DNA of 64,000 nucleotides from Hymenobacter terrestris (GTDB taxonomy: Bacteria; Bacteroidota; Bacteroidia; Cytophagales; Hymenobacteraceae), in contig NZ_JABKAV010000004.1 of the NCBI RefSeq assembly GCF_013377905.1, positions 62,001 through 126,000 of the forward strand, given 5' to 3'. The position numbers and the translations under genes were made by a program. The notes under the pieces are model-generated. The model saw nothing but the letters and a program-made list of their open reading frames with translations. It was not told where the DNA came from and searched no databases. The first letter of the stretch is position 1; each line of letters begins with the position of its first letter. Below are positions 1 to 64,000 of this stretch, piece by piece.

Positions 1-375
1 TACCTGGAGGCTGCTCAGGCACGCACTGGCACGCAGGCCCTGCCAGTCGAGAACTTGCTGGCTACGTTGGTGGAGCTAAGCGCAACCGGCGTGGCGCGGG
101 CAGTGCGGCTGGCGTTGGCCGAGCAGCCGGCCCTGGCCGTATACGCCAGCGGCGGGGGCGCCCACACCCCCATGCTGCTGGCCGCACTGCAACGCCATCT
201 GCCCGCCTGTAACTTCGCCAGCACCGCCGCCCTGGGCGTGCCACCCGATGCCAAGGAGGCCATTCTGTTCGCGCTGCTGGCCAACGAGGCCGTAGCCGGC
301 CGGCCCTTCAGTATCGGGGCTGGTCGTCAGCGCGTGCCAGCCATCCGGATGGGCAAAATCTCGCTGCCCGATTAA
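1..375 (+). CDS. anmK: Anhydro-N-acetylmuramic acid kinase, C-terminal part
   Basis: This is the 3' part of a gene that begins before the window; the frame is open from base 1. The 124 visible residues contain the family's late motifs: a GGGAHTPML stretch, PPDAKEAILFALLANE, and a terminal IRMGKISLP. AnmK phosphorylates 1,6-anhydro-MurNAc from recycled peptidoglycan to give MurNAc-6-phosphate in the cytoplasm. The stop codon overlaps the stop codon of the convergent gene at 372-812 inside a TTAA palindrome. The N-terminal ATP-binding half is outside the window. Confidence 0.88.
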   Translation, partial: YLEAAQARTGTQALPVENLLATLVELSATGVARAVRLALAEQPALAVYASGGGAHTPMLLAALQRHLPACNFASTAALGVPPDAKEAILFALLANEAVAGRPFSIGAGRQRVPAIRMGKISLPD

Positions 376-812
376 GGTGAGCTGGTGCTCTGCACCACCC
401 GAAAGCTTTGCACTAAGCGACCTGCGGAGTCCTGGAAGCTGACGTGCAACTGGAAGTGCGGGCGCACAGCCAGCGTGTCGGCGCGGAAGCTGTAGGTGAC
501 GAAGGTTTCGGGTACGGCCGTTTCGCGCAGCCGAAAGCCCATCTTGTAGAGGTCGATGGCTGGCCCAAAACGGCGTATCGGGTCCCGTAACTGCCGGATG
601 GACTGCCGGAATTGCTGCGGACTCATTGTAGCCTGGGCAGCGGGAGTAAGGCGGCGGTAAGCCGGCCGCCACTCCTGCCCTACGGCCGCCAGCCAGAACT
701 GCCGCGCCACCTGTACCTGAGAGCTCGTGCGCTGCTGGGCCATCCCTGGCGTGGCCAGTAGCAGGCCTGCAGTCAACAGTGCCGAAGTCAGGATGCCGAT
801 TCGCGCTTGCAT
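372..812 (-). CDS. Small secreted protein of unknown function
   Basis: This 146-residue protein has a clear signal peptide: charged start, hydrophobic stretch about 7-20, and an A-x-A-like site near GMA|QQ at residue 25. The mature part is about 120 residues, with an alternating helix-then-strand pattern and a repeated YSF / LHVSF / QSFRV beta-like end, compatible with an NTF2-like fold. I do not recognise a specific family. It starts 13 bases after the FtsB-like gene and is probably co-transcribed with it. It is convergent with anmK, overlapping at the stop codons. Confidence 0.7.
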   Translation of the reverse strand: MQARIGILTSALLTAGLLLATPGMAQQRTSSQVQVARQFWLAAVGQEWRPAYRRLTPAAQATMSPQQFRQSIRQLRDPIRRFGPAIDLYKMGFRLRETAVPETFVTYSFRADTLAVRPHFQLHVSFQDSAGRLVQSFRVVQSTSSP

Positions 813-825
813 CAGCCGGGCTGGG

Positions 826-1140
826 TTAGTTCTCCTCTTGGGGCACGAGTACGAATACGTCCTCTCCCGGCCGCTTCATTATGTATTTCTCGCGGGCGAA
901 CTTTTCCAGCAGCTCGGGGCTGCTCAGCAGTTCAGCGCGGTCTTTCTTCACCTTGTCAATCTCGCGCAGGTAATATTCCCGGTCGCCCTGTAGCTCCTGC
1001 CACTTGGCGTACATGTCGTACTGCCGTACCAAATCGTTGGCATCAAACAGAAACATCCAGACCAGAAACGCCAGTCCGGTCAGGAAATAGAAATTGCGCA
1101 GAAAGCGGGGAATGCGGCCGAATAACTCTCCTACTCTCAT
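826..1140 (-). CDS. Septum formation initiator family protein (FtsB/DivIC-like)
   Basis: The protein has 104 residues, with a short basic cytoplasmic N-terminus, one transmembrane helix at about 15-32, and a predicted coiled coil at about 38-75. The tail includes LLEKFAREKYIMKRPGEDVF, the ending typical of the FtsB/DivIC family (REkY.mkkpgEdvy). Such proteins bridge FtsL and FtsQ in the divisome on the outer face of the inner membrane. It lies downstream of eno, which is the usual FtsB context in many bacteria. A terminator hairpin separates the two genes here, so it may depend on read-through or an unseen promoter. Confidence 0.85.
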   Translation of the reverse strand: MRVGELFGRIPRFLRNFYFLTGLAFLVWMFLFDANDLVRQYDMYAKWQELQGDREYYLREIDKVKKDRAELLSSPELLEKFAREKYIMKRPGEDVFVLVPQEEN

Positions 1141-1262
1141 AATTCACGGGTCGTTCAGATTTCGCCAATGCCGCAGATACCGACGTCAGCATGACAAATA
1201 TCCGTTATTTCAACCAACTACCCTATCAGGCCAGTTCAGCCATTTGAGGCCTACATATCCAC

Positions 1263-1302
1263 TAAAACCAAAACGGTACCACTCCCCAAGGAGTGATACC
1301 GT
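1263..1302 (-). terminator. Intrinsic terminator downstream of eno
   Basis: A 13-base stem (1273-1285 with 1290-1302, one G-T pair) closes a 4-base loop. On the minus strand it is followed by a T-rich run, seen as A-rich plus-strand bases 1263-1272. It sits about 30 bases after the eno stop codon. Confidence 0.8.
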
Positions 1303-1331
1303 CTGTTAACAGAACGCAAAAGGCTGCAGAA

Positions 1332-2648
<1,317 letters not shown>

Positions 2649-2711
2649 TTACGGCCGCGGGCCCGCAAGGTAAATAGGTTCTTCGACGTTTCGGCCCTCA
2701 CTGTAGCGCCC

Positions 2712-3500
2712 CTACCCTTCCAACCAGCGCCGAAACTCGGGCGTTTGGGCCGCACTGGTCATCAACGAAACCGCACCAGCCCGCAGCTTCACTACCAGCC
2801 GGTTGTTGAAATAGGGCTCCACACGTTCCACAAACGCCACGTTCACCAGCTCCGAGCGGTTGAGCCGTCCGAACCGAGTCGGGTCGAGCTGGGCTTCCAA
2901 CTCCGTGAGCGTTCCGGTAAGCGGGTGGCGCACGCCGGCCCCATCCACGGCAAACACCACGCCCTCGTCGGCCTGCAGGTAGGCCACATCATCGGTTTGC
3001 AGCACATATAGGCCGTTGCGCACCCGCACCGACAGCCGCTGCCGGTACCGGGGCTGGCTTCCCTGGCGTAAGGCCGCACTCAGCTCCTGCACCAACGCCG
3101 GACTCAGACCAGCCGGCGGCGCCGGATCAGAAGCGGCGAAGTTGCGGCGTAGTAGCTGATACTTGGTCAGGGCTTCCTCGAACTGCTCGTAGGTAAACGG
3201 CTTGAGCAGATAAGCAATGCCGTTGCCCCGGAAGGCGGGCAGCAGGAACTGGTCGTAGGCCGTGGTAAAAATGATGGGGCAGGTGACCTGAAACCGCTCG
3301 TATAGGGCGAATACATTGCCATCGAGCAGCTCGATATCGGACAGAATCAAGTCCGGCATGGGGTTACCCTGAAGCCAGGCCAGGGCTTTTTCAATGCTCC
3401 GCAGCACCGTCAGGTCCGCTTCGTTCAGCCCTGCCCGAATAGCAAACGCCACCACCTGTTGGGCAGCCAGTGCCTCATCTTCCAGAATCAGAATGTGCAT
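2712..3500 (-). CDS. LytTR-family response regulator
   Basis: This two-component regulator has an N-terminal receiver domain (1-115; acidic pocket ILEDE, phospho-acceptor D55 in LSDIEL, T80 and K100 in LLKPF). A LytTR DNA-binding domain covers about 155-255, with the typical RFGRLNRSELVNVAFVE segment. I start it at the ATG at 3500, giving MHILILEDE, because a longer upstream reading would overlap the kinase gene and adds no conserved sequence. It lies 28 bases after the histidine kinase gene and is almost certainly its partner. Length 262 residues. Confidence 0.9.
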   Translation of the reverse strand: MHILILEDEALAAQQVVAFAIRAGLNEADLTVLRSIEKALAWLQGNPMPDLILSDIELLDGNVFALYERFQVTCPIIFTTAYDQFLLPAFRGNGIAYLLKPFTYEQFEEALTKYQLLRRNFAASDPAPPAGLSPALVQELSAALRQGSQPRYRQRLSVRVRNGLYVLQTDDVAYLQADEGVVFAVDGAGVRHPLTGTLTELEAQLDPTRFGRLNRSELVNVAFVERVEPYFNNRLVVKLRAGAVSLMTSAAQTPEFRRWLEG

Positions 3501-3528
3501 ACAAACAGCAAAAGCAGACGACAGGGTG

Positions 3529-4710
3529 TTATCCGAAATTATGTGAGGACGGGGTTTGTGCCCTCTCACCATTGACCGACACAAAACGAACATCAGCGGG
3601 CACCCTGACCGGCGACTGGATCAGCACGGGCACCGTCACGGCAAACGTAGCGGCCGTGTTCACTACCCGGATTTCCTGGTCGAACAGCAGCCGGTACCGC
3701 TCCCGTAGGTTTGCCAGCCCGGTCCCAGTCGAGTCGACGGCCGTCAGCTTGGGACGGCGCGGGTGGCGCACCGTCAGGCTATCCGCCGTGGCCGTAATTT
3801 CGATTACCAGCGGATCGTCTTCGTTGCCGGCGTTATGCTTGATGGCGTTTTCGAGCAGTTGCTGCAGCGTACCCGGCACCACCAGCCGCTGGTCCCAGGC
3901 GGAGCCGGGTAGCAGTTCCAGCCGAAACTCATAGGCCGTGCCGAAGCGGTGCCGAAGCAGATAGATGTATTCCTCCGCGAAGCGCAGCTCCTCGCTCACA
4001 GTCACAAAGTCCTCGTTCTGGTTCCGCACCAGCAGCCGGTAAAGGCCGGCGAACCGGTTGAGGTACTCGTTGGCTTCGGCAGGGTCCTGCTGAATGAGGC
4101 CGCGCAGCACGTTGAGGTTGTTGAACAGGAAGTGCGGATCGAGTTGGGCCTTGAGGTTACGCAGCTCGCTTTGGGTCTGGGCCTGCTGGGTTTGCAGCAG
4201 TCGCTTCTGCACATCGAAATAGCGCTTGCCCGCCATCAGCACGCCCAGCAGACCGTAGCTTTGAGTATGCCGCATGATGGTGTAAAGCATTAAAGTGGGG
4301 GTCCATTGCAATGGTTTGTCGTCGAGCAGTACCCAGTAGCCCAACCAGTACAGATGTGCATCGATTGCTATGAACATCACCAAGGCCCCCAACACCACCC
4401 AGGGGCTACTGCGGGACAGTGCCAGGGGCAGCAATCCGAACACCAGCACGTACACGGCCAACGTGTCGAGCCCCACGGTATACAGAATGGTAGTCGTAGC
4501 CCGTCCCAGCCCGAAATCCTGTAGGTAACTGTAGAAAATGATGGGCGCGGCCAGCAGCCAATAGACTAGTACCAGCAGTAAGTCGGAGCGGCCGGGGCGT
4601 TGGATTAGCATCAATGAAGCCAAATTAGCAGCAGGGAGGGTCTGCTGCAACGTGGCGAAAGATGCCACTATTTCACTGCAATCTAGCTGCCCGGCAGAAG
4701 TAGCCCTCAT
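3529..4710 (-). CDS. LytS/YehU-type sensor histidine kinase
   Basis: The 393-residue membrane kinase has about four transmembrane helices (about 43-62, 75-98, 103-125, 147-160). A His_kinase domain follows with LDPHFLFNNLNVLRGL (phospho-accepting H193), then a HATPase domain with LLENAIKHN (N box) and GTGLANLRERY (G box). There is no large periplasmic sensor, so the membrane segment itself probably senses the signal. The start at 4710 overlaps the upstream gene's stop as ATGA; a second ATG at 4611 is just before the first helix and cannot be excluded. It is read with the response regulator downstream. Confidence 0.88.
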   Translation of the reverse strand: MRATSAGQLDCSEIVASFATLQQTLPAANLASLMLIQRPGRSDLLLVLVYWLLAAPIIFYSYLQDFGLGRATTTILYTVGLDTLAVYVLVFGLLPLALSRSSPWVVLGALVMFIAIDAHLYWLGYWVLLDDKPLQWTPTLMLYTIMRHTQSYGLLGVLMAGKRYFDVQKRLLQTQQAQTQSELRNLKAQLDPHFLFNNLNVLRGLIQQDPAEANEYLNRFAGLYRLLVRNQNEDFVTVSEELRFAEEYIYLLRHRFGTAYEFRLELLPGSAWDQRLVVPGTLQQLLENAIKHNAGNEDDPLVIEITATADSLTVRHPRRPKLTAVDSTGTGLANLRERYRLLFDQEIRVVNTAATFAVTVPVLIQSPVRVPADVRFVSVNGERAQTPSSHNFG

Positions 4711-6017
4711 GGCTGCAAAGGCTCTACTGCCTTCGAGTCGCGCACCAGCAGTAGGTATTGCACGTAGGCGCTGGCTGGTAGCTTGGGGTTGAATTGAATT
4801 TGCTGACCAAGCGGAATTCCCGGCGCATAACGAACCGCAATGGGCTGACGCGCGGTAGCCGCACCAACTGCATCGAGCCGGAATAGGGTGGTGCTACCGG
4901 GCTTGCTCCGCTGCTTCAGTTCCTCCACCCCAGTCAGTACCGTCAGCGGGCCGTCGTGGTTGAACTTAGTGGTGCGGGTGTAAGCGTGGCCTGCATCCTG
5001 CCAGGTGGGCGGCAGGCTTGCAGTAGGGTATAGCATCTGGCAATTGCTGAACATAGCCAGCAGCGATACTACCTTATCGTGCAAAGGCAGCGTACTTTCC
5101 CTGATCATTCCGGCCAACAGCCGCGTGTTGCCCTGAACCGGGCTTTGCAACACGTGAGCCAGCCCCCACAGGCCATACATCTTCTCGTTTCCCAGTTGCT
5201 TGATTTTGTACAGATTTTCAAAATTGGCGAACAGAATGACCTCGCGCCCCAGCCCAGCTGGCCGATATCCAAGATTGTGGAGTAGGTGTTTCACGTCGTT
5301 ATAAGCCTCGCCCAGGGTGGCAGGTCGTTGCTGCCGGGCCTGCCGCAACACTTCGGCGGTACGGCTTGCCAATGCTCCCAGTAGTTTCGGGTCAGCATCA
5401 TTCCGCAACAGCCGGGCCACTGAATCCAGCCGGTTACGCAAGTCTGGCCGCAAACGCCTTCCCCGCAGCCGGGCCATCAGGTAATCGGCCGCTAACGGCT
5501 GGTCCTGCAATCCATCCAGTCCAATGAAATGGATGCGGCGGGCAGCAGGTAGGGTCTGGTTCCATTCGCGGATACGCTGAAACTTGCGATACAGATCGGC
5601 GTTGCCCCATTGCTCAGTACCGGCTACCCAACTCCGGAACACCAGCCGTAGGGTGCCGTCGTGGCCAGTACGCAGATACTCGTTGAGGAAGTAGGCTTTG
5701 CTGCAATCCACTTCGGCCACGTAGGTGCGCACCCCAGCACGGGCGTTCAGGTGCTTCAGCAGGGCGAAATCCACCTCCTGTATCCGTTCTACTCCGTGTG
5801 CTTCTCCCAAAAGGAAAAGCTGATTGGCGTAGAACGCATCATCAAACAGTGTAAACGCCGAATCGGAAGCGGACGACCAGTTGGCTTGCGGCACACCCGC
5901 AAATAAAGCTGAAGCTGGTACAGCTGAGTCAGCGAGAGGCAGTACCTGGGCATTGGTTGCAGAAAGTGGCAGCAAGACAGCCACAGCGAATAGTAGACGG
6001 AGCAGAATAAGTTTCAT
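4707..6017 (-). CDS. Secreted erythromycin esterase-like (EreA/ChaN superfamily) protein
   Basis: From the ATG at 6017 the protein has 436 residues with a signal peptide (MKLILLRLLFAVAVLLPLS, cleavage near NAQ at about 24). An LFLLGEAHG motif at 67-75 and a following YVAEVD carry the conserved Glu/His residues of the erythromycin-esterase-like superfamily. An IHFIGLDGLQDQ segment is the third conserved block. Export and the pairing with a two-component system argue against a dedicated macrolide esterase; the substrate is unknown. The stop codon overlaps the kinase start by four bases, so the three genes form one operon. A longer reading from 6080 adds no signal-peptide-like sequence. Confidence 0.72.
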   Translation of the reverse strand: MKLILLRLLFAVAVLLPLSATNAQVLPLADSAVPASALFAGVPQANWSSASDSAFTLFDDAFYANQLFLLGEAHGVERIQEVDFALLKHLNARAGVRTYVAEVDCSKAYFLNEYLRTGHDGTLRLVFRSWVAGTEQWGNADLYRKFQRIREWNQTLPAARRIHFIGLDGLQDQPLAADYLMARLRGRRLRPDLRNRLDSVARLLRNDADPKLLGALASRTAEVLRQARQQRPATLGEAYNDVKHLLHNLGYRPAGLGREVILFANFENLYKIKQLGNEKMYGLWGLAHVLQSPVQGNTRLLAGMIRESTLPLHDKVVSLLAMFSNCQMLYPTASLPPTWQDAGHAYTRTTKFNHDGPLTVLTGVEELKQRSKPGSTTLFRLDAVGAATARQPIAVRYAPGIPLGQQIQFNPKLPASAYVQYLLLVRDSKAVEPLQP

Positions 6018-6141
6018 GCGACAAGGATGGATGTGAATGTTGCTTAAAGCACGCTCTACCCTCCGGCTTGGCCTACCCAAATCTGTCGAATCAACTGAAA
6101 ATTCGTTTCAACCCAAGTAAAAACCTCCTGAATAACTTCAC

Positions 6142-6170
6142 AAAAAAAGGCCCGCCAAATGGCGGGCCTT
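6142..6170 (-). terminator. Intrinsic terminator at the end of the ribosomal superoperon
   Basis: An 8-base perfect GC stem (6149-6156 with 6161-6168) with an AAAT-side loop is followed on the minus strand by seven T (plus-strand A at 6142-6148). It lies 25 bases after the rplQ stop. Confidence 0.92.
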
Positions 6171-6194
6171 CTCAAATTTGGCAAACAGGGCTGA

Positions 6195-6794
6195 TTACTC
6201 AGCCGCCTTCTCCTCACGGGTTTCGCCATCCTTCAGCGTCTCCGTGTCGGTGTCCTCGGGGGCCGAAACCTCCGTGGTAGCAGCCTTTGCCTTCTTGGCA
6301 GGCTTAGCTTCCGCTACTACTTCAGCCGACGAATCGCCTTCGGTAGTGGTAGCATCAGCCTTCTTACCACCGCGACGCGAACGACGGGTAGTAGCCTTGG
6401 CTTCGCCGGCGTTTTTAGCCTCCAGCATCGTGTCGTTGAAGTCAACCAACTCGATAACGCACATCTCCGAGTTGTCACCGAGGCGGTTCTGGCTCAGCTT
6501 GATGATGCGGGTGTAGCCACCTGGACGGCCGGCAATTTTAGCCGCAACATTGTCAAACAGCTCCTTTAGCACCTCCTTCTGGCCCAGGCTCGAGAAAACG
6601 AGGCGACGCGAGTGCGTCGTGTCGTTCTTGGCTTTGGTCAGCAGGGGCTCCACGTACTGGCGCAGGGCCTTAGCCTTAGCTACCGTAGTCGTGATGCGCT
6701 TGTGCAGGATGAGCGAGTTAGCCATGTTGGCCAGCATCGCGTGGCGATGCGAGGTGGTGCGGCCGAGATGGTTGAAAGATTTACCGTGACGCAT
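6195..6794 (-). CDS. rplQ: 50S ribosomal protein L17 with long C-terminal tail
   Basis: Residues 1-121 are canonical L17 ([23 protein letters not shown] start; [21 protein letters not shown]). Residues 122-199 are an added tail, first basic ([11 protein letters not shown]), then rich in Ala, Thr, Lys and acidic residues. The family is usually 115-130 residues. L17 sits on the solvent side of the large subunit close to the peptide exit. The gene is the last of the alpha-type unit; a terminator and a -7 box lie between it and rpoA, so it may be partly expressed on its own. Confidence 0.96.
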
Positions 6795-6911
6795 AAAAAA
6801 AGAAAAATTGTACGCTTGCGGGCAACGACCACGGCGGAAAGCGCCTTACGGCTGCCTTCTCATTAGAACCGCTACCCCGGGGGCGCACTATGAGAAAAGT
6901 GAAAAAGTCTG

Positions 6912-6919
6912 CAAATGTA
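6912..6919 (-). promoter_or_regulatory. Candidate -7 box upstream of rplQ
   Basis: The minus strand reads TACATTTG, a full match to the Bacteroidota TAnnTTTG box. A TTTG reads on the minus strand at 6935-6938, but the spacing of about 15 bases is short. It lies just downstream of the rpoA terminator, about 118 bases before the rplQ start. Confidence 0.4.
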
Positions 6920-6935
6920 CGCAATAGTCAGACAC

Positions 6936-6990
6936 AAAAAATGTGCTGCCGTGAATTGCGCCGAAGCACCGGTTTCACTGACAGCACATT
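6936..6990 (-). terminator. Intrinsic terminator downstream of rpoA
   Basis: Arms 6940-6948 and 6982-6990 pair perfectly (9 bases), with a further GTGAA/TTCAC pairing inside, and are followed on the minus strand by six T. It begins 15 bases after the rpoA stop. Confidence 0.75.
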
Positions 6991-7004
6991 CCTGCGCTTA
7001 CTAT

Positions 7005-7994
7005 CTATTCTTCGTCGAGCTTGTACTTGCCCAGGTCCATCCCGAAGGTCAGGCCCTTTTCCTCCACGAGGTTTTCCAGCTCCGTGAGCGACTTCTTACC
7101 GAAGTTGCGGAACTTCATCATGTCGGCCATATCAAGCTGCACCAAGTCGCCGAGGCTCTTAATGTCGGCGGCCTTGAGGCAGTTGTAGGCACGCACGCTC
7201 AGGTCCATGTCGGCCAGCGGCGTCTTCAGCACCTTGCGCATGTGCAGCGTCTCCTCGTCCACAATTTCCTCTTCCTCGGCTTTCACCGTCTCGAAGGTCA
7301 TGGTGCTGTCAGAGAACAGCATGAAGTGCTGAATCAGGATGTTGGCGGCACCTTTTAGCGCCTCCTCCGGATGAATAGAACCATCGGTGTGAATCTCGAT
7401 AAGGAGCTTCTCATAATCGGTCTTCTGCTCCACGCGGGTATTTTCCACGCTGTACTTCACGTTCTTGATAGGCGTGAAAATGGCGTCGATGGCAATCTGA
7501 CCGAAAACCTGGTCCAGAGGCTTGTTTTCCTCAGCGGGTACATAACCGCGGCCTTTCTGAATCGTGAACTCAAACTCGAGTTCCGTTCCAGGGTCAACGT
7601 GACAAACGATCAGGTCGGTGTTCAGTACCTGGAAGCCGTTGGTGAAGTTGTTGATGTCTCCAGCCTTGAATGAATCCTGGCCTTTGATGCGAACCGTGAT
7701 TTTATCCTCAATAGCATCGCTCACCTTCTTAAAGCGAATCTGCTTCAGGTTGAGGATGATTTCGGACATGTCTTCCAGCACGCCTTCGATGGTCATGAAC
7801 TCGTGCAGCACGCTGTTGGTGCGCACCGAGGTGATGGCGTAGCCCTCCAGCGACGACAGCAGGATGCGGCGCAGTGCGTTGCCGATCGTGACGCCGTAGC
7901 CTTTCTCAAGCGGTTTGAATTCAAACGTGCCGTAGAAGTCGTCGGATTTCTCCATCACCACTTTCTCCGGCATTTGAAAAGCTAAGATTGACAT
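7005..7994 (-). CDS. rpoA: DNA-directed RNA polymerase subunit alpha
   Basis: The 329 residues show the alpha N-terminal dimerisation domain (about 1-230; ...[25 protein letters not shown]... near the start). A C-terminal domain covers about 255-325, with [21 protein letters not shown] and [12 protein letters not shown], the helix-hairpin-helix surface that contacts UP-element DNA and activators. Alpha nucleates RNA polymerase assembly with RpoB and RpoC, which are encoded at 26355-34951. It sits between rpsD and rplQ as in most bacteria, with hairpins on both sides suggesting partly separate expression. Confidence 0.98.
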
Positions 7995-8021
7995 AAGTGG
8001 GGCGGTTGGTTAAAATTGAGT

Positions 8022-8083
8022 AAAAGGTATCAGGTAAAAGGATGCGTTTGCAGTGCCTATTACCCAATACCTAATACCTGAAT
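8022..8083. repeat. Imperfect inverted repeat in the rpsD-rpoA spacer
   Basis: The left half (GGTATCAGGTA near 8027-8037) is the imperfect complement of the right half (TACCCAATACCTAATACCTGA near 8061-8081). It belongs to a set of similar spacer inverted repeats in this window. Its function is unknown. Confidence 0.5.
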
Positions 8084-8105
8084 TCAATAAAAAAGCAGCG
8101 AAGGC

Positions 8106-8137
8106 AACGAGCGGCCCGGGCGTCCGGGCCGCTTCGT
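8106..8137 (-). terminator. Strong GC hairpin after rpsD, terminator-like
   Basis: GCGGCCCGG pairs with CCGGGCCGC around a 4-base loop, extended by an AACGA/TTCGTT stem with one bulge. On the minus strand a six-T run follows only after about 12 bases, so this is an imperfect intrinsic terminator or an RNA end-stabilising/attenuating hairpin located 3 bases after the rpsD stop. Confidence 0.6.
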
Positions 8138-8140
8138 TTA

Positions 8141-8746
8141 TTACTTCGAGTACAGTTCGACGATGAGCTGCTCCGTGATGTTCTCCGGAATCAACTCGCG
8201 CGAAGGAGCATTGAGGAACTTGCCCACCATGTCCTTGCCGTCCCACTCCAGCCATGCGTAAGCACGGGCATTGCGGGCGCTCAGGCTCGTAGTGATGGCC
8301 TCCAGCGACTTCGACTTCTCGCGAACAGCAACGATGTCGCCAGCACGCATTTTGTACGAAGCGATGTTCACAATCTCACCATTAACGGTGATATGCTTGT
8401 GCAACACCAGCTGACGAGCGGCGCGACGCGTAGGGGCAATGCCCAAACGATACACCGTGTTGTCGAGGCGCGACTCCAGCGCAGCCAGCAGGTTGTCGCC
8501 GGTGATACCGGGAGCAGCCGCAGCCTTGTGGAACAGGTTCTCAAACTGCTTCTCGAGCATGCCGTACATGTACTTCACTTTCTGCTTCTCCATCAGCTGG
8601 ATAGCGTACTCGCTTTGCTTCTTACGACGACCACGGCCGTGCTGGCCAGGAGGATATGCTTTCTTGGTGAGTGCCTTGCTTGGGCCGAAAATCGGCTCAT
8701 TGAAGCGACGGGCAATCTTGGTTTTAGGACCAGTATAACGTGCCAT
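8141..8746 (-). CDS. rpsD: 30S ribosomal protein S4
   Basis: The 201-residue protein starts [15 protein letters not shown], followed by the [20 protein letters not shown] segment and the S4 RNA-binding domain ([34 protein letters not shown], about 93-125). The N-terminus lacks the four zinc cysteines, so it is the zinc-free type. S4 starts 16S rRNA folding, lines the mRNA entry with S3 and S5, and in other bacteria represses the alpha operon. Confidence 0.98.
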
Positions 8747-8799
8747 TTCGGATTTGTTGGGGGTTGAAGGGGGCGCGGCCGAAGCCAGCGTGGTGCAAA

Positions 8800-9192
8800 C
8801 TAAACGCGACGGCGCTTAGGAGGGCGGCAGCCATTATGGGGAAGCGGCGTTACGTCCTTGATGGTCGTCACCTCGATGCCCACATTACCCAGCGTCCGGA
8901 TAGCCGACTCGCGGCCCGCACCCGGACCCTTCACGAACACCTCTGCCTTGCGCATGCCTAGGTCATGGGCAACTTTACCGGCATCCGACATCGCCATTTG
9001 GGCGGCGTAGGGAGTGTTCTTCTTCGAACCCCGGAATCCCATCTTACCAGCCGAAGCCCAGGAAATAACCTGGCCATTGTTGTTGGTGATGGAGATGATG
9101 ATGTTGTTGAAAGAGGCCTTAATGTGGACCTGCCCTACGGGCTCAACAACGACAACGCGCTTCTTGGCTTTGTCTTTTCTTTTCTGTGCCAT
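8800..9192 (-). CDS. rpsK: 30S ribosomal protein S11
   Basis: 130 residues, typical length. Conserved blocks are [57 protein letters not shown] and the terminal [17 protein letters not shown]11 is a platform protein near the mRNA exit. The gene is 54 bases from rpsD and 79 bases from rpsM in the conserved rpsM-rpsK-rpsD order. Confidence 0.98.
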
Positions 9193-9271
9193 TTGGTTAT
9201 CGCAAAAATTACTGCGGAAGGTGTTAGGCTGAAAGCTTTTCGCAACCCATCGGCCTGATTCCCGCTACAGA

Positions 9272-9649
9272 TTATTTAGTAGCTTTTTTCTTACCAGCAA
9301 CCGTCTTGCGCTTGCCCTTACGGGTACGCGAGTTGTTCTTGGTGCGCTGACCGCGAACGGGCAGACCTTTACGGTGACGCAGACCACGGTAGCAACCGAT
9401 GTCCATGAGCCGCTTGATGTTGAGTTGCACTTCCGAACGCAGAACGCCTTCAGTCTTGTAAGTGCTGGCGATGATGCTACGGATTTCGCCGGCTTCCTCT
9501 TCCGTCCAGTCCTTCACTTTCTTGTTCAGGTCTACACCTGCCTTCGAAAGGATTTGCTGAGCCGAAGCTTTGCCAATACCGAAAATGTAGGTCAGCGAGA
9601 TTTCGCCGCGCTTGTTGTCTGGGATGTCTACCCCTGCAATACGAGCCAT
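9272..9649 (-). CDS. rpsM: 30S ribosomal protein S13
   Basis: 125 residues beginning [26 protein letters not shown], with a helix-hairpin-helix region. [29 protein letters not shown]-type basic end contacts 16S rRNA and the P-site tRNA. S13 forms intersubunit bridges in the 30S head. A 114-base spacer with imperfect inverted repeats separates it from rpmJ. Confidence 0.98.
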
Positions 9650-9763
9650 GTGATGAGTTTGGGTTGTTGGCGGATTAGGGTCCTGGGGTTCCGCTGCTGG
9701 TTAGCTCCGGCTGTCGGAACACACAGCAAGCTGCCATGCTCCAAAGACCCCAATTTCCAATAA

Positions 9764-9880
9764 TTATCCCTGACGCTGCTTGAAGCGGGGGTTCTTTTTG
9801 TTGATTACGTAGAGCTTACCATTGCGACGAATAATCTTGCAATCGACGCTACGCTTCTTGATGGACGTTTTTACTTTCAT
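9764..9880 (-). CDS. rpmJ: 50S ribosomal protein L36, zinc-less form
   Basis: Reading 9880-9764 on the minus strand gives 38 residues: [20 protein letters not shown], then [18 protein letters not shown]. This is L36 by its start, the RRNGKLYVI core and the KQRQG end. Zinc-type L36 has three Cys and a His (about C11, C14, C27, H32). Here only C14 remains, so zinc binding is lost (C-minus paralogue). The gene is in the usual infA-rpmJ-rpsM order and too short for most ORF callers. Confidence 0.96.
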
Positions 9881-9990
9881 GGTAGTGAGTGGTTAGGGTC
9901 TGAGGTTCGGAGGGTCTGAGTTTGCTAGGGAAGCCGAACAACCTGGTTGAACTTCAACCCTGTTCCCCGGACCCCAAGTACCCCATACCC

Positions 9991-10209
9991 TTACTTATAA
10001 CGGTACACGATACGCCCCTTCGACAAATCGTAGGGCGACATTTCGAGTTTCACCTTATCTCCCGGCAGAATTTTAATGTAGTGCATCCGCATCTTGCCCG
10101 AAATATGGGCAATCAGCTGGTGCCCGTTTTCCAGCTCCACACGGAACATGGCGTTGGATAAGGCTTCCAGGATGGTACCGTCCTGCTCAATGGAAGTTTG
10201 TTTGGCCAT
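9991..10209 (-). CDS. infA: Translation initiation factor IF-1
   Basis: 72 residues, the standard length, of a single S1-like OB-fold: [68 protein letters not shown]-1 occupies the ribosomal A site during initiation with IF-2 and IF-3. It starts 7 bases after map. The spacer to rpmJ (9881-9990) contains imperfect GGGTCTGAGG-type inverted repeats. Confidence 0.98.
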
Positions 10210-10216
10210 ATGGCTA

Positions 10217-10999
10217 CTATAAGGTTTTTGCTTGTAAGGCTTTTTCTATGTAATCAAAGGAAGTCAGAATTTCTGCCTTGTCTTTGCGAACAACTATGGT
10301 GTGCTCAAAGTGCGCCGAGGGTTTAAAATCCTTGGTGCGGATAGTCCAGCCATCCTTTTCCTGCACTACGCTTTTCGTACCTAAGTTCACCATCGGCTCA
10401 ATAGCCAACGTGAGTCCGGTTTGCAACTTTAGTCCCGAACCGCGTTTACCGTAGTTAGGTACTTCAGGCCTTTCGTGCAGTTTTTGGCCGATACCGTGAC
10501 CTACCAGTTCCCGCACCACACCGTAACCCCGCTTCTCCACGTAATTCTGGATAGCGTAGCTCACGTCGCCGAGGCGGTTACCAGCCACAGCCTGCTCGAT
10601 ACCGAGATAAAGCGACTTTTTGGTTTCGTCGAGCAACGTCAAAACTTCCGGTGCTACCTCCCCTATTGCGTGAGTGTAGGCGCTGTCAGAAAAATAGCCG
10701 TTAAGCTCAACTCCACCATCAACCGAAACAATATCGCCGCTTTTCAATACGTAGTCGCTCGGCAAACCGTGTACTACTACTGAATTAAGTGAGATACAGA
10801 GGCTGTATTCGAAGCCGTTATAGCCTTTGAATGCAGGAGATCCACCATTATCGCGAATGAATTCCTCGGCACGCTTATCCAGCGCCCGGGTGGTAACTCC
10901 TTCCCCGATCATTTTGGCCACTTCGCCATGAGCTTGGGCCAGCACTTTCGCGCTGGCCTTCATCAAGTCGATTTCCTCTTCGGTTTTGTAAAAAATCAT
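10217..10999 (-). CDS. map: Type I methionine aminopeptidase
   Basis: The 260-residue M24 peptidase removes the initiator methionine from nascent proteins. The metal ligands are visible: D in [21 protein letters not shown] (two Asp), H in [20 protein letters not shown] in LAIEPMV, and E in HFEHTIVV. The N-terminus [21 protein letters not shown] is the type I start without extension. It lies 5 bases from secY. The absence of adk between secY and map is normal in this phylum. Confidence 0.97.
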
Positions 11000-11004
11000 T
11001 TTTT

Positions 11005-12318
11005 TTACGAAGCGAGAGCAATATTTTGCGAGCGGCCCCGGGTCTTGCCAGTCTTCATCATGCTGTCATAACGACGCATGAGCAAGTAGCTCTTCACCTG
11101 GTTCATAGTATCCAGTACTACACCTACCATAATGATAAGTGAAGTGCCACCGTAGAACTGGGCAAAAGGACCGGTTACGCCAGCAACAGTGGCTATGGCA
11201 GGAAGAATAGCAATGATGGCAAGTGCTATGGCTCCGGGCAGCGTAATACGGGTCAGTACCTCATCAATGAACTCCGACGTATCACGGCCAGGCTTCACGC
11301 CGGGTATGAACCCGCCACTGCGTTTCAGGTCATCCGCAATCTGATTGGGATTGACGCTAATAGCCGTGTAGAAGTAGGTAAACACAACGATGAGTAGCCC
11401 GAACACGACGTTGTATACAACGTGATTAGGCTGGAACCAAGTCCCGATCATGGTAGCCGCCTCACTGTCCTTATTCCAAGCCGAAGCTGCAATAGCAGGT
11501 ACGAACATCAGCGACTGAGCAAAAATGATCGGCATTACACCGGCCGCATTCACCTTCATCGGGATGTATTGGCGCTGCGAACTAAGAGAAGCAGCACCAC
11601 CTACTTGCTTTGCGTACTGCACCGGAATCTGCCGCACAGCCTGTGTGAGGATGATAACGGCCATTACAACGAGGAACAACACAGCCATTTCAATCAGAAA
11701 AATCAACGAACCACGCATCGAGCGGGCTGTAGCTTCTCCGATTAAAGCACCCGGCAAGCGCGATACAATGCCAATCATGATCAGCATCGAGATGCCGTTG
11801 CCGATACCCTTGTCGGTTATTTTCTCTCCCAGCCACATACAGAACAGGGTTCCGGCCGTGACGATAAGAGCCGTCGAAACAGTAAAGAAAACACCTGGAT
11901 TCATTATGGCTTCAGCATTTATGGTGGCAATAAAGCCTACCGATTGTGCTGCCACAATCGGAATCGTGAGGATGCGGGTATACTGACTGATTTTATTACG
12001 GCCTGACTCTCCTTCCTTCTGTAACTTCTGGAAGTAAGGCACTGCAATAGTTAGCAACTGCAATACAATGGAAGCAGAGATATAAGGCATAATACCCAAC
12101 GCGAAGATGGACGCATGGCTAAAAGCCCCACCCAGCAACGTGTCGAGAATACCTAATACCCCACTTTGACCCGTGTCGAGGCGAGTAGGATCGATACCCG
12201 GCAGCACCACGAAGGAACCCAGCCGGTAGATGGCAATGAAAAAAAGCGTATTGAGAATCCGCGTACGCAGATCCTCAATCGCAAATACATTCTTTATCGA
12301 CTCGATAAGTTTTTTCAT
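11005..12318 (-). CDS. secY: Preprotein translocase subunit SecY
   Basis: 437 residues with about ten transmembrane helices. The first is RILNTLFFIAIYRLGSFVVLPGI at about 20-42. Family motifs include the GGAFSHASIFALGIMPYISASI plug/second-helix region and the cytoplasmic loop LKRSGGFIPGVKPGRDTSEFI. SecY is the protein-conducting channel of the inner membrane; its partner SecE is encoded at 38119-38313. It follows rplO by 14 bases in the conserved order. Confidence 0.98.
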   Translation of the reverse strand: MKKLIESIKNVFAIEDLRTRILNTLFFIAIYRLGSFVVLPGIDPTRLDTGQSGVLGILDTLLGGAFSHASIFALGIMPYISASIVLQLLTIAVPYFQKLQKEGESGRNKISQYTRILTIPIVAAQSVGFIATINAEAIMNPGVFFTVSTALIVTAGTLFCMWLGEKITDKGIGNGISMLIMIGIVSRLPGALIGEATARSMRGSLIFLIEMAVLFLVVMAVIILTQAVRQIPVQYAKQVGGAASLSSQRQYIPMKVNAAGVMPIIFAQSLMFVPAIAASAWNKDSEAATMIGTWFQPNHVVYNVVFGLLIVVFTYFYTAISVNPNQIADDLKRSGGFIPGVKPGRDTSEFIDEVLTRITLPGAIALAIIAILPAIATVAGVTGPFAQFYGGTSLIIMVGVVLDTMNQVKSYLLMRRYDSMMKTGKTRGRSQNIALAS

Positions 12319-12332
12319 TGCTGCTTTGATGC

Positions 12333-12776
12333 TTAAAGCGTCACTGCTTTTCCACCTGCCTTCTCGATGGCCTCAACAGCCGACTTCGAGAATGCGTGGG
12401 CGTGTACTTCCAGCGCCGTGGTGATTTCACCGCGACCTAGAACTTTGATTTTGGCGCTCTTCGAAGCCAGACCGGCATTTACGAAGTAAGCCGCGTCGAA
12501 AGTGGTAGCACCACCTTCCGCCAGAGCAGCCAGCACGTCAAGATTGACGGCTTTGTACTCGATGCGGTTGATGTTCTTAAAGCCAAACTTAGGAACCCGA
12601 CGCTGCAGAGGCATCTGACCACCTTCGAAGCCCGATTTCTTGGAGTAACCCGAGCGGGACTTGGCACCTTTGTGACCACGCGTCGATGTGCCGCCGCGGC
12701 CGGAACCCGTACCACGACCCACGCGCTTTACATTGCGGGTGGAGCCGGTGGCGGGCTGGAGATTGCTGAGATTCAT
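12333..12776 (-). CDS. rplO: 50S ribosomal protein L15
   Basis: 147 residues starting MNLSNLQPATGSTRNVKRVGRG, with the Gly-rich GTGSGRGGTSTRGHKGAKSR tail that threads into 23S rRNA, then GFEGGQMPLQRRVPKFGF. The C-terminal half is a compact alpha/beta domain (KVLGRGEITTALEVHAHAFS). L15 is a late-assembly large-subunit protein. It lies between rpmD and secY. Confidence 0.98.
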   Translation of the reverse strand: MNLSNLQPATGSTRNVKRVGRGTGSGRGGTSTRGHKGAKSRSGYSKKSGFEGGQMPLQRRVPKFGFKNINRIEYKAVNLDVLAALAEGGATTFDAAYFVNAGLASKSAKIKVLGRGEITTALEVHAHAFSKSAVEAIEKAGGKAVTL

Positions 12777-12789
12777 GTTCGGGAAATTC

Positions 12790-12969
12790 CTAGAGTTCGG
12801 TTACTTCCAATAGGTGCTGAACGGCTTTGATCATGCCAGCAATTTCGGTTGTGTTTTCCACAGTCCGGGTGCTGTTCATTTTGCCGAGGCCCAAGGCCTG
12901 CACGGTACGCTTTTGACGCTCTGGGCGGTCAATTACGCTTCTTACGAGTTTGATTTGGATCTGCGCCAT
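12790..12969 (-). CDS. rpmD: 50S ribosomal protein L30
   Basis: Reading 12969-12790 on the minus strand gives 59 residues: MAQIQIKLVRSVIDRPERQK, RTVQALGLGKMNSTRTVENT, TEIAGMIKAVQHLLEVTEL. This is the usual L30 length and its IKLVRS...P..Q...V.ALGL.K....v pattern. It sits 6 bases from rpsE and 13 bases from rplO, the standard rpsE-rpmD-rplO order. Confidence 0.95.
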   Translation of the reverse strand: MAQIQIKLVRSVIDRPERQKRTVQALGLGKMNSTRTVENTTEIAGMIKAVQHLLEVTEL

Positions 12970-12975
12970 CGTTCC

Positions 12976-13584
12976 TTATCCGTTGAAAACTTGGGCGAGA
13001 GTAATACCACGAGCCTGAGCAATTTGCATCGGGTCACGCATTTTCAGCAGGGCATCGAAAGTTGCCTTCACCACGTTGTGGGGGTTCGACGAACCTTTCG
13101 ACTTAGCCAGTACATCTTTGATACCAGCGCTTTCGAACACGGCACGCATAGCGCCGCCCGCAATTACACCCGTACCAGCGGCGGCCGGCTGAACCAGCAC
13201 AAAACCACCTGAGTACTTGCCTTCCATTTTATGAGGAACGGTGTGCTTGTACAGCGGCACCTTTACCAAGTTTTTCTTCGCGTCGTCAATGCCTTTAGCA
13301 ATGGCGTCGGTTACTTCGTTGGCTTTGCCGAGGCCGTAGCCTACGGTGCCGTTGCCGTCACCTACTACCACGATGGCCGAGAAGCTGAAGCGACGACCAC
13401 CCTTTACCACTTTGGCAACGCGATTGATAGCTACTACTTTCTCTTTCAGATCAGAATCGCCGGTACGCGAATCGTTGTCTTTGTTGCGGTCATTGCCGCC
13501 GCGACGGTCATTTCCACCACCACGAGGGCTATTGCCGCCGCGGTCGTTACCGCCACCACGAGGGCCGTTGTTAAATTCTGCCAT
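12976..13584 (-). CDS. rpsE: 30S ribosomal protein S5 with RGG-like N-terminal extension
   Basis: Residues about 46-202 are a normal S5 core: [35 protein letters not shown]-type loop, and [16 protein letters not shown]. Residues 5-45 form an added tail of Gly, Arg, Asn and Asp repeats ([23 protein letters not shown]), predicted disordered. S5 lies at the mRNA entry and contributes to decoding fidelity and helicase activity. The DNA encoding the tail is itself repetitive (about 13450-13575). A similar tail is on S3. Confidence 0.96.
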
Positions 13585-13593
13585 GATGATAGA

Positions 13594-13944
13594 TTAGAAA
13601 TTGAGGCCGCCTTCGCGGGCTCCTTCTGCCAATGATTTTACGCGGCCGTGGTAGAGGTAACCGGAACGGTCAAATACCACTTTCGAAATTCCTTTTCCAG
13701 TAGCACGGACGGCAAGCTCTTTGCCGACTGCGGCGGCGAGGGCGACTCCGTTGCCCCCTTCCACCGAAACGTGCTTCGAGGAAGCAGACGCCAGCGTGTG
13801 GCCGGTAGTGTCGTCAATAATCTGAGCATAAATGCCCGTATTGCTGCGGAACACCGACAAACGCGGACGCTCGGACGTGCCAGCCACCTTAGTGCGGATG
13901 ATGCGCTGGATCCGTTTTCTTCTAGTTGCTTTATCGAAAGCCAT
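13594..13944 (-). CDS. rplR: 50S ribosomal protein L18
   Basis: 116 residues: [20 protein letters not shown], then [40 protein letters not shown] and the terminal [20 protein letters not shown]18 binds 5S rRNA with L5 (encoded at 15451-16011). It follows rplF by 9 bases and precedes rpsE by 9 bases. Confidence 0.97.
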
Positions 13945-13953
13945 GGTGCGTTA

Positions 13954-14508
13954 TTATTTCGAAGCTGTTTTACCAGCCTTACGACGAATCTGCTCACCCA
14001 CGAAACGCACGCCTTTGCCTTTGTAAGGCTCAACTTTGCGCAACGAGCGAATCTTTGCGGCTACCTGACCCAGCAACTGCTTGTCGATGCTGGTAAGGGT
14101 AACGATGGGGTTTTTACCTTTTTCGGTAACGGCCGTAGCTGTTACTTCGGCTGGCAGGGCCAAGAAGATGTTGTGCGAGTAGCCCAGCGACAATTCGAGG
14201 GTAGTACCAGCCATAGCGGCTTTGTAACCTACACCAACCAATTCCAGCTTCTTCTCAAGGCCATTGCTTACGCCATCAATGGCGTTGTTCAGCAGCGAGC
14301 GGTACAGACCGTGCATGGCCTTGTGGCGCTTCTGCTCCGTGGGACGGGTTACCAGCAACTGGCCGTCCTCAGTAGCCACGTTAATATCGCGGTCTACAGG
14401 AACTACCAGAGTGCCTTTCGGGCCCTTCACGGTTACGTTGTTGTCTTTGCTCACTTCAATCTGCACGTTGTCGGGCAGGCTGATGGGCAGTTTACCAATG
14501 CGTGACAT
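13954..14508 (-). CDS. rplF: 50S ribosomal protein L6
   Basis: 184 residues with two related L6 domains: MSRIGKLPISLPDNVQIEVS start, VKGPKGTLVVPV, GLYRSLLNNAIDGVSNGLEK, GVGYKAAM, and the signature-like PYKGKGVRFVGEQIRRKAGK near the C-terminus. L6 lies near the factor-binding stalk base. It lies between rpsH and rplR in the spc-type unit. Confidence 0.98.
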   Translation of the reverse strand: MSRIGKLPISLPDNVQIEVSKDNNVTVKGPKGTLVVPVDRDINVATEDGQLLVTRPTEQKRHKAMHGLYRSLLNNAIDGVSNGLEKKLELVGVGYKAAMAGTTLELSLGYSHNIFLALPAEVTATAVTEKGKNPIVTLTSIDKQLLGQVAAKIRSLRKVEPYKGKGVRFVGEQIRRKAGKTASK

Positions 14509-14528
14509 AGTTTCTGTTTCCTTTCAGA

Positions 14529-14927
14529 TTAGTAAACGTAGCACAGCACTTCGCCGCCCACGTTCTCCGCCTTCGCCTCTTTCTCGGTCATTACGCCTTT
14601 CGACGTAGAGAGAATGGCGATGCCGAGGCCGCTGAGTACACGGGGCATGTTGCCAACGTGCGCGTACTGGCGCAGGCCGGGCGAGCTCACGCGCTGCAGC
14701 TTGGTAATAGCCGGCACCTTCGTGGTGGGGTTGTATTTGAGGGCGATTTTAATCGTACCCTGCACGGCAGCATCGTCAAAACGGTAGCTCTGAATGTAGC
14801 CCTTCTTGTAGAGCACTTTCGTAATCTCCTTTTTGATGTTGCTGGCCGGAATTTCCACCACCCTATGGTTTGCCTTGATGGCATTGCGTACCCGGGTTAG
14901 GTAATCGGCAATTGGATCTGTGTTCAT
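14529..14927 (-). CDS. rpsH: 30S ribosomal protein S8
   Basis: 132 residues: MNTDPIADYLTRVRNAIKA start, VEIPASNIKKEITKVLYKKG, and the C-terminal GLGIAILSTSKGVMTEKEAK with GGEVLCYVY. S8 is a primary 16S rRNA-binding protein and in E. coli represses the spc operon. It is the first gene after a 261-base break in the superoperon that contains a -7 promoter box. Confidence 0.98.
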   Translation of the reverse strand: MNTDPIADYLTRVRNAIKANHRVVEIPASNIKKEITKVLYKKGYIQSYRFDDAAVQGTIKIALKYNPTTKVPAITKLQRVSSPGLRQYAHVGNMPRVLSGLGIAILSTSKGVMTEKEAKAENVGGEVLCYVY

Positions 14928-14965
14928 TCGATTGTAAAAATGAAGCGCCCTTTTTTAGGGAGCCG

Positions 14966-14973
14966 CAAAGATA
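14966..14973 (-). promoter_or_regulatory. Candidate -7 box upstream of rpsH
   Basis: The minus strand reads TATCTTTG, a full TAnnTTTG match, 39 bases before the rpsH start. No good -33 TTTG is seen at 19-21 bases. It suggests that rpsH to rpsD can be transcribed separately from the rplC unit. Confidence 0.5.
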
Positions 14974-15083
14974 GGAAAATTTCGCCGCCACGGAAAGTGG
15001 TAACGAAATTTTCGGTTAAGACTACTCGGCTCGGCTTGTTACAGCTCGGCCAATGGTTTCTTTCGGCAACCTGCCAAATTTTT

Positions 15084-15187
15084 AGTATTGAGTGGCTAAT
15101 AGTGAGTAGAGAGGTAATGAACAAATAATCCTAAAAGGGTCATCGTACGTCATCTATCTACTCACTACCAGCTCTCCAATACTGATA
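15084..15187. repeat. Imperfect inverted repeat in the rpsN-rpsH spacer
   Basis: The left part (AGTATTGAGTGGCTAATAGT then GAGTAGA) is partly complementary to the right part (TCTACTCACTACCAGCTCTC then CAATACT). It covers most of the 261-base spacer together with the -7 box at 14966. It is one of several such elements here; whether it acts as terminator or processing site is open. Confidence 0.5.
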
Positions 15188-15188
15188 C

Positions 15189-15458
15189 TTACCAGCTCGA
15201 CTTGGTTACGCCGGGAATTTTGCCGGCGAGAGCCATTTCGCGGAAGCGTACCCGGCTGATGCCGAACTTACGCATGTAGCCACGAGGACGACCGTCAATT
15301 CTGTCGCGGTTGTGCAAGCGCACGGGCGACGCATTGCGCGGCAGTTTGTCAAGGCCTTCGTAGTCGCCGGCCGCTTTCAGGGCCTTGCGCTTCTCGGCGT
15401 AACGGGCAACGGTAGCAATACGCTTCCGTTCCCGTGCTTTCATGCTCTCCTTAGCCAT
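15189..15458 (-). CDS. rpsN: 30S ribosomal protein S14, zinc-less form
   Basis: 89 residues, the length of the zinc-independent S14 type: [59 protein letters not shown], and PGVTKSSW end. The CxxC pairs of the short zinc form are absent. S14 is in the 30S head. Its start overlaps the end of rplE by 8 bases, implying translational coupling. Confidence 0.98.
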
Positions 15459-16011
15459 TGTTTTCTTTCTTAGCGTTGGCGAATGGCATTCCGAAAGCCT
15501 TGAGCAATTCGTAGCTCTGCTCGTCGTTTTCGGCCGACGTCACGAAGGTGATGTCCATGCCGGCAATCGACTTGATCTTGTCAATCGAAATCTCCGGGAA
15601 AATGATCTGCTCCTTCACGCCCAGGGTATAGTTACCCCGGCCATCGAAGCCTTTGTCGTTGATGCCTTTGAAGTCACGTACCCGGGGAAGGGCAATAGTC
15701 AGCAAACGGTCAAGGAATTCGTACATCTGCTCACCCCGCAGGGTTACGCGGGCGCCGATTGGCATGCCCTCACGCAGCTTGAAGTTCGACACCGAACGCT
15801 TGGCGATAGTTGGAACAGCTTTCTGACCGGTGATGATGGTCAGTTCGTCTACTCCGTTATCCACCAGCTTCTTATCGGCAACTGCCGCGCCAATGCCGCG
15901 GTTGATGCAGATTTTGGTGATGCGTGGTACCTGCATGATGCTCTTGAACTGGAATTTCTCCTGGAGCGCAGGTACTACTTCGTTGTTATATTTCTCTTTG
16001 AAACGAGCCAT
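15451..16011 (-). CDS. rplE: 50S ribosomal protein L5
   Basis: 186 residues: [76 protein letters not shown], and [20 protein letters not shown] at the end. L5 binds 5S rRNA and touches the P-site tRNA. It overlaps rpsN by 8 bases and follows rplX by 11 bases. Confidence 0.98.
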
Positions 16012-16022
16012 GTCGGGAGCGG

Positions 16023-16283
16023 TTAGGCGTTAGCCGAGTCCACACGCTTCACGTTGCTCACGTGAATTGGGGCCTCGATCTTGGTGATGCCGCCCTGGGG
16101 GTTCTTCGCACTGGGTTTGTTGTGCTTGGTTGCCAGGTTCAGGCCTTCCACGATGACACGCTGGGTTGAACGGTTAACCGACTTAATGGTGCCGGTTTTG
16201 CCTTTCTCGTCGCCGGCAATCACCAGAACGGTGTCGCCGGTTTTCACGTGCAGTTTCGTAGGCGTTGCTTTTTTCGTTGCCAT
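16023..16283 (-). CDS. rplX: 50S ribosomal protein L24
   Basis: 86 residues, shorter than the about 103-residue E. coli protein because the C-terminal zinc-ribbon-like part is missing. The KOW motif is clear ([20 protein letters not shown]), followed by [16 protein letters not shown] and [14 protein letters not shown]24 is an assembly initiator near the exit tunnel. It lies 2 bases from rplN. Confidence 0.95.
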
Positions 16284-16285
16284 GA

Positions 16286-16654
16286 TTAGATAACTTCAGG
16301 AGCCAGCGAAACAATCTTCATGAACTGGCGCTCACGCAACTCGCGGGCTACAGGGCCGAAGATGCGCGTACCACGCGGCTCGTCGTTATTGTTGAGCAGC
16401 ACGGCAGCATTGTCGTCGAAGCGAATGTAGGAGCCATCCTTGCGGCGAACCTCCTTCTTCGTGCGAACAACAACAGCGCGGGAAACCGTGCCCTTTTTAG
16501 CATTGCCGGAGCCAATGGCCGACTTGATCGAAACGACAATCTTGTCGCCTACGCTGGCGTACTTCTTGCCCGTGCCACCGAGGACACGAATGCAAAGAAC
16601 TTCTTTGGCGCCACTGTTATCAGCGACGGTCAGACGGGATTCTTGCTGTATCAT
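16286..16654 (-). CDS. rplN: 50S ribosomal protein L14
   Basis: 122 residues, standard. Conserved blocks: [81 protein letters not shown]14 is on the intersubunit face, where silencing factor RsfS binds. It is 1-2 bases from both neighbours. Confidence 0.98.
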
Positions 16655-16655
16655 C

Positions 16656-16949
16656 TTACTTGGCGCGTTCTAGAATTTCAACCAGTCTCCACCGCTTCAG
16701 CTTGCTGAGGGGGCGAGTGCTCATAATGCGCACCGTGTCGCCTTCGCCGCATTCGTTGTTCTCGTCGTGGGCCATGAACTTGGTCGACTTGGTAACGAAT
16801 TTGCCGTAGATCGGGTGCTTCATCTTGCTTTCCACCATCACCGTGATGGACTTGTCCATCTTGGATGAGGTTACACGGCCGATGATTTCTTTGCGCAGGT
16901 TCCGCTCAGTGGTGGCGGCAGTGGCCTGCTGTTCTTCGTTGTTTGCCAT
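16656..16949 (-). CDS. rpsQ: 30S ribosomal protein S17
   Basis: 97 residues; the core is the OB-fold S17 ([60 protein letters not shown]). About 15 residues of Asn/Glu/Ala/Thr ([17 protein letters not shown]) precede it, slightly longer than usual. S17 is a primary binder of 16S rRNA domain I. It lies 2 bases from rpmC. Confidence 0.97.
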
Positions 16950-16951
16950 CG

Positions 16952-17167
16952 TTAGTTAGCAGTGTTTGTAGCCTGCTCGTTTTCGCGACGCTTCAACTCA
17001 GTCTGCAGACGGGCGACATTTTTGCGGGCTTGCTTCAGACGGAGCGGGTTTTCCAGTGGCGAGATGGCGTGCGCAAAGCGCATTGTCTGGCCCGAGGTCT
17101 GCTCGGTCTTCAATTGATTTTTGAGGTCCTCTAATGAGAGGTTACGGATATCGGCGTTCTTCATCAT
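16952..17167 (-). CDS. rpmC: 50S ribosomal protein L29
   Basis: 71 residues forming the two-helix L29 hairpin: [20 protein letters not shown], then [20 protein letters not shown], and [16 protein letters not shown]29 is next to L23 at the exit tunnel. Two adjacent ATG codons exist (17167 and 17164); the first overlaps the rplP stop as TAATG. Either gives an essentially identical protein. Confidence 0.95.
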
Positions 17168-17592
17168 TACTTGCTTTCTACGTAGTCACGACGAACAACA
17201 AACGACGTCCGCACCGGCAGCTTCTGAGCCGCAAGGCGCAGGGACTCCTGAGCTACTTCCAGCGTCACCCCGTCCGATTCGAACATGATGGTGCCAGGCT
17301 TCACGCAGGCTACCCAATATTCGGGTGAACCCTTACCCTTACCCATCCGCACTTCAGCAGGCTTCTTGGTAATTGGCTTGTCGGGGAAAATGCGGATCCA
17401 TACTTGACCTTCGCGCTTCATGGCGCGGGTCATGGCGATACGGGCAGCCTCAATCTGGCGAGCCGTAATCCACGCTTGTTCCAGCGACTTGATAGCGAAC
17501 GAACCGAAGTCGATGGAGCTGCCGCGATGGGCTAAGCCATGTATGCGACCCTTTTGCATCTTGCGATACTTGGTCCTTTTCGGTTGTAACAT
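17167..17592 (-). CDS. rplP: 50S ribosomal protein L16
   Basis: 141 residues: [20 protein letters not shown] start, [61 protein letters not shown]16 organises the A-site tRNA pocket of the large subunit. It follows rpsC by 39 bases, the longest gap within this part of the operon. Confidence 0.98.
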
Positions 17593-17631
17593 GAGATATA
17601 CTGTCTTAAAATTCGAGAGAAAGGGAGAGGA

Positions 17632-18504
17632 CTAGCGACGCGGTGCGCCACCGCCACGGTTGGCGCCACCGGCACCACCAGCACCCGGTCCACCTGGACC
17701 CCGACGCTGACCACCGGCTCCACCGCCACGGCTGTCGCCGCCTCGGTCGCCACCACGGCTGTCACCACCCCGGTCGTTCCGGTCGCGGCGTGGGCCACGC
17801 TCACCACGCGGACCACGGTCGTTGCGGCTGTCGCCACCCTGAGCGTTAGCGGGCTGCTGGTTGGGCGAGAGGTCGGGCTTACCGAACACCTCACCGCGCA
17901 TGATCCACACCTTGATGCCGATCTTGCCATATACCGTCTGAGCTTCCGACAGGGCATAGTCGATGTCGGCGCGCAGCGTGTGTAGCGGCGTACGACCTTC
18001 CTTGTACTGCTCGGAGCGGGCGATTTCAGCCCCACCTAAACGACCACCGCACTGAATCTTGATGCCTTCGGCACCAACACGCATAGCAGCTTGGATCGAC
18101 ATCTTCATGGCGCGACGGAACGAAATTCGGGCAGCCAGCTGCTGGGCGATGCTCTCGCCTACCAGCTTGGCGTCCAGCTCAGGACGCTTAATCTCGAAAA
18201 TGTTGATCTGAACGTCTTTGCCGGTGATCTGCTTCAGTTCGTCCTTGATCTTGTCCACTTCGGCACCGCCTTTACCAATCACTACGCCCGGACGGGCCGT
18301 GTTGATGGTAATGGTAACGCGCTTGAGCGTGCGCTCGATTACAATGCGGCTGATGCCACCCTTTGGAATACGAGCGTTGATGTATTTGCGGATCTTCTCG
18401 TCTTCAACCAGCTTGTCGGCAAAGTCCTTGCCGCCGTACCAGTTCGAGTCCCATCCTTTGATGACGCCCAGACGGAAGCCAACCGGATTTACTTTCTGTC
18501 CCAT
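17632..18504 (-). CDS. rpsC: 30S ribosomal protein S3 with RGG-like C-terminal tail
   Basis: Residues 1-222 are normal S3: [22 protein letters not shown] domain with [17 protein letters not shown] at about 74-90, and the C-terminal domain with [19 protein letters not shown]. Residues 223-290 are an added low-complexity tail built from Asp-Arg-Gly repeats ([24 protein letters not shown], then [12 protein letters not shown]). S3 forms the mRNA entry ring with S4 and S5. Usual length is about 210-250 residues. The tail DNA (17632-17840) is repetitive. Confidence 0.96.
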
Positions 18505-18509
18505 AGTGC

Positions 18510-18992
18510 TTATGCGGTGGCTTCTGCCTTGGTTTCAGTTGATTTCTTGGTGCTGCTGCGACGCGAGGCCTTCTTAGGAGCGTTGGCCGAAGCCTCCGTG
18601 TCCTTCGTCTCGGCGGCTTGCGTAGCGGCGACTTTGCTGCCGAGCGGCTCAACCTTCGAGTCAATGATCAGCGTCACGTGGTTGCTACGCTTGCGGATGC
18701 GGTGGCCACGACCCTGAGGGGCGGGGCGCAAACGCTTCAGCATGCGGCCTTCATCCACGAAAATCTCCTTGATGTAGAGATTGGCATCCTCGATGCGCTC
18801 GTCCTCATTCTTGAGCTGCCAGTTGGCCAGAGCCGACAGGAGCAACTTTTCGATACGAGGGGCACCCGAGTTGGCCTCAAACTTCAGCAGGCCGAGGGCC
18901 CGGGTCACTTTCTGACCACGGACCAGGTTGGCTACCAAACGCATCTTGCGCGGCGAGGTAGGCACGTTCCGGAGTTTAGCTACTGCTTCCAT
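18510..18992 (-). CDS. rplV: 50S ribosomal protein L22 with C-terminal extension
   Basis: Residues 1-114 are a full L22: [35 protein letters not shown], and the tunnel-lining hairpin [20 protein letters not shown] ending in HVTLII. Residues 115-160 are an added Lys/Ala/Thr/Ser tail ([20 protein letters not shown]). E. coli L22 has 110 residues. L22 lines the exit tunnel with its hairpin and has its globular part at the exit. It starts 2 bases after rpsS. Confidence 0.97.
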
Positions 18993-18994
18993 AA

Positions 18995-19273
18995 TTAGCG
19001 CTTGCCTTTATCTTTCTTGGCGATATGGCCGCGGAAGTTCCGGGTCGGAGCAAACTCACCGAGTTTGTGTCCTACCATGTTCTCCGTGACATACACCGGG
19101 ATGAACTTATTGCCGTTGTGAACAGCGAACGTGTGGCCAACGAAGTCGGGCGAAATCATCGAGCGGCGAGACCAAGTCTTCACCACCGACTTTTTGCCGG
19201 ATTCTTCCATTGCCGTTACTTTCTTCTCGAGCCGGAAGTCAATGTACGGCCCTTTTTTTAGTGAACGTGCCAT
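18995..19273 (-). CDS. rpsS: 30S ribosomal protein S19
   Basis: 92 residues: [80 protein letters not shown]. This matches S19 over its whole length. S19 pairs with S13 in the 30S head. It lies 3 bases from rplB. Confidence 0.98.
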
Positions 19274-19276
19274 TGC

Positions 19277-20104
19277 TTACTTCTTGCCTTTACGGTTGAC
19301 GATGAGCTGCTCGGAATACTTGTTCTTGTCACGGGTTTTCTGCCCTTTCGAGAAGATACCGTTACGGCTACGTGGGTGACCACCCGACGACTTGCCTTCA
19401 CCACCACCCATTGGGTGATCGACTGGGTTCATGGCTACACCACGAACACGTGGGCGACGGCCCAACCAGCGGTTACGGCCAGCCTTGCCCAAGCGAACGT
19501 TCATGTGGTCGCCGTTGGAAACGGTACCAACCGTAGCCATGCAGGTTACGAGAACCATGCGCATTTCGCCGGAGGGCAGCTTCAGGGTAGCGTAACGGTC
19601 TTCGCGGGCTACGAGCTGAGCGTAGGTACCAGCCGAACGAGCCATAGCAGCGCCAGCACCAGGCTGTAGCTCGATGGCGTGAACGATGGTACCAAGCGGA
19701 ATCTCGCGCAGGGGCAGGGCGTTGCCTACCTCAGGGGCCACTCCCGTACCCGAAACGATTACCGTACCCACAGCCAATCCGGCAGGAGCAATGATATAAC
19801 GCTTCTCACCGTCGGCGTACTGCAGCAAAGCAATACGGGCGGTGCGGTTGGGGTCGTACTCAATCGTCTTCACCGTAGCAGGCACTGAGGCCTTGTCACG
19901 CTTGAAGTCGACGATACGGTAACGGGCTTTGTGTCCGCCGCCAATGTAGCGGTTCGACATTTTACCCGAATTGTTACGGCCACCGGAGTTTTTGAGGGGT
20001 GCCAACAGCGACTTCTCCGGCGTCGACGCAGTAAGCTCGTCGAAGGCCGGGGCGATGCGGAAGCGCTGACCCGGTGATGTTGGTCTTAGTTTTTTGAGTG
20101 CCAT
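19277..20104 (-). CDS. rplB: 50S ribosomal protein L2
   Basis: 275 residues: [20 protein letters not shown] start, [40 protein letters not shown], and the peptidyl-transferase-near loop [20 protein letters not shown] with the conserved histidine. The C-terminus [19 protein letters not shown] is normal. L2 is required for subunit association and peptidyl transfer. A 37-base gap separates it from rplW. Confidence 0.98.
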
Positions 20105-20141
20105 TACTCTTGCTTAAACTTTTGGCGGGAGATAAACTGGC

Positions 20142-20429
20142 TTACAGGCCGCTGTAGAAGTCGATGATGTCGCCTTCTTTCACGGTTACCACGGCCTTTT
20201 TGCCATGGGGCCGACGGCCCGAGATGGAGCCGCCTTTAGTGAACTTGGACTTCACCTTGCCAATGGTGCGCATCGTGCTGATGCTGGTGATTGTTACGCC
20301 GTACAGCTGCTCAATCTCCTTCTTGATCTGCACCTTGTTGGCATCGATGGCTACGTCGAAGGAATACTGTCCTTTGTCGTTGAGGCTGGTAGCCTTTTCC
20401 GTTACGATGGGTTTTTTCAGAATGCTCAT
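20142..20429 (-). CDS. rplW: 50S ribosomal protein L23
   Basis: 95 residues: MSILKKPIVTEKATSLNDKG, YSFDVAIDANKVQIKKEIEQ, LYGVTITSISTMRTIGKVKS, and the extended loop KFTKGGSISGRRPHGKKAVV. L23 is the docking site for trigger factor and SRP at the exit tunnel. Its start overlaps the rplD stop by one base (TAATG). Confidence 0.98.
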   Translation of the reverse strand: MSILKKPIVTEKATSLNDKGQYSFDVAIDANKVQIKKEIEQLYGVTITSISTMRTIGKVKSKFTKGGSISGRRPHGKKAVVTVKEGDIIDFYSGL

Positions 20430-21067
20430 TACTCAGCAGTGGTATAGAGTTGTTCCAATGCCGTCAGCGCATCCTCCGACAGCAAAAGCGTATCGGTGTT
20501 CAGCAGGTCGTGGGTATTGAGGGCTACCGGAGTAGCTACGCTCACGCGCTGAATGTTGCGGGCCGACAGGACTACGTTCTTTTCAACCGCACCCGTTACG
20601 AGCAGGGTCTTCTTGCCGTTGTTCAGCTTCAGGCCAGCCATGATGGCGACGAAGTCTTTGGTCTTAACGGCCGACATGGTGATGTTCTCCACTACCGATA
20701 CCTTGCCGTCCTGAGCCAAAGTCGAGAGAGCCGACAGGCGGGCCAAACGCTTGGTTTTCTTGTTAAGCTTGAAGCCGTAGTCGCGGGGCTGGGGACCGAA
20801 CATGCGGCCACCACCTACGAATACGCCCGACTTCATGGAGCCGGCACGGGCACCGCCGGTGCCTTTCTGCTTCTTCAGCTTCTTGGTAGTGCCGTGCACT
20901 TCGTTGCGCTGCTTCGACTTGTGCGTGCCCTGGCGCTGGTTGGCCAAGTACTGCTTCACGTCGAGATACATCACGTGCTCGTTCGGCTCGAGGCCGAAGA
21001 TGGCGTCGGACAGGGTGACCTTACGGCCGGTGTCTTCGCCTTTGATGTTGATTACTGACAGTTCCAT
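20429..21067 (-). CDS. rplD: 50S ribosomal protein L4
   Basis: 212 residues: MELSVINIKGEDTGRKVTLS, YLANQRQGTHKSKQRNEVHG, the tunnel loop KKLKKQKGTGGARAGSMKSG, GRMFGPQPRDYGFKLNKKTK, then the globular C-terminus. The loop reaches the exit tunnel near L22. In E. coli, L4 represses the S10 operon by acting on its leader; a leader hairpin before rplC is noted separately here. Confidence 0.98.
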   Translation of the reverse strand: MELSVINIKGEDTGRKVTLSDAIFGLEPNEHVMYLDVKQYLANQRQGTHKSKQRNEVHGTTKKLKKQKGTGGARAGSMKSGVFVGGGRMFGPQPRDYGFKLNKKTKRLARLSALSTLAQDGKVSVVENITMSAVKTKDFVAIMAGLKLNNGKKTLLVTGAVEKNVVLSARNIQRVSVATPVALNTHDLLNTDTLLLSEDALTALEQLYTTAE

Positions 21068-21076
21068 CTTGCTAGG

Positions 21077-21697
21077 TTATTTTTCCAGGACCACGAAAGA
21101 GTTCTTGGCACCGGGAATCGAGCCGCTCACCACGATGAGGTTTTTGTCGGCTACAATGCGCATAACCTTCAGGTTCTGCACTTTCACCCGGTCGTTGCCC
21201 ATACGGCCACCCATGCGCATCCCTTTGAATACGCGCGAAGGCCACGAGCAGGCACCAATGGAGCCGGGGTGACGAGCCCGGTTGTGCTGACCGTGAGTCT
21301 GACCACCAACACCGGCGAAATTGTAGCGCTTTACAACGCCCTGGAAACCCTTACCCTTCGACGTTCCGACAACATCCACGAATTCGCCTTCGGCGAACAG
21401 CGAGGTGTTGATTTCGCTGCCGGCAGCAAAGCTGGCGGCGTCCTCGGTGCGGAACTCAACGAGTTTTTTCTTAGGAGTGGTTCCGGCTTTAGCGAAATGA
21501 CCAGCCAAGGGCTTGGTCGTGTTCTTCGCTTTTTTCTCGCCGTAACCGAGCTGGATGGCTAGGTAGCCGTCCGTTTCGATGGTCTTAACCTGCGTCACTA
21601 CGCACGGACCCGCCTCAATGAGCGTGCAGGGAATGTTCTTCCCGTCCGGAGTGAAGAGGCTTGTCATACCGATTTTTTTACCGATGATGCCAGGCAT
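21077..21697 (-). CDS. rplC: 50S ribosomal protein L3
   Basis: 206 residues: [60 protein letters not shown], the Gln-bearing loop [20 protein letters not shown], and [21 protein letters not shown]3 reaches the peptidyl transferase centre. It is the first gene of its own transcription unit, preceded by a -7 promoter box, a leader hairpin, and a terminator that closes the fusA-rpsJ unit. Confidence 0.98.
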
Positions 21698-21711
21698 TCA
21701 ATTGGGGTTTT

Positions 21712-21751
21712 AAAAAAAGACACACTCGAAAACGCCCGCGTGGCATTTTCG
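21712..21751 (-). promoter_or_regulatory. Leader hairpin and U-run before rplC, candidate attenuator
   Basis: On the minus strand a 10-base stem (CGAAAATGCC with GGCGTTTTCG, one G-U pair) at 21751-21727 forms about five bases after the predicted transcription start. After 8 bases comes a seven-T run (21718-21712), then 14 bases to the rplC ATG. The arrangement suggests autogenous control of the S10-type unit. The regulator, if any, is inferred. Confidence 0.45.
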
Positions 21752-21762
21752 CAAATGGAGTG

Positions 21763-21770
21763 CAAAGCTA
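21763..21770 (-). promoter_or_regulatory. Promoter -7 box for the rplC unit
   Basis: The minus strand reads TAGCTTTG, a full TAnnTTTG match, 66 bases upstream of rplC. The nearest -33-like TTG is only 14 bases away, so the upstream element is weak. The terminator at 21952-21990 makes a new start here likely. Confidence 0.55.
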
Positions 21771-21951
21771 GGAATTTGTAGCCGCAATATCTAAGGTGGC
21801 TCCGAAATATTTTCAGAGTTAGATAGTTAGCTTGTCTTTTCAGTCCTGAATTACCTATCCTCTAAGCAGGGGTCAGTCAATAGACACAGCGACAAGATAG
21901 TTCCTCCCCTCCTGCCCCAATGCCAGTTGGCAACCAATTATCCGTTCAACC

Positions 21952-21990
21952 AAAAACGCCCCACTGCCTCCGAAGAGACGATGGGGCGTT
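21952..21990 (-). terminator. Intrinsic terminator after rpsJ
   Basis: AACGCCCC (21955-21962 side) pairs with GGGGCGTT (21983-21990) around a 20-base loop. On the minus strand the stem is followed by a T run, 30 bases after the rpsJ stop. It separates the str unit (rpsL-rpsG-fusA-rpsJ) from rplC. Confidence 0.8.
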
Positions 21991-22020
21991 CAGGTTAATC
22001 AGCTAATTGAAATCCGGTCC

Positions 22021-22326
22021 TCAGACTTTGATTTCAACGTCAACACCGCTAGGCAACTCCAGCTTCATCAGGGCATCTACCGTCTTCGACGAAGTCGAGT
22101 AGATGTCCACGAGGCGCTTGTAAGTGCAGAGCTGGAATTGCTCCCGGCTCTTCTTGTTCACGTGGGGCGAACGGAGCACGGTGAATTTTTCCTTTTTGGT
22201 GGGCAGGGGAATCGGACCGCTAACGATAGCGCCCGTAGCCTTCACCGCCGTCACAATCTTCTCCGACGATTTGTCCACTAGGTTGTGGTCGTAGGATTTG
22301 AGCTTGATGCGAATTTTCTGATTCAT
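22021..22326 (-). CDS. rpsJ: 30S ribosomal protein S10
   Basis: 101 residues: [72 protein letters not shown]10 (also NusE in antitermination) lies in the 30S head. Here it is the last gene of the str unit, 21 bases after fusA and followed by a terminator, rather than the first gene of the S10 operon. Confidence 0.98.
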
Positions 22327-22347
22327 GTCGATTTGAGTGAAAGCGGG

Positions 22348-24492
22348 TTAGCGGATAGCGTTGCCCTTCTGCTTGGCGATGATGGCTTCAGCAAGGTTGG
22401 TAGGCACCTGATCGTAGTGCGAGAACGTGAGCGAAGCTGAAGCCCGACCCGATGTAATCGTACGCAGCGAGGTTACGTAGCCGAACAGCTCCGACAGCGG
22501 AACATCAGCCTTGATAACGTTGGCACCTGCCTTGGTGTCCATGCCCTTCATCAGACCCCGACGACGGTTAAGGTCGCCCGTTACTGAACCAGTGTACTCA
22601 TCCGGCGAAACAACTTCAACCGCCATAATTGGCTCGAGCAGTCGTGGGCCAGCCTGACGGCCGGCTTCGCGGAAACCACCACGGGCGGCGAGTTCGAACG
22701 ACAAGGCGTCCGAGTCAACGTCGTGGAAGGAGCCGAAGAACAGACGGACGCGCATTCCCTCGATTGGGAAGCCAGCCAACGGACCATTCTTCATAGCCTC
22801 TTCAAAGCCCTTCTGGATTGGCGCAATGAATTCGCGGGGGATTACGCCACCCGAGATATCATTCACGAACTCCAGACCTGGCTTCTCCGGATCGGTTACT
22901 TTTGGACCAAGCTCAAACTGAATGTCGCCGAATTTACCACGACCACCAGTCTGCTTCTTGTACGTCTCACGGTGCTCAACATTTTTGGTGAGTACCTCTT
23001 TGTAGGCAACCTGAGGAGCACCCTGGTTGATTTCCACCTTGAACTCGCGGCGCATGCGCTCGATGATAATTTCAAGGTGAAGCTCGCCCATGCCCTTGAG
23101 GACAGTCTGGCCCGTTTCTGGGTCGGTCTGTACCACCAAGGTGGGGTCTTCTTCCACGAGCTTGGCAATGGCCATGCCCATCTTGTCAACGTCGGCTTGC
23201 GTCTTGGGCTCGATGGCGTAACCAATAACCGGCTCAGGGAACGACATCGACTCAAGCACGATAGGGTGCTTCTCGTCGCTCAGCGTATCGCCGGTTTTGA
23301 TGTCTTTGAAACCCACGCCGGCAGCAATGTCGCCGGCTTGGATACGCTCGATAGGGTTCTGCTTATTGGAGTGCATCTGCATCAGACGCGAGATACGCTC
23401 TTTCTTGTTCGTGCGGTTGTTATGCACGTACGAACCAGCCTCGAGCACACCACTGTAGCAGCGGAAGAAACACAGACGGCCCACGAATGGGTCAGTAGCA
23501 ATCTTAAAGGCCAAGGCCGTGAAGGGCTCCGAGTTGTCGGGGTGACGCTCGATTTCTGCCTCTGTATCGGGGTGTTTACCGATAATGGGGGGCATATCGA
23601 GCGGCGAGGGCAGGTAGGCCATTACGCCGTCCAGCATCGTCTGTACACCCTTGTTCTTGAAGGCCGAGCCGCACATTACAGGCGAGAACTTCATGTCGAT
23701 AACCGCTTGGCGGATAACGACCATCATTTCCTCACGGGTGATGGAGTCCGGGTCGTCGAAGAATTTCTCAAGCAGGGCGTCGTCGTACTCGGCTACGCTC
23801 TCGATGAGTTTCTGGCGCCACTCAGCTACCGTCTCCACGAGGTCCTCGGGAACGGGAATTTCGCTGAACGATTTGCCTTGGGTAGCGTCGTCCCATACAA
23901 TGGCTTTGCCAGTGAGCAGGTCAACTACGCCCTTGAAGGTATCTTCAGCGCCAATCGGAATCTGAAGTGGAACGGGGTTAGCACCCAGCTTCTCCTTGAT
24001 TTCGGCAACGGCCTTGAAAAAGTCGGCACCGGCACGGTCCATCTTGTTAACGAAGCAGATGCGGGGCACCTTGTACTTGTCAGCTTGGCGCCATACGGTC
24101 TCCGACTGGGGCTCAACACCCGATACAGCGCAGAACAGCGCTACAGCGCCGTCGAGCACGCGCAAGGAGCGCTCCACCTCCACCGTGAAGTCCACGTGGC
24201 CGGGGGTGTCAATCAGGTTGATTTTGTACTGCTTAGTGCTCTCTACCGGCTCGCCATTGGAGTCGGTTGGGTAGTTCCAGAAGGTAGTAGTAGCGGCCGA
24301 GGTAATGGTAATACCCCGCTCCTGCTCCTGCTCCATCCAGTCCATCGTGGCGCCACCGTCGTGAACTTCCCCGATTTTGTGGGTCTTACCGGTATAGTAG
24401 AGAATGCGCTCCGACGTGGTGGTTTTACCAGCATCGATGTGCGCCATAATCCCGATATTCCGGAGGTATTGCAGTTCTTTATTTACAGCCAT
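22348..24492 (-). CDS. fusA: Elongation factor G
   Basis: 714 residues. GTPase motifs: AHIDAGKTT at 17-25 (G1), [11 protein letters not shown] (G2), DTPGHVDF (G3), NKMDRAG (G4), GSAF (G5). Later domains include [18 protein letters not shown] and the domain IV loop [23 protein letters not shown] translocates tRNA-mRNA and works in ribosome recycling with RRF (frr at 44703). It is between rpsG (100-base spacer with an inverted repeat) and rpsJ. Confidence 0.98.
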
Positions 24493-24494
24493 TG

Positions 24495-24597
24495 GGTCAA
24501 TAAGTGAATGAGTGAATCAGTGAATGTGTGCGGCGAATGAATAGTTCAGTTACTGAACCAGTCCTCATACCCACATTCGCTCATTCATCGGCTTAGA
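24495..24597. repeat. Inverted repeat filling the rpsG-fusA spacer
   Basis: GAATGAGTGAATCAGTGAAT on the left is complementary, with gaps, to the CACATTCGCTCATTCATC end on the right. A small GTTCAG-TTA-CTGAAC hairpin sits in the middle. It fills the fusA-rpsG gap. No T run follows, so it is unlikely to be a simple terminator. Confidence 0.5.
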
Positions 24598-25060
24598 AAC
24601 GGAAGTGCGAGAAGGCCTTGTTGGCTTCAGCCATCCGGTGGGTGTCGTCCTTTTTCTTGACGGCAGCACCTTCACCCTTAGCGGCGGCAATGATTTCGCC
24701 AGCCAGCTTGTCCTTCATGGTTTTTTCACCACGACGACGAGCGTACTGAATCAGCCACTTCGAACCTACGGCAATGCGACGGTCCGGGCGAACTTCGATC
24801 GGAACCTGGAAAGTGGCACCACCTACGCGGCGGCTCTTCACCTCCACGGTCGGCATCACGTTGTTGAGGGCTTTGCGCCACATCTCCACACCGCTTTCCT
24901 TGGTGCGGGCTTCTACCAGCTCGCAGGCATCGTAGAAAATGGTGTAGGCCAGGTTTTTCTTGCCGTCATACATCATGTAGTTGACGAACCGGGTTACCAG
25001 CGTCTCCTTGTACTTAGGGTCGGGCAGGAGGATGCGCTTCTTTGGTTTTGACTTTCTCAT
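24593..25060 (-). CDS. rpsG: 30S ribosomal protein S7
   Basis: 155 residues: [80 protein letters not shown], and a basic C-terminus [16 protein letters not shown]7 nucleates the 30S head. It lies 86 bases after rpsL. Confidence 0.98.
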
Positions 25061-25146
25061 GAGAGTAGAAATGGGTTGCTGTAGCGGGAAAGTGGGATAA
25101 GAACCATGTGCTATCCAGCACTTCGCACTACCTCACCCGGCTTCAA

Positions 25147-25569
25147 TTACTTTTTCTTCTTAGCGGGAGCACCTTTGCCGGCCGCGGCTGCCTGACCGGG
25201 CTTGGGGCGCTTGGCACCATACTTCGAGCGGCGCTGGGTACGGCCGCTTACGCCGGCAGTATCGAGGGCACCGCGAATAATGTGGTAACGCACGCCGGGA
25301 AGGTCTTTCACCCGTCCACCGCGGATCAGCACGATGCTGTGCTCCTGCAGGTTGTGGCCTTCGCCAGGGATGTAAGCGTTTACTTCTTTGCCATTGGTGA
25401 GGCGCACGCGGGCAACCTTACGCATAGCCGAGTTTGGCTTCTTAGGCGTGGTGGTGTACACCCGGGTGCAAACGCCGCGGCGCTGCGGGCACGAATCCAG
25501 GGCCGGCGACTTCGACTTCGTCGTCAGTTTCTCGCGGCCTTTTCGTACTAACTGGTTGATAGTAGGCAT
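25147..25569 (-). CDS. rpsL: 30S ribosomal protein S12
   Basis: 140 residues: [40 protein letters not shown] and [20 protein letters not shown]. The two lysines where streptomycin-resistance mutations occur (in PKKPNS and RVKDLPG) are wild type. A Lys/Pro/Ala tail ([16 protein letters not shown]) extends the C-terminus by about 12 residues. First gene of the str unit, 51 bases after its promoter box. Confidence 0.98.
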
Positions 25570-25619
25570 TTACGGAATTGGTTTGTCCAGGGAGGGTTCT
25601 CTCCCAAAAATTAGGCTTG

Positions 25620-25651
25620 CAAAGGTAGAAAAGTTGCGGACCAATAGCAAA
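25620..25651 (-). promoter_or_regulatory. Promoter of the str unit (rpsL-rpsG-fusA-rpsJ)
   Basis: On the minus strand a TTTG (25651-25648) is followed after 20 bases by TACCTTTG (25627-25620). This is the full Bacteroidota -33/-7 pattern with consensus spacing. The expected start is near 25613, giving a leader of about 44 bases. Confidence 0.8.
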
Positions 25652-25694
25652 CGAGTTGAGATAGTTTGTTTTAGGAAGCCAAAGCGAGCTTACT

Positions 25695-25800
25695 CATAAT
25701 GTCGTGCAGAGCGTAGCGAAGCATCTTGCGTGGTGGCGTTGCTATAGTGATCCTGATGTCAGCACGCGAGATGCTTCGCTGCGCTCTGCATGACATTATG
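25695..25800. repeat. Large intergenic inverted repeat
   Basis: Arms 25695-25730 and 25765-25800 match over 36 bases with three transitions. The 34-base loop contains CCTGATGTCAGCACG. The arm core (GCAGAGCGTAGCGAAGC) resembles the arm of the repeat at 57753-57871 (TGAGCGAAGCGGAGCG), and the loop-proximal part resembles that of 45268-45379. It lies between the str promoter and the DUF3467 gene. Confidence 0.85.
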
Positions 25801-25820
25801 CTGACGCCCTGCCCTTCTTA

Positions 25821-25867
25821 AACAGTTGTCTTGGCTTCTACCGCTACAGTAGAAGCCGGGACAACTG
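25821..25867 (-). terminator. Two-part hairpin after the DUF3467 gene
   Basis: CAGTTGTC/GACAACTG (8 bases) encloses GGCTTCTAC/GTAGAAGCC (9 bases) with a 2x2 internal loop. On the minus strand only TTTAAG follows, so termination is plausible but not strong. It lies 20 bases after the gene's stop. Confidence 0.55.
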
Positions 25868-25886
25868 CCTTCAGTTCAATCCGGGT

Positions 25887-26234
25887 TTACGCTTCTCCCA
25901 TTGTGCCGCCAAAACCCATTGGGTAAGCGGGCGTGTCCTGCTGGGCTTTGATGGAGCCGTTGGCCTGCTCGAACCGCTCAATATTCTCGGCCAGGGCCGC
26001 CTGCAAACGCTTGGCGTGCTCGGGCGTGAGAATGATGCGCGACTTCACTTTGGCCTTAGGCACCCCCGGCATCAACCGGATAAAGTCAATCACGAATTCG
26101 CTGCTACTATGGGCAATCATGGCTAGGTTGGCGTACTCGCCCTCGGCCATCTCCTCCGATAACTCAATGTTGATGGCGTTTGGATCCTGCGGCTGGACCG
26201 CGTCGGTGTTCTGGGGTTCGGTGGGTTGGTTCAT
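25887..26234 (-). CDS. DUF3467 family protein
   Basis: 115 residues starting at ATG 26234 (MNQPTEPQNTDAVQPQDP); a longer reading to 26294 adds only sequence that overlaps the rpoC terminator. The core NIELSEEMAEGEYANLAMIA, HSSSEFVIDFIRLMPGVPKA, KVKSRIILTPEHAKRLQAAL matches the DUF3467 family as remembered. The function is not established. No signal peptide or membrane segment is present. It is 120 bases downstream of rpoC, on the same strand, but a good terminator lies between them. Confidence 0.8.
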   Translation of the reverse strand: MNQPTEPQNTDAVQPQDPNAINIELSEEMAEGEYANLAMIAHSSSEFVIDFIRLMPGVPKAKVKSRIILTPEHAKRLQAALAENIERFEQANGSIKAQQDTPAYPMGFGGTMGEA

Positions 26235-26294
26235 AGGAAGAGGAGATGTAAAAGGGCTGGCCCATATTCTCGTGGCCGGTATCAAAGCTACCAC

Positions 26295-26330
26295 AAAAGA
26301 AAAAGCCGACCAGATTGCTCTGGTCGGCTT
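26295..26330 (-). terminator. Intrinsic terminator after rpoC
   Basis: A perfect 12-base stem (26303-26314 with 26319-26330) with a 4-base loop is followed on the minus strand by TTTTCTTTT. It is 24 bases after the rpoC stop. Confidence 0.93.
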
Positions 26331-26354
26331 CTCTTATTTACTTACTTCCGCAGA

Positions 26355-30707
<4,353 letters not shown>

Positions 30708-31030
30708 GTAGGGAAGCTGTTAGCTGTTGGCTGTTTATCTGTCAGGGAAAACCCACGCCGCTTAAGCGAGGCGGAAATACCATAACAGCTCGACTCTGCT
30801 AAAAGTGCTCTGCCAGTCGGATAGGTACGCCGGGCAGTAGATTTTCGTCAGGTCTGATGGGTAACCACTCCGGTTTTAGCAAACCGAAGCTTAGTGCGGC
30901 CGTTCCCGCCGGGCTTGTGTGTCGTGCTGACCGTATCTCGGCACGACGCCGGTGGCGGAGGAGCCACTCCTTTAACATCCGAAGTGGGAGCTACCGTCGG
31001 CAAACCGGCCGTAGCTCCCTTTCCGAATAA
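30708..31030. other. Long spacer between rpoB and rpoC with several inverted repeats
   Basis: No ORF and no TAnnTTTG box was found. It holds an AGCTGTTAGCTGTTGGCTGT / AACAGCT imperfect repeat (about 30717-30788), a CGCTTAAGCG palindrome (30759-30768), a GTCGTGC/GCACGAC hairpin (30921-30947), and a GGGAGCTAC/GTAGCTCCC stem (30986-30994 with 31011-31019) just after rpoB without a T run. These could pause, process or stabilise the rpoB-rpoC transcript. Confidence 0.6.
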
Positions 31031-34951
<3,921 letters not shown>

Positions 34952-35051
34952 TGTATGTGGGGTTAGGAAATGGAGACTGGGAGAATCCAGGCCAGGCTGA
35001 AAACACGGTTAGCAGCTTGGCAAACTATTTTAAAATAAGCGGACACGCCGA

Positions 35052-35083
35052 AGCGCAAAGCACTACTAGTAGCAATTTGCGCT
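35052..35083 (-). promoter_or_regulatory. Hairpin in the rpoB leader
   Basis: AGCGCAAA and TTTGCGCT pair around a nested CTACTAGTAG palindrome (35064-35073). A second small GCCGC-AAA-GCGGC hairpin lies at 35106-35118. Both fall between the rplL terminator-like hairpin and the rpoB start. Their role is unknown; RNA processing or attenuation is a guess. Confidence 0.35.
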
Positions 35084-35156
35084 GGACCATCCGTAGCCGC
35101 GAAAAGCCGCAAAGCGGCGCGTAAACGAACTTCCGACTAGTTTGTTGCCTACAAAC

Positions 35157-35186
35157 AGGAAAAGACCTGGCTTAGTTGCCAGGCCT
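35157..35186 (-). terminator. Terminator or attenuator between rplL and rpoB
   Basis: AGGCCTGGC pairs with GCCAGGTCT (one G-T pair) around a 6-base loop, followed on the minus strand by TTTTCC. It is 38 bases after rplL. In E. coli a partial terminator at this position lowers rpoBC expression relative to rplJL. Confidence 0.65.
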
Positions 35187-35223
35187 CTCCTAATTTGTTG
35201 GCTCTTAGAGCGGGCCGCAGAGA

Positions 35224-35601
35224 TTACTTAACCTCTACTTCTGCACCAGCTTCTTCCAGCTGCTTCTTCAGGCCGTCGGCCTCATCTTTCGAAACACCTT
35301 CCTTAACGGCCTTTGGAGCACCGTCAACGAGTTCTTTGGCTTCCTTCAGGCCGAGGCCGGTCAGGTCCTTCACCAGCTTCACAACAGCCAGTTTCTGGCC
35401 ACCGGCAGCTTTCAGGATTACGTCGAAAGCCGTCTTCTCCTCAGGAGCGTCAGCAGCAGCGCCACCGCCGCCAGCCATCATCATCGGAGCAGCAGCAGCT
35501 GGCTCGATGCCGTACTCGTCCTTCAGGATAGTAGCCAGTTCGTTTACTTCTTTTACCGTCAGGCTAACGAGCTGCTCGGCGAATGCTTTCAAATCTGCCA
35601 T
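35224..35601 (-). CDS. rplL: 50S ribosomal protein L7/L12
   Basis: 125 residues: N-terminal dimerisation helices ([20 protein letters not shown]), Ala/Gly/Pro-rich hinge ([20 protein letters not shown]), and the C-terminal factor-binding domain ([20 protein letters not shown] ... [20 protein letters not shown]). L7/L12 dimers on L10 form the stalk that recruits EF-Tu and EF-G. It lies 66 bases after rplJ. Confidence 0.98.
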
Positions 35602-35667
35602 TTCTGTAGATTGTTAAAAAGGGGGGGTTGTTGAAGAAAATTTATACTTGAAAAAGATGAGCAGTGG

Positions 35668-36222
35668 TTAGCCTGCAACCTCTTCTTTTTCGGAAAGCGT
35701 TTTGAGGATGCCAGCCAGCTTGGTACCGCCGCTCGAAAGAGCCGAGATAACATTTTTGGCGGGCGACTGGAGCAGACCGATGATTTCACCGATGAGTTCC
35801 GTCTTACCTTTCAGCGTGGCAAGCGTGCCGAGCTGGTCGTGACCGATGTAGATGCCAGCATCTACATAAGCACCTTTCAGGGCTGGGCGAACAACGGCCG
35901 TTTTGCTGTAGTTCTGAGCCTTGTGAAAGTCCTGAATCAGCTTGGCCGGAGCGTTGCCCGACTCTTTCGAGAACAGGATGCCCGACTGGCCTACCAGTGC
36001 TGCGTCCATCTCCGAGGTGTCTACCTCGAGGGTATCGAGCGCCTTGCGGATGAACGTGTTCTTGTACACCTTGAACTCCAGGCCACGGTTGTAGCACAAC
36101 CGGCGGAATTCGTTGATTTTCGCCACCGACATTCCCGAAGCATCGGCAATGTAGAACGCGTTGTGCGATTGAAACTTCTCGCTCAACTCGTCGACGAGGG
36201 CTTGTTTTTCTTCCCGGATCAT
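35668..36222 (-). CDS. rplJ: 50S ribosomal protein L10
   Basis: 184 residues: MIREEKQALVDELSEKFQSH, FYIADASGMSVAKINEFRRL, EFKVYKNTFIRKALDTLE, and a C-terminal helix for L7/L12 docking. L10 is the stalk base. Only 18 bases separate it from rplA, leaving no room for an L10-type leader at this point. Confidence 0.97.
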   Translation of the reverse strand: MIREEKQALVDELSEKFQSHNAFYIADASGMSVAKINEFRRLCYNRGLEFKVYKNTFIRKALDTLEVDTSEMDAALVGQSGILFSKESGNAPAKLIQDFHKAQNYSKTAVVRPALKGAYVDAGIYIGHDQLGTLATLKGKTELIGEIIGLLQSPAKNVISALSSGGTKLAGILKTLSEKEEVAG

Positions 36223-36240
36223 ACGTCGTGTTGATTAAGG

Positions 36241-36933
36241 TTAAGCGGAAGTTACCGACGTGTCGACCGGTACGCCGGGCGACATCGTGCTCGAGAGCGT
36301 GATGCTCTTGATGTAGGTGCCTTTAGCCGAAGAAGGCTTCAAACGCAGCAGCGTCTGGATTACCTCGATGGCATTTTCAGCCAGCTTCTGGTCGTCAAAC
36401 GACACCTTGCCAACCGAGCAGTGGATGATACCGGTTTTGTCAACTTTGAAGTCGATTTTACCAGCCTTCACTTCCTGCACCGCTTTGGCAACATCAGTCG
36501 TAACCGTGCCCGACTTAGGGTTTGGCATCAGACCACGGGGACCCAATACGCGGCCCAGACGGCCCACTTTGGCCATAACAGCCGGCATGGTGATGATTAC
36601 GTCGATGTCAGTCCAGCCTTTCTCGATTTTGGCGATGTAGTCGTCCAGACCAACGAAATCAGCACCGGCTGCAGTAGCTTCGGCTTCTTTGTCGGGCGTT
36701 ACGAGAGCCAGAACGCGAACGGTTTTGCCAGTGCCGTGGGGCAGCGTAGCAACGCCGCGCACCATCTGGTCGGCTTTGCGAGGGTCAACACCCAAACGAA
36801 CGTCGATATCTACCGAGGCGTCAAATTTCGTGTAGGTGATATCCTTCACGACTTTGGCCGCATCAACTAGTGTCCGAATTTCGGTCAGGTCATGCTTGGC
36901 AAGGGCTTCCTTGCGTTTTTTGCTAGTTGCCAT
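36241..36933 (-). CDS. rplA: 50S ribosomal protein L1
   Basis: 230 residues: [80 protein letters not shown], ending in [21 protein letters not shown]1 forms the mobile stalk near the E site and often represses its own rplK-rplA transcript by binding the leader. Confidence 0.98.
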
Positions 36934-36950
36934 GTCTTCCGTTGTTTAAA

Positions 36951-37394
36951 TTATGCAGCGAAAGGAGAAGCACCTGACACGGTGATGCCCATGCTCCGCG
37001 CTGTGCCAGCAACCTGCTTCATGGCCGACTCAATCGCGAAAGCGTTCAAATCGGGCATTTTGGTTTCAGCAATAGTGCGAACCTGGTCCCACGTAACCGA
37101 CCCTACCTTGTTCCGGTTAGGCTCTTTCGAACCGCTCTGGAGCTTGGCGGCGTCCTTCAGCAGAACGGGCACCGGGGGGGTCTTCACCACGAAGTCGAAC
37201 GACTTGTCGGTGTACATGGTGATGAGAACAGGACAAACTTGGCCGGCCTTATCCTGGGTGCGAGCGTTGAACTGCTTGCAGAATTCCATGATGTTAAGGC
37301 CTTTGCTACCAAGTGCAGGTCCAACCGGCGGTGCGGGGTTCGCAGCGCCTCCCTTTATCTGAAGCTTCAGATAACCTCTAATTTCCTTGGCCAT
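36951..37394 (-). CDS. rplK: 50S ribosomal protein L11
   Basis: 147 residues: [60 protein letters not shown], and C-terminal [16 protein letters not shown]11 forms the GTPase-associated centre and thiostrepton site. First ribosomal gene of this stretch, preceded by a 134-base leader with a hairpin. Confidence 0.98.
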
Positions 37395-37453
37395 TTGGTT
37401 TCTAAGGCTTCGGATGCCGCGACGTAACTCGCATCATCCTCAGTTTTTCAATT

Positions 37454-37485
37454 GCTCCGAAGTGGAAGCACCACCGGCCCGGAGC
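37454..37485 (-). promoter_or_regulatory. Candidate L1-binding leader hairpin before rplK
   Basis: On the minus strand GCTCCG pairs with CGGAGC, and inside it GTGG pairs with CCAC around TGCTT. This gives two stems separated by an asymmetric internal loop (GGCCG against TT). Such a stem-internal loop-stem shape upstream of rplK-rplA is typical of L1 autoregulatory sites. The identification is by position and shape only. Confidence 0.35.
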
Positions 37486-37528
37486 GGATAACCGATGACG
37501 TTTTTTGATAGTAGCCAGTGAATGAATA

Positions 37529-38098
37529 CTACTCTATTTCTTTCTCGACCTGGGTGTAGCTCAACTCCATTGGCTGGCTACGGCCGAATATTTTCACGAT
37601 TACGTTAAGACGCTTGCGGTCCTCGTACACCTCGGCCACATTGCCCGACATGCCGGCGAAGCCGCCGTCCACAATTTTCACCAGCTCGCCCACCACGTAG
37701 GGGGTTTCCAGTGTTTCGGTCTGCTCTTCCGACTCATCAACTATGCCGAGGATGCGGTTCACTTCCGAAATGTGCAGCGGCACAGGTACTGTGTTCTGGT
37801 TGGCCGCCTTGCCCTCCTTGTCGGAGAGGAAGCCGATGATGCCCGGGGTGCTGGTGATGATGTGGTCGACTTCGCCGTGGGTCAGGTCGGCGTGGATGAT
37901 GATGTAGCCGGGATACAGGTTCCGCTCACGCACACGCTTCTTGCCGTTGCGCATCTCGAATACCTTCTCCACCGGGATCAGCACCTGAGGCACCAACTCC
38001 GAGAGGCCATGACGGCCGATTTCGGTTTCGAGGTAGGTTTTGGCCTTCTTCTCCTGTCCGCTCACCGAGCGAACCACATACCATTTCAATTCGCCCAT
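37529..38098 (-). CDS. nusG: Transcription termination/antitermination protein NusG
   Basis: 189 residues: NGN domain (about 4-125; ELKWYVVRSVSGQEKKAKTY, NLYPGYIIIHADLTHGEVDH, STPGIIGFL) and KOW domain (about 135-189; VGELVKIVDGGFAGMSGNVA). NusG couples RNA polymerase to Rho and the ribosome. It follows secE by 20 bases. Confidence 0.97.
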   Translation of the reverse strand: MGELKWYVVRSVSGQEKKAKTYLETEIGRHGLSELVPQVLIPVEKVFEMRNGKKRVRERNLYPGYIIIHADLTHGEVDHIITSTPGIIGFLSDKEGKAANQNTVPVPLHISEVNRILGIVDESEEQTETLETPYVVGELVKIVDGGFAGMSGNVAEVYEDRKRLNVIVKIFGRSQPMELSYTQVEKEIE

Positions 38099-38118
38099 TT
38101 TAGTCGCGTCTGTGCCGA

Positions 38119-38313
38119 TTAAACGAACGAGTTATAGAAGGCCTCTAAGCCCTCTTTGAAAATCACATCCATCACGCCTACCACGACTGCGAAAATCAGC
38201 GAGCCGAGCAGCACAAGGCCTGCACTCTTCTGCAGTTCTTCCAGCGAAGGCCAGGTTACCTTGTAACGCATCTCGTCCGATGTTTCCCGGAAGTAGTTGG
38301 TCAGCTTGCTCAT
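38119..38313 (-). CDS. secE: Preprotein translocase subunit SecE
   Basis: 64 residues from the ATG at 38313: MSKLTNYFRETSDEMRYKVTWPSLEELQ-type amphipathic SecE motif at about 8-28, then one transmembrane helix (about 32-52, LVLLGSLIFAVVVGVMDVIF). A longer frame reading into the tRNA-Trp gene was discarded. SecE clamps SecY in the inner membrane. It lies between tRNA-Trp and nusG. Confidence 0.96.
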   Translation of the reverse strand: MSKLTNYFRETSDEMRYKVTWPSLEELQKSAGLVLLGSLIFAVVVGVMDVIFKEGLEAFYNSFV

Positions 38314-38376
38314 GCTAAAGGACCTGCTGGTGAGAGTGAGTAAAAGAACGGCTGCCGAAGCAGCCGGACAATCTGG

Positions 38377-38450
38377 TGGCACGGGCGGAGAGATTCGAAC
38401 TCCCATCAAAGGTTTTGGAGACCTCTATTCTACCCTTGAACTACGCCCGT
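38377..38450 (-). tRNA. tRNA-Trp (CCA)
   Basis: Acceptor stem ACGGGCG/CGCCCGT with discriminator G at 38380, T arm GGGAGTTCGAATCTCTC, and anticodon CCA at 38416-38418. The 3' CCA is encoded in the genome (38379-38377), unlike the three tRNAs upstream. It lies between tuf and secE. Confidence 0.95.
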
Positions 38451-38510
38451 GTATGCGTCCCGCCCAGCCCTAAAGCCGGATTGGGACTGCAAATGTAGGT
38501 AACTCTTTAG

Positions 38511-38550
38511 ACAAAACAAATCCGCCCTCGAAATTTTCGAGGGCGGATTG
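38511..38550 (-). terminator. Intrinsic terminator after tuf
   Basis: AATCCGCCCTCGAAA and its complement form a stem of up to 15 bases (38519-38549), followed on the minus strand by TTGTTTTGT. It lies 30 bases after the tuf stop and upstream of tRNA-Trp. Confidence 0.85.
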
Positions 38551-38579
38551 TCTTATTTCAGCAGTTTCTCGAAAGAAAA

Positions 38580-39767
38580 CTACTCAGTAATTTCGGTTAC
38601 CTGACCGGCACCTACCGTCCGGCCACCCTCACGGATAGCGAAACGCAGGCCTTTCTCCATAGCTACCGAGTTGATCAGTTCAACCGAGATAGTTACGTTG
38701 TCGCCGGGCATTACCATTTCTACACCCTCGCCCAGCATAATGATGCCGGTTACGTCGGTGGTGCGGAAATAGAACTGGGGACGGTAGTTGTTGAAGAACG
38801 GAGTGTGACGACCACCTTCCTCTTTCGACAGTACGTACACCTCAGCCTTAAACTTGGTGTGAGGCTTAACGGAACCTGGCTTGCAGATTACCATACCGCG
38901 ACGGATGGCTTCCTTCTCGATACCACGGAGTAGCAAACCAACGTTGTCGCCAGCTTCACCACGGTCAAGAATCTTGCGGAACATCTCCACACCGGTTACA
39001 GTCGATTTCAAGTTCTCAGCACCCATGCCGAGAATCTCCACCTGCTCACCCGAGTTTACAATGCCACGCTCGATACGGCCGGTAGCAACCGTTCCACGAC
39101 CCGTAATCGAGAACACGTCCTCAACAGGCATCAGGAAGGGCAGGTCGGTCAGACGAGCAGGAATCGGAATGAAGGAGTCAACAGCATCCATCAGCTCCTC
39201 GATTTTGGGAACCCAGTTGGCATCGCCATTCAGGCCACCCAGAGCCGAGCCCTGAATTACGGGGATGTTGTCGCCGTCGAAGTCGTAGAACGAAAGCAGC
39301 TCACGGATTTCCATCTCCACCAGCTCGAGGAGCTCTGGATCGTCCACCATGTCTACTTTGTTCATGAATACCACCAGCTGGGGAACACCAACCTGACGAG
39401 CGAGCAGGATGTGCTCACGGGTCTGGGGCATTGGGCCGTCGGTAGCAGCTACCACGAGGATAGCGCCGTCCATCTGGGCAGCACCGGTAACCATGTTCTT
39501 CACATAGTCAGCGTGACCGGGGCAGTCAACGTGAGCGTAGTGACGGTTAACGGTAGAATATTCTACGTGCGAAGTGTTGATGGTAATGCCACGCTCTTTT
39601 TCTTCGGGAGCATTGTCGATCGAAGAGAAGTCGCGCTTGGCAGCCAGACCTTTGCTAGCCAGTACCTGAGTAATGGCAGCGGTGAGGGTGGTTTTGCCGT
39701 GGTCAACGTGACCGATTGTGCCGATGTTTACGTGCGGCTTGGACCGGTCAAAATTTTCTTTAGCCAT
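38580..39767 (-). CDS. tuf: Elongation factor Tu
   Basis: 395 residues: GTPase motifs [11 protein letters not shown] (18-28), [12 protein letters not shown] (switch I), [20 protein letters not shown] (about 81-100), NKVDMVDD (about 136-143), GSAL. Domains 2 and 3 include [13 protein letters not shown] and the C-terminal [22 protein letters not shown]-Tu delivers aminoacyl-tRNA. It is co-located with tRNA-Tyr, Gly, Thr upstream and tRNA-Trp downstream, a widely conserved arrangement. Confidence 0.99.
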
Positions 39768-39941
39768 TGTAAAGAGATTTAGAGGAATTTTGAGGTGAGA
39801 AGGGAAAACGCGACTTAAAACCTAACTATACAGAAGAAAGCGAAACACAGCTCTGCTTGACCAGGGACTGCACGTCGCTTTACTTGGCTGACAGTTCCAA
39901 AACGGTGCAGTCGCGCTGCCCCGTTGGTACTCGTAATTCTG

Positions 39942-40013
<72 letters not shown>

Positions 40014-40121
40014 TGGTACTGTTTAGCCCGCTGGCGCGTAGCTGGGGCAAAGGTACGACAGGAGAACAACATTTGCCAGCCTGGGCTGGCGCAAGCTGTT
40101 GTCAGGCGTACTGTTGCTGCG

Positions 40122-40194
40122 AGCGGGAGACGAGGTTCGAACTCGCGACCTGCAGCTTGGAAGGCTGCCGCTCTACCAACTGAGCTACTCCCGC
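40122..40194 (-). tRNA. tRNA-Gly (TCC)
   Basis: Acceptor GCGGGAG/CTCCCGC, D arm GCTCAGTTGGTAGAGC, anticodon stem GCAGC/GCTGC with anticodon TCC at 40159-40161, T arm GCGAGTTCGAACCTCGT. Discriminator T at 40122. CCA not encoded. Confidence 0.95.
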
Positions 40195-40207
40195 GGGGGA
40201 AGTTTGC

Positions 40208-40283
40208 AAGTCGGGAAGTTCAGACCTTAGATAATGGACACTGCACTGGCAGACCCACTTCTGTTTTCCGAACTTCCCGACTT
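40208..40283. repeat. Inverted repeat between tRNA-Gly and tRNA-Tyr
   Basis: Perfect 14-base arms 40208-40221 (AAGTCGGGAAGTTC) and 40270-40283, separated by 48 bases. It sits in the spacer of a tRNA transcript and could affect processing. It resembles in style the other spacer inverted repeats in this window. Confidence 0.75.
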
Positions 40284-40297
40284 ATAAACTGAAAATG

Positions 40298-40377
40298 TGG
40301 GGGTGAGAGGACTCGAACCTCTGAACCCGAAGGAGCTGAGTTACAGTCAGCCGCAATTGCCACTATGCGACACCCCC
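40298..40377 (-). tRNA. tRNA-Tyr (GTA)
   Basis: Acceptor GGGGGTG/CACCCCC, anticodon GTA at 40342-40344 within stem GCTGA/TCAGC. A long variable arm (CTCCTTCGGG region) is typical of class II tRNA-Tyr; T arm AGAGGTTCGAGTCCTCT. Discriminator A at 40298, CCA not encoded. First element of the tRNA-tuf transcript. Confidence 0.95.
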
Positions 40378-40461
40378 GATTATGTGGTTTAAACGCCGAT
40401 TGCGTGAAACCTACCCATTCCAATTCGTGGACCGAAGTCGCTTTTTCTCGAATTGGAGTTG

Positions 40462-40491
40462 CAAAATTAGTGGGTTTCTGGTGTAAGTCAA
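40462..40491 (-). promoter_or_regulatory. Promoter of the tRNA-tuf transcript
   Basis: On the minus strand TTG (40491-40489) and TAATTTTG (40469-40462) are 19 bases apart, matching the Bacteroidota -33/-7 consensus. The expected start is near 40455, about 78 bases before tRNA-Tyr. Confidence 0.8.
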
Positions 40492-40618
40492 GCCCTGCGT
40501 GAAAAAAGGTTTTGGTCTGGCTGACTTTTTGAGCGGGCCGAATCGTCTTCTTCAGGCTAAGCGGCTGACTTCCTAGACTAAAGCAGAACAATTTTGCTGG
40601 TAATCGGCGCGAAAAAAA

Positions 40619-43216
40619 TTATTGAACCAAGCTGTACATGGCTTTCAGGTTGCTATCCTTTTCCTTATTCCGGATATCCTGCAGCGTGGTTTTGAGGGTA
40701 GGCATGCTTCCGGTTAACTCATTCAGGCCCTTGTAGGCACCTAGGCGTACGTAGATCTGTGGATGGCTGCGGGCCAGATTTTCGAGCCGCTGAAGCCCTT
40801 TCTCGCGCTCCACTGGTGGAATGCGGTTCATGAGGCGACCAAAGTTTTCGAGCAGCACATACAGTACCTCGGGCTGGGCATCCTGGCTGCGCTGCAAAAA
40901 CCAGTCGTAATCGTCGAGGGTGCCGTTGAGGCCGTAGAAGCCGGACAGCGACTTGAGTAGTGCCGGGTTACGGGTTTTCTGCAGCTTGGCAATCTGGGCG
41001 CGGGTAGTGGGCGCGGGCGACTTGGCCAAGGCATCAACGGCGGAGGCAGATACCAAGTAAGAGCTGTCGATGAGGGCCGATTCGTAGACACTAGCAAAAC
41101 TCTCGTTGGCAAACGATGACAACACGTTGATTGCCGTGGCCCGCACAGTACCGTGCTTTTCGTTGAGGGCAACTTGCTGCAAATCCTTGCGGACCACACT
41201 GCCCTCAGCCCCGCGGTAGCGGCGTAAGCCTTCGAGTGCGGCCACGCGCGTTGCCCAAAAAGGGTCGGTGAGGAAATTGCGGAAGGCCGAACTAACTAGC
41301 AAATCACCCGACTTACTTCTCAGCTTTTCTATGGCCTCTGCTTTCTGAAGATAGCCGCGGGCATGACTGAGCTGGAACTGCATTTCTTCAGGGGTTTGCG
41401 CCTCGTCAATGTCGGCTAGTAGCACTCCCTCATTATCGAACTTAACGAGGGACGGACGTTGGGGCGTGGGCAGGCGAAACGTCTGGTCGGCTTTGGTAAT
41501 GACAAGGCGGTGCTCCGTGGACTGGTTGCCACTCCAAACAGCCACCGTTACGGGCAGTCGGAATACGGGCTGATACAGGGTATCCTGCACCTGCCGCACG
41601 CGCAGTACCAAGGCACTGTTTTCGTAGCTGTGGGTTACGCGCAATTCGGGGTGCCCGCGTTGCAGAAACCACTGGTCGAAAAACCACGTCAGATCCTCGC
41701 CGGTCGTTTCTTCGAAAGCAATGCGCAGTTCCGACAGCTCGACAGCCGACAGCTTGTTCTGGTTGAGGTAGCGGGTGAGTGAGGCGAAGAAAGCGTCGTC
41801 GCCGACGAGGTTGCGCAGCATGTGCAGCACCCGGCCCCCCTTGTCGTAAGAATGGCGGTCGAACAGATCTTCGTGGTTGTTGTAGCTGGTACGGATAAGC
41901 GGCTCGCGCTTCATCTGGGCCTCTTCGAGGTAGATGCGCAGCTTGTTGCGCTGCACCAATGCTGCCGCATCAGGACCGTACTTGTGCTCGGCCCAAAGCA
42001 ACTCCGAGTAATCGGCAAAGGCCTCGTTAAGCGGCAGATTGCCCCACGACTCATTGGTCACATAATCACCAAACCACTGGTGGAACAACTCGTGGGCAAT
42101 AACCGACTCCGAACCATCATAGGGTACATCGGCCAACTCGCGGGGCGTGAACTGCACCAGCTGCTGCCCGAATGTGGAGGCAGTGGTATTCTCCATAGCG
42201 CCTGACACGAAATCATGCACGGCTACTTGGGCGTACTTCTCCCACGGATAGTCGACTCCTAATTTTTTGGAAAAGAACTCCAGCATCTCGGGGGTGTTGC
42301 CAAACACTTGCTTGGCCGTATTCCGGTAGGCGGGGTCCACGTAATAGTCCACCGCCTTTCCACGCCAGGAGTCCGATACGACGGTAAAATTGCCCACCGC
42401 AAGCATGGCCAGGTAGGGCGCATGAGGCTGGCTAAGTTTCCAGGTATCGGTGCGGGTGCCGTCGGCATTGCGGCGCGACGATACGAGCAGACCGTTAGAT
42501 AGTGTTTTTTGGTCGGCTTCCACCGTCAGGCTGATTTCCTGCGTCATGCGCTGGTTGGGCCGGTCGATGGTCGGGAACCAACAGGAGCTTCCCTCCGTTT
42601 CGCCCTGGGTCCAGAGTTGGCGGGGCTTGTCTTTCTCGGTACCGAGCGGGTTGATAAAGTACAGGCCTTTGTCGTCGATGATGGCCTCGCTCCCACCGCC
42701 CCGGGGCAGCTCGTTGGGCTTGGCCACATATTGAATGCGCACCTGGTACTGCTCGGTGCGCTGGTAGGTACGGTCGAGGGCAATGGTGAGCTTCTTCTTA
42801 TCGTAGGTATACTTCAGGTCGCGGCCCTTGCGGCCCGCGCTGAGTAGCTCCACCCCTTTAATGTCGAAGCCTTTGGCATCGAGCACCAACTGGTACTGCG
42901 GGTAGAAGTGCGGGCGGAGCGTGAGCGTAGCCGTGCCCTGCAGCCACTGCCGGCTCCAGTCGGGGCGCAGGTCGAGCTTGGTATCGACCAACTGGTGCAG
43001 AATAGTAGCCGATGGCTGCTGCGGGCGGGCCTGGTCGGGTAGCCAGTTCGGTACCGGCGCCGTGGCGGGTGCCAGATAAGGCGCAGTATCGGGTCCTTTT
43101 CGGGCGGGCGAATGTGGGCTAGCAGCACCACTGCGCCCCGGTCTATTTGCCTGAGCAACAGCCGGCAACTGCGCCGGCAGCCACAGGAAAAGAATACCGA
43201 GGAATAGGTATTTCAT
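40619..43216 (-). CDS. M1 family zinc aminopeptidase, secreted
   Basis: 865 residues from the ATG at 43216, chosen because it gives a clean signal peptide (MKYLFLGILFLWLPAQLPAV, cleavage near AQA). The M1 catalytic set is complete: GAMEN at 339-343, zinc-binding HELFHQW at 375-381, and NEAFADY with the third zinc ligand E398. The last 250 residues look like HEAT-type helical repeats (SSAFRNFLTDPFWATRVAAL, GTVRATAINVLSSFANESFA). It probably trims peptides in the periplasm or at the surface. A second ATG four codons upstream is possible. It is divergent from the biotin carrier gene. Confidence 0.93.
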   Translation of the reverse strand: MKYLFLGILFLWLPAQLPAVAQANRPGRSGAASPHSPARKGPDTAPYLAPATAPVPNWLPDQARPQQPSATILHQLVDTKLDLRPDWSRQWLQGTATLTLRPHFYPQYQLVLDAKGFDIKGVELLSAGRKGRDLKYTYDKKKLTIALDRTYQRTEQYQVRIQYVAKPNELPRGGGSEAIIDDKGLYFINPLGTEKDKPRQLWTQGETEGSSCWFPTIDRPNQRMTQEISLTVEADQKTLSNGLLVSSRRNADGTRTDTWKLSQPHAPYLAMLAVGNFTVVSDSWRGKAVDYYVDPAYRNTAKQVFGNTPEMLEFFSKKLGVDYPWEKYAQVAVHDFVSGAMENTTASTFGQQLVQFTPRELADVPYDGSESVIAHELFHQWFGDYVTNESWGNLPLNEAFADYSELLWAEHKYGPDAAALVQRNKLRIYLEEAQMKREPLIRTSYNNHEDLFDRHSYDKGGRVLHMLRNLVGDDAFFASLTRYLNQNKLSAVELSELRIAFEETTGEDLTWFFDQWFLQRGHPELRVTHSYENSALVLRVRQVQDTLYQPVFRLPVTVAVWSGNQSTEHRLVITKADQTFRLPTPQRPSLVKFDNEGVLLADIDEAQTPEEMQFQLSHARGYLQKAEAIEKLRSKSGDLLVSSAFRNFLTDPFWATRVAALEGLRRYRGAEGSVVRKDLQQVALNEKHGTVRATAINVLSSFANESFASVYESALIDSSYLVSASAVDALAKSPAPTTRAQIAKLQKTRNPALLKSLSGFYGLNGTLDDYDWFLQRSQDAQPEVLYVLLENFGRLMNRIPPVEREKGLQRLENLARSHPQIYVRLGAYKGLNELTGSMPTLKTTLQDIRNKEKDSNLKAMYSLVQ

Positions 43217-43314
43217 GCAATAAGGCAATAGGGTAATGGTTGGTGAAGTTCCGAATTTATTTCAGATTTGACCTATCTTTAAGCCCTTTTCTGCCTTACT
43301 CCCGCCCTATTCGT

Positions 43315-43824
43315 ATGCTGCAAATCCAATTAGTCGCGGCCGGCCAGCCCTCGCAGGAAGTCGACTACCAGCCAATCGGTACTGTTACGCTCGATGACCA
43401 GCCTTTTGCCTGGGACCTCACGGCCCTTGGTGCCGGCCGCTACCACGTGCTGTACCAGAATCGTTCGTACAATGCCGAGTTGCTGGAAATCGACTACGCC
43501 ACCAAAACTGTGGTGCTGAAGCTGAATGGGGAGCGGCTGGAGTTACGGGCCAAAGACCGCCTCGATTTGCTACTCGATAAGATGGGCCTGAGCGCGGCCG
43601 TCAGCACCAAAGTCAACGAATTGAAAGCCCCCATGCCGGGCCTGATTGTGGACGTGCGGGTGCAGCCGGGCCAGACGGTGCAGAAGGGCGACCCGCTGTT
43701 GGTACTGGAAGCCATGAAAATGGAAAACATCCTGAAAGCGCCCGGCGAAGGCGTGGTAGCGGCCATCAAAGTAAGCCTGCGCGACAACGTAACCAAGGGC
43801 CAGGTGCTGATTCAGTTCGCCTAG
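43315..43824 (+). CDS. Biotin carboxyl carrier subunit of an acyl-CoA carboxylase
   Basis: 169 residues from the ATG at 43315; an in-frame upstream extension reads through the intergenic region and is discarded. Residues about 100-169 are a biotinyl domain: [20 protein letters not shown] and [18 protein letters not shown] with the biotin-accepting K135. The N-terminal 90 residues ([20 protein letters not shown]) are the non-biotinylated BT-like part of Bacteroidota carriers. No carboxylase or transferase subunit is in the window, so partners are encoded elsewhere. It lies 44 bases before pyrH. Confidence 0.85.
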
Positions 43825-43868
43825 ACACCCGGCGCTTTTTCTTTTTACTCAACCATCTCCTCACTGCC

Positions 43869-44597
43869 TTGAAGTACAACCGAATTCTGCTGAAACTGAG
43901 TGGCGAGGCCCTGATGGGCCAGCAGCAGTACGGCATCGATGCCAACCGGCTCATGCAGTACGCCGAGGAAATCAAGATTGCCGCCGAAACGGGCACGCAG
44001 GTGGCCGTCGTTATCGGGGGTGGTAACATCTACCGCGGGGTGCAGGCCGAAGCCTTCGGCCTCGACCGCGTGCAGGGCGACTACATGGGTATGCTGGCCA
44101 CAGTTATCAACTCGATGGCTCTGCAGAGCGCCCTCGAAAAGCTGGGCGTAAACACCCGTCTGCTTTCGGGCCTCACTATACAGCAGGTGTGCGAACCCTA
44201 CATCCGCCGCCGGGCCATGCGCCACCTAGAGAAGGGCCGGGTTGTTATTTTCGGTGCCGGCATCGGCTCGCCTTACTTCACTACCGACTCGGCCGCTTCG
44301 TTGCGGGCCATCGAGATTGAGGCTGATGTGGTGTTAAAAGGTACCCGTGTAGACGGCATCTACACCGCTGACCCTGAGAAAGACCCGACCGCAAAGCGCT
44401 TCGCCGAAATCAGCTTCGATGAAGTGATGGACAAGAAGCTAAACGTGATGGATATGACGGCCTTCACGCTGTGCAAGGAAAACAATCTGCCGATTATCGT
44501 TTTCGATATGAATAAGGAAGGCAACCTGCAGCGCCTGTTGCGCGGCGACAGCGTGGGTACGCTCGTGAGCATGCACGGGGCCAACGCCGACGCTTAG
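43869..44597 (+). CDS. pyrH: Uridylate kinase (UMP kinase)
   Basis: 242 residues starting at TTG 43869; no ATG or GTG is available upstream in a sensible place, and [16 protein letters not shown] is the conserved N-terminus. Further motifs are [11 protein letters not shown] (phosphate binding), [17 protein letters not shown], and [23 protein letters not shown] kinase makes UDP for pyrimidine nucleotides and is a hexameric, GTP-regulated enzyme. It is followed after 105 bases by frr, the standard pairing. Confidence 0.97.
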
Positions 44598-44702
44598 AAC
44601 AACTTCTTCATACCAGCCGCGCAAAACTGACAACTAATCGGCGTAGTTTCGGCAGCCGGTCAACCTATTAATCCCTAATTTTCAACACTTAATTTTTCCG
44701 AA

Positions 44703-45266
44703 GTGGACGAAGAAATAAAGTTTTACCTCGATGAGGCCGAAGAGTCGATGGGCAAGGCCCTGGAGCACACGACCGTAGAATTTTCGCGCATCCGGGCCGG
44801 CAAAGCCTCGCCGGCCATGCTCGATTCGCTGCGGGTGGACTACTACGGCACGCCCACTCCGCTGGGCAACGTGGCCAACGTATCGGCCCCCGATGCCCGC
44901 ACGCTGTACATCAAGCCTTGGGAGAAAAATATGGTGGGCGAAATTGTAAAGGCCATCAAAAATAGTGACCTGGGCCTCAACCCGCAGTCAGATGCCGAGG
45001 GCGTACGCCTCAACATCCCGGCCATGACCGAGGAGCGCCGCCGCGAGCTGGTGAAGCAGGCTAAATCGGAGTCAGAAGGCGGCAAAGTGCGCATCCGTGG
45101 CATCCGCAAAGACGTGAACGAGTCGCTGCGCAAGCTGCAGAAGGATGGCGCTTCGGAAGATGCCGTCAAGGATGCCGAAGCCAAAGTTCAGAAGTTCACC
45201 GATGCCTACATCAGCAAAGTAGATGAGGTGCTGAGCAAAAAGGAAACGGAGATAATGACGATTTGA
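44703..45266 (+). CDS. frr: Ribosome recycling factor
   Basis: 187 residues starting at GTG 44703 (VDEEIKFYLDEAEESMGKAL). Core motifs are FSRIRAGKASPAMLDSLRVD, YYGTPTPLGNVANVSAPDAR and LNIPAMTEERRRELVKQAK. RRF splits post-termination ribosomes with EF-G (fusA at 22348). A large inverted repeat follows directly after the stop and probably ends transcription. Confidence 0.98.
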   Translation: MDEEIKFYLDEAEESMGKALEHTTVEFSRIRAGKASPAMLDSLRVDYYGTPTPLGNVANVSAPDARTLYIKPWEKNMVGEIVKAIKNSDLGLNPQSDAEGVRLNIPAMTEERRRELVKQAKSESEGGKVRIRGIRKDVNESLRKLQKDGASEDAVKDAEAKVQKFTDAYISKVDEVLSKKETEIMTI

Positions 45267-45267
45267 T

Positions 45268-45379
45268 TTTAGAAATGAGTACCAAGAAGTGAGAGGGGAG
45301 ACTTTCGTGCTGCCGGCCCAATTTGGTCGGATATCAGCACGAAAGTCTCCCCTCTCACTTCCTGACACTCATTTCTAAA
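45268..45379. repeat. Large double-stem inverted repeat between frr and nadD
   Basis: Outer arms 45268-45280 and 45367-45379 (13 bases, perfect) and inner arms 45286-45312 and 45335-45361 (27 bases, perfect) share one axis. The 22-base loop contains CCGGCCC and GGTCGGATAT. The right outer arm includes the nadD stop codon (45375-45377). The loop-proximal motif CAGCACGAAAG resembles that in 25695-25800. It likely serves as a two-way terminator. Confidence 0.88.
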
Positions 45380-45977
45380 CGTAGTACCCTCCCACCCGAA
45401 TCTGCTGTTCTACCACTTCGGGTAGCAAGTAGCGGACCGATAGGCCGTCGCGCAGGCAGCGGCGAATAAAGGTGGCCGAAATATCGAGTAGTGGGGCCTC
45501 TACCACGCGCACAGCGGGCGGCAGCGGGTTGGACAAGGTGTGGCCGGGGCGTGGGTACACGTAGATTTCTACCTCGGCCAGCAGCCGGTCAGCGTCTTTC
45601 CAGCGCGGCAGGCCCGCCACGTTGTCGCCACCCATGAGCAGCACGAACTCCTGGCCCGGATGCAGCTGCCGCAACTGGTCAAGCGTATCGATGGTGTAGC
45701 TGGGCTTGGGCAGGCGAAACTCGATGTCGAGCACGCGTAGCCGCTCGTTGCCAGCAATGGCACTGGCGACCAAGGTCAGCCGCGCCTGCGCATCGAGCAA
45801 ATCGGCCTGAGCCTTGAAGGGGCTCTGGGGTGACACGATAAGCCAGACTTCGGCCAAGTCGGTGTGCGTGGCCAGGAAGTTGGCCAGAATCAGGTGGCCG
45901 GTATGAATGGGGTTGAAGGAACCAAAAAGCAGCCCCACTTTCCGGCCCGAGGGGGTGACAGAAGTGGGGCTGCTCAC
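45375..45977 (-). CDS. nadD: Nicotinate-nucleotide adenylyltransferase
   Basis: 200 residues: GLLFGSFNPIHTGHLILANF (nucleotidyltransferase HxGH motif), VSPQSPFKAQ, SYTIDTLDQL, LLMGGDNVAGLPRW, and ISATFIRRCLRDGLSVRYLL. NadD adenylates nicotinate mononucleotide in NAD synthesis. Its start overlaps the gmk stop by four bases, so the genes are coupled. Confidence 0.97.
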   Translation of the reverse strand: MSSPTSVTPSGRKVGLLFGSFNPIHTGHLILANFLATHTDLAEVWLIVSPQSPFKAQADLLDAQARLTLVASAIAGNERLRVLDIEFRLPKPSYTIDTLDQLRQLHPGQEFVLLMGGDNVAGLPRWKDADRLLAEVEIYVYPRPGHTLSNPLPPAVRVVEAPLLDISATFIRRCLRDGLSVRYLLPEVVEQQIRVGGYYV

Positions 45978-46558
45978 AAAATGGCCGATTCAGCGGTTAT
46001 AAAAGCGCGCACCAGTCGTTCGGCTTCGTCGACGGCCTTATCGAGGTCATCGTTGGTGATGACCACGTCAAAGCGGTCTTCAAACGTAAGCTCGAAGTTG
46101 GCCTTGTATAAGCGGGCTGAGATGCTGGCTTCCGAGTCGGTAGCGCGGTGGCGGAGGCGTTGCTCCAGGATTTCCAGCGAAGGAGGTTTCACGAACACCG
46201 CTAAAGCACGGTCTTGGTAAAACTCCTTGATGCTGAGGCCACCTTTCACATCTACATCGAGCACCGAGTGCTGGCCATTTTCCCAGATGCGCTCGACTTC
46301 TTGCTTCAACGTGCCATAGAACGCGCCTTCGTACACCTCTTCCCACTCCACAAAATCGTCGTGGCGGATTTTCTCCTGAAACTCCTGAACGGAGATAAAG
46401 TAGTAATCCTTACCGTTGGCTTCAGTGCGGCCACGCTTATCGCGCGTGCAGGCCGAAATAGAGAAGCTCAGTTCCGGCATTCGGGCCAGCAGCCGGTGGA
46501 CAATGGTGGTTTTGCCGGCCCCGGAAGGCGCGGAGAAAGCAATGATTTTACCCTGCAT
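45974..46558 (-). CDS. gmk: Guanylate kinase
   Basis: 194 residues: P-loop APSGAGKTTIVHRL (about 10-23), SISACTRDKRGRTEANGKDY, FEFQ-like EFQEKIRHDDFVEWEEV, YGTLKQEVERIWENGQHSVL, DVKGGLSIKEFYQ. It phosphorylates GMP to GDP. It starts 9 bases after the anti-sigma gene. Confidence 0.97.
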   Translation of the reverse strand: MQGKIIAFSAPSGAGKTTIVHRLLARMPELSFSISACTRDKRGRTEANGKDYYFISVQEFQEKIRHDDFVEWEEVYEGAFYGTLKQEVERIWENGQHSVLDVDVKGGLSIKEFYQDRALAVFVKPPSLEILEQRLRHRATDSEASISARLYKANFELTFEDRFDVVITNDDLDKAVDEAERLVRAFITAESAIL

Positions 46559-46567
46559 CGGGTAAAA

Positions 46568-46858
46568 TTAGGCCATTTCTCTCTGAAGTTGGGCAAGAAT
46601 GCGCTGGGAAAGTGCAGCCGGGGCTCCTTTGCGTACCACCTTCTCAGTCAAAAAGTCGATAAAAACCTGCTGTTTCTCTAAGCTATCAAAGCATGGCGAG
46701 CAGTCTTCGGCGTGGCTGACGAAATAGTCCTCATCCTCCGCCGAGGGGTCTTGCCCCACGATAATTTGGTCGAGAATAGTATTCACGCGGTCACAGTCGG
46801 GGCCGTCGCTAAGCGCGGTGGTTGCCTGTTTGGTTGATGAGGTAGAGGTAGGTTCCAT
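46568..46858 (-). CDS. Small zinc anti-sigma factor, RsrA-like
   Basis: 96 residues, soluble, with no membrane helix. The zinc anti-sigma motif is HAEDCSPC (H49, C53, C56), preceded by C22, giving C-x26-H-x3-C-x2-C. This is nearly the spacing of the redox-sensing anti-sigma factor RsrA (C11, H37, C41, C44). The C-terminus APAALSQRILAQLQ also resembles that family. It is 26 bases after an ECF sigma gene whose product resembles SigR and is most likely its antagonist. Redox sensing is inferred from the cysteine pattern, not shown. Confidence 0.78.
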   Translation of the reverse strand: MEPTSTSSTKQATTALSDGPDCDRVNTILDQIIVGQDPSAEDEDYFVSHAEDCSPCFDSLEKQQVFIDFLTEKVVRKGAPAALSQRILAQLQREMA

Positions 46859-46884
46859 AACTACTGCCTGGCAATTGAAAGAAA

Positions 46885-47532
46885 TTAGTCGGTCGTTTCT
46901 TGGTCGTCTTCGTCGTCGGTTGCGGCTCCGTTTGTGCCATAACCCATCGAACGGGCGTATTTGTCGAGCTTCTCTTTGAGGAAATTACGGGCCCGGTGCA
47001 GGCGCGAACGCACAGTACCAATGGGGATGTCGAGCACCTTAGCCATTTCCTCGTACGTGAACCCTTCCAGGTCGCAAAGTATAATAACTGTGCGGAAATC
47101 CACTGGCAGCGAGTTTAATGCGCGCGCCACTTCGTCGCCGATGAGGTCGCGCACGGCTTGCTGCCGCATGTCCGAGGAGGTGGTACCGGCATCAGAGTCG
47201 GCCTCCACTTCTTCGGAGTTGTAGTACCCTTCGATTTCGCTGTAATCAACCTTGGCAGGTTGCTTACTTTTCTTGCGAAAATCGTTGATGAACGAGTTTT
47301 TGAGGATGCGAAACAGCCACGCTTTGGCGTTGGTCCCCGGTTCGAAGTACTCAAAGAAGCGATATGCTTTCAGATAAGTTTCCTGCACCAAGTCATTTGC
47401 ATCATCCTCATCGAGGGTGAGGCGGAAGGCGAAGTTATATAGGGGGTCGAGCACAGGCATTAGCTCGGCTTGGAAACGCCGGTCTTTTTCCTCTTTGCTC
47501 AACTTAGGGATCCGCTCGGGAGAATCGCTCAT
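46885..47532 (-). CDS. ECF sigma factor, SigR/SigH-like
   Basis: 215 residues from ATG 47532 (MSDSPERIPKLSKEEKDRRF). Region 2 reads LYNFAFRLTLDEDDANDLVQ, ETYLKAYRFFEYFEPGTNAK, AWLFRILKNSFINDFRKK. Region 4 reads ALNSLPVDFRTVIILCDLEG, FTYEEMAKVLDIPIGTVRSR, LHRARNFLKEKL. The QPGTN-AWL-RIL-N-FIN-RK pattern is that of SigR. An acidic tail (TDDEDDQETTD) ends it. A longer reading from 47580 was not used. Transcribed with the anti-sigma gene, gmk and nadD. Confidence 0.88.
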   Translation of the reverse strand: MSDSPERIPKLSKEEKDRRFQAELMPVLDPLYNFAFRLTLDEDDANDLVQETYLKAYRFFEYFEPGTNAKAWLFRILKNSFINDFRKKSKQPAKVDYSEIEGYYNSEEVEADSDAGTTSSDMRQQAVRDLIGDEVARALNSLPVDFRTVIILCDLEGFTYEEMAKVLDIPIGTVRSRLHRARNFLKEKLDKYARSMGYGTNGAATDDEDDQETTD

Positions 47533-47577
47533 GGACGCTAAAAAGTGTAGTTTTCGGGGCCGAAAACCGCGGTCAGA

Positions 47578-47585
47578 CAAATATA
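47578..47585 (-). promoter_or_regulatory. Candidate -7 box before the sigma-factor operon
   Basis: The minus strand reads TATATTTG, a full TAnnTTTG match, 45 bases before the sigma-factor start. No -33 TTG is seen at normal spacing. The box lies between this gene and the end of the O-antigen ligase-like gene. Confidence 0.45.
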
Positions 47586-47599
47586 CTGTTTATACCATT

Positions 47600-48907
47600 C
47601 TACGCCGGCGAAGGTTTGGGAGGCTGCCGGAGCCGGCGCTCAGCAGCCACAATCAGAAAGCCATAGAGAAAAACAAACAGGTTGTAACTCGTTTGCAACT
47701 CCAGCAGCGAATCGGTGAGCATGGCCACAGCCGATAGCAGCACAAATCGGTACACGTACGGATTCCGGCGTAGGGTGGGTTGCCCCAACGGCCCCAATAG
47801 CACGAGCAGCCACAGCGCCAGCCCTACTACGCCACCCGCCACCAGCTGGTGCAGGTACTGATTGTGCACCATCACGCGGTTGGCAGGCAGCAGCCCGTAG
47901 CTGCGCCAGGCGTACTGATCCATCATGGCGGCATGCGCATCGGCTGGGCCCACACCCAGCAGCGGGTGCTGACGGGCCACTACAGTGGCGGTCTGCCAGG
48001 CAGCTAGCCGCCGCGAGAGCGAGAAATGATTGATGTCGTGCTGGAGTTCGAACTGTTCGAGGTCGAAGAAGGTGTTGTTGACCCGTTCGCGCACCGAGCC
48101 TAGGGTCTGATAGGCCAACCAAGGCCCTACAGCCAGCGCCAGCAGCAGCGTAGCCCCTAGCCAGAACCGGCGGCGCACCAGCAGCGCCAGCAGCGCCTCT
48201 ATCAGCAGCAGCGTGTAAGCAGCCAGCAGTCCTGAACGGTACGCCAGCACATGCAGTACCACCACGCAGACCACTACGCTCAGGCCCAGCGCTATCCGCA
48301 GACAGTGCGGCGCGTGCCGCTGCCGAGCCATTCGGAAACCCAAAAAGGTTGCCAGCGCCAGCATCAATCCAAAGTGGATATGGAAGATGCGCGTGACGGA
48401 GGGCATACTCTGACCGAGGCGAAAAGCTTCGTTGGCAGTAGCAGGGTCGCGTAGGTACTGCCCCACGGTGGCCGCCCCAATAAGCGCTATGCCCACCACA
48501 AACAGGCTGCCCACCCCAAACCGTTGCCGGCCAGTGAGCGGTACGGCTAGCCCGAATACCAGGGGCACGGCCAGCCACGGCAGCTGCCGGAACAGCTCAT
48601 GCCGCCATTCGGGCCATTCGTGCGTGTAGAGGCCGCTAAGCAGCAGCAGCACATAGAGGCCGGCCGGAGCCCACACTGTGCGCAGTCGCAGCCATTGGGG
48701 TACTTGCCGGCGTATGTGCGGGTTGGCCAGCGCCGCCACTACCCCCACTACCGGCGCCAGTGCCACTAGGGCCCGCGAAGCCAGCAGCCCCACCACCCCG
48801 GCCACGCAGGCCAGCAACAGCAGGTATTGCGAAAGCCGGCCAGAGCACCACCAGCTTTTCCAGCCAGCGGGCTCAGGTATTGAAGAAACAGATTCGGAAG
48901 TGGGCAT
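47600..48907 (-). CDS. O-antigen ligase/Wzy-like membrane protein
   Basis: 435 residues from ATG 48907 (MPTSESVSSIPEPAG). About 10-12 transmembrane helices are visible, with a large loop near the middle-to-end that contains RLAAWQTATVVARQHPLLGV, GPADAHAAMMDQYAW and HNQYLHQLVAGGVVGLALWL. This is the pattern of the Wzy_C / O-antigen ligase family (LLGVG, HNxYL). It probably joins or polymerises surface polysaccharide at the periplasmic face. It is downstream of two glycosyltransferase genes. Confidence 0.82.
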   Translation of the reverse strand: MPTSESVSSIPEPAGWKSWWCSGRLSQYLLLLACVAGVVGLLASRALVALAPVVGVVAALANPHIRRQVPQWLRLRTVWAPAGLYVLLLLSGLYTHEWPEWRHELFRQLPWLAVPLVFGLAVPLTGRQRFGVGSLFVVGIALIGAATVGQYLRDPATANEAFRLGQSMPSVTRIFHIHFGLMLALATFLGFRMARQRHAPHCLRIALGLSVVVCVVVLHVLAYRSGLLAAYTLLLIEALLALLVRRRFWLGATLLLALAVGPWLAYQTLGSVRERVNNTFFDLEQFELQHDINHFSLSRRLAAWQTATVVARQHPLLGVGPADAHAAMMDQYAWRSYGLLPANRVMVHNQYLHQLVAGGVVGLALWLLVLLGPLGQPTLRRNPYVYRFVLLSAVAMLTDSLLELQTSYNLFVFLYGFLIVAAERRLRQPPKPSPA

Positions 48908-49062
48908 TCGGTTTAGTTGGCAGGCTAAGGCCCGGCGCGGAAACACATTGATGTGGCCTCCGTTAGTTTGGCTGGGGTTATTTACGGCCAGCTATTTATA
49001 CGGACGAGACGCAAGATATTGCCGCTGGTTGCTGATTATACCAACAAGCGGATACGCGCATT

Positions 49063-50106
49063 TTATAGGCCTGTCGGCGGCAGGAGCTTCCACTGCTGTA
49101 CGCGGGCCAGCACCAGGGCCGGCTCCAGGGCTTTAATACAGATACAAGCCGCTGGCTTAGTGCGACAGTCCTGGCAATTGGGCCGGTCGAAAACGAGGTA
49201 GTCGGCATGCGAGCCGAGCGGGGCCCAGCGGCCGGGGTGCATGGGGCGGATGGGCGGGTAGAGGCCCAGCGCGTGTCGGCCCAGCGCAGCGGCCAGGTGC
49301 AGCGGGCCAGTGCTGCCAGCCACCAACCCATCGGCGGCGGCCAGAAAAGTAATGAATTCGGGCAGGGCCAGCTGGCCGGTGAGTTCGGCCTCAATGTAAG
49401 GCTGATTTGTTGTCAGCCATTCGCGCAGTTCTTCGCCTTCGGCCGTTGTGCCCGTCACAAACACGCGGTGTCCGGCTTCGTGCAGCAGGCGGGCCAACTC
49501 CCCAAAATGCGGCAGCCCCCACTCGCGGGCGCTGCCCCGGCTGCGCGGATGCAGCACTATGTTGAGCTGGCCGGGCCCACGGGCCGCCAGCAACTCCCGC
49601 AAATCAGGACGCAGGGGTACGGTGGGCATCAGCTGCACCAAGGGAGCTACTTCAGGCAGTGGCAGCGGGGCCGGTTCGTGCAGCGGAGCCAGCAGGGCCA
49701 AGTTGAGTTGGCTTTCGTGCAGCTCGGAGTTTTTGCGGCTGAGCTTCACCAAACGGTTGCATGTCAGCCAGTGGAACCAGCGGTTGCGGGTGCCGATGCG
49801 CACCTTTATGCCCGCCAACAGCGCTAGTCGGGCCAGGTCTTTATTAGGAAAAATGTGCAGAATAGTATCGGCCCCGACGGTACGCAGAGCGGCTACCTGC
49901 TGGTTGGGCGGCAGCTGCTGCAATTCGTCGAGGCTCACAAAATCATCCAGCCAGGAGCATGCTTCGGCCACGGCGCGGGTGTAGTTTCGGCCCAGCAGCA
50001 GCACCCGGCAGCCCGGAAATAACTGCTTCAGCCGGCCAGCCACCGGCAGCGTGAGCACCACGTCGCCGATGGCGTCGGTGCGGCTGATGAGGATGGTGCG
50101 GCTCAT
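49063..50106 (-). CDS. Glycosyltransferase family 9 (heptosyltransferase-like)
   Basis: 347 residues: N-terminal ILISRTDAIGDVVLTLPVAG with the conserved Asp of GT9 enzymes, a donor-binding C-terminal half with VLHPRSRGSAREWGLPHFGE, VFVTGTTAEGEELREWLT, AADGLVAGSTGPLHLAAALG and LGLYPPIRPMHPGRWAPLG. The family adds ADP-heptose or related sugars to LPS core on the cytoplasmic side. It overlaps the upstream GT2 gene by four bases. Confidence 0.88.
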   Translation of the reverse strand: MSRTILISRTDAIGDVVLTLPVAGRLKQLFPGCRVLLLGRNYTRAVAEACSWLDDFVSLDELQQLPPNQQVAALRTVGADTILHIFPNKDLARLALLAGIKVRIGTRNRWFHWLTCNRLVKLSRKNSELHESQLNLALLAPLHEPAPLPLPEVAPLVQLMPTVPLRPDLRELLAARGPGQLNIVLHPRSRGSAREWGLPHFGELARLLHEAGHRVFVTGTTAEGEELREWLTTNQPYIEAELTGQLALPEFITFLAAADGLVAGSTGPLHLAAALGRHALGLYPPIRPMHPGRWAPLGSHADYLVFDRPNCQDCRTKPAACICIKALEPALVLARVQQWKLLPPTGL

Positions 50107-50870
50107 GCGGAAGGACGGGTTTTAAGCTTGGCGAACTTTAGAAATACGCCCCAGGCCGAAATAGCGGCAATACTGAGGCCCGCAAAGCCATCTAGGAAGC
50201 CGCCTCGCAGCACGTAGCCGTGCACGAATTTCCAGAGCGGCTTCACTACCAAATGGAAAATGGAAACCTGCCGCTTGTTCTTCAGCCAGAGCTCCTCGGC
50301 GGCAATACTGGTGAAACGGTTGAGCTGCTGCACATGCTGCTCGACGGAGGTGTAGGAGTAGTGTAGCGCGTCACCGGTCAGGGGCAGCGGCGCGGGCTGT
50401 CCGGGGGCTAGCTCGTAGCGTTCGTGCAGCAGCAGGCCCTGCCAACTGCCCAGGCGTCGGTCGTAGAGGCGCAGCTTACGGTCGGGGTACCAGCCGCCGT
50501 GGCGCACCCAGTGGCCGCAGTAGCTGGTGAGGCGGGCCAGCGTGTAGCCCCCACCCTGCCAGTTGGCCAGCGCCGCTCGGATGCTGGTTTGCAGTTCTGG
50601 CGTCAGCACCTCGTCGGCATCGAGTTGAAGCACGTGCTCGTGGCGGGCCTGGGCGGTGGCGTAGTTTTTCTGCTCGACGTAACCCGCGAAGGCATGCTGC
50701 ACCACCCGAACGCCCAGTTCCCGGCATATTTCTACTGTGCGGTCGGTAGAGAAACTATCCACCACCAGCAGTTCGGCGGCCACCGGGCGGGCGGCTTCGA
50801 GACAGCGGGCAATATTGACCTCCTCGTTGAAGGTGATGATGACGACGGACAGCGGAACGGCAGCGGGCAT
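50103..50870 (-). CDS. Glycosyltransferase family 2 (WaaE/KdtX-like)
   Basis: 255 residues from ATG 50870 (MPAAVPLSVVIITFNEEVNI); a TTG nine bases upstream is unnecessary. The GT-A fold shows VIITFNEE, LLVVDSFSTDRTVEICRELG and QLDADEVLTPELQ with the DxD-like DAD. The C-terminus YVLRGGFLDGFAGLSIAAIS is a hydrophobic, membrane-near segment typical of LPS-core glucosyl-type GT2 enzymes. It is translationally coupled to the GT9 gene. Confidence 0.88.
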   Translation of the reverse strand: MPAAVPLSVVIITFNEEVNIARCLEAARPVAAELLVVDSFSTDRTVEICRELGVRVVQHAFAGYVEQKNYATAQARHEHVLQLDADEVLTPELQTSIRAALANWQGGGYTLARLTSYCGHWVRHGGWYPDRKLRLYDRRLGSWQGLLLHERYELAPGQPAPLPLTGDALHYSYTSVEQHVQQLNRFTSIAAEELWLKNKRQVSIFHLVVKPLWKFVHGYVLRGGFLDGFAGLSIAAISAWGVFLKFAKLKTRPSA

Positions 50871-50968
50871 AGGCGGCAAATATCGGATGATTTGGGCGGC
50901 TGGCTGACTGGCGGGTTACCTGTACTACCCACAGGGCATTAAAGGTCTCATCATCCACTTCCCAAGCA

Positions 50969-51784
50969 ATGCGAATATTCTGTTTTCTGGGGCTACTCGT
51001 TTTGCTGGCTGGTTGTGATGGACTATCTAGGCCCAAGGCAGAATTCGACCCAGTAGCAGTGCGCAGCCCGCTTAACCTAGCGCGCCAGCTTGGCCCTGAC
51101 TTCACGCTCGCCGGCCCAGCAGATACGCTCCAACTTCACCTGACGTTTGATACTCCAACCGGGCGCAACATCTTCACCACTTTAGTTAACGACACAGTGC
51201 TGGCGGCCCGCGTTTTCCGGTTTCGGGGCCTATACTACTTCGTGCAAACCAAATCTGGCAGGGCAGATTGGGTGCATGCCGCATACATACGCCGCGGCCA
51301 GATAACGGGGTTCAATACCGGGTATGAGCAGATGCAAGCCCTAAGCAAACATATATTGGCTGGCAACCTCACCGAGTTGGTTCGCTTCCGCAATACCGCC
51401 AACGACAGCTTACGACTCCGTTTTGATAAACGTAAGTTCCGCAGCTTTTACGCTGCCCAACTGGATAGCCTGCTTGTTTACGAGCTATTGGCTAACAGGC
51501 TGTCGAATAGCTCAGCTGAAGCATCAGCATCTCCCGCATCACTGGTGCTCGGCCCCTACCCCAATCCGGCTTCAAAACAGGTTACTCTGGATTTCGCGAC
51601 GGATGCCAACCGGCTCATATACCTCTACAACGACCAAGGACGTCTTCTCCGCACGTTTCCAACCCTGGGCCTACGCCTGACATTTTCGGTGGCCGATTTG
51701 TCCGCTGGTAGCTACGTGTTGCGCGTGAATCAGCCCAGCTCGGAAGCAGCCCCGTTGACGCGCCGGCTTTTGGTGGAGCGGTAG
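50969..51784 (+). CDS. Lipoprotein-like protein with a type IX secretion (T9SS) C-terminal domain
   Basis: 271 residues. The N-terminus MRIFCFLGLLVLLAGCDGLS carries a lipobox with C16. The middle (20-185) is unrecognised. Residues about 190-271 form a type A T9SS sorting domain: LGPYPNPASKQVTLDF, YNDQGRLLRTF, SVADLSAGSYVLRV, and a basic RRLLVER end. Lipobox and T9SS tail together are unusual, because T9SS cargo normally carries a type I signal peptide. It could also be that C16 is not lipidated. No operon partner. Confidence 0.75.
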   Translation: MRIFCFLGLLVLLAGCDGLSRPKAEFDPVAVRSPLNLARQLGPDFTLAGPADTLQLHLTFDTPTGRNIFTTLVNDTVLAARVFRFRGLYYFVQTKSGRADWVHAAYIRRGQITGFNTGYEQMQALSKHILAGNLTELVRFRNTANDSLRLRFDKRKFRSFYAAQLDSLLVYELLANRLSNSSAEASASPASLVLGPYPNPASKQVTLDFATDANRLIYLYNDQGRLLRTFPTLGLRLTFSVADLSAGSYVLRVNQPSSEAAPLTRRLLVER

Positions 51785-51859
51785 CGCGGTCGGAAGCTGT
51801 CGGCCCGTCACCCAACTGCGCAGCCGACGCGTATAGCCAGGCAATCAACTACTAATTCC

Positions 51860-52738
51860 ATGACTATTCTTGCTTCTGAACAGATTACCCTCGTAACCGG
51901 CGCCACTTCGGGCATTGGCAAAGTAACGGCCCGTGAGCTGGTGCGCCAGGGCCACCACGTTATTTTACTGGCCCGCAACGCCGAAAAAGCCGCCCGCGTC
52001 CGCCAGGATTTCCAAGCCATTGCCCAACCCGGCCAGCGCGTCGATGTGCTGCTGTGCGACCTATCAGACCTGGGCCAGGTGCGGCGGGCGGCGGGCGAGT
52101 TCCTTCAACGCTACGACCACCTCGACCTGCTCATCAACAACGCCGGTCTGCTGTTTGGCAAGCAGCGCGAGGAGTCGGCCGACGGTTTCGAAATGACGCT
52201 GGCCACCAACCATCTCGGCCCGTTTCTACTCACCAGCCTGCTGCTGCCGGCCATGGAGAAAAGTCCGGCGGCCCGCATCGTGAACGTGGCCTCAATGGCC
52301 TACCGCTTTTCCAACCCCAAACTAGCCGACCTTAACCAAAAGCACGATTACAGCCCGCTGTGGCAGTATGGCAATACCAAGCTCTATAACATCCTCTTCA
52401 CTCAAGAATTGGCCCGGCAGCTGCGTGAGCGGGGCATCAGCAACATTGTAACCAACAGCCTGCATCCGGGCGCCGTGGCCAGTGGCTTCGGCTCAGAGTC
52501 AGGCGGATGGCTGACGCTGATGACCACGCTGGGCCGCCCGTTCATGATTTCGACTGAGCAAGGCGCCCGCACCACGCTGTTTCTGGCCACTAACCCCATT
52601 GGCGGGCAGATCAGCGGCGGCTACTTCGACAAGCAGAAGGCCAAGGCCGTGAAGCACGATTTTACGTCCCCCGATAAAGCCCGGCAACTCTGGCAGCAAA
52701 CCGAGGAAATGGTAGGCGAGAAGTTTTTTGGGAAGTAA
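51860..52738 (+). CDS. Short-chain dehydrogenase/reductase
   Basis: 292 residues. Rossmann TGATSGIG at 13-20, NNAG at 93-96, catalytic S145 in VNVASM, Y170 and K174 in QYGNTK, and a late HPGAVASGFG block. The pattern fits the retinol dehydrogenase-like (extended classical) SDRs with a substrate-binding tail to residue 292. The substrate is unknown; NADP(H) or NAD(H) use cannot be told. It is followed by a strong two-way terminator shared with ahcY. Confidence 0.9.
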   Translation: MTILASEQITLVTGATSGIGKVTARELVRQGHHVILLARNAEKAARVRQDFQAIAQPGQRVDVLLCDLSDLGQVRRAAGEFLQRYDHLDLLINNAGLLFGKQREESADGFEMTLATNHLGPFLLTSLLLPAMEKSPAARIVNVASMAYRFSNPKLADLNQKHDYSPLWQYGNTKLYNILFTQELARQLRERGISNIVTNSLHPGAVASGFGSESGGWLTLMTTLGRPFMISTEQGARTTLFLATNPIGGQISGGYFDKQKAKAVKHDFTSPDKARQLWQQTEEMVGEKFFGK

Positions 52739-52760
52739 TAAGAGTTCGTATCGAGTAAAT

Positions 52761-52798
52761 AAAAACCCCGCCCGGCGCAGTGCCGGGCGGGGTTTTTT
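52761..52798. terminator. Bidirectional terminator between SDR gene and ahcY
   Basis: Perfect 16-base arms 52761-52776 and 52782-52797 (AAAAACCCCGCCCGGC and its complement) with a 5-base loop and T/A runs on both sides. Confidence 0.95.
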
Positions 52799-52816
52799 AG
52801 AGGGAAGCCTAGAGGC

Positions 52817-54139
52817 TTAGTAACGGTACAGGTCCGACTTGAAGGGTCCTTCCACGTCCACGCCGATGTACTTGGCCTGGTGCGGGTTCAGTTCCTCCAA
52901 CTCCACGCCAATTTTGGCGAGGTGTAGGCGAGCTACTTTCTCGTCGAGGTGCTTGGGCAGGGTGTACACCTGGTTCTCGTACTGGTCGGCGTGCAGCCAC
53001 AGCTCCAATTGGGCCAGTACCTGGTTGGTGAACGAGTTCGACATTACGAACGAAGGGTGGCCAGTGGCGCAGCCTAGGTTTACCAAACGACCTTCAGCCA
53101 GCACAATAATTTCTTTGCCTTCGATGGTGTAGAGGTCTACCTGGGGCTTGATGGTATCCTTGGTGTCGCCGTAGTTATTGTTGAGCCAAGCCATGTCAAT
53201 CTCATCGTCGAAGTGACCGATGTTGCAGACGATGGCTTTGTCCTTGAGGGCGCGGAACGAAGCTTCGGTGATGATGTCGCAGTTGCCGGTGGCGGTTACC
53301 ACGATGTCGGCTTCCTTGATAGCATTCTCCATTTTCTTCACCGCGTAGCCGTCCATGGCGGCCTGCAGAGCGCAGATTGGGTCAATTTCCGTCACGATAA
53401 CGCGGGCACCGGCACCACGCAGCGAGGCGGCAGTACCTTTTCCTACGTCGCCGTAACCAGCAACCACGGCAATTTTGCCGGCCATCATCACGTCGGTAGC
53501 CCGGCGAATGGCGTCTACGGCCGATTCTTTGCAGCCATACTTGTTATCGAACTTCGACTTGGTAACCGAGTCGTTGATGTTGAAAGCGGGCATAGGCAGC
53601 GTGCCAGCCTTTACACGGTCGAGCAGGCGCAGAACGCCGGTCGTCGTTTCCTCCGACAGGCCTTTGATGCCGGCGGCCAGCTCGGGGAACTGGTTGAGGA
53701 CCATGTTGGTCAGGTCGCCACCATCGTCGAGAATCATGTTCAGCGGCTCGCGCTTCTCGCCGAAAAACAGCGTCTGCTCGATGCACCAGTTGAACTCCTC
53801 CTCCGTCATGCCCTTCCAGGCGTACACCGGAATACCGGCGGCGGCAATGGCAGCAGCGGCGTGGTCCTGGGTCGAGAAGATGTTGCACGACGACCACGTA
53901 ACGTCGGCGCCGAGGGCGGTGAGCGTTTCGATGAGCACTGCCGTCTGGATGGTCATGTGCAGGCAGCCGGCCACGCGGGCACCCTTAAGGGGCTGGCTGG
54001 CACCGTACTCCTCGCGCAGGGCCATCAGGCCAGGCATTTCGGCCTCGGCCAAACGCATTTCCTTGCGGCCCCACTCAGCGAGGCTCATGTCTTTCACTTT
54101 ATAGGGCACGTAGGCCGTCGTCGTCTTGGTCTCTACCAT
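52817..54139 (-). CDS. ahcY: Adenosylhomocysteinase
   Basis: 440 residues. Substrate domain motifs: [40 protein letters not shown] and [23 protein letters not shown]-binding Rossmann motif: [20 protein letters not shown], and the late [12 protein letters not shown] and [20 protein letters not shown]. The C-terminus [20 protein letters not shown] carries the K and Y that reach the neighbour subunit. It hydrolyses S-adenosylhomocysteine to adenosine and homocysteine in the methyl cycle. No SAH riboswitch is visible upstream. Confidence 0.98.
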
Positions 54140-54167
54140 GATATATTGGAGTTTGAGATGTCAACCA

Positions 54168-54175
54168 CAAAAATA
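54168..54175 (-). promoter_or_regulatory. Candidate -7 box for ahcY
   Basis: The minus strand reads TATTTTTG, matching TAnnTTTG, 28 bases before the ahcY start. A TTG lies 24 bases further upstream, slightly far from the usual 19-21. Confidence 0.45.
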
Positions 54176-54211
54176 CAAAAAAGTTAGGGCGGCTCCTTAC
54201 AATCTCATTAA

Positions 54212-54256
54212 AGTACGAATGCCTGTCTCTCTTTCGAGAAAACAGGCATTCGTACT
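54212..54256 (-). terminator. Terminator-like hairpin after the DUF4397 gene
   Basis: Perfect 15-base arms 54212-54226 and 54242-54256 with a loop that itself can form a small TCTC/GAGA stem. On the minus strand TTTAATG follows, so the T run is weak. Confidence 0.65.
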
Positions 54257-54276
54257 AAACAAGTGGCCGTTACCGC

Positions 54277-55023
54277 TTAGTTGTTGGCGATAATAGAGGC
54301 TTTGGGCTGCTGCGCTGCTGCCGCGCCAGGATTTGCAATACCGCGTACAAGTACAGTGTAAATCTTGCCGGCTTCCAGCGTTTTGGTGCCGGTGCCCGAT
54401 CCTGAGCCGTCTCCCACAGTCAGCAAAGTGGTGCGGGGCGTGCCCGTAGTAGTTACCGTCAGTGTAGGAGCAGTACCCGCGTTAACGGATATAAAGGCAG
54501 ATGCGGTACCAAAAGCCACGTCGGGCGTTATGTCGCTCGGTGCGGTACCAACCAAAGCAGGCACGCTTAGTCGCACTGGCGAAGGGGCACCAGTGGCCAA
54601 ATGTACCAGCCGGATTTTGGCCTGACCGGTGGCAGGAGCCGTCAGATCATCTGCAAAACTGATCAGATCGGCGCTGCCAATAGTGGCCGTGGGCGAGTAG
54701 GCAAATACTGAGTAGTTCTGGTTGGCCGCTATATCCAGCTTCTTTTTTGTAATCTCCTGAGTGCCGTTGTTGATGCGGAACTCGGGGCTGCCGGCATTCA
54801 CATTCAAGTAGGCGCTGTTCTGACCGTAGTTCAGCTGCCCAACCTGAGTGTCATTGACAAAGGCAGTCACCTGGCTGGGAGAGGCGGCGGCAGCGTGCAC
54901 GAGCAGCACCCGGCCTTGTTGGGGAGCGGGGTCCTTATCGTCGTCGCCGCAGGCCGAAAAAGCCAGCATAGCAGGCAGGGTAGCCAAAAGAGCAACGGGG
55001 CGGATGGAAGAAAACAGATTCAT
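54277..55023 (-). CDS. DUF4397 domain lipoprotein
   Basis: 248 residues from ATG 55023; the longer reading to 55119 gives no signal peptide. The lipobox is FSAC with C25. Two DUF4397-type halves follow: RVLLVHAAAASPSQVTAFVN ... SAYLNVNAGSPEFRI and AKIRLVHLATGAPSPVRLSV ... ISVNAGTAPTLTV, then ALEAGKIYTVLVRGI-like end. The family is a surface or periplasmic beta-sandwich of unknown role in Bacteroidota. Single gene. Confidence 0.85.
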   Translation of the reverse strand: MNLFSSIRPVALLATLPAMLAFSACGDDDKDPAPQQGRVLLVHAAAASPSQVTAFVNDTQVGQLNYGQNSAYLNVNAGSPEFRINNGTQEITKKKLDIAANQNYSVFAYSPTATIGSADLISFADDLTAPATGQAKIRLVHLATGAPSPVRLSVPALVGTAPSDITPDVAFGTASAFISVNAGTAPTLTVTTTGTPRTTLLTVGDGSGSGTGTKTLEAGKIYTVLVRGIANPGAAAAQQPKASIIANN

Positions 55024-55162
55024 ATAAAAGGAAAAGAAAGGGTGGCTTGAATGGCAGACCAACGAAGCACAAGTGCTTTTTGTTGGATAGCGCGAAATAT
55101 TTTCCTCGGTGAATTGCACTTTTTTCCCGTCGAAGGCCTTAGCAAGCCCAGCTACACCGTTG

Positions 55163-55170
55163 TAATTTTG
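55163..55170 (+). promoter_or_regulatory. -7 box immediately before the gene at 55176
   Basis: TAATTTTG fully matches TAnnTTTG and ends 5 bases before the ATG. With the usual 4-9 base offset, transcription would start at or next to the start codon, implying a leaderless mRNA. No -33 TTTG is clear. Confidence 0.5.
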
Positions 55171-55175
55171 CTTCC

Positions 55176-55796
55176 ATGAATTACTGTTTTTCGTCTTCTG
55201 CTCTGCGTGTATCTGGGCGCATTTTTCTGGTATTGCTGCTGTGCTTTGCCGGTTTAGGCCAGCATGCCCAGGCCCAGCATACGGGTCCGATCAACTTGGC
55301 CCCCTACGATCAGGAACGTGGTTTGAACGGGCCGCAGAAAAACTTCTACTTTTCCCTGAGTAACAACCCAACTGAGGGCAGCTACCAGAACGCGGGCTTC
55401 TTTGGCCAGCGGCTGCGCCCTTACTTGGCGGGCGAGCCCGATGCACTGGCTGCACTTGGCCGCTACCGTCGTCAGAAGATGCTGTTTCTGGCCGAACGGG
55501 CAGTATTTGTGGGCGCGGTAGGCTTGTACGGCCAGCAGGTGCTTTCGGCCCCCGACCGGCAACAGTACTTCAACAACACCCAAAAAGTGGCACTCGGGGT
55601 GGCAGCGGCCAGCCTACTCACCAATATTTTTGTTTCGCGCAATACCAACACTCACTTCCAGCGCGCAGTGGCGGCCCACAATGTTGGACCCACCGCCCGT
55701 CGCACCGGTCTGTTGCGGCAGTTGCAACCCACTGGTGTAGGTGTGGCGGCCAGCGCTACTGGCCGGCCCCTGCTGGCCCTGCGCTGGAGTCTGTAA
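55176..55796 (+). CDS. Secreted or outer-membrane protein of unknown function
   Basis: 206 residues with a signal peptide (about 1-33; IFLVLLLCFAGLGQHAQAQ). The mature part has a short Gly/Tyr-rich start (PQKNFYFSLSNNPTEGSYQN) and two weakly hydrophobic stretches at about 105-115 and 138-153. The end ASATGRPLLALRWSL finishes in alternating hydrophobic residues, as in outer-membrane proteins. I do not recognise the family. It is divergent from the DUF4397 gene. Confidence 0.6.
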   Translation: MNYCFSSSALRVSGRIFLVLLLCFAGLGQHAQAQHTGPINLAPYDQERGLNGPQKNFYFSLSNNPTEGSYQNAGFFGQRLRPYLAGEPDALAALGRYRRQKMLFLAERAVFVGAVGLYGQQVLSAPDRQQYFNNTQKVALGVAAASLLTNIFVSRNTNTHFQRAVAAHNVGPTARRTGLLRQLQPTGVGVAASATGRPLLALRWSL

Positions 55797-55908
55797 TACA
55801 CAGGCGCTGCGTTGTGGGCGCTGCAAACGTGTCTGCAGCATGAGAGCCGTGGCTGTCCGGCAGCTTACAGTCCCGGGGCTTGCCGCTTATAAGAAGTAGC
55901 TTCGCACC

Positions 55909-57117
55909 ATGGAATACCCGCTGCCCGCGGCGGCTCGCCAGTATGTGGCCGAGCACCTGCACGACGACCCCGCCCAACTGGCCCTGCAGGCCCGCCGTCA
56001 TCCTAACCTCCCGGTTCCCGAGTTGGTACGCCAGATTCAGGCCCGCCAGAAAGCCCGCCTTAAGCTCCCCACCTGGGCCGCCAACCCCGACCTAGTTTTT
56101 CCGCCTGCCCTTTCGGTCGAGCAGGCTTCTTCCGACCGCACAGCTACCTTTAAAGCTGAGCTGGTGCGCGGAGCCGAGCGCCTGGCCGACCTGACCGGTG
56201 GCTTTGGCGTCGACTCGGCCCACTTTGCCGCTACTGTGGGCGAGGTGCATTACGTGGAGCGTAACGCCGCGCTGGCCGATGTGGTGCGCCATAACCTGGC
56301 CCAGTTGGGCATAGAGAACGTGCAGTGCCACGCCACCGACGCCACCCACTTTCTGCGCGATTCGGCCGATACCTACGACTGGATTTACCTCGACCCGGCC
56401 CGGCGCGACACGGCCGCCAAGAAGATTTTCCGCCTCCAAGACTGCGAGCCCGACGTATTGCGCCTGCTGCCGCTACTGTTGCGTAAAAGCCCGCGCATCC
56501 TGCTCAAAACCTCGCCCATGCTCGACATTGAGCAGGCCCTGCGGGAATTGGGCCACGTGCGGCGGCTCTGGATAATAGCTGTGGATAATGAGTGCAAGGA
56601 AGTCCTGTATGAGTTGGGCGAGGAGGCCGCCGTGGACCCGGAGCGCTACACCGTGAACCTGCGCCGCGACGGTACCCGGCAGGAGTTTCGCCTTAACCGG
56701 GCCCGGGAGGCCCGCGCCATTGCCCGCTACGCCGAGCCCCGGCAGTTCCTCTACGAGCCCAACGTGGCCGTACTCAAGGCGGGGGCTTTCAAGAGTGTCG
56801 GCACGGCTTTCGAGTTGCTGAAGCTGCACCAGCACAGCCACCTCTATACCTCCGACACGCTACACGCCGAGTTTCCCGGCCGCACCTTCCGCATTCTGGC
56901 CGTGGAGAAGTACGATGCCCAGACCCTTCGCGCCTACCTTGGCCCGGCCGTGCGCGCCCACGTCACCACCCGCAACTTCCCCGATTCGGTGGCCGAATTC
57001 CGCCACCGCACCGGCATCCGCGAGGGCGGCGAACTGTATCTGTTTGCCACCACCAGCCACGAAGGCAAGCTCATGGTACTGGTCTGCGAATCGTTAATGG
57101 CACCGGTACAAGGCTAA
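55909..57117 (+). CDS. Class I SAM-dependent methyltransferase with THUMP-like C-terminus
   Basis: 402 residues. N-terminal PG_1098-like region (1-70), Rossmann methyltransferase with DLTGGFGVDSAHFAA at 94-108, VERNAALADVVRHNLAQLGI, and LDPARRD at 161-167 (the family's catalytic-site motif), then a THUMP-like C-terminal domain (about 250-395). By family it may modify RNA or protein; the target is unknown. It ends one base before the convergent glycosylase gene. Confidence 0.85.
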   Translation: MEYPLPAAARQYVAEHLHDDPAQLALQARRHPNLPVPELVRQIQARQKARLKLPTWAANPDLVFPPALSVEQASSDRTATFKAELVRGAERLADLTGGFGVDSAHFAATVGEVHYVERNAALADVVRHNLAQLGIENVQCHATDATHFLRDSADTYDWIYLDPARRDTAAKKIFRLQDCEPDVLRLLPLLLRKSPRILLKTSPMLDIEQALRELGHVRRLWIIAVDNECKEVLYELGEEAAVDPERYTVNLRRDGTRQEFRLNRAREARAIARYAEPRQFLYEPNVAVLKAGAFKSVGTAFELLKLHQHSHLYTSDTLHAEFPGRTFRILAVEKYDAQTLRAYLGPAVRAHVTTRNFPDSVAEFRHRTGIREGGELYLFATTSHEGKLMVLVCESLMAPVQG

Positions 57118-57118
57118 A

Positions 57119-57700
57119 TCACAGGTTCAGTTGAAAGTTCCAGGGAAGGCTGGCGGCCACAGTACCGGCATACTCCAGGCCGATGCGTGGGCCGGCGAGG
57201 ACGTAGTCGGCGGGAAGGATTTCGCCGTGGTCTTCGATCCAGAGCAAGTCGCTTTGCAAGTCGGTGCCGGTGAGAGCGGGCGTGAGGCCCAGCGCCTGCG
57301 TGAGCATACCAGGGCCGGTCGTAAGGCGGTTGGGCTTAATAGAAGCGCCCCGACGCTCCTGCATCACGTCGAGGCCTACGAGTGGCTCGATGGCGCGGAG
57401 CAGCACGGTATCGGTTTTGCCGGCTTCGTTGGTGCAGATATTGAACAGCGTGTGACGCTGGTACACTTTATACAGATAGGCCTGGCCACCTGGCTCGCGC
57501 AGGGCCTGGCTGGCCGAGCTAAGACGCTTCAGGTGCATCGTCAGCGAGTCGTCGCCGAGGTGCGAGTAGGCCTCGGTTTCGATGATGCGGCCGCCGGTGA
57601 GCTGGCCCTCAACCCGCGAGAAAACGTGTTTACCGAGCAACTCGCGGGCAATCTGCACCGGGTCGGGGCGGCGGTAGAACTCGGGCGGCAGTTTTTGCAT
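57119..57700 (-). CDS. DNA-3-methyladenine glycosylase (AAG/MPG family)
   Basis: 193 residues. Family motifs: ARELLGKHVFSRVEGQLTGG, RIIETEAYSHLGDDSLTMHL with the catalytic Glu, GGQAYLYKVYQRHTLFNICT, VLLRAIEPLVGLDVM, and LTTGPGMLTQALGL. It removes alkylated bases from DNA. The TYGMH-like step is diverged (KVYQRHTLFN) but the catalytic block is intact. It is a stand-alone gene; a 46-base-arm inverted repeat lies upstream of it. Confidence 0.9.
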   Translation of the reverse strand: MQKLPPEFYRRPDPVQIARELLGKHVFSRVEGQLTGGRIIETEAYSHLGDDSLTMHLKRLSSASQALREPGGQAYLYKVYQRHTLFNICTNEAGKTDTVLLRAIEPLVGLDVMQERRGASIKPNRLTTGPGMLTQALGLTPALTGTDLQSDLLWIEDHGEILPADYVLAGPRIGLEYAGTVAASLPWNFQLNL

Positions 57701-57752
57701 GGAGGGGAAGTAGTGAGTAGTGTTTGAGGTACGAGAATCAGAGCTAAACAGA

Positions 57753-57871
57753 ACGTCATTCTGAGCGAAGCGGAGCGTAGTCGAAGAATCTCTACTGCAG
57801 CGGTAACCCAGACGCCTACAACGAAGCAGTAGAGATTCTTCGACTACGCTCCGCTTCGCTCAGAATGACGT
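57753..57871. repeat. Large perfect inverted repeat (REP-like)
   Basis: Arms 57753-57798 and 57826-57871 are perfect complements over 46 bases with a 27-base loop. The arm begins ACGTCATTCTGAGCGAAGCG. It resembles arms of 25695-25800 (TCGTGCAGAGCGTAGCGAAG). It lies between the divergent glycosylase gene and the B12 promoter. It is too long for a simple terminator and is probably a dispersed repeat. Confidence 0.9.
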
Positions 57872-57922
57872 CCCCGTATTTGCCTCTCGGCTCTTCATGC
57901 GTACTTCTAAGAATTCCCCGCC

Positions 57923-57930
57923 TATCTTTG
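57923..57930 (+). promoter_or_regulatory. -7 box for the B12 riboswitch transcript
   Basis: TATCTTTG fully matches TAnnTTTG, and the riboswitch begins about 7 bases downstream. No clear -33 TTTG is visible. Confidence 0.6.
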
Positions 57931-57936
57931 TAACCG

Positions 57937-58140
57937 TAAAGGTGGCCGGACCCCGATTGGGGGGCGAGGCTGAAAAGGGAATCCGGTTCAAAACCGGAGC
58001 TGTCCCCGCAACTGTACGCTTCACGAGTCGGCGCGTCATCACCGGCCACTGTTTCGGCAGCTGTCTGTTTTCATGTTGAGAACAGGCGGCAGAAATGGGA
58101 AGGCGACGCGCCAGGAGCAAGCCAGGAGACCTGCCTTTGC
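57937..58140 (+). promoter_or_regulatory. Cobalamin (adenosylcobalamin-type) riboswitch
   Basis: Conserved elements are in order: AAGGTGGCCGG start, CTGAAAAGGGAATCCGGT, the GAGCTGTCCCCGCAACTGTA core at 57998-58016, GGCCACTG, GGAAGGCG at 58098-58105, and the B12 box AGCCAGGAGACCTGCC at 58120-58135. It lies 170 bases upstream of the TonB receptor reading frame. No strong terminator is seen after it, so control may be translational or by another mechanism. Confidence 0.95.
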
Positions 58141-58306
58141 ATTTCCCCATGTTCAGCGCCTGCGGAGGAAGGGCGGAGAATGAATTCAGTAGCGGCCTTT
58201 CGGGGACGCAGCGTACCCTTCTGTTTTCGGACTCGACTTCGGTCGGTTGGTGTCTTTGGCATAAACCCCATGAAGTTTTGAACTGAATTTTTCGGTCACG
58301 AAAATT

Positions 58307-60277
58307 TTGGTTCTCCAGACGCTTTTACCCGGACGGCTTGCCGCCCAACTCGTATTGCTCGGCGGCTTCGGCCTGCTGGCTGGTGCGGTGCTACCCGTTG
58401 CGGCCCAGACCCCAACCAATACGCTGCGAAGCCAGCAACTGCCGGCCGTACGGGTGGCGGGGTTGCGGCCGACGCGCTTTGCCGTGGGCAGCCGCCAACT
58501 GGTGCTCGATTCGGTGGCCCTGAACAACTACCGCAGCGGCACGGTGGCCGATGCGCTGGGGGCCCGGACTGCCATTTACCTGAAGAACTACGGACCGGGC
58601 CAGCTGTCCTCTATAGCATTGCGGGGCACATCGGCCCGCCATACGGCCGTGCTCTGGAACGGCTTCAATATCAACCTGCCGTCGTTGGGTGAGGCCGATT
58701 TTGCCCTGCTGCCCGTGAATGGCACGACCCAAGTAGAGGTGCAGCCGGGGCCGGCAGGTGCTACGTACGGCAATGGGGCAGTGGGCGGCACATTGCGGCT
58801 CAGCGCCGCTGCCAACAGTCCGGCCGACTGGGGCCGGGGCTGGCATGGCACTGCGCAGGGCGACTACGGCAGCTTCGGGCTGGGCGCGGGCTTGGCTAAG
58901 GCCGGTTTCAGCAACGAGAAAGTGGCTCTGCGCACCAGCTTCAATTACCGCCGCGCCGATAACGACTTTCCTTTTTACATAGGTGAAGGCCGCAGCCGGG
59001 TGCAGCAGCGCCAGAAAAATGCGGCCTTCCGGCAGGCCAGCTTCACCCAGGATGCTACGTTGCGGCTGGGCCAGCGCGGGGAGCTGAGCGCTGCCGTTTG
59101 GCTTACCGATGCCGGCCGTCAGATTCAGCCTGGCATCGGCACCAACAATACCAACGCCCAGGAGCGCGACCAGAGCCGCCGCCTGATGGCCAGCTACCGC
59201 CGCGTGAGTACCCGCCGCGAGTGGACCGTGCGCACTGCCTGGTTCGAGGACGTCATCAACTACCGCGACGACTTGAGCGGCCTCAGCGAATCGACGGTAC
59301 GCACCAGCCAGGCCCAGGCCGAGCACACCTGGCGACTGGCACCCAACGCCTCAGTGCGGCTGGGGGGCGAGGCCCAGCACTTCGCGGCCCAAGTGGATGG
59401 CTATGGCGCGGCCCCGCGCACCGAAAACCGCTACTCGGGCTTCCTGCTGCTGCGCTACGACCCGCGGCCCCGGCTGCAACTCTCGCTGAACCTGCGGCAG
59501 GCAGTGCTGCCGGGTCAGCCGCCGCCCCTCACCCCCACCGCCGGGGCCGAGTGGCTGGCGCTAGCCGCCGGCCGACACGCGCTTAGCCTAAAAGGCAACG
59601 CCTCACGCAGCTACCGCGCCCCCACCCTCAACGAGCGGTACTGGCGGCCCGGCGGCAACCCCAACCTGCTGCCTGAGGAAAGCTTTGGCTACGAAGCCGG
59701 ACTGGCTTACACTTACAAAACCACCGTCCTGACGCTGCAAAACGAGTTGACCGCCTACCGGCAGTTAGTAGATAACTGGGTGCAATGGACGCCGGGCGAT
59801 TCGTATTGGTCGCCGCGCAACCTGCGGCAGGTGCGGGCTCAGGGCCTGGAGGCCAGCAGCACGCTGGGCTGGCAGCCGGGCGCGTATCGGCTCACGGCAC
59901 GGGGTTCCTACGCTTTCACCAGCACCGAGAAAACCCAGGGTGCGGCCGCCGACGCCGACCCGGTGGGCCGGCAGCTGCCCTTTGTGCCCCGGCATACGGT
60001 GGCCCTCAGCACCGACCACGGTTGGCGGGGCTGGCAGCTGGGCACCACGCTCACTTACACCGGCTACCGCTACACCGACGCTTCGGCCACCGATTTTCTG
60101 CCCGGCTACCTGCTGCTGAACGCCTCGGTGGGCCGTACGCTGGCCGTAGCGCCCGCTTGGCAGCTACTAGTGCTGGCCCAGGGCTTCAACCTAACCAACA
60201 ACACCTACCAGAACTACCAGAACCGCGCCCTGCCCGGCCGCAACGCCAGCCTCAGCCTGCGCCTGTTGTGGCGCTGA
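58307..60277 (+). CDS. TonB-dependent receptor, BtuB-like
   Basis: 656 residues, similar in length to BtuB and shorter than SusC-type receptors. Signal peptide about 1-33 (LVLLGGFGLLAGAVLPVAAQ). Plug domain about 45-170 with VADALGARTAIYLKNYGPGQ, LSSIALRGTSARHTAVLWNG and GPAGATYGNGAVGGTLRL. A 22-strand barrel follows, ending in LSLRLLW. The start is uncertain: the only canonical codon in the frame is TTG 58307, just after the open frame begins at 58274. A cobalamin riboswitch upstream indicates vitamin B12 or another corrinoid as the substrate. A neighbouring lipoprotein is a likely surface partner. Confidence 0.85.
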   Translation: MVLQTLLPGRLAAQLVLLGGFGLLAGAVLPVAAQTPTNTLRSQQLPAVRVAGLRPTRFAVGSRQLVLDSVALNNYRSGTVADALGARTAIYLKNYGPGQLSSIALRGTSARHTAVLWNGFNINLPSLGEADFALLPVNGTTQVEVQPGPAGATYGNGAVGGTLRLSAAANSPADWGRGWHGTAQGDYGSFGLGAGLAKAGFSNEKVALRTSFNYRRADNDFPFYIGEGRSRVQQRQKNAAFRQASFTQDATLRLGQRGELSAAVWLTDAGRQIQPGIGTNNTNAQERDQSRRLMASYRRVSTRREWTVRTAWFEDVINYRDDLSGLSESTVRTSQAQAEHTWRLAPNASVRLGGEAQHFAAQVDGYGAAPRTENRYSGFLLLRYDPRPRLQLSLNLRQAVLPGQPPPLTPTAGAEWLALAAGRHALSLKGNASRSYRAPTLNERYWRPGGNPNLLPEESFGYEAGLAYTYKTTVLTLQNELTAYRQLVDNWVQWTPGDSYWSPRNLRQVRAQGLEASSTLGWQPGAYRLTARGSYAFTSTEKTQGAAADADPVGRQLPFVPRHTVALSTDHGWRGWQLGTTLTYTGYRYTDASATDFLPGYLLLNASVGRTLAVAPAWQLLVLAQGFNLTNNTYQNYQNRALPGRNASLSLRLLWR

Positions 60278-60389
60278 TTTTAGTGGTAGGTGATGAGTTG
60301 GTTATGCCTGCTAATTACTAACTGCAACCGCGCATTGCGAACAACTGCACACAAATAATTCACCCCCCAATCCATATTCTTCTTTCCAA

Positions 60390-61484
60390 ATGAAACCATT
60401 TATTGCCTTTACCAGCCTGACAGGCCGGCTGCTGCTGGGTAGCGCCGCCGCGCTTACGCTACTGGCCTGCGACCCCGACAATGACCCCAACCCCGGGGCG
60501 GCGCCTGTAGTTACGAACTCGGTGTTCGTGATAAACGAGGGCAACTTTGGCCGCTCCAATGCCGACATTAGCTTGTTCAGCAAGGCCAGCAACTCGGTTA
60601 TCAATAGGTCCTTGTTCGCCTCTGCCACTAACGCTACCCTCGGCGACGTCGCTCAGAGCATGGCCGTGCGCGACAGCCTAGGCTACATCGTCGTCAACAA
60701 CAGCAACAAGCTAGAGGTAGTGTCGCTGGCCAAATTCCGTTCGAAGGCGACTATCAAGGACCTGATGCTGCCGCGCTACTTCGTGGCCGCTTCGTCGGAC
60801 AAAGGCTATGTAACCGAAACCGTGTCGTACACCGCTGCCAACGGCCGGGTATCGGTTATCGACCTGAAAGCGAACCGGGTAGTTAAGACCATTGAGGTAG
60901 GCAGCCAGCCCGAGCGGCTGGCTGTGGTGGGCTCACGCCTCTACGTAACCAATAGCGGCGGCAATACCGTTACCGTCATCAATACCAACACCGATGTGGT
61001 AGAAGGAACCATTACGGTGGGCGACGGCCCTAACAGTGTGGTGGCCGACCGCGACGGAGCCGTGTGGGTATTGAGCGGAGGCCAGGTAGCCTACAATCCT
61101 GATTTCTCCATCGACTACAGCCGCACTACCAAGGGGAGCCTTGCGCGAATTGTGCCCGGCCAGCTCATGGCCACAACGCGCGAAGTACCCTCAAACCTGA
61201 GCGCGCCGGGCCGCCTGACAATCAACGGCAGCCTCGACCAGCTTTATTATACCTATTTAGGCGGCGTGTACACGCTCGGCATCAACGAGGCAACGCTGCC
61301 CACTACCCCATTAATCAAGCGCGGCAGCTTCTATGGCCTGGGCGTGGATCCGCAGGATGGCACGATTTACGGTGGGCTGGCCTCGTTTACGGCGGCCGAT
61401 AAGGTGATTCGCTTTAGAAACACCGGTGCTGCCATCGACTCGTTCACGGTGCTGGCCGGTCCTAACGGCTTCGTATTTTATTAA
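60390..61484 (+). CDS. Beta-propeller surface lipoprotein, BtuG-like
   Basis: 364 residues with a lipobox (LTLLACDPD, C27). Residues about 40-364 form a YVTN/NHL-type propeller: NSVFVINEGNFGRSNADISL, repeated RVSVIDLKANRVVKTIEVGS, QPERLAVVGSRLYVTNSGGN, TVTVINTNTDVVEGTITVGD, GPNSVVADRDGAVWVLSG. In Bacteroides, the lipoprotein BtuG is a B12-binding beta-propeller that pairs with BtuB. This gene lies 112 bases after a B12-riboswitch-controlled BtuB-like receptor. The role is strongly suggested by context, and the family match is by fold pattern only. Confidence 0.72.
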   Translation: MKPFIAFTSLTGRLLLGSAAALTLLACDPDNDPNPGAAPVVTNSVFVINEGNFGRSNADISLFSKASNSVINRSLFASATNATLGDVAQSMAVRDSLGYIVVNNSNKLEVVSLAKFRSKATIKDLMLPRYFVAASSDKGYVTETVSYTAANGRVSVIDLKANRVVKTIEVGSQPERLAVVGSRLYVTNSGGNTVTVINTNTDVVEGTITVGDGPNSVVADRDGAVWVLSGGQVAYNPDFSIDYSRTTKGSLARIVPGQLMATTREVPSNLSAPGRLTINGSLDQLYYTYLGGVYTLGINEATLPTTPLIKRGSFYGLGVDPQDGTIYGGLASFTAADKVIRFRNTGAAIDSFTVLAGPNGFVFY

Positions 61485-61534
61485 GCTTTACAGGTAGCCA
61501 CCGGCTCTGAAACCGGCTGCTATTGACATAAAAC

Positions 61535-61577
61535 AAGGCCCCGCATTCTTAGTGAGTGCGGGGCCTTACATTTTTTA
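61535..61577 (+). terminator. Terminator after the B12 locus
   Basis: AAGGCCCCGCA pairs with TGCGGGGCCTT (61535-61545 with 61557-61567), an 11-base stem, followed by ACATTTTTTAC. It ends the btuB-btuG-like transcript 50 bases after the stop. Confidence 0.9.
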
Positions 61578-61634
61578 CTTGGCAGGAGCGCTAAACAAAA
61601 GCGCTGGCGTGCTACTTTGGTGTCAGTCTGCGAC

Positions 61635-61904
61635 TTAGTCGGCCAGTCCGTCGCGGTTGCGGTCGTGGTTATTGCCAGCTTTCTCGTACTGGTCTCTGAC
61701 GGTTGTCCGATTGGCATCGGGCTGCATACCCGAGGCTGCCGAGTCGGCTCCTTGGTTGCTGGGCCGGAGAGCTTCGGGGTCCATCTTTTTGTCGCCGCCA
61801 ATCTCAACATTAGTGGCACCTTCTTCGCTGCCGGTGCTGCAGGCTGCGAGAGAACCAGTAAGTAGCAGGATGGCTGCCAGGGGGCGGAGTAGGGCAATTT
61901 TCAT
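61635..61904 (-). CDS. Small lipoprotein with an EF-hand-like tail
   Basis: 89 residues. Signal peptide and lipobox LLTGSLAAC with C22, then a low-complexity acidic region (SEEGATNVEIGGDKKMDPEA). The last residues NNHDRNRDGLAD resemble a calcium-binding DxNxDGxxD loop. Function is unknown; no homologue family is recalled. It is alone on the minus strand, convergent with the B12 locus. Confidence 0.6.
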   Translation of the reverse strand: MKIALLRPLAAILLLTGSLAACSTGSEEGATNVEIGGDKKMDPEALRPSNQGADSAASGMQPDANRTTVRDQYEKAGNNHDRNRDGLAD

Positions 61905-62118
61905 GAAAGAATGAATAGAGTGTGGCAGTTCAGAAGCGTAAAGTAACTAGCTGTACGGCTGACTGCCCACCTAGTTCTTATGTATGCGCTTTCGAAGCGC
62001 TGGATACCTGAGGCAACCGGCACGCTTCTTTTGTTTCCTTACCTAACATTACCTTATAATGGTCCGTTTTCAATTCGTCTTCCATTTGCTCTCGTAGCTA
62101 CCATGCAGGGCAGCACCT

Positions 62119-62126
62119 TATATTTG
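62119..62126 (+). promoter_or_regulatory. -7 box for the membrane protein-HMA/AraC pair
   Basis: TATATTTG fully matches TAnnTTTG, 22 bases before the ATG at 62149. The closest TTTG is 30 bases upstream, longer than usual. Confidence 0.5.
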
Positions 62127-62148
62127 CGCCCTTCACGTACGTAGAGCT

Positions 62149-62502
62149 ATGCCCCAATCTGCCAGCTTTTTTTCTCAGCTGCGTCCGTTGTTTCGACAGA
62201 TGGCCCTGCTGGCCATAATCAGCGTTGTCCTGTCACTGGCCCTGATTCTGTACCTATACGGAACTCAGGATCAATTTCTGATTCGACTATTTGGGGCCTT
62301 TTTCGTATTTTTCTGGCTGTTGGCCATTACCTTTTTGGCCGCAGTTCCGTTTGTAAGTTGGGCGGCAGCCAACTGGTTTGGTCCGGCCTGGGCAGAAGCC
62401 CCAGCTGGCCCCAGCCGGCGTAAAAAGTCTGCCGCCGCCGTTTCCCGTACTCCTGCGCGTGCTGTCGCACGGCCGAAACCCTCCAACCGCAACCATCCGT
62501 GA
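62149..62502 (+). CDS. Small two-helix membrane protein, unknown function
   Basis: 117 residues with two hydrophobic segments at about 18-38 (MALLAIISVVLSLALILYLY) and 46-73 (FGAFFVFFWLLAITFLAAVP), then a basic Ala/Pro/Arg tail (SRRKKSAAAVSRTPARAVAR). The family is not recognised. Its stop overlaps the start of the regulator gene (GTGA), so the two are translationally coupled. The basic tail faces the cytoplasm if the first helix enters with its N-terminus inside. Confidence 0.6.
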   Translation: MPQSASFFSQLRPLFRQMALLAIISVVLSLALILYLYGTQDQFLIRLFGAFFVFFWLLAITFLAAVPFVSWAAANWFGPAWAEAPAGPSRRKKSAAAVSRTPARAVARPKPSNRNHP

Positions 62503-63071
62503 AAACTAATCTGCTCCACATTAAAAACATGGTTTGCCCGCGCTGCATTGAGGCAGTGCGCACCCTTTTCGAACAGGCCGGCTACACGCCTACCGACGTA
62601 ACACTCGGTCAGGTTCAGCTGGATGAAAATACGCCCGTTGATCCCAGCGCCGTGGCTCCGCTGCTGCGCGAGGCCGGCTTCGACGTAATTATGGGCCGCG
62701 CCGACCAGCTTACCGAACAGATTAAATCTGCGCTGATTGAGTACTTGGAGCACCTGCGCACCGCCCGCATGCCCTTAACTACTTCGGCGTTCCTCACCGA
62801 CCGGTTTGCGGCCACTTACTCGCACTTGAGCAAGGTGTTTTCGCGCACCGCCAACCTCACCATCGAGAAATACTTGATTCGGATGAAGATTGAGCGGGTA
62901 AAGGAGATGCTGAGTTACAACGAGATGACGCTGAGTGAAATAGCTGAAAAAATGCGCTACAGTTCGGGCCAACACCTGAGCAACCAGTTCCGCCAGGTTA
63001 CCGGCCGTTCGGTGAGCGAATTCCGCCGCGACTTACTACCACGCCGCCTCTCACTCGACCAGTTGGGCTAG
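62499..63071 (+). CDS. AraC-type transcription regulator with N-terminal HMA-like domain
   Basis: 190 residues starting at GTG 62499. Residues 5-66 look like a heavy-metal-associated domain: HIKNMVCPRCIEAVRTLFEQ with C13 and C16, then VTLGQVQLDENTPVDPSAV. Residues about 90-185 form an AraC helix-turn-helix pair: TDRFAATYSHLSKVFSR, IEKYLIRMKIERVKEMLSYN, EMTLSEIAEKMRYSSGQHLS, NQFRQVTGRSVSEFRRDLL. Similar short fusion regulators occur in Bacteroidota. Which metal or ligand it senses is not established. Confidence 0.85.
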   Translation: MKTNLLHIKNMVCPRCIEAVRTLFEQAGYTPTDVTLGQVQLDENTPVDPSAVAPLLREAGFDVIMGRADQLTEQIKSALIEYLEHLRTARMPLTTSAFLTDRFAATYSHLSKVFSRTANLTIEKYLIRMKIERVKEMLSYNEMTLSEIAEKMRYSSGQHLSNQFRQVTGRSVSEFRRDLLPRRLSLDQLG

Positions 63072-63087
63072 ATAGCTAGACGAAGAG

Positions 63088-63153
63088 AAAAAGTCAAAAG
63101 CCATTTAATTGGCCCTAAGAGGTTTGTTAAGTGGCTTTTGCTTTTGACCTTTT
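63088..63153. terminator. Imperfect bidirectional hairpin between convergent genes
   Basis: AAAAGTCAAAAGCCATTTAA (starting at 63089) is complementary, with a bulge, to TTAAGTGGCTTTTGCTTTTG then ACCTTTT (ending about 63153). It lies between the HMA/AraC gene and the convergent gene at 63158. Confidence 0.6.
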
Positions 63154-63157
63154 CCGC

Positions 63158-63721
63158 TTAGCCTAGTTGTTCAGTAGGCAGTTCGCCCTCGTCGACTCGG
63201 TGCAGGTTACCGGTGTTATCTTGAATAAGCGGTTCAACGTCAAACGTCGTGTAGTTGTCGGCGGAGCTGAGTAGGTTGGTTTCACCCCGAAAATCGTTGT
63301 GCTCAATCCGTACTTCGGCCCGGTACCAGCAGTCGAAGAAATTTACGAATCTGTGAAACACGTTGCGTTGCAGGCACACTAAGAAGCCCGGCTGATTGTG
63401 GCCACCGGAGGAGAAATCCAGGTAGTCGTCGAACACGCAGTTTTCTATCTGCAAGCCTTGCAGAAAATGCGCTTGCGTAAACGCACACTTGTTAATGTGT
63501 GAGTTCAACAGATGAACCGGAGCTTTGAAACTTACCCCGCTTGCCTCCACCTCATCTAGCCAACAGTTCTCAATCGTGACCGGCCACGCGCAGGTATCAT
63601 AAACAGGTAAGAGCAGCCGCCCCACGATATGGTGCCCGCACACGGGTTTTCCGGTCTGGAGTAACGATAAGGCCTCGCGGCCGGAGAGCTTGGGCAACAC
63701 GTCAGCAGAAGTCATTGGCAT
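63158..63721 (-). CDS. Beta-helix/pentapeptide-like protein, unknown function
   Basis: 187 residues from ATG 63721 (ATG 63715 is also possible). The middle has repeats in which short hydrophobic and small residues recur: LNSHINKCAFTQAHFLQGLQ, IENCVFDDYLDFSSGGH, VCLQRNVFHRFVNFFDCW, VRIEHNDFRGETNLLSS. This spacing suggests a right-handed beta-helix related to pentapeptide-repeat proteins. There is no signal peptide. The function is not recognised. Confidence 0.6.
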   Translation of the reverse strand: MPMTSADVLPKLSGREALSLLQTGKPVCGHHIVGRLLLPVYDTCAWPVTIENCWLDEVEASGVSFKAPVHLLNSHINKCAFTQAHFLQGLQIENCVFDDYLDFSSGGHNQPGFLVCLQRNVFHRFVNFFDCWYRAEVRIEHNDFRGETNLLSSADNYTTFDVEPLIQDNTGNLHRVDEGELPTEQLG

Positions 63722-63765
63722 GAGTGGCAGGTGACTAGGGCAAGGTACCACAACTCATTGGGCTG

Positions 63766-63773
63766 TACCTTTG
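63766..63773 (+). promoter_or_regulatory. -7 box for the gene at 63847
   Basis: TACCTTTG fully matches TAnnTTTG, about 74 bases before the predicted start. No -33 TTTG at normal spacing is seen. Confidence 0.5.
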
Positions 63774-63846
63774 CGGGCAACTTTCGGGCCGCTTGGCAGT
63801 TGCTTTCCGCACGACTCGCCTGAACCTTACCTCTGATTTCTTCGCG

Positions 63847-64000
63847 TTGACTTCGCCCACTGTTCTGCTCATTACGCCGCCGCTCACGCAGCTCAATACG
63901 CCCTACCCGGCTACGGCCTACATCAAGGGGTTTTTGGGCGGGCGCGGCTATGCCGTAACACAGGCCGATTTAGGGCTGGAATTGGTGCTGAAGCTGTTTT
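63847..64000 (+). CDS. Probable B12-binding radical SAM protein, 5' end
   Basis: The frame opens from TTG 63847 and runs past the window end; 51 residues are visible: SPTVLLITPPLTQLNTPYPA, TAYIKGFLGGRGYAVTQADL, GLELVLKLF. LITPPL...NTPYPA...Y.KGFL...GY.V.Q.D....L is the N-terminal pattern of B12-binding-domain radical SAM proteins. The catalytic CxxxCxxC motif would lie beyond the window. The TTG start is a guess; no ATG precedes it in frame in the intergenic sequence. Confidence 0.6.
   Translation, partial: MTSPTVLLITPPLTQLNTPYPATAYIKGFLGGRGYAVTQADLGLELVLKLF

Follow-up and report, generated by a model that had tools for sequence, protein, structure and literature searches.

Does the sigma factor gene that lies beside gmk and nadD in Hymenobacter terrestris encode one half of a SigR/RsrA-type redox pair, and would such a pair tie GMP phosphorylation and NAD synthesis to oxidative stress? 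We addressed this question in a window of 64,000 nucleotides (the whole stretch of DNA that was analysed). A sequence-only reading had grouped an ECF sigma factor, a zinc anti-sigma factor, guanylate kinase (gmk), and nicotinate-nucleotide adenylyltransferase (nadD), and all four genes were found at that site on the minus strand (Table 1). The sigma and anti-sigma genes are separated by 26 nt, and gmk and nadD do follow within a few bases, with a 9-nt gap between anti-sigma and gmk and a 4-nt overlap between gmk and nadD. We set the sigma factor start at ATG 47532 rather than at ~47585, because the N-terminus MSDSP is present in 36 of 36 same-genus loci inspected. Upstream of the operon, an O-antigen-ligase-like gene and two glycosyltransferase-like genes (47600-50879) were recognized by eye.

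Table 1. Genes and candidate elements of the operon and its upstream region
Feature	Coordinates	Strand	Description
ECF sigma factor, SigR/SigH-like (P0001)	46885..47532	-	215 aa; sigma70 regions 2 and 4; TIGR02947 and 5zx2 matches
RsrA-like class I anti-sigma factor (P0002)	46568..46858	-	96 aa; C22, H49, C53, C56; TIGR03988 and profile matches
gmk, guanylate kinase (P0003)	45974..46558	-	194 aa; TIGR03263, 201.4 bits (passes cut-off of 160.45)
nadD, nicotinate-nucleotide adenylyltransferase (P0004)	45375..45977	-	200 aa; GTG start; TIGR00482, 158.5 bits (passes cut-off of 112.45)
Operon upstream region	47533..47620	-	Holds the three candidate elements below
AACC-N16-GGTAT element, upstream of sigma	47592-47616	-	Recurs in part of the genus and in Pontibacter
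TATATTTG (TAnnTTTG element), upstream of sigma	within 47533..47620	-	Recurs in part of the genus and in Pontibacter
Hairpin GGTTTTCGGCCCCGAAAACT, upstream of sigma	47549-47568	-	
Hairpin ATTTTACCC-GATGCA-GGGTAAAAT	46545..46568	-	gmk ATG in loop

The first base of the hairpin at the gmk start is the final base of the anti-sigma stop codon. Its stem is a perfect 9 to 11 bp in 12 of 24 clade-1 loci, and the remaining clade-1 loci mostly carry G-T wobbles; GC replaces AT in L018 and L019, and there is a single mismatch in L016 and L017. Over all 114 loci, 12 have a stem of at least 7.

Kinship of the pair to SigR and RsrA

The best NCBIfam match of P0001, top of the 96 families matched, was TIGR02947 (SigH_actino), at 176.8 bits under a curated cut-off of 251.55 bits. 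P0001 also matched the SigR region 2 structure 1h3l (E 1.1e-22), bearing out the SigR-type region 2 that had been proposed, and Mycobacterium tuberculosis SigH (5zx2; E 4e-44). TIGR02947 matched all 19 aligned members of the order, window included, at E <= 1e-30, and its best E value (1.9e-53) was the lowest among the 11 families listed for these sigma factors.

P0002 matched the RsrA model TIGR03988 at 29.7 bits (E 5.2e-07), below the curated cut-off of 62.5 bits, and we therefore call it RsrA-like rather than RsrA. Searched alone, it matched no Pfam family, zf-HC2 included, and reached RsrA only at E 0.86, outranked by an unrelated phage-type protein. Among 51 Cytophagales anti-sigma factors, zf-HC2 matched 25 and the RsrA model 50 at E <= 0.01. 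A profile built from these 51 and queried against the PDB returned RsrA (5frf) first at 7e-11, followed by RsiW at 3.4e-7 and a next match at 0.21; the profile thus shares homology with two solved class I anti-sigma domains (ASDI/ZAS). The predicted model of P0002 (mean pLDDT 71.4, pTM 0.40) has helices at residues 22-34, 40-50, 54-75, and 81-95. Structural comparison with it was weak: Foldseek gave a best E of 5.5, hence no match at E <= 0.001, and VIA-align placed RsiW (Z 3.7, rmsd 5.5 Å) and MucA (Z 3.3) below an unrelated dehydrogenase (Z 4.0), with no RsrA structure among the 11 Foldseek matches or the VIA-align rows. The Asp of an LDGE motif, which we take to be the residue making the key contact with sigma, is near-invariant in the wider alignment and is Val or Glu in 30 same-genus sequences. 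According to a 2020 survey (PMC7406223), an Asp in the anti-sigma helix makes a key contact with sigma.

Among curated families, the actinobacterial SigR/SigH and RsrA models come closest. Although neither protein of the window reaches its curated cut-off, the family, structure, and profile matches support the proposed kinship: P0001 and P0002 appear to be a pair related to SigR/RsrA. One described group may be the same as the Cytophagales gmk-linked sigma factors, namely, ECF248, which comes from Indibacter alkaliphilus, lacks a known anti-sigma factor, and has glycosyltransferases nearby (PMC8999054). Indibacter (L176, among the best 80 of 581 loci) carries the sigma/anti-sigma/gmk operon, and the glycosyltransferase-like genes recognized by eye likewise lie near the sigma gene in the window.

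Conservation of gene order across Cytophagales

Used as a query, a genus anti-sigma factor had few matches beyond its own genus (4 of 22 same-order genomes; 4 of the 7 matches in 197 class genomes). Same-genus matches numbered 37, one of which (G004) is interrupted by a stop codon within the matched region; the Hymenobacter label of these genomes is itself inferred. The productive route was to search with the sigma factor and inspect the adjacent gene. An anti-sigma gene adjoined sigma at 77 of 95 loci drawn from the order and at all 80 named loci, the latter being the best 80 of 581 and leaning towards the query. The anti-sigma gene and gmk were both present at 60 of the 95 drawn loci, and gmk lay downstream at 77 of the 80 named loci (best 80 of 581); in 74 of these 77, the gap between anti-sigma and gmk was -5 to 22 nt (median, 6). 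The sigma-anti-sigma-gmk order is thus conserved in Cytophagales, across many families. These counts are to be read with their samples: the two sets partly overlap (e.g., L075 and L195 have identical anti-sigma factors), anti-sigma genes were detected with an HMM built from the order set and run in a small search space, and the count of 95 omits L131 (a second, weaker sigma match of G051) and L033 to L035 (outside the order).

Conservation of the cysteine/histidine motif

The C-x26-H-x3-C-x2-C pattern described by the sequence-only reading is present in P0002 (C22, H49, C53, C56). It differs from RsrA by one residue of spacing: the zinc ligands there are Cys11, His37, Cys41, and Cys44, i.e., x25 (PMC4960319); the same paper has Cys11 as essential for redox sensing and Cys41 and Cys44 as interchangeable. 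Counterparts of all three cysteines, the N-terminal one included, occur in P0002. Allowing x24-27 in the RsrA register, as in all motif counts here, we found the pattern in none of 2,000 shuffles of P0002.

All 52 Hymenobacteraceae sequences keep the three cysteines in register, and 47 also have the histidine, hence the full motif; the histidine is missing from 2 of the 36 same-genus sequences and from all 3 Rufibacter sequences. Class members outside the order have the full motif in 11 of 17 cases and the three cysteines in 16, with the histidine lost and the cysteines kept in 5. The claim does not extend to a general rule: of the 64 other named Cytophagales (from the best 80 of 581), just 6 have the full motif and 58 lack it, and it is complete in 16 of 68 order-draw sequences outside the genus. 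The operon stays in most other Cytophagales examined despite the incomplete motif. For the Hymenobacteraceae anti-sigma factor, we infer redox sensing.

Elements upstream of the operon

The commonest element upstream of sigma was TAnnTTTG, which we take to be the phylum's housekeeping -7 element. It occurred at 57 of the 80 named loci (best 80 of 581), with 7.7 expected from approximate dinucleotide shuffles, and upstream of gmk at 5 of 76 (from the same best 80 of 581). This points to constitutive transcription of the sigma operon. Within the genus, 25 of 37 loci also carry a TAnnTTTG no more than 30 nt from gmk, where 0.63 would be expected (same shuffles), and gmk may therefore have its own promoter there. 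The SigR-type promoter motif is GGAAT/C-N15-20-GTT. It was found in 0 of 36 same-genus upstream regions, 1 of 86 regions of the order, and 4 of 80 named regions (best 80 of 581), with 0.45, 2.5, and 3.3, respectively, expected from single-base shuffles.

For a second candidate, AAC[CA]-N15-16-[GC]GTAT, 22 of the 52 Hymenobacteraceae regions that precede sigma have a match, against 0.18 expected from single-base shuffles; the count is inflated by close relatives, and the motif was set post hoc. Its spacer letters differ between the genus and Pontibacter. The motif was missing from the other 30 regions and occurred in 8 of 150 regions elsewhere (1.03 expected). Genome-wide searches gave no clear regulon: AACC-N15-17-GGTAT had 66 sites in the window's genome versus 45 control sites, and GCAACC-N15-17-GGTATG had 29 in 8 Pontibacter genomes versus 14, the operon itself accounting for 8 of the 29. 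A further variant, AAACC-N15-17-GTATAA, had 2 sites in the window's genome versus 4 control sites and therefore defines no regulon. An htrA-like gene (identified by eye; L235, reached via a looser motif) is preceded by GCAAC[CT] at all 19 same-genus loci and by GCAAC[CT]-N20-28-CGTT at 18; because the sigma-operon motif itself matches at just 3 of the 19, we do not put the gene forward as a sigma target.

Proposed mechanism and alternatives

The best explanation of the whole, to which we assign a probability of about 0.6, is a cytoplasmic pair of the SigR/RsrA sort that is thiol-released in Hymenobacteraceae, co-transcribed with gmk and nadD, and controlled mainly post-translationally. By homology, the helical domain of the anti-sigma factor would keep sigma off RNA polymerase. 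On oxidation, C22 of the Hymenobacteraceae protein would pair with C53 or C56 in an RsrA-type trigger disulfide; zinc would be expelled where the histidine is present, the anti-sigma factor would refold, and sigma would be freed. Spacing and element counts suggest that all four genes are co-transcribed from a promoter region that precedes sigma. Since gmk is needed at all times, this is probably a housekeeping type of promoter, and control of the pair would then be mainly post-translational. Linkage to gmk and nadD would provide steady co-expression, and a stress-induced rise in both would require autoregulation, which is only hinted at.

An alternative that we consider unlikely is that the zinc finger is structural or disused and the pair answers a signal other than thiol oxidation, much as RsiW binds sigma independently of zinc. 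Ligands have been lost across the order while sigma, anti-sigma, and operon persist: among the 64 other named Cytophagales (from the best 80 of 581), 13 have no CxxC and 30 have CxxC without the histidine. Against this stand the in-register cysteines of 52/52 Hymenobacteraceae and 16/17 class members outside the order, and loss of the histidine with the cysteines kept (5/52 and 5/17) fits selection on thiols better than a structural zinc site.

The link to gmk and nadD could, with about even odds, be passive and without regulatory meaning, the pair having landed upstream and been kept because gmk uses its promoter; this is compatible with reading the pair as SigR/RsrA-like. Beyond the order, 17 of 18 class loci have the pair and none has gmk (~1.5 kb of flank); within it, 17 of 95 drawn loci have the pair without gmk in the fetched stretch and 5 have sigma and gmk without a detected anti-sigma gene. 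The housekeeping-like element also fits a passive link, whereas an order kept in many families (60/95 drawn; 77/80 named, best 80 of 581) argues against it, such linkage outlasting the usual chance linkage. It is doubtful, if somewhat suggested by the 22 Hymenobacteraceae regions, that sigma drives its own operon from an ECF-type promoter, AACC-N15/16-GGTAT, and once activated increases gmk and nadD as well, as first supposed; the post hoc motif, its patchy occurrence, and the lack of a clear regulon weigh against it. Least probable of these readings is a broad one, in which Bacteroidota hold an overlooked, old, SigR/RsrA-like, zinc-optional thiol switch that Cytophagales have wired to a GMP/NAD operon, oxidation changing both supplies.

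Relation to known systems

Our literature search retrieved no publication on SigR/RsrA in Bacteroidetes, on Hymenobacter ECF or anti-sigma factors, or on a link between ECF factors and guanylate kinase; for Cytophagales ECF and anti-sigma factors, it retrieved one paper, on polysaccharide use by Bacteroides. The 2020 survey describes Bacteroidetes ECF12 (SigR-type) sigma factors as lacking a neighbouring class I anti-sigma factor and leaves their control open (PMC7406223). If the sigma factors studied here are those ECF12 members, the adjacent RsrA-like protein contradicts that view, and the question of their control becomes testable with one gene pair, because the protein lies directly downstream in most loci (77/95; 80/80, best 80 of 581; 17/18). 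Recurrent loss of the histidine with three cysteines kept offers a natural experiment on the role of zinc in RsrA-type sensors. Linkage with gmk and nadD would gain importance if sigma activation altered GTP or NAD supply.

Actinobacterial sigma and anti-sigma genes of the SigR/RsrA type are adjacent. The window pair resembles SigR-RsrA of Streptomyces coelicolor and SigH of M. tuberculosis (ECF12) in this adjacency of sigma to a small anti-sigma factor, in its nearest family and structure matches, and in its CHCC ligands with an N-terminal cysteine. It differs in scoring below both curated cut-offs, in its operon with gmk and nadD, and in lacking the SigR-type consensus upstream of sigma (0/36 same-genus regions); unlike in RsrA, the histidine is not strictly conserved and the LDGE Asp is replaced in the genus. 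RsiW of Bacillus subtilis is a membrane-bound, protease-cleaved anti-sigma factor. This zinc-motif class I protein was the second profile match and a weak structure match, but P0002, at 96 aa, shows no obvious membrane helix by eye. Another Bacteroidota pair of sigma and anti-sigma factors, likened here by description, is EcfO-Reo of Bacteroides/Phocaeicola, which was originally reported to be induced when exposure to oxygen is prolonged; Reo is described as spanning from the cytoplasm to the cell surface (PMC13114119), whereas P0002 is small and apparently soluble.

A SigR/RsrA-like pair beside gmk and nadD

The sequence-only reading had described an ECF sigma factor (P0001) and a zinc anti-sigma neighbor (P0002) in one operon with gmk and nadD. 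This observation is confirmed: its coordinates are correct, its gmk and nadD identities hold, and P0002 carries all four residues of the C-x26-H-x3-C-x2-C pattern. The sigma start was placed at ATG 47532 because the N terminus MSDSP is present in 36/36 same-genus loci.

Features of the 64,000-nt window
Feature	Coordinates	Strand	Remark
Sigma factor	46885-47532	-	ECF sigma factor, P0001
Anti-sigma	46568-46858	-	P0002
gmk	45974-46558	-	passes curated cut-off
nadD	45375-45977	-	passes curated cut-off
9-bp hairpin, gmk ATG in loop	46545-46568	-	begins at last base of anti-sigma stop codon
Imperfect palindrome, 112 nt	45268-45379		between frr-like gene (by eye) and nadD; overlaps nadD stop codon
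Cobalamin riboswitch	57923-58152	+	99.1 bits
Four tRNA genes	38380-40377	-	three clustered at 39942-40377

Family profiles returned the proposed SigR and RsrA relatives as the nearest families for both proteins, but both scored under the curated cut-offs. The sigma factor best matched SigH_actino (TIGR02947; 176.8 bits, cut-off 251.55), and the sole family match of P0002 was the RsrA model (TIGR03988; 29.7 bits, cut-off 62.5); a Pfam search with P0002 gave no match. All 19 aligned sigma factors matched SigH_actino at 1e-30 or better, its best E-value being the lowest among the families listed for them. Searched against the PDB, the sigma factor hit SigH of Mycobacterium tuberculosis (E = 4e-44) and region 2 of SigR (E = 1.1e-22). 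P0002 alone found RsrA at only 0.86, ranked under an unrelated phage-type protein. A profile of 51 anti-sigmas, P0002 plus 50 from the named loci (best 80 of 581), found RsrA at 7e-11 and RsiW at 3.4e-7, and the RsrA model matched 50 of the 51 members with E <= 0.01, at best 1.1e-17. The predicted P0002 structure has helices at 22-34, 40-50, 54-75, and 81-95 (mean pLDDT 71.4, pTM 0.40); compared with known folds, it gave no Foldseek match at E <= 0.001, and RsiW (Z 3.7, rmsd 5.5 A) ranked under an unrelated dehydrogenase (Z 4.0). We estimate the probability that this is a SigR/RsrA-like pair at about 0.9. Of most use is the likely identity of the anti-sigma factor that Bacteroidetes SigR-type sigma factors were reported to lack: it is probably encoded by the gene adjoining the sigma gene. 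Our searches of open-licence papers found none naming that gene as such.

Distribution of the pair and of the operon

P0002 has a match in 37/37 Hymenobacter genomes, the window's own included (one match contains a stop codon), and all four genes occur in order in the 30 loci examined; Hymenobacter citatus has the identical gene set and order and a very similar anti-sigma. The survey of gene order suggested by the sequence-only reading bore out its conservation in Cytophagales. The sigma factor was found in 95/118 genomes of the order (E <= 1e-45), accompanied by anti-sigma and gmk at 60/95 loci, by anti-sigma at 17 with no gmk in the sequence retrieved, by gmk without a detected anti-sigma at 5, and by neither at 13. 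Where gmk is present (65 loci), it starts <= 869 nt past the sigma stop; nadD was seen in 51 of these, some stretches ending short of it. The named loci, which include Pontibacter, Rufibacter, Adhaeribacter, Algoriphagus, Belliella, Cyclobacterium, Fulvivirga, Roseivirga, and Larkinella, have anti-sigma in 80/80, gmk in 77/80 (once 2.6 kb away), and nadD in 73/80; one of the three stretches without gmk ends after 301 nt. Hymenobacter, Pontibacter, Adhaeribacter, and Rufibacter belong to the family Hymenobacteraceae.

Of 197 genomes of the class searched, 18 from outside the order had the sigma factor at 1e-55; an anti-sigma adjoins it in 17/18, and gmk lies within the locus in 0/18. The pair therefore looks older than its gmk-nadD link, which in this sample belongs to Cytophagales. 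At four loci of the order (L115, L120, L121, and L124), gmk lies 73 to 79 nt after sigma with no anti-sigma gene detected between; their sigma may be free or otherwise controlled.

Transcription and neighboring elements

The anti-sigma/gmk gap is -5 to 22 nt in 74/77 named loci (median, 6), and the four genes probably form one transcription unit. TAnnTTTG, which we take to be the housekeeping -7 element of the phylum, lies 5' of sigma in 57/80 named loci (7.7 expected) and 22/36 Hymenobacter loci (2.1 expected). It lies 5' of gmk in 5/76 named loci (1.5 expected) and, in Hymenobacter, <= 30 nt from gmk in 25/37 (0.63 expected). A suitably spaced -33-like TTG accompanied sigma's TAnnTTTG in few regions: 7/36 Hymenobacter loci (spacing 17-23), 1/80 named loci, and 10/86 regions of the order (spacing 17-21). 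AAC[CA]-N15-16-[GC]GTAT, which looks like an ECF promoter, precedes sigma in 22/52 Hymenobacteraceae regions (0.18 expected) and 8/150 others (1.03 expected); genome-wide searches with elements of this type marked out no regulon. Oxidative co-induction of gmk-nadD, as the sequence-only reading had envisaged, seems unlikely.

The junction hairpin has a perfect stem in 12/24 loci of the window's clade, with weak covariation. It could couple gmk translation to anti-sigma, or its letters may double as a -7 element. The 112-nt palindrome (45-nt arms, 93% complementary; 22-nt center) has related copies, 79 to 83% identical, on two other contigs of the genome (C97 and C147), identifying it as a small repeated palindromic element. 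Upstream of Hymenobacter htrA-like genes (L265 to L283), GCAAC[CT] occurs in 19/19 and CGTT 20 to 28 nt later in 18/19, which may be a promoter for some ECF sigma factor.

Redox motif and comparison with known anti-sigma factors

The zinc ligands of RsrA are Cys11, His37, Cys41, and Cys44 (PMC4960319), and P0002 carries counterparts of all four. Hymenobacteraceae anti-sigmas (n = 52) keep three Cys in RsrA register in 52/52 and His in 47/52, the losses falling in two Hymenobacter (L013 and L028) and three Rufibacter (L185, L191, and L194) proteins. Class members outside the order (n = 17) comprise 11 with all four, 5 with three Cys without His, and 1 with no CxxC. The other named Cytophagales (n = 64) have all four in register in 6, in-register Cys without His in 3, a shifted first Cys with His in 15 or without it in 27, and no CxxC in 13; the corresponding counts for a draw of the order outside the genus (n = 68) are 16, 9, 6, 22, and 8, the other 7 having CxxC but lacking both the first Cys and His.

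The motif is therefore retained in Hymenobacteraceae and is changing or decaying elsewhere though the operon persists. This favors a thiol role in the family and weighs against redox sensing being why the operon exists. The source on the RsrA ligands notes that others have claimed a peroxide disulfide for RslA, an HHCC protein (PMC4960319), so the rule that an N-terminal Cys is needed for redox sensing is disputed. On balance we lean slightly toward a thiol switch in Hymenobacteraceae.

The Asp of LDGE in anti-sigma helix 1, presumably D11 in RseA, is nearly invariant across the wider alignment; the 30 Hymenobacter anti-sigmas have Val or Glu at this position. A coevolution study identifies D11 as a key sigma contact and reports that RseA loses its activity when this residue becomes His (PMC7406223). 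In Hymenobacter, this contact must have been replaced by another, or sigma binding changed. The Hymenobacter proteins thus lack the LDGE Asp of the wider alignment, which counts against simple equivalence.
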